The translations under genes and the position numbers were made by a program. Shown here piece after piece: positions 1 to 50,460 of a stretch of DNA of 50,460 bases. The stretch spans positions 1 through 50,460 of the forward strand of contig JADFAK010000153.1 of NCBI GenBank assembly GCA_015665315.1. The letters run 5' to 3'. The notes below the pieces were generated by a model. That model was not told where the DNA came from and did not search any database. It saw nothing but the letters and a program-made list of their open reading frames with translations. The stretch is from Flavobacteriales bacterium (GTDB taxonomy: Bacteria; Bacteroidota; Bacteroidia; Flavobacteriales_D; Sanyastnellaceae). Position 1 is the stretch's first letter; every line of letters starts with the position of its first letter.

Positions 1-317
1 TAAAGTCCCTCCCAAAAATGTAGATCACTGGTTTCCTCGTAAGGCTCGAAGACAACACGATTGCATACGTCCCCTTGAAGATCAAGCACGCCGTTGATTA
101 CAATCGAAATATCTCCAATTTGGTCGTTGTTGACATCCAGAAAAATAGGTGTCACATGCACGCCGCCAGCAATAGTAAGCGTAGCGCCCTCTTCCACAAT
201 GACACTTTGGGTCAGAATTTGATCGGTGCCCCAAGTCGTGTCTTCCGAAATAATAAGCTGTGCGTTGACAGTCGATAATGCCAGTGCAAGCAAGGCGAAT
301 AATAGCAGTCTTTTCAT
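1..317 (-). CDS. Secreted protein, N-terminal fragment (truncated by window edge)
   Basis: The minus strand is open from an ATG at 315-317 to the window edge, giving about 105 residues with no stop. It starts with a clear signal peptide (MKRLLLFALLALALSTVNAQ, cut expected after NAQ). The mature part begins IISEDTTWGTDQILTQSV and continues with short beta-strand-like segments of the kind seen at the start of right-handed beta-helix or carbohydrate-surface proteins of Bacteroidota. The C-terminus, where a T9SS sorting domain would sit, is outside the window. Export is well supported; the specific function cannot be told from this fragment. Confidence 0.75.
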   Translation of the reverse strand, partial: MKRLLLFALLALALSTVNAQLIISEDTTWGTDQILTQSVIVEEGATLTIAGGVHVTPIFLDVNNDQIGDISIVINGVLDLQGDVCNRVVFEPYEETSDLHFWEGL

Positions 318-453
318 CAAAGAAAGTTTAATTGTTCAAGTTGTTTTCGACTACAAATCTAACATTTTCTACATGCAAGTTCGCCCCGTTTTGGCAAGGA
401 TATCGACAGGTATGGGATTGCAATTCGGCACTTCTCATTCCCTTTTGTTCCAT

Positions 454-499
454 CAGCGACAAGCGCAAATGAATCAACAGCTCAGCATTTGCCGAAGGC
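454..499. repeat. Dispersed palindromic element, complete copy
   Basis: The left half (AGCGACAAGCGCAAATG, at 455-471) is followed after 14 bp by the right half CATTTGCCGAAGGC (486-499). The inner arms GCAAATG and CATTTGC are exact reverse complements and can form a stem. The halves recur elsewhere in this window, exactly or nearly so, alone or paired. This copy lies in the divergent gap between the truncated secreted protein and the SulP gene. Confidence 0.7.
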
Positions 500-548
500 C
501 AGTCATAAATCTAAACAAAGAAGGAGGGAGCGCTCCATTGCAAAAGAC

Positions 549-556
549 TACCTTTG
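549..556 (+). promoter_or_regulatory. Candidate -7 box (TACCTTTG) for the SulP gene
   Basis: This is an exact match to the Bacteroidota -7 consensus TAnnTTTG, 30 bp before the SulP ATG. No good TTG -33 element sits at the expected distance, so the call rests on one half of the promoter. Confidence 0.4.
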
Positions 557-586
557 CCGACTTTTTGAGGACCATACACACACTCC

Positions 587-2194
587 ATGCTTTTTCGCAA
601 TTTCACTTTCAATCCCAAAGACGACTTACTCTCTGGACTTACGGTAGCCCTGGCTTTGGTGCCTGAGGCTGTTGCTTTCTCTTTTGTGGCTGGAGTTCCT
701 CCTCTGGTCGGTTTGTACGGTGCCTTTATGATGGGATTGATTACGGCCGTTTTCGGTGGCCGACCGGGCATGATTTCTGGTGCCACTGGTGCGATGGCGG
801 TAGTGATGGTATTCATGATCCAACAAGGGAATGCGGTAGGAGATAGCCTCGCCGAACCTATCGAAAACTTGGGGTTGGGTTGGCTGTTTATCTGTCTGCT
901 CATGGTTGGAAGCATCCAAATGCTCGCCGGATTTTTACGCTTGGGCAAGTTTGTACGCTTGATTCCTCACCCTGTAATGATGGGCTTTGTGAACGGACTA
1001 GCCATCGTGATTTTCCTTTCTCAATTGTCGCTCTTCAAAGAAACGGTCGATGGGGAAACGCAGTGGCTGCAAGGCTCAAACATGGCCATTATGCTCGGAT
1101 TGGTGGCACTCACCATGGCTATCATGTTTCTACTACCCAAGCTCACCAAGAAGATTCCTTCGGCTCTCGTAGCTATAGTAGTCGTGGCTTGTATCACCAT
1201 TTTCGGTGGATTGGACGTGGGAACTGTTGGGTCATTCATTCGTGATGGTGGTGGCGACGGCCTGCAAGGGTCTTTGCCTAGTTTTCAGGGGTATATTTTC
1301 GGACTCTTCGATACGCTTGACGGACATTGGGGCATGCTTATTTCGACGGCGTGTATCCTTGCGGCGGTCGGACTTATCGAGTCGCTTATGACCCTCAACT
1401 TAATCGATGAAATGACCGAGACCAGGGGAAGTGGAAATCGAGAATGCATTGCCCAAGGTGGAGCCAATATCGTAAACGGATTATTCGGTGGAATGGGCGG
1501 TTGCGCGATGATCGGTCAGTCCATTATCAACGTAAATTCAGGCGGTCGCGGACGATTGTCGGGAATCACTGCGGCGGTCGCTCTTCTTTGTTTTATCCTC
1601 TTCGGTGCCCCTTTGATCGAGCAAATTCCTATTGCCGCGCTGGTAGGTGTGATGTTCATGGTTGTTATTGGAACATTCGCTTGGAGTAGCTTCCGAATTT
1701 TGGGTAAAATCCCCGTTTCGGATGCCATTGTGCTCATCGCTGTTTCAGCTATAACAGTTTGGCAAGATTTGGCCATTGCCGTTATCTCGGGTGTGATCAT
1801 TTCGGCCTTGGTATTCGCTTGGAAAAACGCCACCATGATTCGTGCAAGAAAGCGTATCAAAGATGACGGAACCAGGGTGTACGAGATTTGGGGACCACTT
1901 TTCTTTGGTTCTGTGCAGGCTTTTGGTGGAAAATTTGATCCGAAAAGCGACCCGGATAAAATTGAAATTGACTTCATTGAGTCCAAAGTGGTCGATCATT
2001 CTGGAATTGAAGCCATCCGAAACATCACCAATAAATACATGGCCCTCGATAAACAGGTGCGCCTAACCCATTTGAGTCCCGAGTGCCAAGTACTCCTTCT
2101 CAAAGCGAGTCCGGCCTTCGAAGAGGTAATCGAAACTTCCATCGATGATCCACGCTACTATGTGGCATCGAGTGTCTTGGACAGCGAAGTGTAA
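587..2194 (+). CDS. SulP family inorganic anion transporter with STAS domain
   Basis: The 535-residue protein has the usual SulP length. Near residues 20-45 it carries the family signature (ALVPEAVAFSFVAGVPP, then GLYGAF), followed by a dozen or so hydrophobic segments to about residue 400. A cytoplasmic STAS domain follows at about 430-525 (DFIESKVVDHSGIEAI). SulP proteins in the inner membrane carry sulfate, bicarbonate or other anions, often with Na+ or H+; the substrate here cannot be told. ATG 587 places the first transmembrane signature at the normal distance from the N-terminus. It stands alone, with no sulfate-assimilation or carbonic anhydrase gene beside it. A second SulP domain in this window is fused to DabA at 13.8 kb and is clearly a different subfamily. 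Confidence 0.93.
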   Translation: MLFRNFTFNPKDDLLSGLTVALALVPEAVAFSFVAGVPPLVGLYGAFMMGLITAVFGGRPGMISGATGAMAVVMVFMIQQGNAVGDSLAEPIENLGLGWLFICLLMVGSIQMLAGFLRLGKFVRLIPHPVMMGFVNGLAIVIFLSQLSLFKETVDGETQWLQGSNMAIMLGLVALTMAIMFLLPKLTKKIPSALVAIVVVACITIFGGLDVGTVGSFIRDGGGDGLQGSLPSFQGYIFGLFDTLDGHWGMLISTACILAAVGLIESLMTLNLIDEMTETRGSGNRECIAQGGANIVNGLFGGMGGCAMIGQSIINVNSGGRGRLSGITAAVALLCFILFGAPLIEQIPIAALVGVMFMVVIGTFAWSSFRILGKIPVSDAIVLIAVSAITVWQDLAIAVISGVIISALVFAWKNATMIRARKRIKDDGTRVYEIWGPLFFGSVQAFGGKFDPKSDPDKIEIDFIESKVVDHSGIEAIRNITNKYMALDKQVRLTHLSPECQVLLLKASPAFEEVIETSIDDPRYYVASSVLDSEV

Positions 2195-2321
2195 GCTGCG
2201 TTTTCAAGTTAGAATGCATAATCTACGATTCGGTCATTGATTTCTACAGTTCGGAGAGTAAACCTTGTCGAGCGCAGACAATCGGGGCAACTTTGGGGCG
2301 AACCAATCCAAACCTATTGCC

Positions 2322-3557
2322 ATGAAACGATTCTTCAAATATCTCGCCAAAAGTATTCTCTTTCTTATTGCTTTTATTCTTGTTGCCTATTTTTCCTTCC
2401 GCGGAATCGAGTATGCAACCGGCGGCAAGTACGTCGACTACTTAACGGCCAATAGCGAAACGATCGCCCTACAAGAATCCTTCACCTTTGCAGGCATGCA
2501 GGAGGATCTCGCGGCCAACAAGGTTATCCTCGTAGGCGAAATTCACGGATTTGATGAGTCGTGTAAATTCGATGTTGATCTGTTCAAGCATGTTCATGCC
2601 AATCATGGCGTACGCTCATATTTCGCCGAACTAGATCTAGTCCAGGCCCACTACATGAATGAGTATATGCGCACAGGCGACGACTCTACTTTGTCGAGAA
2701 TCTTGGAAAGATGGGTCGTGGTTCAAGGCCGAAACAACCAGGATTACTTGGATAAATACAAGTCACTCCACCAATATTACCAGTCGCTGGATGCAGACGA
2801 TAAATTTGTTTTCTATGGCGTTGATAAAATTCAAGATTGGAAGCTGGTGCATCAATTCGTCAATGAGAAGTTGGCGCTGGATTCAAACTCAGCAGCTGTT
2901 CCTTACCAAAAGGAATCCATCATAGCCGACCTAAAGCAAGCAATTACAACGTTTCAGGCCTCGCCCAATGCCAATGCTTATTTCGAGGATCTATTGGTTA
3001 ATATTGAATATTCAGAAGGGAAGTTTGATCGCGAACAAGCCATGTTCAACAATTTCGAAACGCTGTATAAGCGGAACAAGCTGAACAAGGAGAAGGTCTA
3101 CGGTTTCTTTGGAAGTGCGCACGTTTTCCAATATCGCGTCAATGGCAAGCATCCTTTTGCCTCCCTCATGCGCCAGTCCGACCTGAACTTAGCGGGTGAA
3201 ATATTGTCCATAAACTTCCTCTATGTCGACAGCTATATGGTCATGCCAAGCGCCCAATTACCGGAGTTTGTGCGCACCGGACCCACGTTCACGAGAATGC
3301 CTATTTCATCTGATGCGGTCTTGTTCATGTATATCTATGGTGTCAATGACTTCAAGCGAATGACCCCAGAAAGCCACAAGTCGCTTTTAAAGTTGAATGG
3401 AGCCGATAGTCCGTACGGGAATTCATGCCGACTCAACACAACGATCAAGGTGTTGCCTATCATTCCAGACATGGACTTGGACGACGAGGGATCGGAATAT
3501 GTGCAGTACACGGTATTCGTGCGAAACGGTGATTGGGCACAGCCTGTTTCAGAGTAA
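2322..3557 (+). CDS. Membrane-anchored EreA/ChaN-like (Tiki superfamily) protein
   Basis: The reading frame opens at 2265, but ATG 2322 (MKRFFKYLAK) is preferred because a strong N-terminal membrane anchor (residues about 6-25) follows directly. The remaining roughly 385 residues appear periplasmic or extracellular. The segment VILVGEIHGFDES (GEIHG at about 72-76) and a later YGFFGSAHVFQ match the GE-x-H and G-x-x-H pattern of the erythromycin-esterase/ChaN/TraB-Tiki fold, in which these residues bind metal or act in hydrolysis. That makes a hydrolase or haem/iron-handling role possible, but the family is diverse and no substrate can be named. No operon partner is evident. Confidence 0.6.
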   Translation: MKRFFKYLAKSILFLIAFILVAYFSFRGIEYATGGKYVDYLTANSETIALQESFTFAGMQEDLAANKVILVGEIHGFDESCKFDVDLFKHVHANHGVRSYFAELDLVQAHYMNEYMRTGDDSTLSRILERWVVVQGRNNQDYLDKYKSLHQYYQSLDADDKFVFYGVDKIQDWKLVHQFVNEKLALDSNSAAVPYQKESIIADLKQAITTFQASPNANAYFEDLLVNIEYSEGKFDREQAMFNNFETLYKRNKLNKEKVYGFFGSAHVFQYRVNGKHPFASLMRQSDLNLAGEILSINFLYVDSYMVMPSAQLPEFVRTGPTFTRMPISSDAVLFMYIYGVNDFKRMTPESHKSLLKLNGADSPYGNSCRLNTTIKVLPIIPDMDLDDEGSEYVQYTVFVRNGDWAQPVSE

Positions 3558-3625
3558 GCGAAATACATAAAAAGGACATTCTTCATAACATCCACACGAC
3601 AAGCCATGGTCACGTCATTTCGCGG

Positions 3626-3633
3626 TATCTTTG
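3626..3633 (+). promoter_or_regulatory. Candidate -7 box (TATCTTTG) for rlmF
   Basis: This is an exact TAnnTTTG match 21 bp before the rlmF ATG. No convincing -33 element was found. Confidence 0.4.
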
Positions 3634-3654
3634 TTGATCAATTGAACGCATGCC

Positions 3655-4629
3655 ATGGCCGAAGAAAAAAGAGAACATCCCAAAGTTAAGTCTGGACTTC
3701 ACCCCAAAAACAAACACCGAGAGCGCTACGATTTCAAGGCCCTCGTGGAGAAAAGTCCGAATTTGGCTCCCTTCGTTCACGTGAATAAATTTCAAGATGA
3801 GTCGATTGATTTCTCCAACGCCGCGGCAGTACTGGCCTTGAACCAGGCCTTGCTCAAGAGCTACTACAACATCGATTTTTGGGAAATCCCCGAGGGATAT
3901 TTATGTCCGCCCATCCCCGGCCGTGCCGATTACATTCACCACGTCGCCGAGTTACTGAGCACAAGCAACGACAAAAAGATCCCACGAGGAGATCAAATCA
4001 AATGTCTGGATATCGGAGTAGGGACCAACTGCGTCTATCCGATCATCGGATCGCAAGAGTATGGCTGGTCCTTTGTAGGCAGTGATATCGATGAGACAGC
4101 CTTGGCTTCGGCGCAGCAAATTATCGACAAGAATGAAGTCCTCAAAGGCCTCGTCGAACTCCGTCACCAGAACCGCGACAAGTGGATTTTTCGAGGAGTA
4201 CTTACCAAAGAGGAATACGTAGATATTGTCATCTGCAACCCGCCATTTCACGCTTCACAGTTCGAAGCCGAGACGGCCAATCTCAGAAAGGTCAAGAATT
4301 TAACGGGGAAGAAGCTGAGTAAGCCTGTTCTTAATTTTGGCGGACAGCGAAAGGAATTGTGGTGCGAAGGCGGGGAAGAGCGTTTCATTGCCGACTTCGC
4401 GAGAATGAGCAAGGAATTTGCCAATTCCTGCTTTTGGTTCACGACCTTGGTATCCAAGGAATCACATGTGAGAGACGCCATTCGTGCGGTCAAGCAGGCG
4501 GGGGCCAACGAGTTTCGGATCCTCGAACTGGGACATGGCAACAAGTCAAGCCGAATCCTAGCATGGACATTTCTATCGCCGAAACAACAAAAACTGTGGG
4601 CAGGTTTCCGCTGGAAGAATCGTTCTTAG
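3655..4629 (+). CDS. rlmF: 23S rRNA (adenine-N6) methyltransferase RlmF
   Basis: The 324-residue protein matches RlmF (YbiN), which methylates A1618 of 23S rRNA with S-adenosylmethionine. It has the family N-terminus (GLHPKNKHRERYDF), then IPEGYLCPPIPGRADYIHH. The SAM-binding motif LDIGVGTNCVYPIIG lies at about 119-133, and the N6-adenine catalytic motif NPPFHAS at about 195-201. Its length is close to the E. coli enzyme plus a short tail. It runs tail to tail with the T9SS gene at 4680, and a half copy of the dispersed repeat fills the gap. Confidence 0.96.
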   Translation: MAEEKREHPKVKSGLHPKNKHRERYDFKALVEKSPNLAPFVHVNKFQDESIDFSNAAAVLALNQALLKSYYNIDFWEIPEGYLCPPIPGRADYIHHVAELLSTSNDKKIPRGDQIKCLDIGVGTNCVYPIIGSQEYGWSFVGSDIDETALASAQQIIDKNEVLKGLVELRHQNRDKWIFRGVLTKEEYVDIVICNPPFHASQFEAETANLRKVKNLTGKKLSKPVLNFGGQRKELWCEGGEERFIADFARMSKEFANSCFWFTTLVSKESHVRDAIRAVKQAGANEFRILELGHGNKSSRILAWTFLSPKQQKLWAGFRWKNRS

Positions 4630-4661
4630 GAAGATTTTATTGCACAAGAACGCCAGCTCGT

Positions 4662-4675
4662 CATTTGCCGAAGGC
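4662..4675 (+). repeat. Dispersed repeat, right half only
   Basis: This is an exact CATTTGCCGAAGGC copy in the 50-bp gap between two convergent genes. No left half is nearby. Confidence 0.65.
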
Positions 4676-4679
4676 TAAA

Positions 4680-5573
4680 TTATTGAACTACTAAGCGTGA
4701 ACTGCTCGTTCCTGATTCGGTAGCGAGCAAAAGGACGTAAACACCAGCATTCAAAGTGCCCCTAAGCAATTCGAAGGAAGTGTCGTTTACCGATTGCGAG
4801 GCGAGTATTTTTCCGTTCAAATCAACAATTCGATACGCTTTGATAAGCTCGCCAGTCTGGATAATTGAACTAGTCGTGAGCGGATTCGGAGCGATTGACA
4901 GTGGAGTTGAGCTATGTTCCGACACAGAAAGCGAGATGACATCGATATCGCCCACATGAATCATGTACACACCGTTGAACTCGCGCAAAGCGCCATAAAC
5001 GTCATAAACATCGCCCGGAAAAGGGTAGGCCTCGTCATCAATTCCTAGGCACGTAATCTCGCCATCGGCTGTCATAATGGTCCATTCATCATTCCCGTTA
5101 GGGGCAGTAAGCACTGTGGCAGAATACGCTCGCACCCGTGTGCCTTCCAACGATTCGTCTTGAGAAGTTACTCCATCAACTTCGGTCCCAGCAGGTGTGG
5201 CCAACCAAAATTCGGTCTGCTCAACCAAAGTCACGTCGACAAGCTGTGTGTTGCCATCGAGCTCGATAACTGTTCCGGTGATCGTAAGTTCGTCGCCCAC
5301 TTCAGGCTGTCTCGGCTCGGACCACCATGGCGGATTGGGCGGAACCATAAGCGTTTCTTCCACCACATAAATTCCGTTCCACGCGCCATATTCGTCCTGC
5401 ATATACCAAGAATCGCCGAAATACTCGGTGACTTTGGCGTTGATGGTGACTTCCTCATCCACATGAGGGGAGATCGCAGTCTCGCCTTGGACTTCAATAA
5501 TAGGAATTATGTCTTGTGCAGATGTACTGCAACAAATCGCCACAGCAAAGGCCGCAGAAAGTAGAGTTCGCAT
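4680..5573 (-). CDS. Secreted OB-fold-like protein with T9SS sorting domain
   Basis: The protein has 297 residues. A signal peptide (MRTLLSAAFAVAICCSTSAQ) is followed by two OB-fold-like modules, each with strings such as VTINAKVTEYFGDSWYMQDE and GDELTITGTVIELDGNTQLV. These resemble the DUF5689 and nuclease-associated OB domains common in secreted Bacteroidota proteins. The last 75 residues form a typical T9SS type A sorting domain (LSIAPNPLTTSS ... NAGVYVLLLATESG ... SRLVVQ), so the protein should cross the outer membrane through the Por machinery. No catalytic residues are visible; a binding role or a nucleic-acid-associated module is possible but unproved. It is divergent from rluF. Confidence 0.8.
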   Translation of the reverse strand: MRTLLSAAFAVAICCSTSAQDIIPIIEVQGETAISPHVDEEVTINAKVTEYFGDSWYMQDEYGAWNGIYVVEETLMVPPNPPWWSEPRQPEVGDELTITGTVIELDGNTQLVDVTLVEQTEFWLATPAGTEVDGVTSQDESLEGTRVRAYSATVLTAPNGNDEWTIMTADGEITCLGIDDEAYPFPGDVYDVYGALREFNGVYMIHVGDIDVISLSVSEHSSTPLSIAPNPLTTSSIIQTGELIKAYRIVDLNGKILASQSVNDTSFELLRGTLNAGVYVLLLATESGTSSSRLVVQ

Positions 5574-5650
5574 GGTTGTCGGTTTAGTTTCCCAAGGTAC
5601 TAAAAGTTCGAGAATTTGGGAGTCGGCTTGAATTACAACTTATTGCTCAT

Positions 5651-5664
5651 CATTTGCCGAAGGC
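5651..5664 (+). repeat. Dispersed repeat, right half only
   Basis: This is an exact CATTTGCCGAAGGC copy, 4 bp upstream of the rluF -7 box, between divergent genes. In this position it could influence transcription of rluF. Confidence 0.65.
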
Positions 5665-5668
5665 GTGT

Positions 5669-5676
5669 ACCTTTGC
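5669..5676 (+). promoter_or_regulatory. Candidate -7 box (TACCTTTG) for rluF
   Basis: This exact TAnnTTTG match lies 15 bp before ATG 5692. It rules against the upstream in-frame GTG at 5665, which would lie before the transcription start. Confidence 0.5.
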
Positions 5677-5691
5677 AAAAGAATTACGCCG

Positions 5692-6435
5692 ATGGACGAA
5701 CCGAAGACAACACGTATTAATAAATTCCTGAGTGAAGCTGGCTATTGCTCGCGCCGTGCTGCTGATAAATTAATCGAGCAGGGGAGAGTCACGATAAACG
5801 GCGTGGTGCCTGAAATGGGGACCAAGATTGTGCCGGGAGATCAGGTGCATGTCGACGGCGAGTTGATTGCCGATCCGACCGAGAAATTGGTGTACATCGC
5901 CTTGAACAAACCAGTGGGCATCGTGTGTACGACGGATACGAAGCGCGAGAAAGACAACATCATCGATTTCATCAATTATCCCACCCGTATATTCCCTATT
6001 GGCCGACTCGACAAGCCAAGCGAAGGTCTGATTTTTCTTACGAATGACGGGGATATTGTCAACAAAATACTTCGTGCACGCAACAACCACCAAAAGGAAT
6101 ATATCGTCACGGTAGACCACTTGATCACCAAGAAATTTATCCAGGAAATGAGCGCCGGAGTGCCAGTGTTGGACCAAATTACGCGCGAATGCGAGGTCGA
6201 GCAGCTCAGTAAATTTACCTTTCGCATCGTACTTACGCAGGGTTTGAACCGCCAAATTCGCCGCATGTGCGAATACTTAGATTACCGCGTACTCAAGCTC
6301 AAACGCGTGCGCATCATGAACATTCACTTGGACATGCCAGTGGGGGAGTGGAGGTATTTTACCCATGAAGAATTGGAGGAAATGAACCGCCTAATTGCCG
6401 ATTCGGATAAGACCTACCACGAAGAGAATACTTAG
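5692..6435 (+). CDS. rluF: 23S rRNA pseudouridine synthase RluF
   Basis: The 247-residue protein converts uridine 2604 of 23S rRNA to pseudouridine in E. coli. An N-terminal S4 RNA-binding domain ([20 protein letters not shown]) is followed by the RsuA-type catalytic domain, with the active-site Asp at about residue 107 in [18 protein letters not shown]. The closing motif [14 protein letters not shown] and the RIMN segment favour RluF over RluB/RluE. ATG 5692 was chosen because the promoter-like box lies between it and the upstream GTG. The stop codon lies inside a left-half copy of the dispersed repeat. Confidence 0.93.
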
Positions 6436-6449
6436 CGACAAGCGCAAAT
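6434..6449 (+). repeat. Dispersed repeat, left half only, between convergent stops
   Basis: The motif AGCGACAAGCGCAAAT fills the whole 13-bp gap between rluF and the SRPBCC gene. Its start overlaps the rluF TAG, and its last T is the first base of the TTA that is the stop codon of the opposite gene. Confidence 0.65.
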
Positions 6450-6937
6450 TAATCGTAGTCTTCGCTATCCTTGAATTTCCCTAGAGATCCTTTTTGCGAA
6501 CCAGAATCGGCATCATCATCTAGTAGATCCTCGGCATATTCCTTGAAATTGTCCAAGATCGCTTGCCAACCTTTTTTCTGAACTTCTATGGGTTGATCAG
6601 GATGCGCGTCAAAAGTTTCAACAATCGCAGTGCGGCTTCCTTCAGACTTGAAGGTGATGTCGACTTTGCGGCCATCTGAAAGTGTAAAAGCGAGTCTATG
6701 GGGTTCATCCACAATGTCGAATGTGCCTTTGAATTTGAAGCTTTCACTTCCGTCTTTGGCCGACATGAGGTACCTAAATTTCCCATCCTCAATTAGATCG
6801 ATTTTGACCTTAGGAGTATACCAATCAGGTGTGGCATTATTCCAAGCCTTGATATGCGACTTGGTCGTCCAGAGCATCCAAACTCCAGAAATCGGGGCAT
6901 TTACTTTTACCCGTACGGTTATCATTTCAGTACTCAC
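6449..6937 (-). CDS. SRPBCC (AHSA1/START-like) domain protein
   Basis: The 162-residue cytoplasmic protein has an SRPBCC/AHSA1-type hydrophobic-pocket fold: VNAPISGVWMLWTTKSHIKAWNN near the start, and a closing helix around KKGWQAILDNFKEYAEDLL. An acidic 25-residue tail follows. Members are annotated as activators of Hsp90 ATPase or SRPBCC proteins and bind small hydrophobic ligands; the ligand here is unknown. The preferred start is ATG 6937 (MSTEMITVRV), although the internal ATG 12 bp later is possible. It converges with rluF across a 13-bp gap. Confidence 0.85.
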   Translation of the reverse strand: MSTEMITVRVKVNAPISGVWMLWTTKSHIKAWNNATPDWYTPKVKIDLIEDGKFRYLMSAKDGSESFKFKGTFDIVDEPHRLAFTLSDGRKVDITFKSEGSRTAIVETFDAHPDQPIEVQKKGWQAILDNFKEYAEDLLDDDADSGSQKGSLGKFKDSEDYD

Positions 6938-7117
6938 TTGAATAATTTATTAGGCAATATTAAGCATGAAAATTCGATTTTCAATGGATTCGATTCGAAC
7001 AACAATTAAAGTTGGTGAATTGTCTCTAAATATCGGGTAATGATACGAGAAATACCTCGTTAAGGTTCAGTTTAGAAGGCTTTTAAATACGTGTGGCCTT
7101 GTGGTTTAGGTAATAAT

Positions 7118-7163
7118 CAGCGACAAGCGCAAATGGAAGTCCCCATCCCAATTTACCGAAGGT
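7118..7163 (+). repeat. Dispersed palindromic element, complete but decayed copy
   Basis: The left half CAGCGACAAGCGCAAATG (7118-7135) is intact. The right half (7151-7163, ATTTACCGAAGGT) has two changes from the consensus. The arrangement and spacing match the copy at 454. It lies in the 295-bp gap between the SRPBCC and MgtC genes, where nothing else was recognised. Confidence 0.6.
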
Positions 7164-7232
7164 GAATTATCTTCCATGGTTTTCGAAATCCTCATGCCGA
7201 AATGGGAAGAAAAATTCAGGGTGAAGTAGTGC

Positions 7233-7685
7233 TCACTCAGCTTTTTTAGCAGATTTATGAGTGTCGTCTTTTCCTCTATTTCTCATCCAGTGGTCCACAG
7301 GCAGCAAAACGGTATTGGTAAAGAGCACAAATCCCGTGCATGTAAGTGCTTGCTGAAAATTTCCGGTAGCAGCCAAACAGCCGATGGCCGCACTACACCA
7401 TATAGTCGCCGCCGAGGACAGTCCGTGCACATTGAGCCCCGACTTAAAAATCACACCACCCCCAAGAAAACCAATCCCCGTAACAACTTGACCAATAATG
7501 CGCGTCACATCCCCACCACCTTCCGTCATTTGAATGGAAATAAGCACATAAATCGCCGAGCCCAAAGATACCAGAGCATTTGTCCGCAAGCCAGCATCCT
7601 TTTGCCTAAACTGGCGTTCGAATCCAATGGCTAGTCCGCACAGCATGGCTAGTCCCAAGGTTATTATAAAGTCTGTTATTTCCAT
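7233..7685 (-). CDS. MgtC/SapB family membrane protein
   Basis: The 150-residue protein has four predicted membrane segments and the MgtC hallmarks (GLAIGFERQFRQKDAGLRTNALVSLGSA, then IIGQVVTGIGFLGGGVIFKSG and GLSSAATIWCSAAIGCLAATG). MgtC-like proteins of this short type act in the inner membrane and are linked to Mg2+ limitation and ATP-synthase or envelope homeostasis. The cytoplasmic C-terminal ACT-like domain of longer MgtC proteins is absent. The start is ATG 7685. No Mg2+ transporter gene lies beside it. Confidence 0.9.
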   Translation of the reverse strand: MEITDFIITLGLAMLCGLAIGFERQFRQKDAGLRTNALVSLGSAIYVLISIQMTEGGGDVTRIIGQVVTGIGFLGGGVIFKSGLNVHGLSSAATIWCSAAIGCLAATGNFQQALTCTGFVLFTNTVLLPVDHWMRNRGKDDTHKSAKKAE

Positions 7686-8058
7686 GGCGTAATAAGGCTA
7701 TATTTGGCCTAGGCAAGTCGCCTCCCATCGCATCAACCCTCGCATCAGACCCACTGACAAAAGCATTGTGACCAAGAGCAACCCACTCCAAAGCACGCCA
7801 AAGATGCAAATTGTTGGGATTGAGTTGAAGCTGAAGGAGGGATTTTAGTTAACAAGCCATCTCGACGTCGCGACATAGGGAAGTAGTCTAAAAAGATCAA
7901 CCCAATTTTCCATTTTCAATTTCAAAAAATGTGATTGTATGTCGGACTTTTCTCAGAGAGTAGAAATAGCATATCAACGCCTCTCATCAAGCATCTCAAT
8001 AAAATCCCGAACTTCACGGCAAGATTGATATCATCCACTAATGGATATGAATTAACGT
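7686..8058. other. Gap holding the first cassette leader (U1)
   Basis: There is no gene here. The left part (to about 7885) shows nothing recognisable. The right part holds the U1 leader repeat that recurs before the second paralogue. Confidence 0.6.
7891..8028 (+). repeat. Cassette leader repeat U1
   Basis: Positions 7910-8028 match 10010-10129 (U2) base for base except for one extra C in U2. An AT-rich block (CCATTTTCAATTTCAAAAAA) leads into a unique stretch ending AAGATTGA, about 30 bp before the ATG. The conservation of a non-coding leader suggests that the promoter and 5' UTR are inside it. Confidence 0.85.
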
Positions 8059-9630
8059 ATGAATAGACTCCTTCTTTTCATAGGACTTTGTGCAAGTATG
8101 AATTTCATTGGCCAAACCAATGGATTCAACTTGCGTTTGTCCTATGGTTTAAGCACGTCTTATTCGAATGTTTGGGAACAGGATTCGACTTACATTGTAA
8201 CAGGATTTGCGTCAGACACGGTCGATGGGTTTCTTTATATTCGATTGTTAGAGACTACATTAACTCGTGATGGCGCTGTCGTCAATCATAAATTCATAGG
8301 AAACCAAAATGTAAACTTGTCCTTCGGATTCAATGCAAGTGATAGACTAAGTGAGGATAAAGTTGTACTCGCAGGTCCTGTCTCCATAGACGGTGTTTCG
8401 CTTGGATTGGTCTTTCAGTTGGATAACCTGGGGGATACTTTGTCATCATTCACATTTTCCTCCCCGTCCTTCACAGGTGACCCTGATAGCTTTTCCAACT
8501 GGCTGAAACCCCTTAGTTTAAGTATGGGAATTGACGGTACAATATATGTAGCTTGTCAAATTGCTAGTGAAGAAACCGGCAATGACTTTGCGGTGTTTTC
8601 TTTTTCGCTTGATGGTCAAAAAAATTGGTGCTTTGTCTCTGCGACGAATCTCTATAACACGTGCCGAGATGTAGAAGCGGAAGATGATGGGGTGTGGGTG
8701 TCAGTCTCTTCACTCGATTTAGATACAGAATGGGGTGATCTTCAGTCTTTTTTTAAAATTGACATGAGCGGCAACGTTGTTTCAGAAGTACACCTACAAC
8801 AATCAAATCATAATATTTGCCTTGAGATGAAGATTGTCGACGACGGAATAGTTGGCATCACGAGCTATGAAGACGGATCTAATTTTAATACTGTTCCGGT
8901 TATTTTCAAGGTTAATTTCAGTGGAGATTATATTTGGTCGTCTCCATATCCAACCACGTATGAAAATGGCCAAGCTTTCCGAGATTTAGTAAGATGTGAA
9001 GATGGAAGTGGATTTGTTGTTGTGGGAGAAATATTCGATCCATCTCCAGATAACCCTGATCTAGATGGTAATTATAATTGGTTTGGTTTATTGGCCAAGT
9101 ACTCCAATGAAGGAGAAGCAATATGGGCTCGACAGTACTTCATCCTTCAAAGTATCCATGACGACCACGAAGTAATTGACTTAAGTGTTACGTCTGACGG
9201 AGGCTATATTTTCTGTGGAGAAACTACAGATTATGATAACCAAAATCCGGACATAATCCACCCTCGTCAACAAGGCTGGGTAGTAAAAGTCGACGGATGC
9301 GGCTGTCTTGTCCCCGATTGCGATCCCAACTGCACGACCAAGGAAGAAGAGGAAGGGGTGTTTATAGATTCAGACCAGCAATTTGTAGTCGGCCCGGTGC
9401 CGGCAGACTGGTTCATCAATGTACACGTGCTCAATGACGAATACCTTGATTCCAGGCGTATTGAAATTCATAATTTACTCGGTCAGCAAGTGCTTTCTTA
9501 CGCCACTCCTACTGGCCAAGCTACCTATATGATTGACACGCAGTCGCTGTCGTCAGGGATTTACATTGTGAGTATGACTGAGCATGGAAGAGTTGTGCAG
9601 AGTGAGAAGGTTGAGGTGAGGAAGTTGTGA
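8059..9630 (+). CDS. Secreted repeat protein with T9SS sorting domain, cassette copy 1
   Basis: The 523-residue protein starts with a signal peptide (MNRLLLFIGLCASMNFIGQT). The bulk resembles beta-propeller-like blocks (SDGGYIFCGETTD, DGSGFVVVGEI, DDGIVGITSYED) typical of large secreted Bacteroidota proteins without known enzymatic activity. A Cys-rich hinge (KVDGCGCLVPDCDPNCTT) and an acidic linker precede the last 90 residues, a T9SS type A sorting domain (VVGPVPADWFINVHV ... SLSSGIYIVSMTEHG). Copy 2 shares its first 50 or so residues and its last 115 closely, whereas the middle has diverged. A surface or secreted role is likely; no ligand can be named. Confidence 0.85.
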   Translation: MNRLLLFIGLCASMNFIGQTNGFNLRLSYGLSTSYSNVWEQDSTYIVTGFASDTVDGFLYIRLLETTLTRDGAVVNHKFIGNQNVNLSFGFNASDRLSEDKVVLAGPVSIDGVSLGLVFQLDNLGDTLSSFTFSSPSFTGDPDSFSNWLKPLSLSMGIDGTIYVACQIASEETGNDFAVFSFSLDGQKNWCFVSATNLYNTCRDVEAEDDGVWVSVSSLDLDTEWGDLQSFFKIDMSGNVVSEVHLQQSNHNICLEMKIVDDGIVGITSYEDGSNFNTVPVIFKVNFSGDYIWSSPYPTTYENGQAFRDLVRCEDGSGFVVVGEIFDPSPDNPDLDGNYNWFGLLAKYSNEGEAIWARQYFILQSIHDDHEVIDLSVTSDGGYIFCGETTDYDNQNPDIIHPRQQGWVVKVDGCGCLVPDCDPNCTTKEEEEGVFIDSDQQFVVGPVPADWFINVHVLNDEYLDSRRIEIHNLLGQQVLSYATPTGQATYMIDTQSLSSGIYIVSMTEHGRVVQSEKVEVRKL

Positions 9631-9780
9631 TTTTAGACGGAGGGTCTTCCATCATGCGTACTGCAGCCACTAACAAAGTGCTATTCTTTTCCCAAACCAC
9701 GATCGTGGCGTTTTAGGTCGTAGTGTCAATTCTAGTCCTACCGATATTTGACCTCTACGAGGTCCTTTAGTTGTCCGAGC
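9631..9780 (+). repeat. Cassette trailer repeat D1
   Basis: It shares long runs with 11727-11900 and 12285-12462. It contains the perfect 12-bp palindrome CCACGATCGTGG and the hairpin GACCTCTACGAGGTC (6-bp stem, 3-nt loop). The palindrome could act as a terminator-like or recombination site, but it lacks a strong T tract. Confidence 0.8.
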
Positions 9781-9965
9781 ACGAGCGAGGTCAAGCCAAT
9801 TTTTCATTCTGAATTTTCAATTTATAATTTAGAAAGGACCGGGCTGTGAAAAGAGAACGACCTGTCGAAAAAAACTCTCCTGGCCCATTAAAGTCACCAA
9901 AGGGACCAACCCAATTTATCATTTTGAATTTTCCATTTTGAATTTAAAAAGCTCATTTCACCCAG

Positions 9966-10129
9966 AAAAGTCACTAAAAGGATCAACCCAATTTATCATT
10001 TTGAATTTTCCATTTTCAATTTCAAAAAATGTGATTGTATGTCGGACTTTTCTCAGAGAGTAGAAATAGCATATCAACGCCTCTCATCAAGCATCTCAAT
10101 AAAATCCCCGAACTTCACGGCAAGATTGA
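9966..10129 (+). repeat. Cassette leader repeat U2
   Basis: This is the second copy of the leader. It is preceded by AAGTCACTAAAAGGATCAAC and an AT-rich block that recurs at 12510-12572. Positions 10010-10129 are nearly identical to 7910-8028, an offset of about 2,100 bp. Confidence 0.85.
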
Positions 10130-10151
10130 AATTATTCACTGATAGTTCCAG

Positions 10152-11726
10152 ATGAGGCCCGTACTTCTACTTCTTGGCTTTATTGCAAGTTTGAATTTCA
10201 TTGGACAAACCAATGGATTCAACTTGCGTTTGGCTTATGGATTGAGCACGTCTTATTCTAATGTCTGGGAACAGGATTCGACGTATATGTTGACTGCTTT
10301 TGCAGCAGATACCGTCGATGGTTTGCTTTTCATTAGATTATTAACAACTGCACTGGACGATCAAGGGGGGGTGCTGTTCAATAAATATTTAGGAGACCAA
10401 GATAAAAGTTTATCTTTTTTTGAAGATGCCAATGGATTTATGGATCAAGATCATGTGCTAATAGCAGGCCGATATATGAAGGAAGGAGTCATGAACGGAC
10501 TTGTGTTGGTATTGGACAATGAAGGTGACACAATCTCATCAATTTCTGTTCCGTCTCCTTCGTACAATGGAGACCCTGATGATTTTTCCAATTGGATGTC
10601 ACCAACAAGTCTTAGCGTTGCATCGGATGCGCTTTTTTACGTTGCAAGTCAGATAGCAAATGCCGATACGGGAAATGACTTTGTTGTTTTTTCCTTTTCA
10701 TCCAGTGGTCAAATGAACTGGCATTACGATTTCATATCCGAAAGTGGCTATGACATTTGCAGAGACATTGAAGCTGTAGCTGATGGGGTTTGGGTTTTAG
10801 CATTTTCATCCGTTCCCGATTCACAATGGGGACTTATTCAATCCTGTTTTAAATTGGATTTGGAGGGAGAAGTAACAACTACTATTTCCATTGTACCAGC
10901 CAACCATAATATTTACTCTGACTTTGAAATTGTAGAAGATGGAATTGTAGTAGTTGGGAGTATGGATAATGTAGATGAAAATGCAACAATTCCAATAATA
11001 TTCAAAGTTGATTTTGAGGGAAACTATCTTTGGATCAGTACTCTATCCAAGCCGTATGAGCCTCAACAAGAGTATATAAACCTTGTCAAGTGTGTAGATG
11101 AAAGTGGATTCGTGGCCGTTGGAGAAATAACTGAAATATCTCCAGAAAACCCTGAGCTAAATGGCAATTACAATTGGAGTGGGGTATTGGCAAAATACTC
11201 GAACGAAGGAGAAGTATCATGGGTCCGAGAATATTTCATCCTACAAAGCATCCACGATGATCATAGTGTTGCAGATCTAAAGGCCACATCGGACGGAGGC
11301 TATATTTTTTGTGGAGAGTCAACAGGTATAGATAGCCAGAATCCAGGTGCAAACGAACCAATTCAACAAGGCTGGGTAGTAAAAGTCGACGGCTGCGGCT
11401 GCCTTGTACCCGATTGCGATCCCAACTGTACGACCAAGGAAGAAGAGGAAGGGGTGTTTATAGATTCAGACCAGCAATTTGTAGTCGGCCCGGTGCCGGC
11501 CGATTGGTTCATCAATGTACACGTGCTCAATGACGAATACCTTGATTCTCGGCGTATTGAAATTTACAATTTACTCGGTCAGCAAGTGCTTTCTTACTCC
11601 ACTCCAACTGGGCAAGCTACCTATATGATTGACACGCAGTCGCTGTCGTCAGGGATTTACATTGTGAGTATGACTGAGCATGGAAGAGTTGTGCAGAGTG
11701 AGAAGGTGGAGGTGAGGAAGTTGTGA
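10152..11726 (+). CDS. Secreted repeat protein with T9SS sorting domain, cassette copy 2
   Basis: The 524-residue paralogue of copy 1 has the same architecture: signal peptide (MRPVLLLLGFIASLNFIGQT), propeller-like body, Cys-rich hinge, acidic linker and T9SS type A domain. The C-terminal 115 residues differ from copy 1 at only a few positions (for example H/Y in the EI-x-NLLGQQ segment). The central 350 residues share the framework (SDGGYIFCGES) but many residues and indels differ. This contrast fits recent exchange at the ends with retained or selected variety in the middle. ATG 10152 lies at the same distance from the leader as in copy 1. Confidence 0.85.
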   Translation: MRPVLLLLGFIASLNFIGQTNGFNLRLAYGLSTSYSNVWEQDSTYMLTAFAADTVDGLLFIRLLTTALDDQGGVLFNKYLGDQDKSLSFFEDANGFMDQDHVLIAGRYMKEGVMNGLVLVLDNEGDTISSISVPSPSYNGDPDDFSNWMSPTSLSVASDALFYVASQIANADTGNDFVVFSFSSSGQMNWHYDFISESGYDICRDIEAVADGVWVLAFSSVPDSQWGLIQSCFKLDLEGEVTTTISIVPANHNIYSDFEIVEDGIVVVGSMDNVDENATIPIIFKVDFEGNYLWISTLSKPYEPQQEYINLVKCVDESGFVAVGEITEISPENPELNGNYNWSGVLAKYSNEGEVSWVREYFILQSIHDDHSVADLKATSDGGYIFCGESTGIDSQNPGANEPIQQGWVVKVDGCGCLVPDCDPNCTTKEEEEGVFIDSDQQFVVGPVPADWFINVHVLNDEYLDSRRIEIYNLLGQQVLSYSTPTGQATYMIDTQSLSSGIYIVSMTEHGRVVQSEKVEVRKL

Positions 11727-11905
11727 TTTTAGACGGAGGGTCTTTTGTCATACGCACTGCAGCCACTGACAAAGGGCTATGCTTTTCCCAAACTCCGATC
11801 GTGGCGTTCTAGGTCGTAGTGTCAATTCTAGTCCTACCGATATTTGACCTCTACGAGGTCCTTTAGTTGTTCGCGCACCTGCTGTCATAGAGATGGGACC
11901 TCTAC
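11727..11905 (+). repeat. Cassette trailer repeat D2
   Basis: This is the second copy of the trailer, with several substitutions relative to D1, one of which breaks the 12-bp palindrome. Its end (GCACCTGCTGTCATAGAGAT) matches D3 but not D1. Confidence 0.8.
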
Positions 11906-11979
11906 AAGCTCCATTCTGTGAAAGATTGAATTTCACTCTACAAAAAGGGACCGGCCTTTGAATGAGATTCGTGTTGACT

Positions 11980-12201
11980 CATTTCGACGTCGCGCTTCAA
12001 CTACTTGTCAAGATGTCAAATACTATCTAAGCGCTTTGCTCAATGACCTCATCTTGACGACATGATTTAAAGAGGCAGTCGAGCAAAGAACATTTCGACG
12101 TCGCGCTTCAACTACTTGTCAAGATGTCAAATACTATCTAAGCGCTTTGCTCAATGACCTCATCTTGACGACATGATTTAAAGAGGCAGTCGAGCAAAGA
12201 A
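11980..12201 (+). repeat. Perfect 111-bp tandem duplication
   Basis: Positions 11980-12090 and 12091-12201 are identical over 111 bp with no intervening base. Each unit carries an inverted repeat, GTCAAGATG and CATCTTGAC, separated by about 34 bp, so each could fold into a long hairpin. There is no open reading frame across the units. Exact identity points to a recent duplication or strong conservation. Confidence 0.95.
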
Positions 12202-12284
12202 ACTGGAGTGCATATCACATTTCGAGTAAAAGTTGAGTTTTGTCGTCGAGACTGATCAAGCAAAAGTGACAGAAGATCAATAGA

Positions 12285-12462
12285 TGGAGTGTCTTCCATC
12301 ATGCGTACTGCAGCCACTAACAAAGTGCTATGCTTTTCCCAAACCACGATCGTGGCGTTTTAGGTCGTAGTGTCAATTCTAGTCCTACCGATATTTGACC
12401 TCTACGAGGTCCTTTTGTTGTTCGAGCACCTGCTGTCATATAGATGGGACCTGCACGAGGTA
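12285..12462 (+). repeat. Cassette trailer repeat D3 without a gene
   Basis: This is a third copy of the trailer with no paralogous coding sequence before it. The first part follows D1 (intact CCACGATCGTGG palindrome), whereas the end follows D2 (GCACCTGCTGTCATA), so it is a mosaic. Confidence 0.8.
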
Positions 12463-12509
12463 CTGGGCGGTTGTAAGTAAACGACCATTCGACAAAAGCT
12501 AATCTCAAC

Positions 12510-12572
12510 TAGAAAAGTCACTAAAAGGATCAACCCAATTTATCATTTTGAATTTTCCATTTTCAATTTCAA
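12510..12572 (+). repeat. Cassette leader remnant U3
   Basis: The first 60 bp or so of the leader (GAAAAGTCACTAAAAGGATC and the AT-rich block) are repeated here. The sequence then diverges, with no signal-peptide coding region following. Together with D3 it marks a lost or incomplete third cassette. Confidence 0.75.
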
Positions 12573-12635
12573 AAAAGGGTGCCTTTTTCCCAATTGCAGC
12601 GGACCGGGAGCTAAGCGGTAAAATAAAAAAGAAGC

Positions 12636-12667
12636 AAAAAAAAGAGACTCAGAATAATCTGAATCTC
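12636..12667 (-). terminator. Rho-independent terminator of tRNA-Pro
   Basis: On the minus strand a stem (12658-12667 with 12644-12653, loop ATAA, one G-T pair) is followed by a run of eight T. It lies about 12 bp after the tRNA-Pro 3' end. Confidence 0.85.
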
Positions 12668-12678
12668 TCAATTTGTAG

Positions 12679-12756
12679 TGGTCGGGGTGGCAGGATTCGA
12701 ACCTGCGACCTCCTGCTCCCAAAGCAGGCGCGATGACCGGGCTACGCTACACCCCG
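12679..12756 (-). tRNA. tRNA-Pro (UGG)
   Basis: On the minus strand the acceptor CGGGGTG pairs with CACCCCG, followed by discriminator A and an encoded CCA. The anticodon arm is CCTGC-TTTGGGA-GCAGG, giving anticodon TGG. The T-arm sequence GGTTCGAATCC is present. Confidence 0.96.
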
Positions 12757-12811
12757 TTACTTTCAATGACTTAGGAGTAGTTGAATGCTTTCATTCCCTC
12801 TTAAGCGGCCG

Positions 12812-12840
12812 CAAATATACAAATAATCTTCTTTTTACAA
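12812..12840 (-). promoter_or_regulatory. Promoter of tRNA-Pro
   Basis: On the minus strand TTG (12838-12840), 18 bp and TATATTTG (12819-12812) match the Bacteroidota -33/-7 consensus with the preferred spacing, 55 bp before the tRNA. Confidence 0.75.
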
Positions 12841-12884
12841 CGCTATTTGAAGAAAAGATTCTAATTTCGCGTCCCGGTAAAAAC

Positions 12885-12961
12885 GGTCCCGTAGCTCAGC
12901 TGGATAGAGCATCTGCCTTCTAAGCAGACGGTCACAGGTTCGAATCCTGTCGGGATCACCA
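12885..12961 (+). tRNA. tRNA-Arg (UCU)
   Basis: Acceptor GGTCCCG pairs with CGGGATC (one G-U pair), followed by A and an encoded CCA. The anticodon arm is TCTGC-CTTCTAA-GCAGA, giving anticodon TCT. The T-arm (GGTTCGAATCC) is canonical. It is divergent from tRNA-Pro; a weak -7-like TAATTTCG lies at 12862. Confidence 0.96.
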
Positions 12962-12984
12962 ATTTAACCGTTTGGTTATCAGAG

Positions 12985-13012
12985 AAGCCCACGCATTGCG
13001 TGGGCTTTTTTA
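12985..13012 (+). terminator. Rho-independent terminator of tRNA-Arg
   Basis: A 10-bp perfect stem (AAGCCCACGC with GCGTGGGCTT, loop ATT) is followed by a T run, 23 bp after the tRNA. Confidence 0.9.
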
Positions 13013-13122
13013 GTTTTTTTCCTAGAGTCTCGGCAAGCTGTGCCCATTTCCAAGGGTTTGAATAGGCGGATTGTGACCTAAATGACGAGGCCACGTTATC
13101 TGTTAAGCTAGTGTTAATTGTA

Positions 13123-13153
13123 TTGACCGGTTATTGCAATTATTTTACGTTTG
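13123..13153 (+). promoter_or_regulatory. Promoter of the small His-containing gene and perhaps the dab locus
   Basis: TTG (13123-13125), 20 bp and TACGTTTG (13146-13153) match the Bacteroidota consensus, 38 bp before ATG 13192. Confidence 0.6.
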
Positions 13154-13191
13154 TCGTGAAATAGAGTACAGTTGTTTCAAACCAGAAGAAA

Positions 13192-13626
13192 ATGATCCAA
13201 ACGGATCGCGCAACAAGCTTGTTGAGCACCTTGATTTTGAAAACCAAACTCCTTAAAGAGTGGATTGGCATGACACATGCCACCGCCTTTCTAATGCTTG
13301 CATTGGTAGTACCCTCTAGTCTGGGCGCTACCTTTGCCGTGTTGTTGAATGACTCTTTTGCAGACAATCAACCAAGTACTATTCACCAGCATTCCCACGA
13401 TGCAGGGATTTCCAATTTCCATCCTTCTAATGATCTTGCCTGTTCGATTTTATTATCGGAACAACTGGAAAATGAAGAAGATGAAGTAAGTCTGCACGAG
13501 AAAATTAGTCTCGGTTACAGCGAATTTATCGGGAACATTAGTTCCCAAGAAATGGCCTTGCGTTCGCAAATTGCCATTCAGCGAAAGAGGTATATCCTTT
13601 TTCATTGCCTCAAAATTCCTTCATAG
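13192..13626 (+). CDS. Small membrane-anchored or exported protein, His-containing, upstream of dabA
   Basis: The 144-residue product is not recognised. One hydrophobic segment (about residues 30-52, THATAFLMLALVVPSSLGAT) could be a membrane anchor or an uncleaved signal. It is followed by a His-bearing stretch (STIHQHSHDAGISNFH) that might bind metal, an acidic region (ENEEDEVSLHEKI) and a basic tail. It sits 150 bp before the SulP-DabA fusion in the same direction, downstream of a promoter-like pair. The coding call rests on the promoter, the ATG position and the hydrophobic segment, so it is moderate. A link to the zinc-dependent DabA next door is only a guess. Confidence 0.5.
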   Translation: MIQTDRATSLLSTLILKTKLLKEWIGMTHATAFLMLALVVPSSLGATFAVLLNDSFADNQPSTIHQHSHDAGISNFHPSNDLACSILLSEQLENEEDEVSLHEKISLGYSEFIGNISSQEMALRSQIAIQRKRYILFHCLKIPS

Positions 13627-13650
13627 TTAGGTCCTTGTCTTTTCGACAAT

Positions 13651-13663
13651 GCGCATGATGCGC
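13651..13663. promoter_or_regulatory. Palindrome upstream of the SulP-DabA gene
   Basis: GCGCATGATGCGC is a perfect inverted repeat around one central base, 115 bp before the fusion gene and 38 bp before a -7-like TACGTTTT at 13701. It could be an operator; no regulator gene lies nearby. Confidence 0.3.
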
Positions 13664-13700
13664 AGAGCGCTGATTTAAGTCTAAGTCAGCCAAATAATCT

Positions 13701-13708
13701 TACGTTTT
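13701..13708 (+). promoter_or_regulatory. Candidate -7 box (TACGTTTT) for the dab genes
   Basis: Seven of eight positions match TAnnTTTG, about 70 bp before ATG 13778. No clear -33 partner was found. Confidence 0.3.
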
Positions 13709-13777
13709 TATTTACTGTCTTCCGATTGGCCCTGGTTGTTTAGGTGCTGTTGGCAGACATTTATCAAAGCATTTTCT

Positions 13778-16700
13778 ATGCAGGAAGATAAAAAAATGAG
13801 TGCCCAGCCAAAGGATTGGTTAGAGGGACTCAAGGAGAATTTCGGGGCCGATATGACTTCTGGTTTCATCGTGTTCTTATTGGCTTTGCCTTTGAGTTTG
13901 GGTATAGCATCAGCCTCACAATTCCCACCAGTGATGGGAGTTTTGTCGGCGATAATAGGTGGTCTATTGGCTACTTTTTTGACGGGTTCAAAACTAGCCA
14001 TCAAAGGACCAGCAGCAGGTTTGATTGTGATCGTAGCAGGCGCCGTTACCGAATTTGGTGGAGGTATTATCGGTTGGCAACTTACCCTTGGCGTTATGGT
14101 CGTAGCCGGCCTCGTGCAAATCCTCTTTGGAGTAGTCAAATGGGGAAAACTGGTCGATATATTTCCTTTGGCCGCTGTACATGGTATGTTGGCCGCTATT
14201 GGTTTGATCATCATAGCCAAACAGGTTCCAGTTTTGCTCAACGTCGATCCTAGTTTGGCCGCAGGAAAAGGGCCATTGGGACTCTTCGCCGCAATCCCTG
14301 AATTTATTGGAAATATGGACAAGCAGGTGAGCATTATTGGCGGAGTGAGTTTGGCAATTATGATGGGCTGGAAGCTCGTCAAACAAAAGCACCTCAAGAA
14401 GATTCCTGCTCCTCTGCTCGTATTAATCTTCGCAATTCCTGCAGGGATGTACATGAACCTTGGCCAAAGTGCCCCGAGTCATACCTTGCTTAAAGTGGGC
14501 AATATTGCTGAGCAGATTGGTATCAACGTGAGTTTCGCAGGCTTGTCGATGGTAGGTACCTTCATCAAGTACGTTGTGATGGTGGCTTTGGTAGGTAGTC
14601 TTGAAAGTTTACTGACCGTTAAAGCCATTGACCTATTGGATCCGTTCAAACGAAAAAGCGATCCAAATAAAGACATGATAGCAGTGGGAGTCGCCAATAC
14701 GGTTGCTGCAGTTCTTGGTGGCTTGCCTATGATTTCTGAAGTAGCCAGAAGTTCGGCCAACGTCGCTCAAGGGGGAAAAACGCGTTGGGCAAATTTTTGG
14801 CACGGATTGTTCCTATTAATCTTTGCTTTGTTTGCCTATCCACTCTTGGAAATGATTCCAAATGCCGCTCTAGCAGCGATGCTCATAGCCGTGGGGATCA
14901 ATCTAGCACACCCCAAAGAATTCATCCACACCTACAAAATTGGATCTGAACAACTGGCCATTTTTATCACGACCATCTTCTTTACACTTTTTGAAGATTT
15001 GCTTATCGGTATTGCGGCTGGTATGGTGCTCAAAATGATCATCCACTTAACTAGAGGTGCTTCTATTCGCGGATTGTTTAAATCTGATATTGAAGTTCAG
15101 GATAGTGGAAATACGATAGATGTGTTTATTCACGACTCGGCTGTTTTTACCAATTACTTGTCGATAAAAGCCAAGTTTGAGGCACTCCCAGAAGGACGTA
15201 CGATCAACGTTCACTTTGAAGATGCCATCCTAGTCGACCACTCGGTGATGGAGAATCTACACCATTTCAAAGATGACTACGAAGGGCTGGGAGGTCAGGT
15301 GATATTTATTGATTCGGAATCTATGGAGTCCGTGTCCGACCATCCGCTGGCGGCTATGAAGAAGATAGACAGTTTGACCAGACCAAAGCCTATTCGCGAT
15401 GGATCGTTTGACGAGGAAAAATCACTTCACCAACTCCGTCACTACTTGCCAGGTCAGGCTGCATTAAAGGACTTTGTACACCACAACTCCTTGCATGCTT
15501 ACCAAGATATGGAGTTCTTCGAAGCTATTTTCAGCGCTTCGAAAACATTTGGAATTCAAGTTACATTCAATCTAAATGAATACAGAAAGCTTCACGACCA
15601 AGGGCGTATTTCTTCCCAAATACTTGATAGAGTTATCGTAGAAACCAAAGGCAAGGAACACCATGCTGAATATTTGCATTCATTGCTTAAAAAAACATAT
15701 AAGCATACCTACGCACCTAGGATAGGCCGACTAAGAGACCAATGGAAAGAGCAGTATCACGTGAATATGGACGATAGGGTACAACCTCGACTTTTTCGAA
15801 TTATTGGAGCTTATCTGGACCAAGGGATTGCGCTCGATCATTTTCCTGAAACAGATCAAGGATTACTTCGGGCCATTCGATTGCTAGAAGAGAAGAGTTT
15901 TACCAGTTTTTTCAGAAGCAAAAGAGTCAAGGACCTGTTGTCAAACAAGGATGTTTCTTTGAAAGACCTGCTGATGATTGTTGTGGGAAATGAGGCCTAT
16001 TTTGAGCAGTATATTTTGGACCAACAATTTGCGCATAAGGGCTGGAGTGGCATTATTACGGCTATAGAAAGGCAGCCGGATACATTGTTGTATCAAAAAT
16101 CGATTGACCTACGCGATTTTATCATGCTCGAGCTTCTCTTGGAGATTGATGTTATGGACAGTAGGTTCGGTAAAAACTGGGGTGGATTGGCCCTTGGATG
16201 TGAAGTTGAACCAATGGATTATTTCGCTCCTGTTCAAGTGGGCGAACTGCAAGAGGTGCTCAAATTGTGGCAACTCGCTTTTGAATGGCAATACTACGAT
16301 GAGGTGCTTGGTGCTTTGTCTGAAGTGTCTCAAGATAAAAAAGAGCCGAAGTATAAGAAAAAGAGTTTCCAAGCGATGTTTTGCATCGATGACCGCGAGG
16401 ATTCGATTCGACGTCACTTTGAATATGCCGACAAGAATTGTGAGACGATTGGGGCTCCGGGATATTTTGGTGTGGCGATCCAGTTTCAGGCTTTGGACAG
16501 TCAGTTCTACGAAAAGAATTGTCCCGTTCCAGTAACTCCTCACCATTTAATAAAAGAGGTCTCGCGAAAAAACAAACATGCAGTAGAATATCTTCACGGG
16601 AAACATTCGCATTCGATTTTGAAAGGAATTTTGTCTACGCTCCCATTGGGAATTTGGGCCGCGATCAAATCCATAAAAGATGTGATAAACCCCACCATGC

Positions 16701-17920
16701 GTCCTGACATTGCCGATGCGTATGGTCACATGGACATTGAAGGGCAACTGAAGATCGAAGCCGATAAGAATCCGCAGGTGGAAAACGGCTTGCAGATTGG
16801 TTATACCGTCGATGAGATGGTGAAGGTCGTACATGGCCTTTTGATCAATCATGGAATGACAGGGAATATGGCCAACCTCGTGTACATTATCGCGCACGGC
16901 AGCAGTAGCGCCAATAATCCCCATCACGGAGCTCATGACTGCGGTGCTTGTAGCGGGCGCCCTGGAGGAGTCAACGCCAGAGTATTTGCCTTTATGGCTA
17001 ATCATTTAGAGGTTAGAAAGAAATTGGCAGCGCTCGGTTTGGAAATCAAAGACAGTACTTATTTCCTTGGTGGAATGCATGATACAGCGAGCGATGAGAT
17101 TCGATTTTACGATGTGGATTTATTGGATGATAAGCATGCTGCAGAACACCAAAAGAACCTCAAGGCTATTGAAAAGGCTCTGGACCTGAATGCCATGGAG
17201 CGTGCACGAAGATTTGCCTCGATCAATATTCACCGTCCGATTGAACAAGTGCGCAAGCGAATCAAAGAGCGATCGGTATCCTATGCAGAGCCCCGTCCAG
17301 AGCTAGGTCATGGAACCAATGCCCTTTGTTTTGTGGGTGCTAGAGACAGCGTGAGTAATTTGTTTTTAGACCGACGGGCATTTCACCAGACCTATGATTA
17401 CAAACAGGATCCTACTGGTGAGATTTTGAAGTCGGTACTCGGACCACTCCCCGTCGTATGTGGTGGTATCAATTTGGAGTACTATTTCTCCCGTATGGAT
17501 ATCGAAAAGATGGGAGCGGGAACCAAGCTGCCGCATCACGTCATGGGACTTTATGGAGTGACCAATAGTGCAGATGGCGATTTAAGACCTGGACTTCCAC
17601 TTCAAATGATCGAAAACCACGATCCTGTGCGCCTTTTGATGATTATTGAGCAGACTCCAAAGGCGGTGCTAAACGTTTTAAGTGAGACTCCAGAAAACCG
17701 GGCATGGTACGATAAAGGATGGATTCACTTGGTGGTTCTTTCACCTGAAGACGATCAGCTTTATCGATATGAAGAAGGAAAATTCGTGTCGTATATGCCT
17801 CTGACAGAAGTCAAGCGTAGCGAGGATATCCTTCATACGATCAGCGCGGCCAAGGAGATGGTGAGCAACCACATATTGGATGCAACCAAGGAAAATATCC
17901 CAGTACAAATTTACAATTAA
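13778..17920 (+). CDS. dabA: SulP transporter fused to DabA (DUF2309) CO2 hydratase subunit
   Basis: The 1,380-residue protein is about the sum of two proteins. Residues 1-420 are a SulP transporter (NFGADMTSGFIVFLLALPLS, GPAAGLIVIVAGAV). Residues 435-535 are a STAS domain (INVHFEDAILVDHSVMENL). From about 545 (HQLRHYLPGQAALKDFVHHN) to the end is a full DabA/DUF2309 domain. DabA is the beta-carbonic-anhydrase-like subunit of DAB inorganic-carbon pumps. The zinc ligands known from Halothiobacillus DabA (C351, D353, H524, C539) correspond here to C869 and D871 in FCIDDRED, H1040 in IAHGSSS and C1055 in HDCGAC, with matching spacing. ATG 13778 is preferred; ATG 13796 is possible, and the frame-opening TTG 13736 is unlikely. 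The frame is continuous through the junction. dabB follows after 8 bp. Confidence 0.92.
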   Translation: MQEDKKMSAQPKDWLEGLKENFGADMTSGFIVFLLALPLSLGIASASQFPPVMGVLSAIIGGLLATFLTGSKLAIKGPAAGLIVIVAGAVTEFGGGIIGWQLTLGVMVVAGLVQILFGVVKWGKLVDIFPLAAVHGMLAAIGLIIIAKQVPVLLNVDPSLAAGKGPLGLFAAIPEFIGNMDKQVSIIGGVSLAIMMGWKLVKQKHLKKIPAPLLVLIFAIPAGMYMNLGQSAPSHTLLKVGNIAEQIGINVSFAGLSMVGTFIKYVVMVALVGSLESLLTVKAIDLLDPFKRKSDPNKDMIAVGVANTVAAVLGGLPMISEVARSSANVAQGGKTRWANFWHGLFLLIFALFAYPLLEMIPNAALAAMLIAVGINLAHPKEFIHTYKIGSEQLAIFITTIFFTLFEDLLIGIAAGMVLKMIIHLTRGASIRGLFKSDIEVQDSGNTIDVFIHDSAVFTNYLSIKAKFEALPEGRTINVHFEDAILVDHSVMENLHHFKDDYEGLGGQVIFIDSESMESVSDHPLAAMKKIDSLTRPKPIRDGSFDEEKSLHQLRHYLPGQAALKDFVHHNSLHAYQDMEFFEAIFSASKTFGIQVTFNLNEYRKLHDQGRISSQILDRVIVETKGKEHHAEYLHSLLKKTYKHTYAPRIGRLRDQWKEQYHVNMDDRVQPRLFRIIGAYLDQGIALDHFPETDQGLLRAIRLLEEKSFTSFFRSKRVKDLLSNKDVSLKDLLMIVVGNEAYFEQYILDQQFAHKGWSGIITAIERQPDTLLYQKSIDLRDFIMLELLLEIDVMDSRFGKNWGGLALGCEVEPMDYFAPVQVGELQEVLKLWQLAFEWQYYDEVLGALSEVSQDKKEPKYKKKSFQAMFCIDDREDSIRRHFEYADKNCETIGAPGYFGVAIQFQALDSQFYEKNCPVPVTPHHLIKEVSRKNKHAVEYLHGKHSHSILKGILSTLPLGIWAAIKSIKDVINPTMRPDIADAYGHMDIEGQLKIEADKNPQVENGLQIGYTVDEMVKVVHGLLINHGMTGNMANLVYIIAHGSSSANNPHHGAHDCGACSGRPGGVNARVFAFMANHLEVRKKLAALGLEIKDSTYFLGGMHDTASDEIRFYDVDLLDDKHAAEHQKNLKAIEKALDLNAMERARRFASINIHRPIEQVRKRIKERSVSYAEPRPELGHGTNALCFVGARDSVSNLFLDRRAFHQTYDYKQDPTGEILKSVLGPLPVVCGGINLEYYFSRMDIEKMGAGTKLPHHVMGLYGVTNSADGDLRPGLPLQMIENHDPVRLLMIIEQTPKAVLNVLSETPENRAWYDKGWIHLVVLSPEDDQLYRYEEGKFVSYMPLTEVKRSEDILHTISAAKEMVSNHILDATKENIPVQIYN

Positions 17921-17928
17921 GAGAAATC

Positions 17929-19800
17929 ATGCAATATATACTTCCCCTAATTTTAATAATACCTCTTATCTCATTGCTCATTATCCAGTTTTTCAATCAC
18001 AAGGATGAAAAAGCTATTTATTGGACAGCGGCATTGGGAAACATCGTGACTATGATCACGCTCACGGGCATTACGGTCATGTGGTTAATTGACACTTTTC
18101 CGACCATGATCTACCAAGGTCCTGTGCTGTACCAATCCAAAGAAGCGGAATTTGGCATAAACCTATTCATGGATGTCTACAGTTACATCTACATTTTTGT
18201 GACTACGGCTATTACTGCGATTATTATTCGTTTTAGTCGGACCTATGTCCACCGGGAACGAGGGTACAAGCGTTATTTCAGCAATGTTTTATTCTTCTAT
18301 TTAGGGCTTTTGACTATCCTCTTGGCGGGTAACCTTGAAATCTTGTTTGTCGGCTGGGAGATCTTAGGAGTCACCTCCTTTTTCTTGATCGGATTTTATC
18401 GAGAGAGATATTTACCTGTGAAAAATGCCATAAAAGTAGTGTCACTTTACCGTGTGGCAGATATAGCTTTGCTTTTGGGTATTTGGATCTGTCACCATTA
18501 CTTCGGACACAGTATTCATTTCGACAGTCTAGAAGGTATGCAGGGCGGATCGCAAGATCATATCTTGAATGAGACTTTCTACCAATTCATGATTCCGTCC
18601 GTGTTTTTATTGGCGGCAATGGTGAAATCAGCTCAATTTCCCTTTTCATCATGGGTTCCACGAGCTATGGAAGGGCCTACGACTTCCTCGGCAATTTTTT
18701 ACGGATCGCTGTCGATTCACATAGGCGTCTACCTGCTTATCCGCACTGCGCCATTGTGGGAGGATAACATAGTTATGCATGTAATTATCGCTGGAATTGG
18801 CCTAATCACGACAATAGTTGCGTCTCTTATTGGACGAGTACAACCTTCCATCAAGGTTCAAATTGGTTATTCCTCGATAGCGCAAATTGGTATCATGTTT
18901 ATCTGGGTTTCTCTGGGTTGGTACACATTAGCTATGGTGCATTTCGCGGCCAATGCTTTTATGAGAGCTTACCAATTACTCGTGTCTCCGTCCATTTTGA
19001 GTTATCGAATTCATGATTTGTTTTATCATTTCGAAAAGCCTGTTTTTTCGCAGACCAATAAATTCAAGGACCGCTTGTATGCTACGGTTTATGTCGCCGG
19101 AATCAAGGAGTTTGGATTGGATGAATTGATGTTCAGGTATCTCTGGTCTCCTTTGAAAAAGGCAGGAAACTTCTTCAAATTCATGGAGATTAGGGCGACC
19201 TATACCATCGCTTTACCTTTCTTTTTTATGGGTTTGTATGGCGTGTACCATCAGGAATTAATTCCGCCCATCGTTCTCAAATATCTCCCTGAGTTTTTCG
19301 CTGCATTGGGCATGATCTTCGTTTTGAAAGCTTTTGTCGAGCGAAAAAGTGCTTTGAATGCCTGGGTGCTAATTATGGTGAACCAATTGTTTCAATCCTT
19401 GACTTTCGGCTTCAATGACGAGTTTGACTATACACAAGTACACATCTTCCTATCTGGGATTTTGATCAGCACCGTAGTGGGCGTATACGTGATCAACAAA
19501 CTGAGAAGAAACAAGGAAAATGTAAGTCTGAATGCATTCCACGGCCATTCTTACCAACATCCACGTCTAGCATTTTTATTCGTAGTCGCATGCTTAGGAC
19601 TCGCTGGATTCCCGATTACGCCAACCTTTATTGGTGAAGATCAAATGCTCGGACATATCCATGAGAATCAGTTTCCATTACTCGCTCTAATTGTCCTGAA
19701 TATCATTTTGGACGGACTGGTCATTTTCAGGATCTATTCGCGGCTATTTCTCGGTCAGCACAAAAAAGGCTACCATGAAGTTGCATATCGTTCATCTTAA
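17929..19800 (+). CDS. dabB: DabB, NuoL/MrpA-like membrane subunit of the inorganic-carbon pump
   Basis: The 623-residue protein has a proton-antiporter M domain with about 14 membrane segments. The key charged residues of NuoL-type subunits are kept: E144 in GWEILG and K233 in KSAQFPFSSWVP. In DAB complexes this subunit couples cation flow to the CO2-hydrating DabA subunit at the cytoplasmic face. The segment after GPTTSSA reads IFYGSLSIHIGVYLLIRT, where NuoL has a His a few residues earlier; a His is present but shifted. Its position 8 bp after the SulP-DabA gene, with no other Nuo or Mrp genes, identifies it as DabB rather than a complex I subunit. Confidence 0.9.
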   Translation: MQYILPLILIIPLISLLIIQFFNHKDEKAIYWTAALGNIVTMITLTGITVMWLIDTFPTMIYQGPVLYQSKEAEFGINLFMDVYSYIYIFVTTAITAIIIRFSRTYVHRERGYKRYFSNVLFFYLGLLTILLAGNLEILFVGWEILGVTSFFLIGFYRERYLPVKNAIKVVSLYRVADIALLLGIWICHHYFGHSIHFDSLEGMQGGSQDHILNETFYQFMIPSVFLLAAMVKSAQFPFSSWVPRAMEGPTTSSAIFYGSLSIHIGVYLLIRTAPLWEDNIVMHVIIAGIGLITTIVASLIGRVQPSIKVQIGYSSIAQIGIMFIWVSLGWYTLAMVHFAANAFMRAYQLLVSPSILSYRIHDLFYHFEKPVFSQTNKFKDRLYATVYVAGIKEFGLDELMFRYLWSPLKKAGNFFKFMEIRATYTIALPFFFMGLYGVYHQELIPPIVLKYLPEFFAALGMIFVLKAFVERKSALNAWVLIMVNQLFQSLTFGFNDEFDYTQVHIFLSGILISTVVGVYVINKLRRNKENVSLNAFHGHSYQHPRLAFLFVVACLGLAGFPITPTFIGEDQMLGHIHENQFPLLALIVLNIILDGLVIFRIYSRLFLGQHKKGYHEVAYRSS

Positions 19801-19813
19801 AACACGACTGATC

Positions 19814-20587
19814 ATGAAAATGAAAATTAGTAGTGCGTTTCGATTGGCCGCAGTTGCGATCATGTTCTTGGCAATTATGAATACGACACAAGGTCAAAAG
19901 ATTGTAGCAAATCAACAACACAGTTGGTATATGATTGGGGTCTCACACAAATTCAGTTCTAAATGGGGCGCAACAACCCTGTTTGACTGGAGGAGAGAAG
20001 GGTTTGGGGTTTCCTGGCAGCAATCATTGCTCAGGTTAGGTGTAGACTTTCATGCCAACGATAATTTGATTCTTTCTACCGGCTACGATTGGCTGCAAAA
20101 TTTCCCTTACGGAGAGCAACGTGGGGCCTATGGTTTTGACGAAAATCGTGTATTTGAACAACTCGTTTTGACCCAAAAAATCAAAGGCCTTGGAATTGCA
20201 CATAGGTATCGACTTGAACAGCGTTTTTTAGAAAGAAAAAAGTTGGTCAACGATGAGTACGTTGACACAGAATCCTTGTTTCTAAACAGGATTCGTTATC
20301 GCCTGGCCCTTAGTCTCCCTGTTTGGAAGAAGGCTTCTGGCGAAGGGAAGTTGTTCATTAAAACCTCCGATGAGGTGTTTCTAAACTTCGGAAAAGGGCT
20401 TGGAATGAATCTCTTGGATCAAAACTGGTTCGTCGCAGGACTGGAGTATGCACTCATGAAAAACCTACGGCTGTTTGCGGGTTACATGAATCAATTCGTA
20501 CTGAAATCAGACGGCATTCACGAAGAAAGGAATCACACTTTGAGGATCGCGCTGAATTATAAGATGAATTGGCATCATCAGGATTAG
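19814..20587 (+). CDS. DUF2490 outer-membrane-type protein, last gene of the dab locus
   Basis: The 257-residue protein starts with a signal peptide (MKMKISSAFRLAAVAIMFLA, cut after TQGQ). It continues with alternating hydrophobic and aromatic strands (QHSWYMIGVSHKF, LRLGVDFHANDNLILSTGYDW, FAGYMNQFVLK) typical of DUF2490 beta-barrel proteins. The frame extends back to ATG 19775, inside dabB, but ATG 19814 places the signal peptide at the N-terminus. It is cotranscribed with dabAB to judge from the 13-bp gap and the terminators that follow. Function is unknown; it may be an outer-membrane component. Confidence 0.8.
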   Translation: MKMKISSAFRLAAVAIMFLAIMNTTQGQKIVANQQHSWYMIGVSHKFSSKWGATTLFDWRREGFGVSWQQSLLRLGVDFHANDNLILSTGYDWLQNFPYGEQRGAYGFDENRVFEQLVLTQKIKGLGIAHRYRLEQRFLERKKLVNDEYVDTESLFLNRIRYRLALSLPVWKKASGEGKLFIKTSDEVFLNFGKGLGMNLLDQNWFVAGLEYALMKNLRLFAGYMNQFVLKSDGIHEERNHTLRIALNYKMNWHHQD

Positions 20588-20617
20588 TCAACCGAGAACA
20601 AAGATGAACATCGTAAG

Positions 20618-20644
20618 GATGTCGACCTGTGGACGACATCTTTT
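20618..20644 (+). terminator. Terminator-like hairpin after the dab locus, first
   Basis: GATGTCG (20618-20624) and CGACATC (20634-20640), with a 9-nt loop, are followed by TTTT, 30 bp after the DUF2490 stop. Confidence 0.55.
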
Positions 20645-20658
20645 CCTAGAATATTGGT

Positions 20659-20692
20659 GGTAGTGGTCTCTAGGAGGCCACTACCTATTTTT
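20659..20692 (+). terminator. Terminator-like hairpin after the dab locus, second
   Basis: GGTAGTGG (20659-20666) pairs with CCACTACC (20678-20685). The stem can continue inward through CTC and GAG, and TATTTTT follows. It is stronger than the preceding hairpin. Confidence 0.75.
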
Positions 20693-20793
20693 GGAGGGAT
20701 TATAAGCAATAAATGCAAATGCAATTTTGCCCTTCTAAGCTAGAATCAGTTCGTTTTCAAATCAGATTTATTGGCTCCGAGAAGTCCGTGTCG

Positions 20794-21717
20794 TCAAACC
20801 CTAAACTTCCCCTTCAAAGGCAAAAACCTACCTACTTCCTGGATGTACTTCTGGTACAAAGGATACTTCTTGGCCGATTCTTCTTCGCTGAAGTCAGAAC
20901 TTCCTTTAAACAACAACACCAAAAGAAGTGCCCCAGCGATAGACCAATTGAGCCAAATGCCCGTGCTTAGCACGGAGAAGAAATAAAAGACAATCCAAAC
21001 GCTCTGCTCGGCAGCGTAATTGGGGTGGCGCATATAGGCCCACAACCCGGTATGAGTAAATCCTACGCTGTGAAATTTGTCTACTTTGCCACGCTTTCGC
21101 TGCTGGTGCTTCGTCTCCTGATAGCTGAATTGCTGGTGATCGGCGATGAATTCCATGACTACGAATCCTATGAGAAGGGCCGACAAGACATAGTCCATCG
21201 CTCCAAGAGGATTCACGCTATTCATGGCTTTCAAAGCAGGCAATGTAAATAACAGAATCAAGCCCATTTGATACCCCGAAATAAAGAATAGGTTAAACAG
21301 CACCCACTTCCACTTGGCCTGAAATTCTGGCTTCGCGCGCAAAATGGCCCAGCGATAATCTTCCTCTCCAGTCCAAAACTTCCACGAATATCCTCCTCGC
21401 CGCGCAAAGTTATAGGTGAGTCGAGCTGCCCATAAAGTCACCAAAACAGACATTAATACAATCCGCGGCTCGAAATCGGAATAGAAGGCGATAATCCACA
21501 CATAAGGAACGGGGATAATGCTCCACAGCTTGTCGACCTGACTGTAGTTGTCGGTGAGCGAACTAACCACAAAGCACAAGCCAGCCGAAATGCCATAGAC
21601 CCATAACAAGGTATGAAGGGTTTCTTGTTGAATGCGATCTAGCCCTTCGTCAAAATAGAAGGTAACCACCGGAACCACCAACAAGGTGAAAATCAAGAAC
21701 AATACTGTCTTCCACAT
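20794..21717 (-). CDS. DUF1295 integral membrane protein (steroid 5-alpha-reductase-like)
   Basis: The 307-residue protein has about seven membrane segments and the DUF1295 C-terminal core (YQETKHQQRKRGKVDKFHSV, GLWAYMRHPNYAAEQSVW, then FKGSSDFSEEESAKKYPLYQ). The RHPNYAAE motif is the NADPH-binding-type signature shared with 5-alpha-reductases and isoprenylcysteine methyltransferases. The substrate is unknown, perhaps a lipid. The start is ATG 21717, with a good promoter 16 bp upstream. It faces the dab terminators tail to tail. Confidence 0.88.
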   Translation of the reverse strand: MWKTVLFLIFTLLVVPVVTFYFDEGLDRIQQETLHTLLWVYGISAGLCFVVSSLTDNYSQVDKLWSIIPVPYVWIIAFYSDFEPRIVLMSVLVTLWAARLTYNFARRGGYSWKFWTGEEDYRWAILRAKPEFQAKWKWVLFNLFFISGYQMGLILLFTLPALKAMNSVNPLGAMDYVLSALLIGFVVMEFIADHQQFSYQETKHQQRKRGKVDKFHSVGFTHTGLWAYMRHPNYAAEQSVWIVFYFFSVLSTGIWLNWSIAGALLLVLLFKGSSDFSEEESAKKYPLYQKYIQEVGRFLPLKGKFRV

Positions 21718-21732
21718 ACCAGAAAATTTCTG

Positions 21733-21762
21733 CGAAAATAGAGGAAAACTCCTTTCAACAAA
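21733..21762 (-). promoter_or_regulatory. Promoter of the DUF1295 gene
   Basis: On the minus strand TTTG (21762-21759), 18 bp and TATTTTCG (21740-21733) match the Bacteroidota consensus with one mismatch in the -7 box. Confidence 0.6.
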
Positions 21763-21843
21763 GAGTGGAGTAAGGTCAGTTTTTAATCGTGAACCGAAAT
21801 CTTGCTTTTACAGACTTTCACAGCAAGAAGACATGAACAAACA

Positions 21844-21883
21844 ACCCGTCGACCATCTGCCTTATTTAGGACGGTCAACGGGT
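21844..21883. repeat. Intergenic inverted repeat
   Basis: ACCCGTCGACC (21844-21854) pairs with GGTCAACGGGT (21873-21883) with one G-T pair and an 18-nt loop. No T tract follows, so a terminator is doubtful. CATTTGCCGA, part of the dispersed repeat's right half, follows at 21890. Confidence 0.5.
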
Positions 21884-21914
21884 CACTTGCATTTGCCGAT
21901 TATGAAACGTAAGT

Positions 21915-22865
21915 CTATTGGGGTATGTCGAATAGTTCAATTTGAGAGCCGTCGCATTTGAACAATCCCATTTGTGCCGTAGTGAGTAAGGTGTCGCCGT
22001 CATATGGCATGCGATACAGCTGGCGGACCAACAAATCTTCACCTACATGCGCTCGAACGCGGAAGCTCTTGGCCTCGCAGTTCTCCCGTATTTTATGCGT
22101 CTCACCTGTGTTTGGGTTGGTTTTGAACCAGCCTTCTTGAGTATGCCAGATAATACGAGAATAATTATCACACCATTTGATACCATCAATAGAAAGATCA
22201 GTATCAATGTCGAAAATTATAGGTTCCGCGTAAAGTGAATTGTGTATTCCAATTTGGTTGTAATCTGCGAAAAGGTATTTTCCTTCAGGGTGATCCCAAT
22301 CTCCATCTATTTCAAAGGAGTTTGGTATGGAATCAACTATATCAGTGCCTTCAATTATATAGGTCGCGGATTCGAAATGGCAGAGGAGTTGAGTATGGTC
22401 ATAGTTCCTCTTTGGTCGAATACCTGACTCAGGAAATATATCTTGAATTTGACTACCATCTCGCTTTATCCGCCTGAGGGTTCCTGAATTGAAGTCGAAA
22501 TACACAATCCAGTCGTTCGCCATCCACCACAAGGTTTCATTGAAATACCCATCTAGTAGTATGTCCACTTCGTTGGTCTCTCGATTATAGATCAGTATTC
22601 GTTTTGAATACAAGCCCAAAGATTGCATTATACAGAACTCATTCTCGTTTGTTGGACTCACATCCCCTGTCATATAAATGGTTTCGTCAGGTATTGAAAT
22701 AGGCCATTGAATTATGAAGGGAGGAGGAGGGGGGTATGGGACACAATCGTCTTCAAAAACGATGAATTTCCCACTTGAACAATCCGTTTCGACGCTTTCT
22801 TTTTTGCAACTCGATACTGTCACGAGCAATGCGATAATAATTCCAAGTAGTTTGGTCTGAGTCAT
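21915..22865 (-). CDS. Lipoprotein with beta-propeller-like body, coupled to the subtilase
   Basis: The 316-residue protein carries a lipoprotein signal (MTQTKLLGIIIALLVTVSSC, lipobox ending in Cys20), so it should be anchored in a membrane. The body has repeated strands of the type seen in TolB/WD40-like propellers (ILIYNRETNEVDILLDG, TLRRIKRDGSQIQDIFPESG). Its ATG overlaps the stop of the upstream subtilase (ATGA), which suggests translational coupling. A function with the protease, such as a cell-surface partner or immunity-like cofactor, is inferred only from this coupling. No catalytic motif is visible. Confidence 0.75.
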   Translation of the reverse strand: MTQTKLLGIIIALLVTVSSCKKESVETDCSSGKFIVFEDDCVPYPPPPPFIIQWPISIPDETIYMTGDVSPTNENEFCIMQSLGLYSKRILIYNRETNEVDILLDGYFNETLWWMANDWIVYFDFNSGTLRRIKRDGSQIQDIFPESGIRPKRNYDHTQLLCHFESATYIIEGTDIVDSIPNSFEIDGDWDHPEGKYLFADYNQIGIHNSLYAEPIIFDIDTDLSIDGIKWCDNYSRIIWHTQEGWFKTNPNTGETHKIRENCEAKSFRVRAHVGEDLLVRQLYRMPYDGDTLLTTAQMGLFKCDGSQIELFDIPQ

Positions 22866-25800
22866 TTTATCTTGATTAATTTACGGGTCATCGTTGTTAG
22901 TGGTCCGTTCAAGGCTATTATATAAGTTCCAGAAGGAATCTCGCTGAGATCCAATTCCTCGTGAGATAAACCTTGTTGCACGGATTGTGTTTGAATTTTC
23001 TGTCCCTGTAAATTGTATAGGGAAATCTCGTGGATTATTTGGTTGCCCCAATCAATCTTTACTAAATCTGTTGCGGGCGTGGGGTAAATTTTAAACTCCG
23101 CGTGGTTTTCTGCTTTTTCGACGGAAACCGCAGCGGGATTGCGGAAATAGGCTGAGTAGGCAGCCTGAAGTTCAGATGGGTTTGCGGGAATCCAAATATC
23201 CAGCGGATCTCCTTCCGCATCGCTAAGTACATGAAATGCCTCAAACGATGCTTGTACCACTATTTGACTGCCCTGTTGCGTAACCTCATAGGCCGATTCA
23301 TGGAGGTCTCCAGTGAATGAGGTTGCATCCAAGAGAGCCAGAGTTGCACTGGGGCGGGCCCAATGAAAACTCAGTTCAAAGTCGTCTGGAATGATATAAG
23401 TCTGCGAAGATTCAAACTCGAGTAGTTCACCAGTGTAGGTGCCCGTTCCAATATTCTCAAAGGGCTCTTGCAAGTTGATCTCTACATCAACCCAAATGTT
23501 TGTGGCCGCGGGCGGATCAAAGGAGAAGTGCTGAACAAATCCAACGGGCGCGCTCAAGCTAGCGAGTAAAAAATGAGTATCAAGCCATCCCCAAGCATTT
23601 TCGGATTCATACGAGAGAGTCTGTGCGTTTTGGTCATCTTTTCCAGAGAATTGGATCAGGTTTTCAAGATCTTCGATTGATGGAACAATTGGGGACAGCG
23701 TGTTTTCGATGCAGGCCTGAAAGGCTAAACAATTAGAACCAGATAAATGGGCAGTCGCTGCGGATGTATTGTTGAAACTTGAATAGTTCAAATCAGTTGT
23801 AGTGGAATAGTTTGAACCGAAGGGCTCCTCATGATAGATACAAGTCCAAATGTGGGCCTGTTGTCCTGGGGCTAAAATATCCATGTTTAGACCATGACTT
23901 GAGCCGTAGTCTTCATCTGAACTTTCCTGTCTGACCCCACTCAAACCACAAGCCCCCACACTAATCACCATATCATCCCCATAACAAGCAGGATACATTG
24001 GAGCGGTCGTTCCTGAATTCCCCCTCGCAGCCACAACAATACTATTGTTCAACCAAGCAAATTCGATTGCATCGGCCAAAAGCTGTGTATTGATCCCTGT
24101 TCCCCAACTGTGATTTTGAATGTGTAATCCATATCCATAGTCCGATTCAGGATCTTCAAAACTGGCCTCTACAATGGCCTGAGTTGCCGTTGATAATTCA
24201 CTCACAAAACTATTTCCCGAAAAGATGCCCATAGAGTAAAGCGATACCCCTTCCGGACTAGCCTCATCCCCACCAGCAATGCCGCTAATACCTATGCCAT
24301 TGTCCCGCTTTGCACCTATAATGCCGCCAACGGCCGTTCCATGACTGCCTCCGGGGCTTTGTGCGTCCGCCAAGTTGAGTCCATTCACAAAATCATGGCC
24401 TCCCTTGACCACTGATCCGTTCAATGTCCCATCCCCGAAATCTTCGTGAGCCCAGTATAAAATGTCGTCAAAGACACCCACTTTGATCAACGGTGAACCC
24501 GTCGCGTATTCCCAAGCCGCCTCCAAGCCCATACCCACCGTGATTTCGTCTGGATTTGAATCGTTGAAAGGAGCTAGACTATTTTGCTGACTGAACATCG
24601 GGTCGTTCGGTTCGTTCATCTGGTGAATCACCGGATTTACCTCGCAATATTGAACTATGGACGAGGCCGACTCCAATAGCTGCGCAACGACCAATTCATC
24701 GATGTCTTCCTCGAATACCAGACGAAAACAGGACCAGAAAGATGGTGTTTTGACTTGTCGGCCATCTCGACTTGTGGACGTATGGTGCTCCTCCGTCAGC
24801 CCCGGGAATATTTTAACTGCCGTGCATTTTTCATTCAAGTCGATTCCGCTGAGGGCCGACAATTGCCCAACCAGCGTCTGACCGACGATTTCCGTCAGTC
24901 GGCCAAAACGCACTTCCTCATTCTCGACAAATGCCATGTCGACGACCGAGGGGTCGAACTTGATCACTAGCTGATTATCCATATACTCCCCAAGAGGAGA
25001 AAGTTCGTTTGTTACTTTTTGTACTACGAGTGCCTCGCGATGATTGATTCCGTCGCCGTCTGTCCAGGTCTGAAAGAGCTTGTTCGAGCGAGACTGCAGG
25101 TGCGCACGATTTTCAAATACACCTGATTCAATTTCTTTAGACCAGATAATCTTATCATTTCTAAAACCGATCAATTGTGCGTCGCTCGCATTTGATACTA
25201 GATGTCCCACAAATTGATCGCCGTGAATACTTGCCGAGATAAGCTCCATGTCCAGCCCATCGGCATGTCCTTGAATGAACATGTTATTGAGGTTTCCATC
25301 AGAGGAAATTTCGCAGATCATCATTTTCTGGACCCCATCAGATGCCGCGCTGCCCGCTACAAAAATGTTCCCAGAGTCGTCCACCGCCACAGCCTGAGGC
25401 AATAAATCAATTCCGGGAACACTAAATGTGTTTGTCCAATTCAATTCGAAAGAGTCAGACAAACTCCAAACCACAACCGAGACGTTGTTAAGTATGTTCT
25501 TTTTGCAAACAACAATTGAATTACCCAGTGCATCCTGCTCCAACGCACAAAAGGAGTCAGGAGTCTCAATGTTGCCCTCGAGGTCGGTCTGACCAAGAAT
25601 TTCCCCCTGGCCGTTAAACTTGATGGCCCGACCTTCCCAGCTTGAACCGTTTTGATTCCAGCACAATACACGTGCATTCGACCCGATAGATTGGATGTCG
25701 ACGATAAGTCCGTCGAGTAATGCCGACCACAAGAGATCTCCTTCAATTGAATAGTGCAGTAACCGGGATTCCATGCCAGCACCTAAACTCCAACTTGCAC

Positions 25801-26278
25801 AAGAATGCCATATAGTCGAGTCACTGCCCATCGCCATTGCACTCGTAAACGTGGTCTCATATCCTAGTTCATCGTCAAGCACAGACCAGATTTCATCCCC
25901 GGAATTATTAAGGTAGGCCAATGTCGCCTTGCTGTCCATCCCGTCAACAACCTGGAGTCCGCCTAATAGAGTTCGGCCATTGTCCATGAATAAGGAATGC
26001 GAGCATAGCCCATCCAACATATTCCCGTTCACACTCTGCCATTGTAGATTTCCCCAAGCGTCAAAGCTCTGAAGCGAGTGGGAAGGTATTCCGTCGGCTT
26101 CAAAATTTTGCGCATGCAGACTCCCACCGCTGTTGTTGAAGGTATGTATGGAATTCAGACTTTCCACTAGATCAGTTTGCGTTGTACCATGCCAAAGGGC
26201 ATTGATAAATGTTTGTTCGTTTTGTCCGTTCACAATCAAGCATAACAGTGTCGGGACAAGAAATATGCTTCTTATCAT
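22862..26278 (-). CDS. Secreted subtilisin-family (S8) serine protease with T9SS sorting domain
   Basis: The frame runs from 26311, but ATG 26278 (MIRSIFLVPTLLCLIVNG) gives a proper signal peptide, leaving 1,138 residues. The first 570 or so form propeller-like blocks (VAVDDSGNIFVAGSAASDG) and a propeptide-like region. The S8 catalytic domain follows with the triad D604 (VGVFDD), H646 (GSHGTAVGG) and S839 (NNTSAATAHLSG), plus the oxyanion region VAARGNSG. A beta-rich domain and a T9SS type A sorting domain (FKIYPTPATDLVKID ... IPSGTYIIALNG) close the protein. The Ser motif reads TSAATA where most family members have TSxAxP, so the usual Pro is replaced. It is likely exported and active outside the cell. 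Confidence 0.9.
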   Translation of the reverse strand: MIRSIFLVPTLLCLIVNGQNEQTFINALWHGTTQTDLVESLNSIHTFNNSGGSLHAQNFEADGIPSHSLQSFDAWGNLQWQSVNGNMLDGLCSHSLFMDNGRTLLGGLQVVDGMDSKATLAYLNNSGDEIWSVLDDELGYETTFTSAMAMGSDSTIWHSCASWSLGAGMESRLLHYSIEGDLLWSALLDGLIVDIQSIGSNARVLCWNQNGSSWEGRAIKFNGQGEILGQTDLEGNIETPDSFCALEQDALGNSIVVCKKNILNNVSVVVWSLSDSFELNWTNTFSVPGIDLLPQAVAVDDSGNIFVAGSAASDGVQKMMICEISSDGNLNNMFIQGHADGLDMELISASIHGDQFVGHLVSNASDAQLIGFRNDKIIWSKEIESGVFENRAHLQSRSNKLFQTWTDGDGINHREALVVQKVTNELSPLGEYMDNQLVIKFDPSVVDMAFVENEEVRFGRLTEIVGQTLVGQLSALSGIDLNEKCTAVKIFPGLTEEHHTSTSRDGRQVKTPSFWSCFRLVFEEDIDELVVAQLLESASSIVQYCEVNPVIHQMNEPNDPMFSQQNSLAPFNDSNPDEITVGMGLEAAWEYATGSPLIKVGVFDDILYWAHEDFGDGTLNGSVVKGGHDFVNGLNLADAQSPGGSHGTAVGGIIGAKRDNGIGISGIAGGDEASPEGVSLYSMGIFSGNSFVSELSTATQAIVEASFEDPESDYGYGLHIQNHSWGTGINTQLLADAIEFAWLNNSIVVAARGNSGTTAPMYPACYGDDMVISVGACGLSGVRQESSDEDYGSSHGLNMDILAPGQQAHIWTCIYHEEPFGSNYSTTTDLNYSSFNNTSAATAHLSGSNCLAFQACIENTLSPIVPSIEDLENLIQFSGKDDQNAQTLSYESENAWGWLDTHFLLASLSAPVGFVQHFSFDPPAATNIWVDVEINLQEPFENIGTGTYTGELLEFESSQTYIIPDDFELSFHWARPSATLALLDATSFTGDLHESAYEVTQQGSQIVVQASFEAFHVLSDAEGDPLDIWIPANPSELQAAYSAYFRNPAAVSVEKAENHAEFKIYPTPATDLVKIDWGNQIIHEISLYNLQGQKIQTQSVQQGLSHEELDLSEIPSGTYIIALNGPLTTMTRKLIKIK

Positions 26279-26541
26279 AATGGTTGTATTAGCCTTCGGG
26301 ATGCCTCCCAAATTGTTAAGTGATCCGAATCTAATTGGAACATGACTCTCGATCCAAATTTTTAAGCATCCGTTTTATAACTGCGGCTTTTTCTTTGTGG
26401 ATGAGCGTGATGTTGGAGCTTGCCGACTATTTTTTGCTCAGACTTCAATATTTCTTTCAAGCCGCACGTTGCTTTCTTGGAGGGTGCAGATTCTGGCCAT
26501 ATGTCTGCTCCCTTTAAGTATTAATCTGCAAACCTATTTTG

Positions 26542-27393
26542 ATGAAAAGAATCCTGTTAATCGCAGGCGCCATTGTGCCTTGCATGTTCTTTTCTGCTTT
26601 CTCTACTGTACCCTCTTCGGTGAACTTGGCCGAAGCTATGCGATCTCCAGATTTATCTCTAAGCCTAAGCTCCCTGGGCAATTCCTCTTCGGAGTGTGTG
26701 AAACTGGAAATGACCAACCACAGCCGTCGCGATATCATCTTGCACGTCGACCCCGGCATACGACTTGCCAGTGCAAACGGACATGAACAAGATATTCTCT
26801 TGACCAAACCGATCGATGTATTGGTAAAGTCGGGTTCCTCAGAAATGACTGAACTCGTCGGATTTTGCTGCCAAAGCTCAAATGCTACTCCGTCTGAAGG
26901 AGCACTTTTTACACTCGCCGACAATACTAACGAGGAATTAAATCAAGTTGCTCGGTATGTGGCCGACAATGATTTTTCGCCTTCGATGTCGCAAGCGGCC
27001 ATCTGGTCCATCTCCGATCACCATAGCCTTGCTGGAATTTATGCGACCTCGGAGGATGCTAGATTGCGCGAGTTTTGTGCCGATTTAAGAGGGGAGGAGG
27101 CGCCTTGGTATTCAATTGAGTACGGCGATATTCTGGATACGCCTTTCCAAAACGAACCCCAAGTTCTTTCTGGGGAAATGGAATACGAAATGACCGGCTA
27201 TGGCAAAGGGGATCTCAAAGCGTTTAAACCTGATGGAACCTTGCTTGTCTGTTTCTATGAGGGGCGCGAGCTCACCCCGGCACACTATACCCAATCGTTT
27301 AAGTTCACCGCCCACGGAATGGAGCACGGTGATTATGCGTTTTGTGTGTTTGTCGATGGTGAATTAAAAGAAAAACAAATCATTACCATCTAA
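26542..27393 (+). CDS. Secreted protein with a thioester-domain-like motif
   Basis: The 283-residue protein has a signal peptide (MKRILLIAGAIVPCMFFSAF). No family was recognised with confidence. A pair FCCQSSNATPSEG (Cys109/Cys110) and SQAAIW (Gln151, 153-155 AIW) recalls the Cys and TQxA-IW motifs that form an internal thioester in Gram-positive adhesin domains, with a plausible spacing of about 41 residues. A second beta-rich domain fills residues 185-283 (EMEYEMTGYGKGDLKAF). ATG 26542 is preferred to the TTG one codon earlier. It is divergent from the subtilase and may be an adhesin or surface protein. Confidence 0.55.
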   Translation: MKRILLIAGAIVPCMFFSAFSTVPSSVNLAEAMRSPDLSLSLSSLGNSSSECVKLEMTNHSRRDIILHVDPGIRLASANGHEQDILLTKPIDVLVKSGSSEMTELVGFCCQSSNATPSEGALFTLADNTNEELNQVARYVADNDFSPSMSQAAIWSISDHHSLAGIYATSEDARLREFCADLRGEEAPWYSIEYGDILDTPFQNEPQVLSGEMEYEMTGYGKGDLKAFKPDGTLLVCFYEGRELTPAHYTQSFKFTAHGMEHGDYAFCVFVDGELKEKQIITI

Positions 27394-27464
27394 ATGATCT
27401 GGACGGAGCCTTTTTTTGGCCAATGCTTCGTCCAGCTTTCATGACTATTGCCGACATTTGCTTT

Positions 27465-27692
27465 ATGCTTCCATTATCAACTTTGAAAAAAGGTCAGTCT
27501 GCCATTATCGTCGAGGTTCTCAACCACGGAGAATCCATGAAATTGATGGAAATGGGCTGTCTGCCCGGAGAAAAAATTACGCTTGAAAACATCGCTCCTC
27601 TCGGAGACCCAATCGCCATCTCTGTCGCAGGATATAAGCTTAGTCTGCGAAAATCTGACGCGGAGAAACTGTTGGTTTCTTTGGTGGACTAG
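27465..27692 (+). CDS. feoA: Ferrous iron transport protein FeoA
   Basis: The 75-residue protein is an SH3-like FeoA domain (PLSTLKKGQSAIIVEVLNHG, KLMEMGCLPGEKITLENIAP, ISVAGYKLSLRKSDAEKLLV). FeoA is a small cytoplasmic partner of the FeoB Fe2+ channel. The frame opens at 27423, but ATG 27465 gives the usual family length. It converges with feoB instead of preceding it: the last TAG of feoA (27690-27692) overlaps the feoB stop on the opposite strand in a shared CTAG. This is an unusual arrangement. Confidence 0.92.
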   Translation: MLPLSTLKKGQSAIIVEVLNHGESMKLMEMGCLPGEKITLENIAPLGDPIAISVAGYKLSLRKSDAEKLLVSLVD

Positions 27693-29824
27693 TTCAATAG
27701 TTGGAAAGTGAGCAGACTGGCCAAATAGGCTATAGCTGTGAATAGAAACAGCTGTAAAAGCGGCCATTTCCAACCATTAGTCTCTTTTCGAACAACCGCC
27801 AGCGTACTCATACACTGCATCGCAAAGACGTAGAAAATAGCCAGGGAGAATGCAGTCGCCATGCCCATGATCGGTTCGCCTGTTCTTGGATTAACCTCCG
27901 TACTGAGCTTTTTCTGCAATGCTTGAATATTCTCGGTATCTCCTTCAACGCTGTAGATAGTAGACATCGTTCCCACAAAAACCTCGCGGGCTGCAAAGGA
28001 TGTTATCAAGGCAATTCCAATTTTCCAATCAAAGCCAAGTGGTTCAATGGCTGGCTCTATGAAGCGCCCCATCAATCCGGCATAACTGGCTTTCAATTTT
28101 TCACTTTCAATAGCCACTTCCAACTCGTCGGCCGAAAGTCCTAGGCTGGCGGTTTCTTCAATGGCCGTTGCTTCGGCAGCCTCAAATGCTCCGGAAGGTC
28201 CGAAACTAGCCAAGAACCAAAGAACCATCGATACGATCACAATGATCTTTCCTGCCTCCACAACGAAGGTGCGCCCCTTCTGCCACATGCTGCTCAGAAC
28301 ATTTTGCCAACGTGGAAATTTATAGGTAGGAAGCTCCATAATGAAGGATCCCCGCTTGTGTGCCTTCATGAATTTCCCGATCAAAAATCCAATCGCCGCC
28401 GACATGATAATGCCTAGCATGTAGAGGGTAAACATGAAGAGGCCTTGCAGACTGAAAACACCGTAATGTTTGTCTTCTGGAACAATAAAAGCCACGAGAA
28501 ACACATAAACGGGCAAACGCGCCGAACAGCTCATGAGTGGAGTCACAAATATGGTAATCAACCGTTCGCGCATGTTTTCAATCGAACGGGCTGCCATTAC
28601 CGCCGGAACGGCACATGCAAATCCCCCAACAAGAGGCACGACAGATTTTCCATTCATTCCAACTTTTCGCAACAGGGCATCATTGAGAAAACTTACGCGC
28701 GCCATATAGCCACTGTCCTCAAGAATAGTGACCATGCCAAATAGAATCACAATCTGCGGAATAAACACAATCACACCCGCCAAGCCAGCAAGAATTCCGT
28801 TGGTAATAAAGTCGGCCCACATAGTCGCCGGCAGTACACCGCGCATCCACTCAATCAACATGCCCATGCCGTCATCAATCCATGTCATGGGCCAAGATGC
28901 CAACGTGAACAGGGCCTGAAACATGAGGAAAAAGACCAAAATAAATACCAATACACCCCAAACTGGATGGGTCAGAATTTTGTCGAACTTGTTGGTGAGT
29001 TTCGACCCTTTTTCAGGTGCTTGACGCACGACTTTTTCAGCCAACTTGTTGATCCATGTATACCGAGCTGTTATTTCCTGCAGCTGAATCTCATGAGAAG
29101 CTTTGTTACTGGCCGATTTCTGAGATTTGCGCTTGTCGCTCCACCAACTTTTAGGCTCGCTTGACGCTAAGAAATGAAAGTCTTTGTAGCTGTTCAACTT
29201 TCCCTCTTGCATCCCCAGCGAAGAAATTTCCTCGCCTGCAACGTCAAAGACAGGTCTCGCCGGCTTCACGTCTAGCGTAAATGCTCGTTTGAGTTCTTTT
29301 ATCCCCTTTCCTGTCTGCGCATTCACTTCATAAACCGGCACTCCCAACTCATCTTTCAAGGCCTCCAAATCCACCTTGATCCCGTGCCGTACTGCGACAT
29401 CAACCATGTTCACAACACAAATCGTTGGATACTGTAAATCGATAATTTGCGAAGCTAAAAACAAGTTCCTTTTCAAATTGGAACCGTCCAGCACAAGCAC
29501 CATCAAGTCGGGTTTGTAATCCGTATTGTCATTGAGTAGCGCTTCCTCGACAACCTCTTCGTCAATAGATTTTGGGTACAAGCTATATGCCCCAGGAAGA
29601 TCCATAACACTGGCTTTCCGGCCGTCCGAAAGGGTGATTTTGCCCAGCTTGCGATCCACAGTAACTCCAGGGAAATTGCCCACTTTTTGATTCAAACCGG
29701 TGAGGGCGTTGAAAAGTGAGGTCTTTCCAGAATTGGGATTTCCGGCAAGAACGATGTGATATGTCGATTGTGAACTCAAAGTGTGGTAACCTGCAAAAAT
29801 GATAGTAAAGTTGCGGGTGGACAA
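27689..29824 (-). CDS. feoB: Ferrous iron transport protein FeoB
   Basis: FeoB is the inner-membrane Fe2+ transporter. The frame shows the N-terminal G domain with G1 GNPNSGKTSLF (about residues 28-38) and G3 DLPGAYS, then membrane segments with the Gate signatures (VPLVGGFACAVPAVMAARSI, TPLMSCSARLPVYV). It is 711 residues from the first possible start. That start is TTG 29824; an alternative TTG at 29779 (MSSQSTYHIVLAG) fits the family start better, and no ATG precedes the G1 motif. A copy of the dispersed repeat lies in the linker (SDKRKSQKS, 29125-29140). maf lies 35 bp upstream, so maf-feoB may be one unit. Confidence 0.95.
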   Translation of the reverse strand: MSTRNFTIIFAGYHTLSSQSTYHIVLAGNPNSGKTSLFNALTGLNQKVGNFPGVTVDRKLGKITLSDGRKASVMDLPGAYSLYPKSIDEEVVEEALLNDNTDYKPDLMVLVLDGSNLKRNLFLASQIIDLQYPTICVVNMVDVAVRHGIKVDLEALKDELGVPVYEVNAQTGKGIKELKRAFTLDVKPARPVFDVAGEEISSLGMQEGKLNSYKDFHFLASSEPKSWWSDKRKSQKSASNKASHEIQLQEITARYTWINKLAEKVVRQAPEKGSKLTNKFDKILTHPVWGVLVFILVFFLMFQALFTLASWPMTWIDDGMGMLIEWMRGVLPATMWADFITNGILAGLAGVIVFIPQIVILFGMVTILEDSGYMARVSFLNDALLRKVGMNGKSVVPLVGGFACAVPAVMAARSIENMRERLITIFVTPLMSCSARLPVYVFLVAFIVPEDKHYGVFSLQGLFMFTLYMLGIIMSAAIGFLIGKFMKAHKRGSFIMELPTYKFPRWQNVLSSMWQKGRTFVVEAGKIIVIVSMVLWFLASFGPSGAFEAAEATAIEETASLGLSADELEVAIESEKLKASYAGLMGRFIEPAIEPLGFDWKIGIALITSFAAREVFVGTMSTIYSVEGDTENIQALQKKLSTEVNPRTGEPIMGMATAFSLAIFYVFAMQCMSTLAVVRKETNGWKWPLLQLFLFTAIAYLASLLTFQLLN
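29125..29140 (-). repeat. Dispersed repeat left half inside feoB
   Basis: ATTTGCGCTTGTCGCT is the exact reverse complement of the left half AGCGACAAGCGCAAAT. It encodes the hydrophilic linker DKRKS between the G domain and the first membrane segment of FeoB. Confidence 0.6.
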
Positions 29825-29858
29825 TACCCCGATGATGGTATTCTTTGAAAAGCGCCGA

Positions 29859-30440
29859 CTACAAGGTGCTCAAATACGCATACACCTTCTGAATAGGCAG
29901 GCCAACAACATTGTAATAGGACCCAACCATCCCCGTAATTCCTATATGTCCAATCAGTTCTTGCACGGCGTAGGCACCCGCTTTGTCTAGTGGTTTGAAG
30001 GTGTTGACGTAGTGTTCAATTTCTTCTTTGTTTAGCTGCGCAAATGTTACTTCGGTAGTATCGGAGAAGGTCGAGCACCCATCAACTGTACAAATGGTGA
30101 CTCCCGTTGTGACAAAATGGGTTTTGCCCGAAAGGGCCCAAAGCATGTCAACGGCTTCCTCCAAATTCGCAGGCTTTCCCAAAACCCGATCCCCCAAATG
30201 AACCGTCGTGTCGGCCGTAATCAATATTTCGTCAGGTCCTAAATCAGGTAAAAATGCCTTGGCCTTGAGTTCCGACAAATACATTGGAATCTCCTCTCCC
30301 TGCAAGGTGTCGGGGTAAATCTCAGGTATTTCCTTTAAACGCGTCTCGAACGGAATCCCCAGTCCGCCAATCAACTCCTTACGTCTGGGCGATTGTGAGG
30401 CCAAAACGATCTTCTTATCCTTTATATTCTTCAATAACAT
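29859..30440 (-). CDS. maf: Maf family nucleoside triphosphate pyrophosphatase
   Basis: The 193-residue protein has the Maf signature (KIVLASQSPRRKELIGGLGI) and the conserved Asp and Glu positions of the pyrophosphatase site (ITADTTVHLGDRVLGKP, DKAGAYAVQELIG). Maf proteins hydrolyse modified or canonical nucleotides such as dTTP and UTP. It is divergent from guaA, with its own -7 box, and upstream of feoB in the same direction. Confidence 0.93.
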   Translation of the reverse strand: MLLKNIKDKKIVLASQSPRRKELIGGLGIPFETRLKEIPEIYPDTLQGEEIPMYLSELKAKAFLPDLGPDEILITADTTVHLGDRVLGKPANLEEAVDMLWALSGKTHFVTTGVTICTVDGCSTFSDTTEVTFAQLNKEEIEHYVNTFKPLDKAGAYAVQELIGHIGITGMVGSYYNVVGLPIQKVYAYLSTL

Positions 30441-30457
30441 GCTTGCGAATTATGGCC

Positions 30458-30465
30458 CAAAGGTA
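30458..30465 (-). promoter_or_regulatory. Candidate -7 box (TACCTTTG) for maf
   Basis: This is an exact TAnnTTTG match on the minus strand, 17 bp before the maf ATG. The -33 element is weak. Confidence 0.45.
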
Positions 30466-30514
30466 CCGAATACGCCATGTAAACCCACGGTTGAAAATTC
30501 TCTAGAAAAGATTC

Positions 30515-30544
30515 TTTGTAGGCCTTTTAAATGGAGTAATTTTG
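30515..30544 (+). promoter_or_regulatory. Promoter of guaA, placing the start at the ATG
   Basis: TTTG (30515-30518), 18 bp and TAATTTTG (30537-30544) match the Bacteroidota consensus with ideal spacing. Only 4 bp separate the -7 box from ATG 30549, so the transcript may begin at or next to the start codon (leaderless). Confidence 0.75.
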
Positions 30545-30548
30545 CGCC

Positions 30549-32081
30549 ATGCAAGAGAAGATCATTATCCTCGACTTTGGCTCACAGTATACCCAGCTTA
30601 TCGCCAGAAGAATACGTGAACTGAATATCTATTCTGAAATCTATCCGTGGAACAAGATTCCTGAATTAGATGAAAACGTACTTGGGGTCATCCTGTCTGG
30701 TAGCCCTTTTTCGGTCCGCGATGAAAATGCACCGAAGCCAGATTTGAGCAATATCAAAGGAAAACTACCCCTCTTAGGCGTGTGTTTTGGTGCCCAGTAT
30801 TTGGCGCACAACTTTGGTGGTAAGGTGATGCCTTCTTCTACGAGAGAGTACGGACGAGCAAAGTTGGCCAAGGTCGACACCTCCAATGTCCTCCTTAAAA
30901 ATGTCCCAGTCGAAAGCCAAGTATGGATGAGCCACGCCGATACCATCCAGAGTTTGGGTGATAATATGCATACGATCTGTAGTACACATGACGTGGAGTA
31001 CGCGGGATTTTACTTGGATGACGAAACAACTTTTGGGATTCAGTTCCATCCCGAAGTCTACCATACCACCGCCGGAAAGCAGCTGCTGGAAAATTTTGTG
31101 GTGGGTATTTGCGGCGCAAAGCAAGATTGGACTCCCCAATCATTCGTTGAGGAGACAGTGGCCGATTTGAAGGAGAAACTGAAAGATGACAAGGTCATCC
31201 TCGGATTGAGCGGTGGAGTGGATTCAACTGTGGCCGCCATGCTTTTGCATAAAGCGATTGGAGCGAATTTGCATTGCATCTTCGTCGATAACGGACTGCT
31301 CCGTAAAAATGAATTTGAAGAAGTTCTCGAAGGATACAAGCACCTCGGACTCAATGTAAAAGGCGTGAATGCCAAGGAGTTGTTCTACCAAGAGCTAGCA
31401 GGAAAGTCTGATCCCGAGGAAAAGAGAAAAGCAATCGGCAAGGTATTTATCGATGTATTCGATGCCGAATCACATAAAGTGGAAGGCGCACGTTGGTTGG
31501 GCCAAGGTACTATCTACCCCGATGTAATTGAGTCGGTTTCGGCTACGGGCGGACCGTCGCAAACAATCAAGTCGCACCACAATGTGGGGGGATTGCCCGA
31601 TTTCATGAAACTCAAAGTTGTAGAGCCTTTGCGTTTGATCTTTAAAGATGAAGTCCGCCGAGTGGGAAAGGCTTTGGGGCTGCACCAAGATTTGTTGGGT
31701 CGACATCCCTTTCCAGGTCCGGGGCTTGGTATTCGAATTCTTGGAGACATCACCCCCGAAAAAGTACGGATCCTGCAAGAGGTAGATCACATTTGGATCA
31801 AAGGATTGAAAGACGCTGGCCAATACGATGAAGTGTGGCAGGCGGGAGCAATGCTTTTACCAGTCCAAAGCGTGGGCGTAATGGGGGATGAGCGCACGTA
31901 TGAGCAGGTTGTAGCTTTGCGCGCAGTGAGCTCGACAGATGGTATGACGGCCGATTGGTGCCACTTGCCCTATGAAGTGCTCAGCAAGGTTTCGAACGAT
32001 ATTATCAATAAAGTGAAAGGCGTGAATCGCGTGGTGTACGACATTAGTTCGAAGCCGCCTGCAACAATTGAATGGGAATAA
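30549..32081 (+). CDS. guaA: GMP synthase (glutamine-hydrolysing)
   Basis: The 510-residue enzyme converts XMP to GMP with glutamine and ATP, the last step of guanine nucleotide synthesis. The N-terminal class I glutamine amidotransferase has its nucleophile Cys79 in GVCFGAQYL and the partner His in [10 protein letters not shown]. The ATP-pyrophosphatase loop SGGVDSTV lies at about 221-228, and the C-terminal dimerisation domain ends with the family PPATIEWE. Length is full. It is divergent from maf. Confidence 0.98.
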
Positions 32082-32178
32082 ATCATTTTGTGGAACGATT
32101 TTCGTTAAGCTAATAGCCTCAGTTTAACTAACTTGTCATCGTACAAGGACAGAGGCAAATAAATAACCAATTTTAAGT

Positions 32179-34008
32179 TTGTTGAAAGTACTACGCGTCA
32201 TAGCATTCATTCTCTCCGTTACTTTTATATCGATTAGCGCAGGAGCGCAAATAGATTACGTCATCGAAAAACGCGATGGTCGTGATATGTATGTGCACAA
32301 AGTTGAAAAGGGACATACCCTTTATTCGATTTCAAGGCTCTACAAAGTCGATGAAGAGACGATCATTAAAAACAATCCGGATGCAGCGAAAGGATTGAGT
32401 ATTGATCAAACCTTATACATTCCCGTGCCAGATGGGGTTGATCTCGATTCTTGGGAGAATCCAATCGGACAAGAAGGCGCATTCCTGCTGCACAAGGTAA
32501 AACGGAGCGAGACCCTTTTTGGAATAAGCCAGAATTACAAGGTCGATGTGAATCAAATTCTCGAAGACAATCCGGAGGCCAATGGCGGACTTAAAAAAGA
32601 TCAGATCTTAAAGATCCTGATAAACGACGTCGAGACAGTCGAATTGATTCGCCCAGAACCGGAGGCTCAGGATTCACTAAAAACTCACTTGGTTAAACAA
32701 GGAGAGACCCTCTATTCGATTTCTAGATTGTATGATGTTGAACTAGATCAATTACAAGCCATCAACAACAATTTCCCTGAAGGACTAAAGGCAGGAAGTG
32801 AAATCTTTATCCCGGGGGTGAACGAACTGTTTACAGCTCAAACCAAACCTAAACTTTACGAAATCCCCGTCCTCAAAGAAGTTGATCCAGCAATAGGCTA
32901 TGACATCGCTTTGATGCTTCCTTTGTATTTGAATAAGAGCGACACGGCTGAGCTTTCGCGCAAAGAAAGCATGTTGCAAAATATAAGCTTGCAGTTCTAT
33001 CGAGGGGTGTGCGCAAGTGTCGATTCTCTGCGCTTACTCGGATTAAATGCACGTGTTAAAGTGTTCGACGTGCGAGATACAGATTACTCAGTGACGAAGG
33101 CATTAGAAGATGATTTTGTCAAGTCATGCCATATTATCATTGGTCCCTTGCAATACACTCCCCTCACCAAAGTGGCCGATTTTGCAGCACAACGAGGTAT
33201 CCATGTAGTTTGCCCCGTGCCTCATAAAAACAAGATTCTGCTGAACCATCCCAGCCTTTCAAAAGTCGTTGGTTCCGATGTTTCACAAGTTGATTTCTTG
33301 GCCAAATACGTCGCTCGCGAACATTTTACCGACAATGTGATCCTGCTCAATAGTATGTTTACCAGCGATACAAGGTCTACCGATATGTTCCGTCAAGCCT
33401 ATAATCTATCGGCCCTGTCATATCCCAACGGTGCTGAGAAGGAATTGGTCGAGGTAAAGGCCTCAGGAAAATCTGTGGGCTCCTTGCGTGGAATCTTAAA
33501 TCCCGAAGCAAAAAATGTAATCGTCATGACGTCCGACAACGAGTCGCTACTGCAAGACATGCTCACGCAAATAGCACTCACGAGCGACGAGAAGTATGAC
33601 ATCGTTGTGTACGGAATGGAATCATGGCTAGATCTACAACTCATAGATGCCAATTACAAGGAACGATTCAATATCGCCCTGCCGTCCATAACCTTTGTTG
33701 ATTACGATGATCCAGAAGTGCAGGGTTTTGTGCGAAATTTCTACGCAGAATACAATGCGGAGCCCGGTGATTTTGGCTTGATGGGCTACGACATCATGCG
33801 CTACTACGGTTTTGGCTTGCTTCAATTTGGCCTTTCATTCCCGAATAACTTCAGCCAAATTACATCCACAGGGTTGCTTCATATGGATTTTAATTACTTC
33901 AAGACCGGACTAGAAAGTGGATACGAAAATCGCCACTTCTTCATGTTAGAACACCGAGATTACAAGCTACAACTCAAAGGACAGTATGAGGCGAGAGCAA
34001 ATAACTGA
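32179..34008 (+). CDS. Secreted LysM protein with periplasmic-binding-protein-like domain
   Basis: The 609-residue protein starts with a signal peptide (MLKVLRVIAFILSVTFISIS). Three LysM repeats (HKVEKGHTLYSISRLYKVD, HKVKRSETLFGISQNYKVD, HLVKQGETLYSISRLYDVE) at about 35-215 bind peptidoglycan. A type 1 periplasmic binding-protein-like domain follows (IGYDIALMLPLYLNKS ... GDFGLMGYDIMRYYGFGLL). This architecture is frequent in Bacteroidota, where it is annotated as a LysM-containing ABC substrate-binding protein with no transporter beside it. The start is one of two TTG codons (32179 or 32182); no ATG, GTG or CTG precedes the signal peptide. A perfect TAAGTTTG box overlaps the TTG and is probably a coincidence. 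The last 23 bp overlap hemF. Confidence 0.88.
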   Translation: MLKVLRVIAFILSVTFISISAGAQIDYVIEKRDGRDMYVHKVEKGHTLYSISRLYKVDEETIIKNNPDAAKGLSIDQTLYIPVPDGVDLDSWENPIGQEGAFLLHKVKRSETLFGISQNYKVDVNQILEDNPEANGGLKKDQILKILINDVETVELIRPEPEAQDSLKTHLVKQGETLYSISRLYDVELDQLQAINNNFPEGLKAGSEIFIPGVNELFTAQTKPKLYEIPVLKEVDPAIGYDIALMLPLYLNKSDTAELSRKESMLQNISLQFYRGVCASVDSLRLLGLNARVKVFDVRDTDYSVTKALEDDFVKSCHIIIGPLQYTPLTKVADFAAQRGIHVVCPVPHKNKILLNHPSLSKVVGSDVSQVDFLAKYVAREHFTDNVILLNSMFTSDTRSTDMFRQAYNLSALSYPNGAEKELVEVKASGKSVGSLRGILNPEAKNVIVMTSDNESLLQDMLTQIALTSDEKYDIVVYGMESWLDLQLIDANYKERFNIALPSITFVDYDDPEVQGFVRNFYAEYNAEPGDFGLMGYDIMRYYGFGLLQFGLSFPNNFSQITSTGLLHMDFNYFKTGLESGYENRHFFMLEHRDYKLQLKGQYEARANN

Positions 34009-34882
34009 TAGCTTCAAATCTATTCAGGACTCCATTTGCAATGCACTCGAATTGTGCGATGGGAAAGCCAAATTTGAGGAAGATCTGTGGGAACATACCG
34101 CCGGTGGTGGCGGTCGGACGCGTGTTATTCAAAACGGACAGGTCTTCGAAAAGGGTGGAGTGAATTTCTCTGCCGTCGAAGGCGAATTGCCTCCAGTCAT
34201 TGCCGATAACCTAAAGCTCGATTCAACCAAGTATTTTGCTACGGGGGTCTCTATCGTCATTCATCCTATTTCTCCGCGTGTCCCTATCATTCACATGAAT
34301 ATTCGCTACTTCGAACTCGAAGATGGCACTTCTTGGTTTGGCGGTGGAATTGATCTTACGCCTATCTATGTGGTAGACGAAGATGCCCAGTATTTTCACC
34401 TAGCTCTCAAAGACACATGCGATCGATTTGATCAGAGCTTTTACCCAAAGTTCAAAAAGAAGGCCGATGACTATTTCTACATCCCGCACAGAAACGAAAC
34501 GCGTGGAGTAGGAGGTGTGTTCTTCGATCAATTGCGCCCAGGCGAAGAGTTCACCAAGGAAATGCTTTTTGATTTCACCTGTGCGATTGGAAATACCTTT
34601 GCACCCACCTACACGGAGATCGTACGACGAAATCAAGATTTGGAGTTCGGGCAAGATCAAACCCTGTGGCAAGAAATTCGCCGCGGACGGTACGTGGAAT
34701 TCAATCTAGTATACGATCGCGGAACGAAATTTGGCCTCGAGACTTCAGGTCGCATTGAGTCTATTCTTATGAGTCTGCCCAGCAGAGTAGGGTGGCACTA
34801 CAATCATTCCCCCGAAGAAAACAGCGAAGAAGCATATACCCTCACCAAATTGGTCAAAGGGATCGATTGGACCAAGTCGTAG
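33986..34882 (+). CDS. hemF: Oxygen-dependent coproporphyrinogen III oxidase
   Basis: The 298-residue enzyme decarboxylates coproporphyrinogen III to protoporphyrinogen IX using O2, an aerobic haem step. Family segments are clear: WEHTAGGGGRTRVI, HPISPRVPIIHMNIRYFE, WFGGGIDLTPIYV, HRNETRGVGGVFFDQL, RGRYVEFNLVYDRGTKFGL and LPSRVGWHYNHSP. The start ATG 33986 overlaps the end of the LysM gene by 23 bp, so the two are translationally linked although functionally unrelated. Confidence 0.97.
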   Translation: MRREQITDSFKSIQDSICNALELCDGKAKFEEDLWEHTAGGGGRTRVIQNGQVFEKGGVNFSAVEGELPPVIADNLKLDSTKYFATGVSIVIHPISPRVPIIHMNIRYFELEDGTSWFGGGIDLTPIYVVDEDAQYFHLALKDTCDRFDQSFYPKFKKKADDYFYIPHRNETRGVGGVFFDQLRPGEEFTKEMLFDFTCAIGNTFAPTYTEIVRRNQDLEFGQDQTLWQEIRRGRYVEFNLVYDRGTKFGLETSGRIESILMSLPSRVGWHYNHSPEENSEEAYTLTKLVKGIDWTKS

Positions 34883-34976
34883 ATTTCTCCTACAACCTAT
34901 CGGTCCAAAATGACACACGCACATAGACCGTCGAACTTCAATTATTCGATGGTCTCTGAAGCACCTTTGTCGACAC

Positions 34977-36443
34977 ATGTTCCGCTTCTTCAAATATGGC
35001 TCAGTAAAGATTATTAGCGTAGTTTTCCTCGGTATTGTACTGCTGGTTGGTACGCTGGTAGTTCATTCTTATCAACTTCGAGTTAAGTCGGCAAGAAACG
35101 CCCAGATTTCTCGACTCGGTGTGATTGGCCAAACTGTCGTCAGCGAAATTGAGGTGTCTGAATTGAAGGAATGTCTCAATTTGCCTAGCGAGGAAAGAGA
35201 GCGTTCTATGGACATGCGCCAATTGGTCGGTACGCTCAACCGAATCTCACTGTTGTACCAACTCAAAAAACCCATTCGTATCATTCGGGTAACCGAAGAT
35301 GATATCGTTGAGGTAATTGCCAGTTCATATCTTCAAGATGTTCAGCAACCTCAATTCCATGACGAACTGTTAATCGAAAGCTATTTTTCAGGAAAGAAGG
35401 CCCAAGAGCATATCTTCGATGATTCAACTAGTTTAACTTCGATAGTTCAGCTTAGAGCCAGTGACGGAGAATTGGTCGCTGGAGTACAACTCACTTTCCC
35501 CTTCCAACAGACAATCAATGCTGAGCAATCAACCCTGTACAATCAGATCATATGGAGTATCATCATTTTGACTCTCTTGGGAATTTTAATGTTCCGTTCT
35601 ATCATTTCGGCATTGCGAAAAGTAGCTGTTCGAGAAAGCAAATTGCACCTAAAGAAGACCATTGTCGAAAGCAAGAATCATGAACTTACCGCCAGTATCA
35701 ATTATGCCAAACGCCTGCAATCTGCCTTCTATCCCAAGAAAAAAGTGCTCGAGAAGTCTTTCCAAAATTTCTTCAACATCAACCTTCCCAAAGACATTAT
35801 TGGCGGTGACTTTTTCTGGTTTCATGACCAGCCGTCCATGAACCTGAAAATTGTCGTTCAGGCCGATTGCACAGGGCACGGAGTCCCGGGAGCTATGATG
35901 GGAGTGCTAGGGAATACCTTGCTCGCCGAGATTGTCGGAGATTACGATGTGTTTGATCCTGCCATGATTCTCGAGCTCATGAATCGCAAACTCATGACTT
36001 TACTCCAACAAGAAAATGCCGAAAGCCTTTCCGATGGCATGGATATCGCTGTGTGCGCCTTGAATACTTCCACAAATGTTCTTACCTACGCCGCCGCTAA
36101 TCAGTCCATAATTGTCGTTCGTGACAACGAGTTAGTACAATTGCGCGGTGACCGAAATCCAATCGGGGGCTTCCACTTTGAATTGGATCGAAAGTTCAGC
36201 AATAAGAAGGTCAATTTGAAAAAGAAGGACAAGATCTACATGTTCACCGATGGTTTCCAAGATCAATTTGGTGGAGAATACGGCAAGCGATTAAAAAGAA
36301 AGGGCTTTCATGATATTATTCTAGCGACGAGCGCAAATGTTTTTACGGAGCAAAGAAAACTCTTCCTCGAGAGATTTACTGCCTGGAAAGGTGCACGCGA
36401 ACAAGTGGATGACGTGTCATTGTTTGGTTTTGAGATCGCTTAA
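34977..36443 (+). CDS. Membrane-bound PP2C/SpoIIE family serine phosphatase
   Basis: The 488-residue protein has an N-terminal membrane segment (about 10-30), a periplasmic sensor-like region, a second membrane segment (about 185-205, LYNQIIWSIIILTLLGILMF) and a short coiled-coil. The SpoIIE/RsbU phosphatase domain follows (YAKRLQSAFYPKKKVL, PKDIIGGDFFWFH, QADCTGHGVPGAMMGVLGNT, DKIYMFTDGFQDQFGG), with the metal-binding Asp residues present. Such proteins dephosphorylate anti-anti-sigma-type or other regulators in response to an external cue; the target is unknown. A diverged copy of the dispersed repeat lies in the coding part at 36324-36339. Confidence 0.9.
   Translation: MFRFFKYGSVKIISVVFLGIVLLVGTLVVHSYQLRVKSARNAQISRLGVIGQTVVSEIEVSELKECLNLPSEERERSMDMRQLVGTLNRISLLYQLKKPIRIIRVTEDDIVEVIASSYLQDVQQPQFHDELLIESYFSGKKAQEHIFDDSTSLTSIVQLRASDGELVAGVQLTFPFQQTINAEQSTLYNQIIWSIIILTLLGILMFRSIISALRKVAVRESKLHLKKTIVESKNHELTASINYAKRLQSAFYPKKKVLEKSFQNFFNINLPKDIIGGDFFWFHDQPSMNLKIVVQADCTGHGVPGAMMGVLGNTLLAEIVGDYDVFDPAMILELMNRKLMTLLQQENAESLSDGMDIAVCALNTSTNVLTYAAANQSIIVVRDNELVQLRGDRNPIGGFHFELDRKFSNKKVNLKKKDKIYMFTDGFQDQFGGEYGKRLKRKGFHDIILATSANVFTEQRKLFLERFTAWKGAREQVDDVSLFGFEIA
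36324..36339 (+). repeat. Dispersed repeat left-half variant inside the phosphatase gene
   Basis: GCGACGAGCGCAAATG matches the left half with one change. It encodes ATSAN near the C-terminus of the phosphatase. This could be chance. Confidence 0.35.
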
Positions 36444-36447
36444 CTCC

Positions 36448-36484
36448 AATAAAAAAGCCATTCCCAAAAATCTTGGAAATGGCT
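36448..36484 (-). terminator. Terminator of lolA
   Basis: On the minus strand a stem (AGCCATT with AATGGCT) is followed by TTTTTTATT. It sits between the phosphatase and lolA, which converge, so it may serve both. Confidence 0.7.
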
Positions 36485-36503
36485 CTCTATCATTCTTATT
36501 TTT

Positions 36504-37166
36504 CTAAATGCGGTTGTCCGACATACGTACTCCTGGGTATTTGGATTCTGCAAATTTGAAGTAGCTATCCTTGATCTCTCCATTCGTAACAAACTTAGTC
36601 AAGTCATACGTGGTCTCATCTCCTTCACGCCCCTTGATCACAATCTTCGAAACTTCCATCTTCGCCTTGTCTACATACAACATAATAGTATGGAAAGCCT
36701 TGTCTGTCGGGTCAATAGGAAACAACTTAATCTGATAAGCTGTGCGCCCCTTAAGGTCTACTTCGCCAACCATTTCGTGCTTGAAATCATTTTCCCAAAT
36801 GGTAAACAATTGCGCCGGATTAAATGCATCCTCTCCCAAATCCTCCACATAGTCAATCGTGCAGTCATTTGACGATTTGTCATACACCCAATGACTTTCA
36901 CCATCATTGAAAATCTCGAAACTGTCAATTTTTAAGACAAATTTTGATCCTTTGACCTGAACTTTTCCGTCCTGTTTACTATCTATTCCCGACTGCTTGT
37001 CCACCAAATGACTCGTAAACTCGGCTTCGATTGTCTTGTAAGTCTTGGCTTTAGCACTTAACTCATCAAGTACTTTTTGAGATGTTTGACCATTAGCGAT
37101 AAACGCAAATGCAATGGCAACGACTGATAATATGATTCTCATAATCCTATTTTTCTTTTTACTCAT
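36504..37166 (-). CDS. lolA: LolA-like outer-membrane lipoprotein carrier protein
   Basis: The 220-residue protein has a signal peptide (RIMRIILSVVAIAFAFIANG) and the LolA fold signatures of Bacteroidota (LDELSAKAKTYKTIEAEFTS, SHWVYDKSSNDCTIDYVE, LKGRTAYQIKLFPIDPTD). LolA moves lipoproteins through the periplasm to the outer membrane. The ATG overlaps the last 8 bases of ftsK, showing coupling. An in-frame ATG 24 bp later is an alternative start. A downstream terminator is present. Confidence 0.85.
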   Translation of the reverse strand: MSKKKNRIMRIILSVVAIAFAFIANGQTSQKVLDELSAKAKTYKTIEAEFTSHLVDKQSGIDSKQDGKVQVKGSKFVLKIDSFEIFNDGESHWVYDKSSNDCTIDYVEDLGEDAFNPAQLFTIWENDFKHEMVGEVDLKGRTAYQIKLFPIDPTDKAFHTIMLYVDKAKMEVSKIVIKGREGDETTYDLTKFVTNGEIKDSYFKFAESKYPGVRMSDNRI

Positions 37167-39795
37167 TCCCTCTATTCAATAACTGTTCCAAAGTCATCTC
37201 ATCGTGAATTAATACTTCTCTGGCCTTACTACCTTTGAACGGACCAATGATTCCAGCCACTTCGAGTTGGTCAACTATCCTGCCTGCTCTGTTGTAGCCT
37301 AGTTTCAGTTTACGTTGCAGCAACGATGCCGATCCTTGCTGGTGAATAACGATTATTCGCGCGGCATCTTCAAATAGCTCGTCTCTTTCCTCATCTCCCA
37401 TGTCACCCACGTCAGATGCATTTTCATCAATGTATTCAGGCAATAGATAAGCGGTTGGATAGCCTCTTTGTCCGCCAATAAATTCACAAATATTCTCCAC
37501 CTCAGGCGTATCCACAAATCCACATTGAATACGGGTAAGGTCACTGCCTGAAGAATACAACATATCACCTCGCCCTATCAATTGCTCAGCTCCACCTGCG
37601 TCAAGAATGGTGCGCGAGTCAATTTTTGAGGTTACTCTAAAAGCGATACGTGCAGGGAAATTGGCCTTGATGGTTCCAGTGATAATGTTGACCGACGGAC
37701 GCTGTGTGGCGATAATAAGGTGGATTCCAATCGCTCGGGCCAATTGTGCCAATCTGGCAATCGGTGTTTCCACTTCTTTTCCAGCGGTCATGATTAGGTC
37801 GGCAAACTCATCCACAACCAAAACAATGTAGGGCAAGAATCGATGTCCGTTTTCTGGATTCAACTTCCGCTTGACAAACTTGGCGTTGTATTCTTTCAGA
37901 TTACGACATTGTGCATTTTTGAGTAGCTCATATCGATCGTCCATTTCAATACAGAGGGAATTCAATGTTTTCACCACTTTATGGGTGTCGGTAATTATCG
38001 CCTCTTCCTCATCGGGCAACTTGGCCAAATAGTGACGTTCGATTTTATTGAAAAGTGTAAGTTCGACTTTCTTTGGATCGACAAGGACAAATTTGAGCTG
38101 CGAAGGATGTTTTTTGTACAGCAAGGAAACGAGAATCTCGTTGAGTCCCACAGATTTTCCCTGACCTGTTGCTCCGGCCATGAGCAGGTGAGGCATTTTG
38201 GCCAAGTCAACGATCAAGGTCTCGTTGGAGATGGTCTTACCTAGCACTACTGGTAGGTCAAACTTCGAATTCTGAAATTTGTCGGACCGAATCAAGGAGA
38301 GCACGGAAACAATACTAGGCTTCGAATTCGGCACTTCTATACCTATGGTACCTTTCCCGGGAATAGGAGCAATGATTCGAATTCCCAGCGCCGAAAGACT
38401 CAAAGCAATGTCGTCTTCTAGGTTCTTTATTTTTGAGATTCGGACCCCCGGAGCTGGTATGATCTCGTAAAGCGTGACGGTCGGACCAATCGTCGCTTTG
38501 ATCTTACTTATCTCAATCTTGTAGTTGTTTAGCGTCTCAACAATACGGTTCTTATTGGCTTCAAGCTCCTCCTTGTCAATAGATAACTCGGAACTGCCAT
38601 GGGCTTCGAGTAAGTCAATACTGGGGAGCTCAAATCGTGACAAGTCCAACTTGGGATCATACTCTCCAAATTCCTGAACTTTTCCTTCTATTTCATCCTC
38701 ACTTAGCTCTGTCTCTTTTTCGACCGGGGCTATTTCTATGTCTAAGTCGTCTTCTACAGGCAATGGTGGTGGTGTGCTGCCAGGTGAAACGGTTTCAAAA
38801 CCGTCGTCAGGTTCAGCTTTGTCTCCGGATATTTCACTCAACAAGTCGTCGACTGTGCTGTCAGACTTGGATGTGTCCGTGTTTGAACCTGCCTCGTCAT
38901 TTGCCGAAGGCTCCATTTCCAAATCCAATTTATCCTTCTCACTGATCATCTCCTCCAAAATGTCATCGGCCGAATTCGGAGGCGAGTCTTCATCATCTTC
39001 TTCCTCGCCAGCAGCGATATAAGAAGGAGAGTTTTTAATCCGGTTGTTGGTTCTGTCTTCTATGGTTGACTCTTCTTCATCATACGTCTCTTTTTTGAAG
39101 AAAGACGCCAATTTATGCTGGATCCAAGCCAAAGGAGCTTCGAAATTAAAAACAATGGTGGCCCCCAATAAAAACAAGATGAGCATGAATGTTCCTAGTC
39201 GGCCTATCGAAAAGACAAACCACTCTGTCACAAAATGCCCGTAACCACCAACTAAATTCTCATTGGAAGTAATCTGCAAAGTCTGATCAAAGCCTTCTAC
39301 TTTGTGGTGAGTGAAGAAACCGAGGAGTAGGGGAATGAAGAATAGACCAAAAAAAGAAAGTCGAAAAGACTTGGCCAGCGGAAGGAAGTCTTTGCGGAAC
39401 CAGATTTTCAATCCGATCAAAGCGAGAACAAATGGAAGAAGCAATGCGGCTAGTCCGAAATATTGATTCATGAAGAACCAAGCAGTATGCGCTCCAGCTT
39501 TGCCCATTATGTTGCGGAATTGCTCCGTAGCCACTAGTTCGTCCGAGTCCGATAGAATTAAACGCAAGTCTGCCGCACCAGTGAAAATATACGACAGAAA
39601 ACAGAGAGCGAGAAAGGCCGAAGAAAGAACCAAGAATATACCGAATATTCGACGTACGCGATCATCCTTTGCAAAACCAATCGCCGCAGAAAATGATTTG
39701 CCCTTTTTTTCGGTCGACTTTGACTTACTTGAAGGCTTGGCAGTAGAGCTAGCCTCTGCCTTTGATGAATTCTTACTTCGCTTAGTTTTCGCCAC
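37159..39795 (-). CDS. ftsK: DNA translocase FtsK
   Basis: The 878-residue protein moves DNA at the division septum and helps dimer resolution. Four to five N-terminal membrane segments (about 50-230) are followed by a long acidic linker (ESTIEDRTNNRIKNSPSYI onwards). The motor domain has Walker A GATGQGKS (K547) and Walker B VLVVDEFADLI, and a C-terminal gamma winged-helix is present (IIVIHQQGSASLLQRKLKLG). The frame opens at TTG 39816, but GTG 39795 (VAKTKRSKNSS) is preferred because the promoter-like -7 box lies at 39822-39829 and would leave the TTG at about the transcription start. A right-half repeat copy lies in the linker. Confidence 0.95.
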   Translation of the reverse strand: MAKTKRSKNSSKAEASSTAKPSSKSKSTEKKGKSFSAAIGFAKDDRVRRIFGIFLVLSSAFLALCFLSYIFTGAADLRLILSDSDELVATEQFRNIMGKAGAHTAWFFMNQYFGLAALLLPFVLALIGLKIWFRKDFLPLAKSFRLSFFGLFFIPLLLGFFTHHKVEGFDQTLQITSNENLVGGYGHFVTEWFVFSIGRLGTFMLILFLLGATIVFNFEAPLAWIQHKLASFFKKETYDEEESTIEDRTNNRIKNSPSYIAAGEEEDDEDSPPNSADDILEEMISEKDKLDLEMEPSANDEAGSNTDTSKSDSTVDDLLSEISGDKAEPDDGFETVSPGSTPPPLPVEDDLDIEIAPVEKETELSEDEIEGKVQEFGEYDPKLDLSRFELPSIDLLEAHGSSELSIDKEELEANKNRIVETLNNYKIEISKIKATIGPTVTLYEIIPAPGVRISKIKNLEDDIALSLSALGIRIIAPIPGKGTIGIEVPNSKPSIVSVLSLIRSDKFQNSKFDLPVVLGKTISNETLIVDLAKMPHLLMAGATGQGKSVGLNEILVSLLYKKHPSQLKFVLVDPKKVELTLFNKIERHYLAKLPDEEEAIITDTHKVVKTLNSLCIEMDDRYELLKNAQCRNLKEYNAKFVKRKLNPENGHRFLPYIVLVVDEFADLIMTAGKEVETPIARLAQLARAIGIHLIIATQRPSVNIITGTIKANFPARIAFRVTSKIDSRTILDAGGAEQLIGRGDMLYSSGSDLTRIQCGFVDTPEVENICEFIGGQRGYPTAYLLPEYIDENASDVGDMGDEERDELFEDAARIIVIHQQGSASLLQRKLKLGYNRAGRIVDQLEVAGIIGPFKGSKAREVLIHDEMTLEQLLNRGNE
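38898..38911 (-). repeat. Dispersed repeat right half inside ftsK
   Basis: CATTTGCCGAAGGC matches the consensus at all 14 positions. On the coding strand it encodes EPSAND in the variable acidic linker of FtsK, where an insertion would be tolerated. Confidence 0.55.
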
Positions 39796-39821
39796 TTTTG
39801 AATGTCTGTGAGTCAATCAAC

Positions 39822-39829
39822 CAAAATTA
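39822..39829 (-). promoter_or_regulatory. Candidate -7 box (TAATTTTG) of ftsK-lolA
   Basis: This is an exact TAnnTTTG match on the minus strand, with a weak GTTC at the -33 position 18 bp away. Confidence 0.5.
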
Positions 39830-39974
39830 CAAGGAGTACACCATTAGAACGGGCTTGGCATTGAGGTATTATAAACAGTTTTTCGTTCATAGAAATGATG
39901 TGCTGTACGGAGACTTTTTGCACCTTCGGGGCAAAGTAATAGGGGAAAAGCTAGTTCAATTAGAAAGGAAATTA

Positions 39975-39982
39975 TATTTTTG
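39975..39982 (+). promoter_or_regulatory. Candidate -7 box (TATTTTTG) for rpmG, distal
   Basis: Exact consensus match 59 bp before rpmG; the -33 is a weak TTC 17 bp upstream. Confidence 0.4.
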
Positions 39983-40013
39983 CAGCTGATTAGGGGATAT
40001 CTAAGAAAAAGCA

Positions 40014-40021
40014 TAACTTTG
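40014..40021 (+). promoter_or_regulatory. Candidate -7 box (TAACTTTG) for rpmG, proximal
   Basis: Exact consensus match 20 bp before rpmG. It is better placed than the distal box. Confidence 0.5.
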
Positions 40022-40041
40022 CGCCCCTTAAAATCAGACCG

Positions 40042-40224
40042 ATGGCGAAGAAAGGTAATAGAATTCAGGTGATATTGGAGTGCACAGAGCATAAAGAGTC
40101 GGGACAACCCGGAACTTCACGCTATGTGACTACCAAAAACCGTAAGAACACCCCAGAGAGACTTGAAATCAAAAAGTTCAATGCTCGATTGAAGAAGTAC
40201 ACAGTTCATAAAGAAATTAAATAA
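40042..40224 (+). CDS. rpmG: Ribosomal protein bL33
   Basis: The 60-residue basic protein ([20 protein letters not shown] ... [20 protein letters not shown]) is bL33 of the large ribosomal subunit. A single Cys is present, so it is of the non-zinc-ribbon type. In most Bacteroidota rpmB precedes it, but the 200 bp upstream has no room for bL28. DUF4295 follows after 7 bp. Confidence 0.97.
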
Positions 40225-40231
40225 GTAGACC

Positions 40232-40387
40232 ATGGCTAAGAAGACCGTAGCATCACTCCAGACAGGCGCTGGTAAGAATTACACAAAAGTAATTAAGATG
40301 GTAAAATCTGCTAAGACGGATGCCTATAGCGTCAAGGAGGAAATTGTACATAACGACGAAGTTGCCGCTTTTTTCGCTAAAAGCTAG
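40232..40387 (+). CDS. DUF4295 family small protein
   Basis: The 51-residue protein (MAKKTVASLQTGAGKNYTKV, then KMVKSAKTDAYSVKEEIVHN) is the DUF4295 family, found almost only in Bacteroidota behind rpmG and thought to be ribosome-associated. It follows rpmG by 7 bp and is followed by a terminator. Confidence 0.93.
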   Translation: MAKKTVASLQTGAGKNYTKVIKMVKSAKTDAYSVKEEIVHNDEVAAFFAKS

Positions 40388-40415
40388 GCTTGATTTCGAT
40401 CCTTATATTGCATTG

Positions 40416-40449
40416 AGGCTTTTTTCCGATGAGGAGGAAAGCCTTTTTT
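40416..40449 (+). terminator. Terminator after rpmG-DUF4295
   Basis: AGGCTTTTTTCC and GGAAAGCCT pair with a small bulge, followed by a T run. It separates the ribosomal genes from ftsY. Confidence 0.7.
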
Positions 40450-40464
40450 ATTTTTGCCCATTTC

Positions 40465-40472
40465 TAAATTTG
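40465..40472 (+). promoter_or_regulatory. Candidate -7 box (TAAATTTG) for ftsY
   Basis: An exact consensus match ends only 4 bp before ATG 40477, the same geometry as at guaA. A second perfect box (TATTTTTG, 40449-40456) lies 20 bp before the ATG in the terminator's T tract and is an alternative. Confidence 0.45.
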
Positions 40473-40476
40473 GAAC

Positions 40477-41433
40477 ATGAGTTTTTTTAAGAAGATTTTT
40501 TCCAAGGAGAAAAAAGAAACGCTGGATCAAGGGCTCGAAAAGACCAAGACAAGTGTTTTCAGTAAGTTGAGCAGAGCCATTGCTGGTAAAAGCAAGGTGG
40601 ATGAGGAAGTGCTTGATAACCTGGAAGAAGTGCTCATTACTTCCGATGTAGGGGTAGAAACTACGCTCAAAATCATTGGAAGAATTGAAGAACGGGTTGC
40701 GCAAGATAAGTACCTCGGTACCGAAGAGCTCAACGGCATTCTTAGAGATGAAATAGCCAAGTTACTTTCGGAAGTGGATGGCGGTGAAGCCGTAGACTTT
40801 AAATTGCCTGAAGGCCAAAGACCACATGTCATCATGGTCGTGGGTGTGAATGGCGTCGGTAAAACAACGACGATAGGCAAGTTGGCTTCGCAATTCAAAA
40901 AGAGTGGCTACCAAGTGGTTTTAGGTGCTGCCGACACCTTCAGAGCGGCCGCCATTGAGCAACTCGATGTGTGGGGAACGCGTGTAGGAGTGCCTGTCAT
41001 CAAACAAAATATGGGCTCCGACCCAGCTTCTGTGGCCTTTGACGCACTGGAATCGGCCCGGTCAAGAAATGCCGACGTGGTAATTATTGATACAGCTGGA
41101 AGATTGCACAACAAGGTGAACCTCATGAATGAGCTCACTAAAATTAAACGTGTGATGCAAAAAGTCGTGCCCGATGCACCCCATGAGGTATTACTCGTAC
41201 TCGACGGTTCTACAGGTCAGAATGCAGTAGAGCAAGCAAAACAATTCATGCATGCGACCGAGGTTTCGGCTTTGGCGCTTACGAAAATAGATGGTACTGC
41301 CAAAGGCGGAGTTGTTATTGGAATATCGGATCAGCTACAAATTCCTGTGAAGTACATTGGTGTGGGTGAGGGAATAGATGATCTTCAAGTATTCAATAAA
41401 CATGAGTTTGTCGACTCTCTATTCAAAGCATAA
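40477..41433 (+). CDS. ftsY: Signal recognition particle receptor FtsY
   Basis: The 318-residue protein has a short N-terminal domain, then the NG domain with G1 GVNGVGKTTTIGKL, the SRP-type DTFRAAAIEQLDVW, DTAGRLHNKVNLMNEL and TKIDGTAKGG. It receives SRP-ribosome complexes at the inner membrane. The acidic A domain typical of E. coli FtsY is missing, as is common in Bacteroidota. It overlaps rimO by one base (TAATG). Confidence 0.97.
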   Translation: MSFFKKIFSKEKKETLDQGLEKTKTSVFSKLSRAIAGKSKVDEEVLDNLEEVLITSDVGVETTLKIIGRIEERVAQDKYLGTEELNGILRDEIAKLLSEVDGGEAVDFKLPEGQRPHVIMVVGVNGVGKTTTIGKLASQFKKSGYQVVLGAADTFRAAAIEQLDVWGTRVGVPVIKQNMGSDPASVAFDALESARSRNADVVIIDTAGRLHNKVNLMNELTKIKRVMQKVVPDAPHEVLLVLDGSTGQNAVEQAKQFMHATEVSALALTKIDGTAKGGVVIGISDQLQIPVKYIGVGEGIDDLQVFNKHEFVDSLFKA

Positions 41434-42743
41434 TGAAGACCAAAGGACTCAAAAGACCCAAGATTAACGTTGTTACATTGGGATGCTCCAAGAATATTTA
41501 CGACTCGGAAGTATTAATGGCACAACTCAACGCCAATCAGTTTGAGGTGACCCACGAATCCATGGAAGATGATGCGCCTGTCGTGATTATCAATACGTGT
41601 GGATTCATCGATAATGCCAAGGAAGAGTCGGTCAATACGATCTTGAGATATGCCGAAGCGAAGCGGGACGGACAGGTGGAGAAGGTATATGTTACGGGCT
41701 GCTTGAGCGAGCGCTATGCCGACGATCTGCGACAAGAAATTCCGGAAGTTGATTCATGGTACGGAACAAGAGATTTACCTAGGCTGCTTAAAACATTGAA
41801 GGCCGATTACAAGAAGGAGTTGGTTGGCGAACGGTTGCTCACTACCCCCATCCATTATGCCTACCTAAAGATTGCGGAAGGGTGTGACCGACCATGTGCA
41901 TTTTGTGCGATTCCGCTCATGCGAGGAAAGCATATTTCGACGCCCATGGAACAACTGGTCGATCAAGCTAAAAGTTTGGCCGCCAAAGGAACGAAAGAGT
42001 TGATTTTGATCGCCCAAGACCTAACTTTTTATGGTCTTGATATATACAAAGAGCGCAGATTGGCGGCTCTGATTACTGCGCTTTCCGAAGTGGAGGGCAT
42101 TGAGTGGATCCGTTTGCATTATGCATATCCTTCAGGATTTCCAGTAGATGTTTTGGATGTTATTCGAGACAATCCTAAAGTGTGCAAGTACCTGGACATT
42201 CCTTTGCAGCATGGAACAACAAAAATGCTCAAAGCAATGCGTCGTGGAATTACACGGGAGAAAACAGATGAGCTTCTTGAACTCATCAGAGAGAAAGTTC
42301 CTGGCATTGCCATTCGAACCACATTGATCTCTGGATTCCCCGGCGAAAGCCAAGAGGATTTTGAGGAAATGAAGAAATGGGTGACGGAACAGAAATTTAG
42401 CCGATTGGGCATTTTCAACTACTCGCACGAGGAAGATACACACGCATTTCTCCTAGAAGATGATGTTCCTGCCGAAGTGAAGGCAGAGCGCGCTCAGGCT
42501 ATTATGGAAGTTCAAGAAGGGATAAGCTACGATAACAATCAGTTGTTGGTCGGTCAGACAATTCGCGTCTTGGTAGATAGAATTGAAGGGGACTATTACG
42601 TCGCACGATCGCAGTATGATTCTCCTGAAGTGGACAATGAAGTCTTAATCTCAACAGAACATTATGTGAGAGTGGGAGATTTTGTGGACGTGAAGATAGA
42701 TAGCGCTGATAGCTTCGATTTAGAAGCCACTCCTGTCGCTTAG
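41433..42743 (+). CDS. rimO: Ribosomal protein uS12 methylthiotransferase RimO
   Basis: The 436-residue radical SAM enzyme methylthiolates an aspartate of ribosomal protein uS12. The N-terminal UPF0004 domain has the cluster Cys residues (VTLGCSKNIYDSEVL, INTCGF, VTGCLSERY). The radical SAM motif is CDRPCAFCAIP, and a C-terminal TRAM domain is present. The start ATG overlaps the ftsY stop. It converges with a T9SS gene, and the two stops share four bases (TTAG at 42740-42743). Confidence 0.97.
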   Translation: MKTKGLKRPKINVVTLGCSKNIYDSEVLMAQLNANQFEVTHESMEDDAPVVIINTCGFIDNAKEESVNTILRYAEAKRDGQVEKVYVTGCLSERYADDLRQEIPEVDSWYGTRDLPRLLKTLKADYKKELVGERLLTTPIHYAYLKIAEGCDRPCAFCAIPLMRGKHISTPMEQLVDQAKSLAAKGTKELILIAQDLTFYGLDIYKERRLAALITALSEVEGIEWIRLHYAYPSGFPVDVLDVIRDNPKVCKYLDIPLQHGTTKMLKAMRRGITREKTDELLELIREKVPGIAIRTTLISGFPGESQEDFEEMKKWVTEQKFSRLGIFNYSHEEDTHAFLLEDDVPAEVKAERAQAIMEVQEGISYDNNQLLVGQTIRVLVDRIEGDYYVARSQYDSPEVDNEVLISTEHYVRVGDFVDVKIDSADSFDLEATPVA

Positions 42744-44029
42744 CGAATCACCAATCGTTGATGCTCGATCATTCCGTTCACTAGTCGGAATTCTACGAAA
42801 TAGACACCAGGACTTAGGTTCAACCGCTTGAGGTCGATCTGACGGGTGTCGCCCGAGTAGGATTCAGAAACGACTTGTCCGTTACTTCCCGTAATACGTA
42901 TCATGTCTACCGCCCCTTCTTTTCCATCGATGGACACAAGGTCATGCGCTGGGTTCGGATAGATGGATAGATTGGAATTGGCGTAGAATTCAACAGCTTT
43001 CGGATTCGAGTATTCAAAATCGCCGTTGGTATCTGTTTGCTTCAATCGGTAGTAGCTGACGCCTTCATACGGCTTAGGGTCTATCGAAGTATAGTGATTC
43101 GCGAGCTGCGTTGTGCCAGCCCCTTCCATGCGGAGTACTTCCTCATAATGGACTTGATCTCTAGATCTTTCAATCGTAAAGAAAGCATTGTTCGTTTCAG
43201 AAGCAGTAGCCCAATTTAAATCGACATGATCGTCGGCAGCTTGTGCCTCAAAAGACAAGAGTTCAACCGATAAGAATACAATAGGACATACATCCGGCTC
43301 AGCACCTGGAGTTCCGTTGATAAAAACTCCTGGAACTTGCAGCGTAGTAACTGGAATGAAAACAGAACCATCCGTATTCAGTCGGCGGAACTGCAAATTT
43401 ATAGTCAATGAGAAAATTCCATCTGTGGTAAGCTGTGCAACCAGTAATTTATTGTCAGCATCGGCTTTGCCTTCGCTGTTCGGAGGCAGCCATACTCCAA
43501 ATATACTGGAGCCGACAACATCGTTTACCGTAAATCCGTTGCCCAGTTCAAATTGCGGGAATGGGTTGGGCGTTCCAGTAATTGTAGTGGTGCTGCTGTT
43601 GTATTCATCTATTCCAGTTGGTCCGCTGCCTATGGTGAACCATGAATCATACACGGAAGCTGGTTCAAGTGGGAAGAAGGCGGGATTTACATTGGTTGCT
43701 ATGGCTCCTGAGTTAAACGGAGCTTGAAAGAAAGTCGTAGTTGTGGTTGTAATCCAATTGTTAATGTTGTCGCCATAGATCGCTTGAAGCTCCCAATTGG
43801 GATCGTCCATGCATACATAAATTCGCCAGCAACGAGGTCCAGCAGGGCCAGTGAGCAATGCATCTATTGTCGCTGCATCCGTGGCACCAATTGGAATCTC
43901 TTGAACAGAAATGCCATTAAAAGGGGATTGTGAGCTTCCTGGCACGCTTATAGCCAGCATTGCAATGAGGGCAATGAAAGGGAAAAATGGTTTTCCGAAA
44001 GAATAGCTATTGGAGTAGGTTAGTCTCAA
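42740..44029 (-). CDS. Secreted protein with T9SS sorting domain
   Basis: The 429-residue protein has a longer-than-usual N-terminus before a hydrophobic signal (FFPFIALIAMLAISVPGSSQ). The body is not recognised but resembles secreted Bacteroidota proteins with immunoglobulin-like strands (LSFEAQAADDHVDLNWATAS, ASETNNAFFTIERSRDQVHY). The C-terminal T9SS type A domain is clear (LSIYPNPAHDLVSID ... LSPGVYFVEFRLVNG). A TATATTTG box lies 22 bp before the ATG. The function is unknown. Confidence 0.8.
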   Translation of the reverse strand: MRLTYSNSYSFGKPFFPFIALIAMLAISVPGSSQSPFNGISVQEIPIGATDAATIDALLTGPAGPRCWRIYVCMDDPNWELQAIYGDNINNWITTTTTTFFQAPFNSGAIATNVNPAFFPLEPASVYDSWFTIGSGPTGIDEYNSSTTTITGTPNPFPQFELGNGFTVNDVVGSSIFGVWLPPNSEGKADADNKLLVAQLTTDGIFSLTINLQFRRLNTDGSVFIPVTTLQVPGVFINGTPGAEPDVCPIVFLSVELLSFEAQAADDHVDLNWATASETNNAFFTIERSRDQVHYEEVLRMEGAGTTQLANHYTSIDPKPYEGVSYYRLKQTDTNGDFEYSNPKAVEFYANSNLSIYPNPAHDLVSIDGKEGAVDMIRITGSNGQVVSESYSGDTRQIDLKRLNLSPGVYFVEFRLVNGMIEHQRLVIR

Positions 44030-44051
44030 TTGTTTAGTATTCAGTGAGTAA

Positions 44052-44059
44052 CAAATATA
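44052..44059 (-). promoter_or_regulatory. Candidate -7 box (TATATTTG) for the T9SS gene
   Basis: This is an exact consensus match on the minus strand; the -33 element is weak. Confidence 0.45.
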
Positions 44060-44258
44060 AGAATATTCGATGAATGATGAAAATCATTGATATTATGATT
44101 GTGGCTCCCTGTCTGCTTTAACAGGTCGATCAAAGTCCTACAATATGTTTTTCACCAATGGCTTGCTCGTTAATTTTCCAGTTCAAACGGAAACTTCTTG
44201 ATTTGATTTGGAACTTCGAGCCAATAATCGAGTACACGCAACCAAATTATTTAGAAAT

Positions 44259-44795
44259 ATGGCTTTTAACATAGGATCAATTGTATCGCATCCTTCATTT
44301 GGTGAAGGAGTTATTTTCGCAACCACAGAGACCAAATACAGGGTATACTTTCAAGAAAAAGGAGAAATGGAACTCGCCAAGACCTACGACGGGTTTGAAC
44401 TTATCGAAGAAGGTGAACAGGTAGATAATTCCATTGGTCTCGATGATGTCGTATCGGCCGTGGAAAAAGTATTTGAACAATACCATGAAAGCTATGACCC
44501 AATCGAACTGGGGGATAAATGGGACGGCGGTACCATGATCTTGCAACCGGCAAATCCCGACCTCAAGCCCAAAGAAATTCCAGTCGAGACTTTCTTTCAC
44601 AAAATCGTAATGGTCCGTGATCGAATCCGCGTGATGGAGCAAAACATCAATAGCCATCCGAAGCTTACAGATGAAGACAAAGTCAATCTTCAACAATACA
44701 TTACCAGAATGTATGGCAGTCTGACCACCTTCAACGTTCTCTTCGATAGCAAGGAGCACTATTTTGTGGGAGACTCTTCCAAGTCGTCGAAGTAA
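44259..44795 (+). CDS. Conserved cytoplasmic protein with CarD-like N-terminus
   Basis: The frame opens at 44208, but ATG 44259 ([20 protein letters not shown]) starts the recognisable domain. The first 50 residues ([20 protein letters not shown], then [13 protein letters not shown]) resemble the small SH3/Tudor-like fold found in CarD and at the C-terminus of UvrD-like helicases, which binds RNA polymerase. The rest (about 130 residues) is helical and acidic with no known motif. A transcription-linked role is possible but not shown. It stands alone, followed by the candidate RNA gene. Confidence 0.65.
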
Positions 44796-44944
44796 AAAAT
44801 GTTTTGATCGACCTATTGGATTTGTCCGGTAGTTCGCTTATCTTAGTTACGTATTCATTCACTGATTACAAAGCATAATCCACATCGGCGGACTATTGTA
44901 AAAACTAACATTTTAAAATATTGGAAACTCGCTCGTAGTTTGCA

Positions 44945-45122
44945 AAGGCAGGCCTCAACCTAAATGGCGTAAGTTGATTTAGGTGGAGCACTTGGTAAGA
45001 ACAATGCAATGCGAAAGTCTTGCACTCTTGCCGCTGAAGTGAGCCCATTGGATCCCTGACCAGGCTCGGAATTTCCATCCATGTCTTGTGAGTTTTTCAC
45101 AAAAAGCCGGTGTGGTTTTTTT
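44945..45122 (+). ncRNA. Candidate structured small RNA, 6S-sized
   Basis: The sequence has nested pairing: ACCTAAAT with ATTTAGGT (hairpin near 44959-44982), CACTT with AAGTG, GGTAAGA with TCTTGCC, and TGCAA with TTGCA enclosing GCGAAAG. A promoter-like GTAGTTTG lies just upstream, and a terminator ends it at 45122. The length of about 180 nt is like that of 6S RNA. It is not tmRNA, RNase P or SRP RNA by motif. The strand is inferred from the terminator. Confidence 0.35.
45101..45122 (+). terminator. Terminator upstream of queE
   Basis: AAAAAGCC (45101-45108) pairs with GGTTTTTT (45114-45121; one G-U), with T residues continuing. A hairpin TTGTGA-TCACAA lies just before. Confidence 0.55.
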
Positions 45123-45180
45123 ATCTCCTCTTTTTTTGTCACTCCTTTTTCGGTTAAGTCGACAAGAAGTCTACAATTCA

Positions 45181-45188
45181 TACTTTTG
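45181..45188 (+). promoter_or_regulatory. Candidate -7 box (TACTTTTG) for queE
   Basis: This exact consensus match lies 21 bp before ATG 45210 and rules out the far-upstream ATG at 45081. Confidence 0.5.
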
Positions 45189-45209
45189 CAGCTCAAAATT
45201 GATGTCGCT

Positions 45210-45812
45210 ATGAGCAAGCAGCTTCCTGTAATGGAGCAATTTTACACGGTACAAGGTGAAGGGAACTTCGCTGGAAGCCCCGCCTACTTCGTCCGTCTGG
45301 CTGGATGCGATGTGGGGTGCACATGGTGTGATGTCAAAGAAAGCTGGGATGCGCTGGCATACCCGAAAATTCCTATCGATGAGATTGTGGAGGCGGTTGT
45401 TGGCTCTGGAACGCGCATAGCAGTGATCACAGGAGGAGAACCCTTGATGTATGATTTGGGCCCTTTGACAGCAGCGCTTAAGAATGAAGGAATTCGCACG
45501 CATATCGAGACCTCTGGAGCACATCCTATGTCCGGAGACTGGGATTGGATATGCTTCTCACCTAAAAAGTTCAAAGCTCCGTTAGAGCCTATTTATCAAT
45601 TGGCGCACGAACTAAAAGTCGTCGTTTTTAATCGACATGATTTGTCATGGGCCGAAGGCCATGCAGAGAAACTCGACTCCAACTGCATGCTCTATTTGCA
45701 ACCGGAATGGGATAAACGAGATGATACCACGCCCTTGATTTTAAACTATGTTCGCGAACACCCGCAATGGCGGATTTCCGTGCAAACGCATAAGTTTATC
45801 GGAGTCCCTTAA
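45210..45812 (+). CDS. queE: 7-carboxy-7-deazaguanine synthase QueE
   Basis: The 200-residue radical SAM enzyme makes 7-carboxy-7-deazaguanine for queuosine in tRNA. The start ATG 45210 gives the family N-terminus (LPVMEQFYTVQGEGNFAGSP). The cluster motif is CDVGCTWCDVKESW, and TGGEPLMYDL follows. Length is normal for the short form. It converges with a reductase gene; the stops overlap on TTAA (45809-45812). Confidence 0.95.
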   Translation: MSKQLPVMEQFYTVQGEGNFAGSPAYFVRLAGCDVGCTWCDVKESWDALAYPKIPIDEIVEAVVGSGTRIAVITGGEPLMYDLGPLTAALKNEGIRTHIETSGAHPMSGDWDWICFSPKKFKAPLEPIYQLAHELKVVVFNRHDLSWAEGHAEKLDSNCMLYLQPEWDKRDDTTPLILNYVREHPQWRISVQTHKFIGVP

Positions 45813-46888
45813 ATATCGTCGTAAGAAATCTTGACAACCGGAGAGGCGGGATGTGACTGACAGGTTAGTATATAGCCATCCGCAATTTCTCCATCGGTCA
45901 AAGCATAGTTGCTTTCCATTTCAACTTTACCCTCCTGAAGTTTGGCCTTGCATGTTGTGCACACGCCACCCTTGCATGAATAAGGAGCGTCAATTCCAGC
46001 GTCGATAGCTGCATCCAAGACAACGATTCCTTTTGATGACAAAGTGAATTCTTCTTCTTCGTCATCTAGAACAACAATAATCTTGGCGTCCCCAGACCAA
46101 TTTGAATGATCTTCTACGGGCGCTTTTGCTGGCTTGTTTTCATCTTCATCCGGCTCTGAAAAGTGCTCCATGTGAATCAAGTCCTTTGAGATTCCCAATT
46201 CAGTAAGCCCGTCCTGAACCGATTTCATCATGCCCGACGGTCCGCACACGAAATACTCTCGAGGCAATTGATCATGAACGAGTGCCTTCGTCAATTCCCA
46301 GGTCTTCTCGAAGTCAATTCTACCGCTGGATGAAGGAGTTCCCAACGATCGATCGGAGAATATGTGGACGACATCAAGTGATTCGTGCTCGTGAGCCATT
46401 TGCGCTAGCTCATCATAAAACATACAAAATGAACGCCCGGTGTTTCCGTAGAATAGAGTGACCTTGTGCCCAAGTCGATGACGAACGGCCCATTTAATTA
46501 TCGAGAGAATAGGTGTTATTCCGCTTCCTGCCGCAAAAAGGACGAAATGTTTTTGCTCTTCCTCAGCTGACTGGTTGGGATGAAAATGTCCCATCGGAAG
46601 CATGCTTTGAATTTCATCACCCACCCGCAAAGATTGGTTTAGAAACACCGAAACAGTGCCCTTTTCCACCGCTTTTACACCCACTCGAAGAATTTCGTCA
46701 TGGGGTGCCGAACAGATCGAATAAGATCGGCGATGCTCTTCACCGTTGATCAGCATTTTGAAGGTTAAGTATTGTCCCGGAATAAAGTTGAAATCCGTCT
46801 TGTTGTTCTGGGGATCGAGTGCAATGGAAACAGATTGATCCGTTTCTTGGCGTATTTCTTGGACGCGGAGGGGGTAAAAGTGAGCCAT
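45809..46888 (-). CDS. PaaE-like flavin/2Fe-2S reductase
   Basis: The 359-residue protein has an FAD-binding ferredoxin-reductase domain (RRSYSICSAPHDE, GVKAVEKGTVSVFLNQSLRV) and an NAD-binding domain (LFAAGSGITPILSIIKWA, YFVCGPSGMMKSV). A C-terminal plant-type 2Fe-2S ferredoxin domain has its Cys ligands in YSCKGGVCTTCKAKL and YILTCQSHP. This architecture is that of PaaE, the reductase of phenylacetyl-CoA epoxidase, but paaABCD are not present here, so it may serve another oxygenase. The stop overlaps that of queE. Confidence 0.9.
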   Translation of the reverse strand: MAHFYPLRVQEIRQETDQSVSIALDPQNNKTDFNFIPGQYLTFKMLINGEEHRRSYSICSAPHDEILRVGVKAVEKGTVSVFLNQSLRVGDEIQSMLPMGHFHPNQSAEEEQKHFVLFAAGSGITPILSIIKWAVRHRLGHKVTLFYGNTGRSFCMFYDELAQMAHEHESLDVVHIFSDRSLGTPSSSGRIDFEKTWELTKALVHDQLPREYFVCGPSGMMKSVQDGLTELGISKDLIHMEHFSEPDEDENKPAKAPVEDHSNWSGDAKIIVVLDDEEEEFTLSSKGIVVLDAAIDAGIDAPYSCKGGVCTTCKAKLQEGKVEMESNYALTDGEIADGYILTCQSHPASPVVKISYDDI

Positions 46889-46891
46889 GTT

Positions 46892-47383
46892 TTATTTGAC
46901 AGAATTCAATACTTTATTAACTTCTTCAGGGTTTTTCCAATCCATGTACTCAACATGTTCGAATACAACCTCACCATTTGTGTTCATCACAAACAATGTA
47001 GGCAGTGTATAGATGTCGATGTCATGCAAAGATCCTTGGAGCTTGTACATAGGAAAAGGAACTTGATAGGATGTCCTGAACTTTTCTACTATTTGTGGAG
47101 TGTCGTCGGTCAGACCGATAACCTCAATGTTGTTTTCCTTGAGAAGACCATACTGCGCGACGATTTCTGGAATTTCCTTGTGACACGTGCCACACCAGCC
47201 TGCATAGAAAACCACGAGTACATTGGTTTCTAAGAAGGAGTCCAATGAGTCCAATCCATTTGCAGTTTGAAATACGACCCGCTTCTCGGCGATATCGGGT
47301 GCTATTCGGTATCGCTTGTACATGAAAAGTCCTACGACAATAGCTACTACTAGGAATAATATGTTTACGACGCGTTTGGACAT
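46892..47383 (-). CDS. Membrane-anchored thioredoxin-like protein
   Basis: The 163-residue protein has an N-terminal membrane anchor (VVNILFLVVAIVVGLFMYKR) and a TlpA/thioredoxin fold with the active site WCGTC and the cis-Pro motif YTLPTLFV. It should act as a periplasmic thiol reductase. Its ATG overlaps the stop of the upstream DUF4412 gene by one base (TAATG). The reductase gene follows after 3 bp. Confidence 0.88.
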   Translation of the reverse strand: MSKRVVNILFLVVAIVVGLFMYKRYRIAPDIAEKRVVFQTANGLDSLDSFLETNVLVVFYAGWCGTCHKEIPEIVAQYGLLKENNIEVIGLTDDTPQIVEKFRTSYQVPFPMYKLQGSLHDIDIYTLPTLFVMNTNGEVVFEHVEYMDWKNPEEVNKVLNSVK

Positions 47384-48027
47384 TAGCCGCCGTACATGTT
47401 TTGCAGCTCTTGCTGAGTAACGACCTTGTATTCTGCCGGAGCTACAAAGACTGAGTCGTCGATCTTTTTCTTTTCAACCCGGGTCGCCACAAATTTCATT
47501 TCCACTCCTTCAGCAACAACAGAATATTCCAGAGCAAAACCTTTGAGCGTACCGAACTGCTCGGTGCCACCGCTAAATTCACTCGTATAGTATACTGTCA
47601 TGGGTTCTTTTAACCCTTCAGTCCGAATAAGCGCTTTTTTGCATTTGTACCCGGCAATAGTCTTCGTCTCATCGACATACTCGATCTCGATTTTGGCCGA
47701 TTCAGCTTTCATCTCTTCCATGTCATCCAGGGGCGACGTCATGGCAATTTTATTTCCCAAGACATCCATCAAGGTCACCATGTAATTTGTTTCCATATTG
47801 GCAATCACGATTTGTGATCCTGTTATGGGGGACTTTTGCTCGGTGCGAGATTTAGCGCCTTTGAGCTGCATTTTCATTTCAACTGGGAGCATGGACTCCA
47901 TGCCTGCCATCTCAGCCGGCAGGTTGGCGTATTTAATGGAGAAATCGATTTCTCCTTCAAAGCTGTCCTGTCCGGTGCTTATCAGCGCCAAGATTAAAAA
48001 GGGAATGAGTACTAGTTTCTTAAACAT
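47383..48027 (-). CDS. DUF4412 family secreted protein
   Basis: The 214-residue protein has a signal peptide (MFKKLVLIPFLILALISTGQ) and the DUF4412 pattern (FEGEIDFSIKYANLPAEMAG ... TIAGYKCKKALIRTEGLKE ... YYTSEFSGG). It is a beta-rich periplasmic or outer-membrane-facing family of unknown function. It is coupled to the thioredoxin-like gene and follows the E1 gene by 15 bp. Confidence 0.85.
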   Translation of the reverse strand: MFKKLVLIPFLILALISTGQDSFEGEIDFSIKYANLPAEMAGMESMLPVEMKMQLKGAKSRTEQKSPITGSQIVIANMETNYMVTLMDVLGNKIAMTSPLDDMEEMKAESAKIEIEYVDETKTIAGYKCKKALIRTEGLKEPMTVYYTSEFSGGTEQFGTLKGFALEYSVVAEGVEMKFVATRVEKKKIDDSVFVAPAEYKVVTQQELQNMYGG

Positions 48028-48042
48028 AAGGATGGTTTTTCA

Positions 48043-50124
48043 TTAGTAAGTCAACAAGCTACGCAAAGCTGATGCCACTTTGTCGGCATTGTTTAACATC
48101 GCACTTTCCAAAGTCGAATTTAAAGGAATAGCAGGTACATTCACCGAACCTGCAACTTTAACAGGAGCATCTAAAGATTCGAAACAATTCTCAGCTACGA
48201 AACCCGCCAATGCCTGGGCAAAGCTGTTTTGAACGGCCTCTTCTGTGACGATTAGGCATCGATTGCATTTATTTACAGCTTCCATTACAGCACTTTCATC
48301 ATACGGAGAAAGAGACCTTAAATCAACAATCTCTACCTGACCTTTGAACTGCTCCGCAGCTTCGAGCGACCAATAAACTCCTCGGCCGTAAGTAATGACG
48401 GCTACTGATTCACTATCACTTGCTTCCAACACTACACGCGCTTTGCCAATTGGAATAACATAGTCCTTGTCCGGTTCGACAGTCCGCGCTCCTTCCGTAC
48501 CCTTGATTTTAGACCAGTACAAGCCTTTGTGTTCAAGGACAACTACAGGGTTGGGGTCGTAGAATGCCGACTTAAGTAGTCCTTTGAGATCGGCGCCGGT
48601 TGATGGGTAAACAACTTTGATTCCGCGGATATTGGCAAGGACAGACTCAACACTCGATGAGTGGTAAGGCCCGCCACTTCCGTAGGCTCCAATAGGAACT
48701 CGTATTACGGCACTTGCTGGCCATTTGCCATTGGATAGATAGTAGCTTCGGCTGAGCTCAGTAAAGAGTTGGTTTAGGCCTGGCCAGATATAATCGGCAA
48801 ATTGAACTTCAACGATTGGCTTCAGCCCCGTGGCAGCCATGCCGACCGTGCTACCGATAATGAATGCTTCCTGTATGGGGGTGTTGAAGACACGCGTGTC
48901 GCCAAATTTTTGCGCTAGTGTAGCCGCTTCACGGAATACTCCACCTAGTCTGCCTCCCACATCTTGGCCGTAAAGCAATGCTTCTGGATGTGCCTCGAGA
49001 ATCTCTTGCATGGCAAACAAAGCACTGTCTACCATTACGGTAGATTCTTTCCCTGCTGGCTCGCGCTCTCCTCGTTCCTCGGTGATCGGGGTAGGAGCAA
49101 AGCTAAAATTGGTCAAATCGGTAGGATCGGGATCCTCAGCGTTTAAAGCTCGGTCGTAGTCAGACTGTACCAGGTCCTTGGCCTCTTGAGCCAATATGTC
49201 CAAGTCCTTTTGAGAAAAACCGAGTTCAATTAACTGTTTGGTAAACAAGGGATATGGATCTCTCTTGGCGTGTTCTTCTAAATCATCTCGGTACCACTCC
49301 ATGCGCACACCAGAAGTATGGTGATTGAGCAGAGGAACTTTTGCGTGAATCATGAACGGTCGGCGCTCTTCCCGCACTGTGTCAATCACCTCGTTCAGCA
49401 GATTGTAACAGGCAATAAAATCATTTCCTTCGACTTGTCGGGCCTCAATATTGGGGAAGGCTTTGGCGAAATCCATGGCATTTCCAAAGTGAATTTCCTT
49501 TGCCTTGGCCGAGATGTCCCATTCATTGTCCTGAACCAAATAAATGATCGGGAATTTTTTCAGGGAAGCCATATGAAAGGCTTCTGCTACTTCTCCTTCG
49601 GTCATGGCCGCATCGCCAATAGAGCAAACCACTACGGGATGGTCGGCGCTACTTTCAAATTGATCCAATTCATGCAATTCGCGGTATTGAACTCCCATGG
49701 CCACACCAGTCGTAGGAATGGCTTGCATTCCAGTCGCCGAGCTCTGGTGCGGAATCTTTGGCATCCCCTCCCTGTTCAAACTTGGATGACCATAATACGT
49801 GCGACCTCCAGAAAAGGGGTCGTCTTTCTTGGCCATCAGTTGAAGCATGAGTTCATAGGGCTCCAATCCCATTCCCAGCAAGATAGAATCATCACGGTAA
49901 TAGGCGCTCAAATAATCCTGCGATCGTAATTGGAGACCCAAAGCAAGTTGAATTGCTTCGTGCCCGCGAGAAGTCGCATGCACATATTTTGAGGTGAACT
50001 TGGCGTTTTTCTCAAACAATTCGGTCATGCTCTTTGCCGTAGACATAAGCTTGTATGCCTTGAGCAGTAAGTCTCCTGAGATATGGCCTTCTTTCTTATT
50101 CAATTTTTTTTCTAGGGTTTCCAT
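48043..50124 (-). CDS. 2-Oxoacid dehydrogenase E1, alpha and beta fused
   Basis: The 693-residue enzyme is the thiamine-diphosphate E1 component of a branched-chain 2-oxoacid dehydrogenase or related complex. Residues 1-330 are the alpha part with the ThDP motif GDAAMTEGEVAEAFHMASLK and the phosphorylation-loop-like HHTSGVRMEWY. Residues 365-693 are the beta part (LYGQDVGGRLGGVFREAATL, RVPIGAYGSGGPYHSSSVES). This fused form is usual in Bacteroidota. E2 and E3 genes are not in the window. The start is ATG 50124, and the gene may be transcribed with the DUF4412, thioredoxin and reductase genes. Confidence 0.93.
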   Translation of the reverse strand: METLEKKLNKKEGHISGDLLLKAYKLMSTAKSMTELFEKNAKFTSKYVHATSRGHEAIQLALGLQLRSQDYLSAYYRDDSILLGMGLEPYELMLQLMAKKDDPFSGGRTYYGHPSLNREGMPKIPHQSSATGMQAIPTTGVAMGVQYRELHELDQFESSADHPVVVCSIGDAAMTEGEVAEAFHMASLKKFPIIYLVQDNEWDISAKAKEIHFGNAMDFAKAFPNIEARQVEGNDFIACYNLLNEVIDTVREERRPFMIHAKVPLLNHHTSGVRMEWYRDDLEEHAKRDPYPLFTKQLIELGFSQKDLDILAQEAKDLVQSDYDRALNAEDPDPTDLTNFSFAPTPITEERGEREPAGKESTVMVDSALFAMQEILEAHPEALLYGQDVGGRLGGVFREAATLAQKFGDTRVFNTPIQEAFIIGSTVGMAATGLKPIVEVQFADYIWPGLNQLFTELSRSYYLSNGKWPASAVIRVPIGAYGSGGPYHSSSVESVLANIRGIKVVYPSTGADLKGLLKSAFYDPNPVVVLEHKGLYWSKIKGTEGARTVEPDKDYVIPIGKARVVLEASDSESVAVITYGRGVYWSLEAAEQFKGQVEIVDLRSLSPYDESAVMEAVNKCNRCLIVTEEAVQNSFAQALAGFVAENCFESLDAPVKVAGSVNVPAIPLNSTLESAMLNNADKVASALRSLLTY

Positions 50125-50460
50125 CTAGCTGAAATGCACGGTTGACAAGCGCCGCAAGTTACGAAGTTTGACTTCAATGCGCATGTGTTTTGCGAAGAAT
50201 CTGGATGAAAATTTAGTCTGCTCAAACTCTCCAAATCAAGGCGCCGACAACAATCAGTATGGAAGTTTTCACGAATTTCTGTTTATAAGTCGCAATGGCG
50301 CTGAATCGCGTGAAGACACTGGTTTTCAGCGTGTTGTAGGAAAGCTCCTACACCTATGTAGGGTGTTTATCTTACACTTGTTGCCCAACTCAATTCTAGA
50401 TTTGACCCAGTGTTCAAACAAAGATGAGCACATAATAAATAGTTAGTTATATAGTAGTTA
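50125..50460. other. Gap upstream of the E1 gene with alternative hairpins
   Basis: No gene was recognised to the window edge. The only structure is a set of three mutually pairing segments at 50335-50362: TGTAGGA with TCCTACA, or TCCTACA with TGTAGG, a switch-like arrangement. Confidence 0.5.

Follow-up and report, generated by a model that had tools for sequence, protein, structure and literature searches.

A gene joining a SulP transporter to DabA in Bacteroidota, and the conserved sulP/dabA/dabB module to which it belongs

The locus raises the question of whether a SulP transporter and a DabA protein are truly encoded as one polypeptide and, if so, what the two would do together. In the window, i.e. 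the whole analyzed stretch of 50,460 nucleotides, positions 13778-17920 of the plus strand form a single stop-free frame that starts with the ATG at 13778 and encodes 1380 amino acids. Pfam places a Sulfate_transp domain at residues 23-398 (188.6 bits, cut-off 23.2) and a DabA domain (PF10070) at residues 551-1316, spanning model positions 2-747 out of 747 (667.5 bits, cut-off 25), and the in-frame fusion proposed by an earlier sequence-only reading is thereby borne out. The SulP part comprises approximately residues 1-529 (13778..15364, plus strand), and its start ATG aligns with the start of the Lewinella cohaerens fusion described below. It is followed by a stop-free linker of about 14 residues (approximately 530-543; 15365..15406, plus strand), with approximate boundaries taken from the junction translations, and by the DabA part of approximately residues 544-1380 (15407..17920, plus strand), in which Pfam and alignments locate C869, D871, R873, H1040, C1055 and the class-typical H1178.

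A trivial explanation would be that an assembly or annotation artefact has merged two genes, e.g. through a frameshift at about 15,400. In four genomes (G211, G107, G812 and G811) SulP and DabA do share a frame with a single TAA between them, so that one base error could imitate a fusion. The artefact is nevertheless extremely improbable, given five unbroken genomes with dissimilar linkers, including a culture-collection strain. Lewinella cohaerens DSM 23179 has the identical architecture in an unbroken frame of 1393 amino acids, and three more genomes (G726, G829 and G737) gave full-length matches with no stop. As the fusion recurs at 63-65% identity to the window copy in all four, and in G726 sits on a 7.5-Mb contig, it is real and not a frameshift. 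The linkers of the five fusions differ in both length and composition. The suggested survey of DabA proteins for an N-terminal SulP thus found the fusion in five genomes, all of them Bacteroidota. One further candidate, G715, was rejected on account of two stops inside the junction. In the SulP tree all five fusions unite (0.98), while in the DabA tree four do so (0.99) and the window DabA groups with the unfused L164 (0.86), the deeper nodes of the latter tree being weak (0.28 and 0.63). With the trees in conflict, the fusion may have arisen once or twice.

Out of the 93 genomes with a DabA match, the loci of 78 were fetched. Those left out either matched in fragments or with breaks, in part at the edge of a contig, where a fusion is possible (G046, G081, G161, G197, G246 and G388), or came from the phylum sample with full-length frames of 791-841 amino acids that were not assigned to a residue class (G393, G441, G555, G574, G590, G601, G610, G618 and G634). 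From the surveys of the taxonomic order and of the phylum we assembled a set of 80 loci of 78 genomes, hereafter set A, which excludes loci retrieved with the fusion protein as query; the genomes of the several surveys partly overlap. Sixty of these loci belong to the window's class and 20 to a canonical class. The canonical loci have the order dabB-dabA and a sulP gene in none of the 20, whereas the window's class has the reverse order, dabA-dabB. At the 60 class loci, sulP lies on the same strand in 49, is divergent in two and is absent from nine, of which seven run no further than 400 nt past the final core gene. Disregarding these seven, sulP adjoins 51 of 53 assessable loci. No SulP was found in the fetched stretches of the remaining two (G436 and G009), nor in those of L170 and L174 outside set A, despite the presence of class DabA and DabB. 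A dabB gene follows dabA in 76 of the 78 class loci, with none seen in the other two. Furthermore, two relatives combine near DabA (56-59%) and DabB (59-63%) sequences with a SulP from another clade (41-44%), which argues that the link between SulP and DabA survives exchange of the SulP. The window gene is thus the fused form of a conserved sulP/dabA/dabB module, and the fusion sets at 1:1 two proteins that are encoded by separate genes in other members. Outside the phylum, the only loci read were eight named plasmid-borne ones, which have dabB upstream, canonical residues and no SulP gene listed at any of the eight. None of 2077 plasmid records matching the fusion protein aligns with 80% of its length at a single site, and a scan of viral contigs with the class profile gave no relative.

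The closest structurally known counterpart is DAB2, the vectorial carbonic anhydrase of Halothiobacillus neapolitanus, which is built from the two subunits DabA2 and DabB2 (PDB 9rd0; PMC13144422). The window proteins share with it PF10070, the Cys2His zinc site, the Asp-Arg dyad and a NuoL-like partner, and differ from it in the fusion of DabA to SulP. C869, H1040 and C1055 correspond to Cys351, His524 and Cys539 of DabA2, and D871-R873 to the dyad Asp353-Arg355; all are intact. In the DAB2 structure the zinc is held by two Cys, one His and water, and the Asp is part of the dyad (PMC13144422). The sequence-only reading had counted C869, D871, H1040 and C1055 as four zinc ligands; all four residues are present, but D871 belongs to the dyad and is not a ligand. 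A loss of ligands on alignment was looked for and none was seen, the four residues being invariant in 77 aligned class DabA, a number that includes loci retrieved with the fusion protein as query.

Other positions set the class apart. The Leu658 of DAB2 is replaced by H1178 in the window, Ser356 by Glu, and the membrane-inserted finger is shorter. The position of Glu444 in this finger is K964 by phmmer and other residues by MAFFT, and Ser occupies it in many of the canonical loci surveyed. Among 82 DabA, the Leu658 position is His in 62 and Leu in 20, with no third residue, and it is Leu in all eight plasmid-borne canonical proteins. His occurs in 77 out of 77 aligned class DabA, a count that is partly circular since the classes were first split by this residue; the class locus L085, absent from that alignment, also has His in its motif. 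Independently of residue 658, the split matches the side of dabA on which dabB lies, at every locus where a dabB was seen, and also the level of sequence identity with the DabA of the window, namely 40.6-62.2% within the class against 25.3-32.9% for canonical proteins. Leu is strict in 150 DabA2 homologues, while beta-carbonic anhydrases use Gln or His at this position (PMC13144422). The Leu658Gln variant of DAB2 is inactive in vitro, and several substitutions of Leu658 kept in-vivo activity (PMC13144422), so that the residue alone appears to decide little. A structure prediction of DabA, built on a two-sequence alignment (window and L001), was unusable, with a mean pLDDT of 33.6.

The partner gene dabB (17929..19800, plus strand), which lies 8 nt behind the fusion gene, encodes a NuoL-like protein with a Proton_antipo_M domain by Pfam. 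With the numbering of DabB2 transferred to NuoL on the basis of a regular offset, Lys305 and His334 are kept in all 59 class DabB, as are the four NuoL ion-pair residues. Glu144 of NuoL (Ile151 in DabB2) is likewise Glu in 59 out of 59, the window included, against non-Glu residues in all 18 canonical proteins. His254, His338 and Lys342, on the other hand, are replaced by Tyr (59/59), Asn (58/59) and Arg (58/59), also in the window, and the DAB2-type proton-path set is thus incomplete. Because the class differs from DAB2 both in the residue that replaces Leu658 and in these three residues, the coupling and direction of DAB2 are not transferable to it, and since the changed proton-path residues are needed in DAB2, coupling to the proton motive force may be lost or different. 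These residues invite the explanation that class DabA is a plain reversible enzyme of the beta-carbonic anhydrase kind, forming a metabolon with SulP that would equilibrate or export CO2 and bicarbonate, e.g. to keep pH in balance, and in which DabB would be a regulated channel. The His at the Leu658 position and the retention of the ion pairs alongside the altered His254, His338 and Lys342 agree with this, but the Leu658 variants of DAB2 and the nearly constant presence of dabB downstream speak against it, and we judge it rather unlikely. The earlier suggestion that transporter and vectorial hydratase act as one machine accordingly holds in part: five fusions and the adjacency at 51 of 53 loci indicate that SulP and DabA belong together, but DAB2-style vectoriality is unsupported.

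SulP transporters have diverse substrates. The sequence-only reading described a full SulP with a STAS domain, of which the Sulfate_transp domain stands, whereas a Pfam search with the C-terminal SulP piece returned no family at E up to 10. A STAS-like end is suggested by the PF01740 match (33.5 bits) of the linked relative L188 and by the low-confidence order of strands and helices predicted for residues 438-511; the structure prediction of SulP and junction, built on the same two sequences as that of DabA, was unusable (mean pLDDT 37.3). The window SulP is related to SulPs adjoining beta-carbonic anhydrases, one such pair being found in the window's own genome. Position 321, in the motif GGLPMISE, is Glu in 60 of 61 DabA-linked SulPs but Val in three SulPs of the beta-carbonic anhydrase-linked type (L186, L130 and the second SulP of L179), and also in L169; the window motif reads GGLPMISEVARSS against GGLPVTQVIVRSS, GGLPITSVIVRSS or GGLPMTSVVVRTT in the three SulPs of that type compared. 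This difference could alter the substrate. SulP might then move chloride, sulfate or dicarboxylate, or balance counter-ion or pH for a DAB-like pump, the fusion fixing stoichiometry only. Matches to the NCBIfam models sulP, DauA and BicA, which stand for sulfate, dicarboxylate and bicarbonate carriers, all lie far below the models' cut-offs and would fit such a role. We consider it unlikely, however, as the partner is a carbonic-anhydrase-like protein, beta-carbonic anhydrase genes lie within the fetched stretch of nine of the 78 class loci, and L130, one of the 49 same-strand loci, has the order sulP-betaCA-dabA-dabB.

The reading to which we lean is that SulP, DabA and DabB form a membrane-bound complex for uptake of inorganic carbon. 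The cytoplasmic STAS-like end of SulP would tether DabA, a zinc protein resembling beta-carbonic anhydrases, which would dock onto the NuoL-like DabB encoded next. SulP would carry bicarbonate and DabA, beside the transporter, would hydrate CO2 diffusing in or leaking out, so that both forms end as cytoplasmic bicarbonate, while an ion gradient may drive or gate the complex through DabB; the substrate, the coupling ion and the direction are what we infer here. The bicarbonate would supply ordinary carboxylases when CO2 is scarce, since a search of two fusion genomes, those of the window and L. cohaerens, gave no RuBisCO. The RuBisCO large subunit was found in none of the 12 genomes searched, these two included, in line with the earlier remark on a genome segment without carbon-fixation genes as far as RuBisCO, the one route searched, is concerned. 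The window genome has two other PF00484 matches, one of them weak, and the module is therefore not its sole source of bicarbonate.

Parts of this picture have precedents. In the 'clade C' of the COGNAT study from 2017, ybcC lies upstream of a nuoL homolog with a COG0659 sulfate permease nearby and the function was left open; a NuoM component is also named (PMC5700660). The window's class agrees in the two features compared, i.e. dabA upstream of a nuoL homolog and a nearby sulfate permease. The words 'fusion' and 'fused' are absent from the main text of that paper, and no account of the SulP-DabA fusion or the residue switch was found in the literature searched, so that the fusion seems uncharacterized as earlier supposed, although its sulP neighborhood was already in print. 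Juxtaposition or fusion of SulP and carbonic anhydrase has been used to support a bicarbonate-transporter label (PMC6458275, citing Felce and Saier 2004). Such pairs, e.g. can2-sulP of A. ferrooxidans and Rv3273, likewise place SulP beside or joined to a CO2-hydrating zinc enzyme (PMC6458275), which in the window is instead DabA (PF10070) with DabB; PF00484 has no Pfam match in the fusion protein. The statement that known pumps have DabA as a separate subunit needs qualifying, as mpsA-mpsB is a single gene in Acidimicrobium ferrooxidans (PMC6689103), another DabA-family fusion, but with a DabB homolog and not SulP as partner. In Staphylococcus aureus, MpsAB, by published description DabA/DabB homologs in a heterotroph, is required if the cells are to grow at the CO2 level of the atmosphere (PMC6689103).

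Since it adds a transporter to the two DAB subunits, in some species on the same polypeptide, and has changed catalytic and proton-path residues, the class offers natural variants for testing how proton flow and CO2 hydration are coupled, and it points to active acquisition of inorganic carbon in bacteria without RuBisCO. The single-chain SulP-DabA is also a convenient biochemical construct.

Lastly, the operon extends beyond its core. A gene for a DUF2490 protein (19775..20587, plus strand; Pfam, 146.4 bits), a family described as 'putative porin' (PMC4827864), overlaps the end of dabB in its longest frame, and its true start may lie slightly downstream. The gene is present in 29 of 47 assessable class loci of set A, and its product may admit substrate across the outer membrane. 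Tentatively, and with some doubt, a third, so far unstudied kind of DAB can be envisaged, i.e. an envelope-wide inorganic-carbon system of SulP, a DabA bearing the His typical of carbonic anhydrases, a NuoL-like DabB whose gate can close, a small exported protein and the DUF2490 porin. SulP would transfer bicarbonate in this system, and DabA would be gated unlike in DAB2. The LysR label is a by-eye reading of the sequence. Ahead of the operon lies a small open reading frame (13192..13626, plus strand), whose C-terminal motif recurs at other class loci.

The gene at positions 13778-17920 of the window is a single uninterrupted frame that by Pfam encodes a Sulfate_transp domain (residues 23-398) and, behind it, DabA over its full length (551-1316), bearing out the sequence-only reading that a SulP anion transporter is joined in frame to a complete DabA. 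The gene for DabB, the NuoL-like partner, starts 8 nt behind it. When the genome collection was scanned with the fusion protein, we found one relative, Lewinella cohaerens DSM 23179 (Bacteroidota, family Lewinellaceae in the NCBI taxonomy), whose single 1393-aa frame has 65% identity over residues 1-1379. Out of 199 genomes of the family of L. cohaerens, as grouped in the collection, four had an unbroken fusion, namely L. cohaerens itself (G664), G726, where it sits on a 7.5-Mb contig, G829 and G737. Fusion linkers vary in length and composition between genomes, and an assembly or frameshift error is ruled out by these unbroken relatives with their differing linkers. DabA matches were found in 65 out of 249 genomes of the window's order and 30 out of 395 of its phylum, and, contig-end fragments excepted, no further full-length DabA in an unbroken fusion-length frame was identified in these two sets or in 114 genomes of the window's family. 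The window's phylum is probably Bacteroidota, given how closely the window is related to L. cohaerens. Four genomes (G211, G107, G812 and G811) had SulP and DabA in one frame split by a single TAA. The fusion is rare but conserved.

The fusion is also one form of a common SulP/DabA/DabB module. SulP, DabA, DabB and beta-carbonic anhydrase were mapped by tblastn in 80 DabA loci from 78 genomes of the order and phylum surveys, which fell into a canonical class (20 loci) and the class of the window (60 loci). While dabB is situated 5' of dabA in 18 canonical loci (none was seen in two), it lies 3' of dabA in 59 loci of the window's class (none was seen in one). A LysR-like gene occurs in 17 of the canonical loci, and SulP was detected by tblastn in none of the 20. 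In the window's class, a same-strand SulP was found in 49 loci (43 downstream, six upstream) and a divergent one in two; of the nine loci with no SulP, seven end less than 400 nt past the last core gene, and SulP is present in 51 of the 53 loci with room for one. Adding loci from two family searches gave 78 loci of this class. SulP lies upstream in 20 of them and downstream in 44; it is divergent in three and absent from 11, and the fetched stretch of nine loci includes a beta-carbonic anhydrase. According to the COGNAT paper (PMC5700660), a sulfate permease gene is frequent near ybcC where ybcC precedes a nuoL homolog; the window's class fits these operons, and priority for the sulP neighborhood belongs to that paper. 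One locus (L106, in G175) has a tandem pair of dabA genes of this class, followed by one dabB and one sulP.

The zinc ligands and Asp-Arg dyad of DabA2, from DAB2 of Halothiobacillus neapolitanus, are intact in all 82 aligned DabA. At the Leu658 position of DabA2, His was found in 62 and Leu in 20 of the 82, a split that matches gene order and identity to the window's DabA; the surrounding motif aligns without gaps (PRPELGHGTNALC vs. VRPEWGLAGNAAF). Leu occupies this position in eight out of eight plasmid-borne DabA (Haloarcula, Rhizobium, Nitrobacter, Thiodictyon, Mycolicibacterium, Methylocystis, Pantoea and Phaeobacter). According to the DAB2 paper (PMC13144422), beta-carbonic anhydrases have Gln or His here, Leu658 is strict in 150 homologs, Leu658Gln still has no in-vitro activity, and Gly, Ala or Asn leave in-vivo activity unimpaired. 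The change to His marks the class and, since these mutants behave as published, need not by itself alter the mechanism. The Ser356 position is Glu in 74 of 77 DabA of the class. By phmmer the Glu444 position corresponds to Lys964 in the window and is Lys or Arg in 69 of the 77, though MAFFT puts other residues there and many canonical loci have Ser, so this position carries no weight in the comparison.

In DabB of the window's class, NuoL Glu144, Arg175, Asp178 and Lys229 are all kept (59/59), while His254 is replaced by Tyr (59), His338 by Asn (58) and Lys342 by Arg (58). Canonical DabB have lost Glu144 and kept the other three, i.e. His254, His338 and Lys342, in 18 out of 18. Alanine at the presumably equivalent DAB2 residues impaired activity, according to PMC13144422. 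Both DabA and DabB differ between the classes at functional residues, and DabA of the window's class may be either PMF-gated like DAB2 or closer in action to an ordinary carbonic anhydrase that sits next to a transporter.

Among 61 aligned linked SulPs, E276 and R324 are invariant and E321 is found in 60. Val occurs at 321 in the SulPs of L186 and L130 and in the second SulP of L179; L186 (6600-8885, contig C9) holds a second SulP next to a beta-carbonic anhydrase gene in the window's own genome. The five fused SulPs group together in the SulP tree (0.98); in the DabA tree four fused DabA do so (0.99), and the window's DabA groups with an unfused relative (0.86). Loci L108 (G194) and L188 (G232) combine a near DabA and DabB with a SulP from another clade, so the partnership outlasted a SulP exchange. 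SulP neighbors and fusions of carbonic anhydrases were already known (PMC6458275). Because SulP is recurrently linked to a carbonic-anhydrase-like protein, its likeliest substrate is bicarbonate, and the module most likely serves to take up bicarbonate and CO2 together. Neither the SulP-DabA fusion nor a His in place of Leu658 nor the changed DabB residues turned up in the literature searched, which included few subscription papers. The RuBisCO large subunit, the sole carbon-fixation marker sought, was found in none of 12 genomes, the window's included. The window's genome, which is 99% complete, matches PF00484 at two other places, at one of them weakly. Beta-carbonic anhydrase genes lie near the module in L. 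cohaerens (12829-13455 of its locus), L175 (12397-13020, oriented) and L130 (3075-5299, oriented), the last having a broken or cut SulP frame; at one locus sulP, the beta-carbonic anhydrase gene, dabA and dabB are consecutive.

A DUF2490 gene (19775-20587), whose longest frame overlaps the end of dabB, belongs to a family that PMC4827864 describes as putative porins without an established function. DUF2490 was found in 29 of 47 assessable loci of the window's class vs. none of the 20 canonical loci; a locus counted as assessable when it had SulP and, in addition, the DUF2490 gene or 1 kb of space for it. In L165 (G851), a short frame between SulP and DabA, possibly a remnant, has an end that by eye resembles the DUF2490 C-terminus.

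Ahead of the operon is a small ORF (13192-13626; 5412-5795 in the L. cohaerens locus), with an N-terminus that by eye is hydrophobic. A frame of 90-190 aa ending 50-290 nt upstream occurs in 54 of the 78 loci, 71 of which have at least 700 nt ahead, and its C-terminal ~12 residues are recurrent. Of the 54 copies held out, models of this C-terminus built on half of the set recovered 37 at E<=1 and 20 at E<=0.01, counts that near-duplicate loci inflate; on other ORFs (713 and 680 searched) they gave eight and zero matches, respectively. Further upstream, tandem paralogs (8059-9630 and 10152-11726) have nearly identical C-terminal parts, the second with a Por_Secre_tail match.
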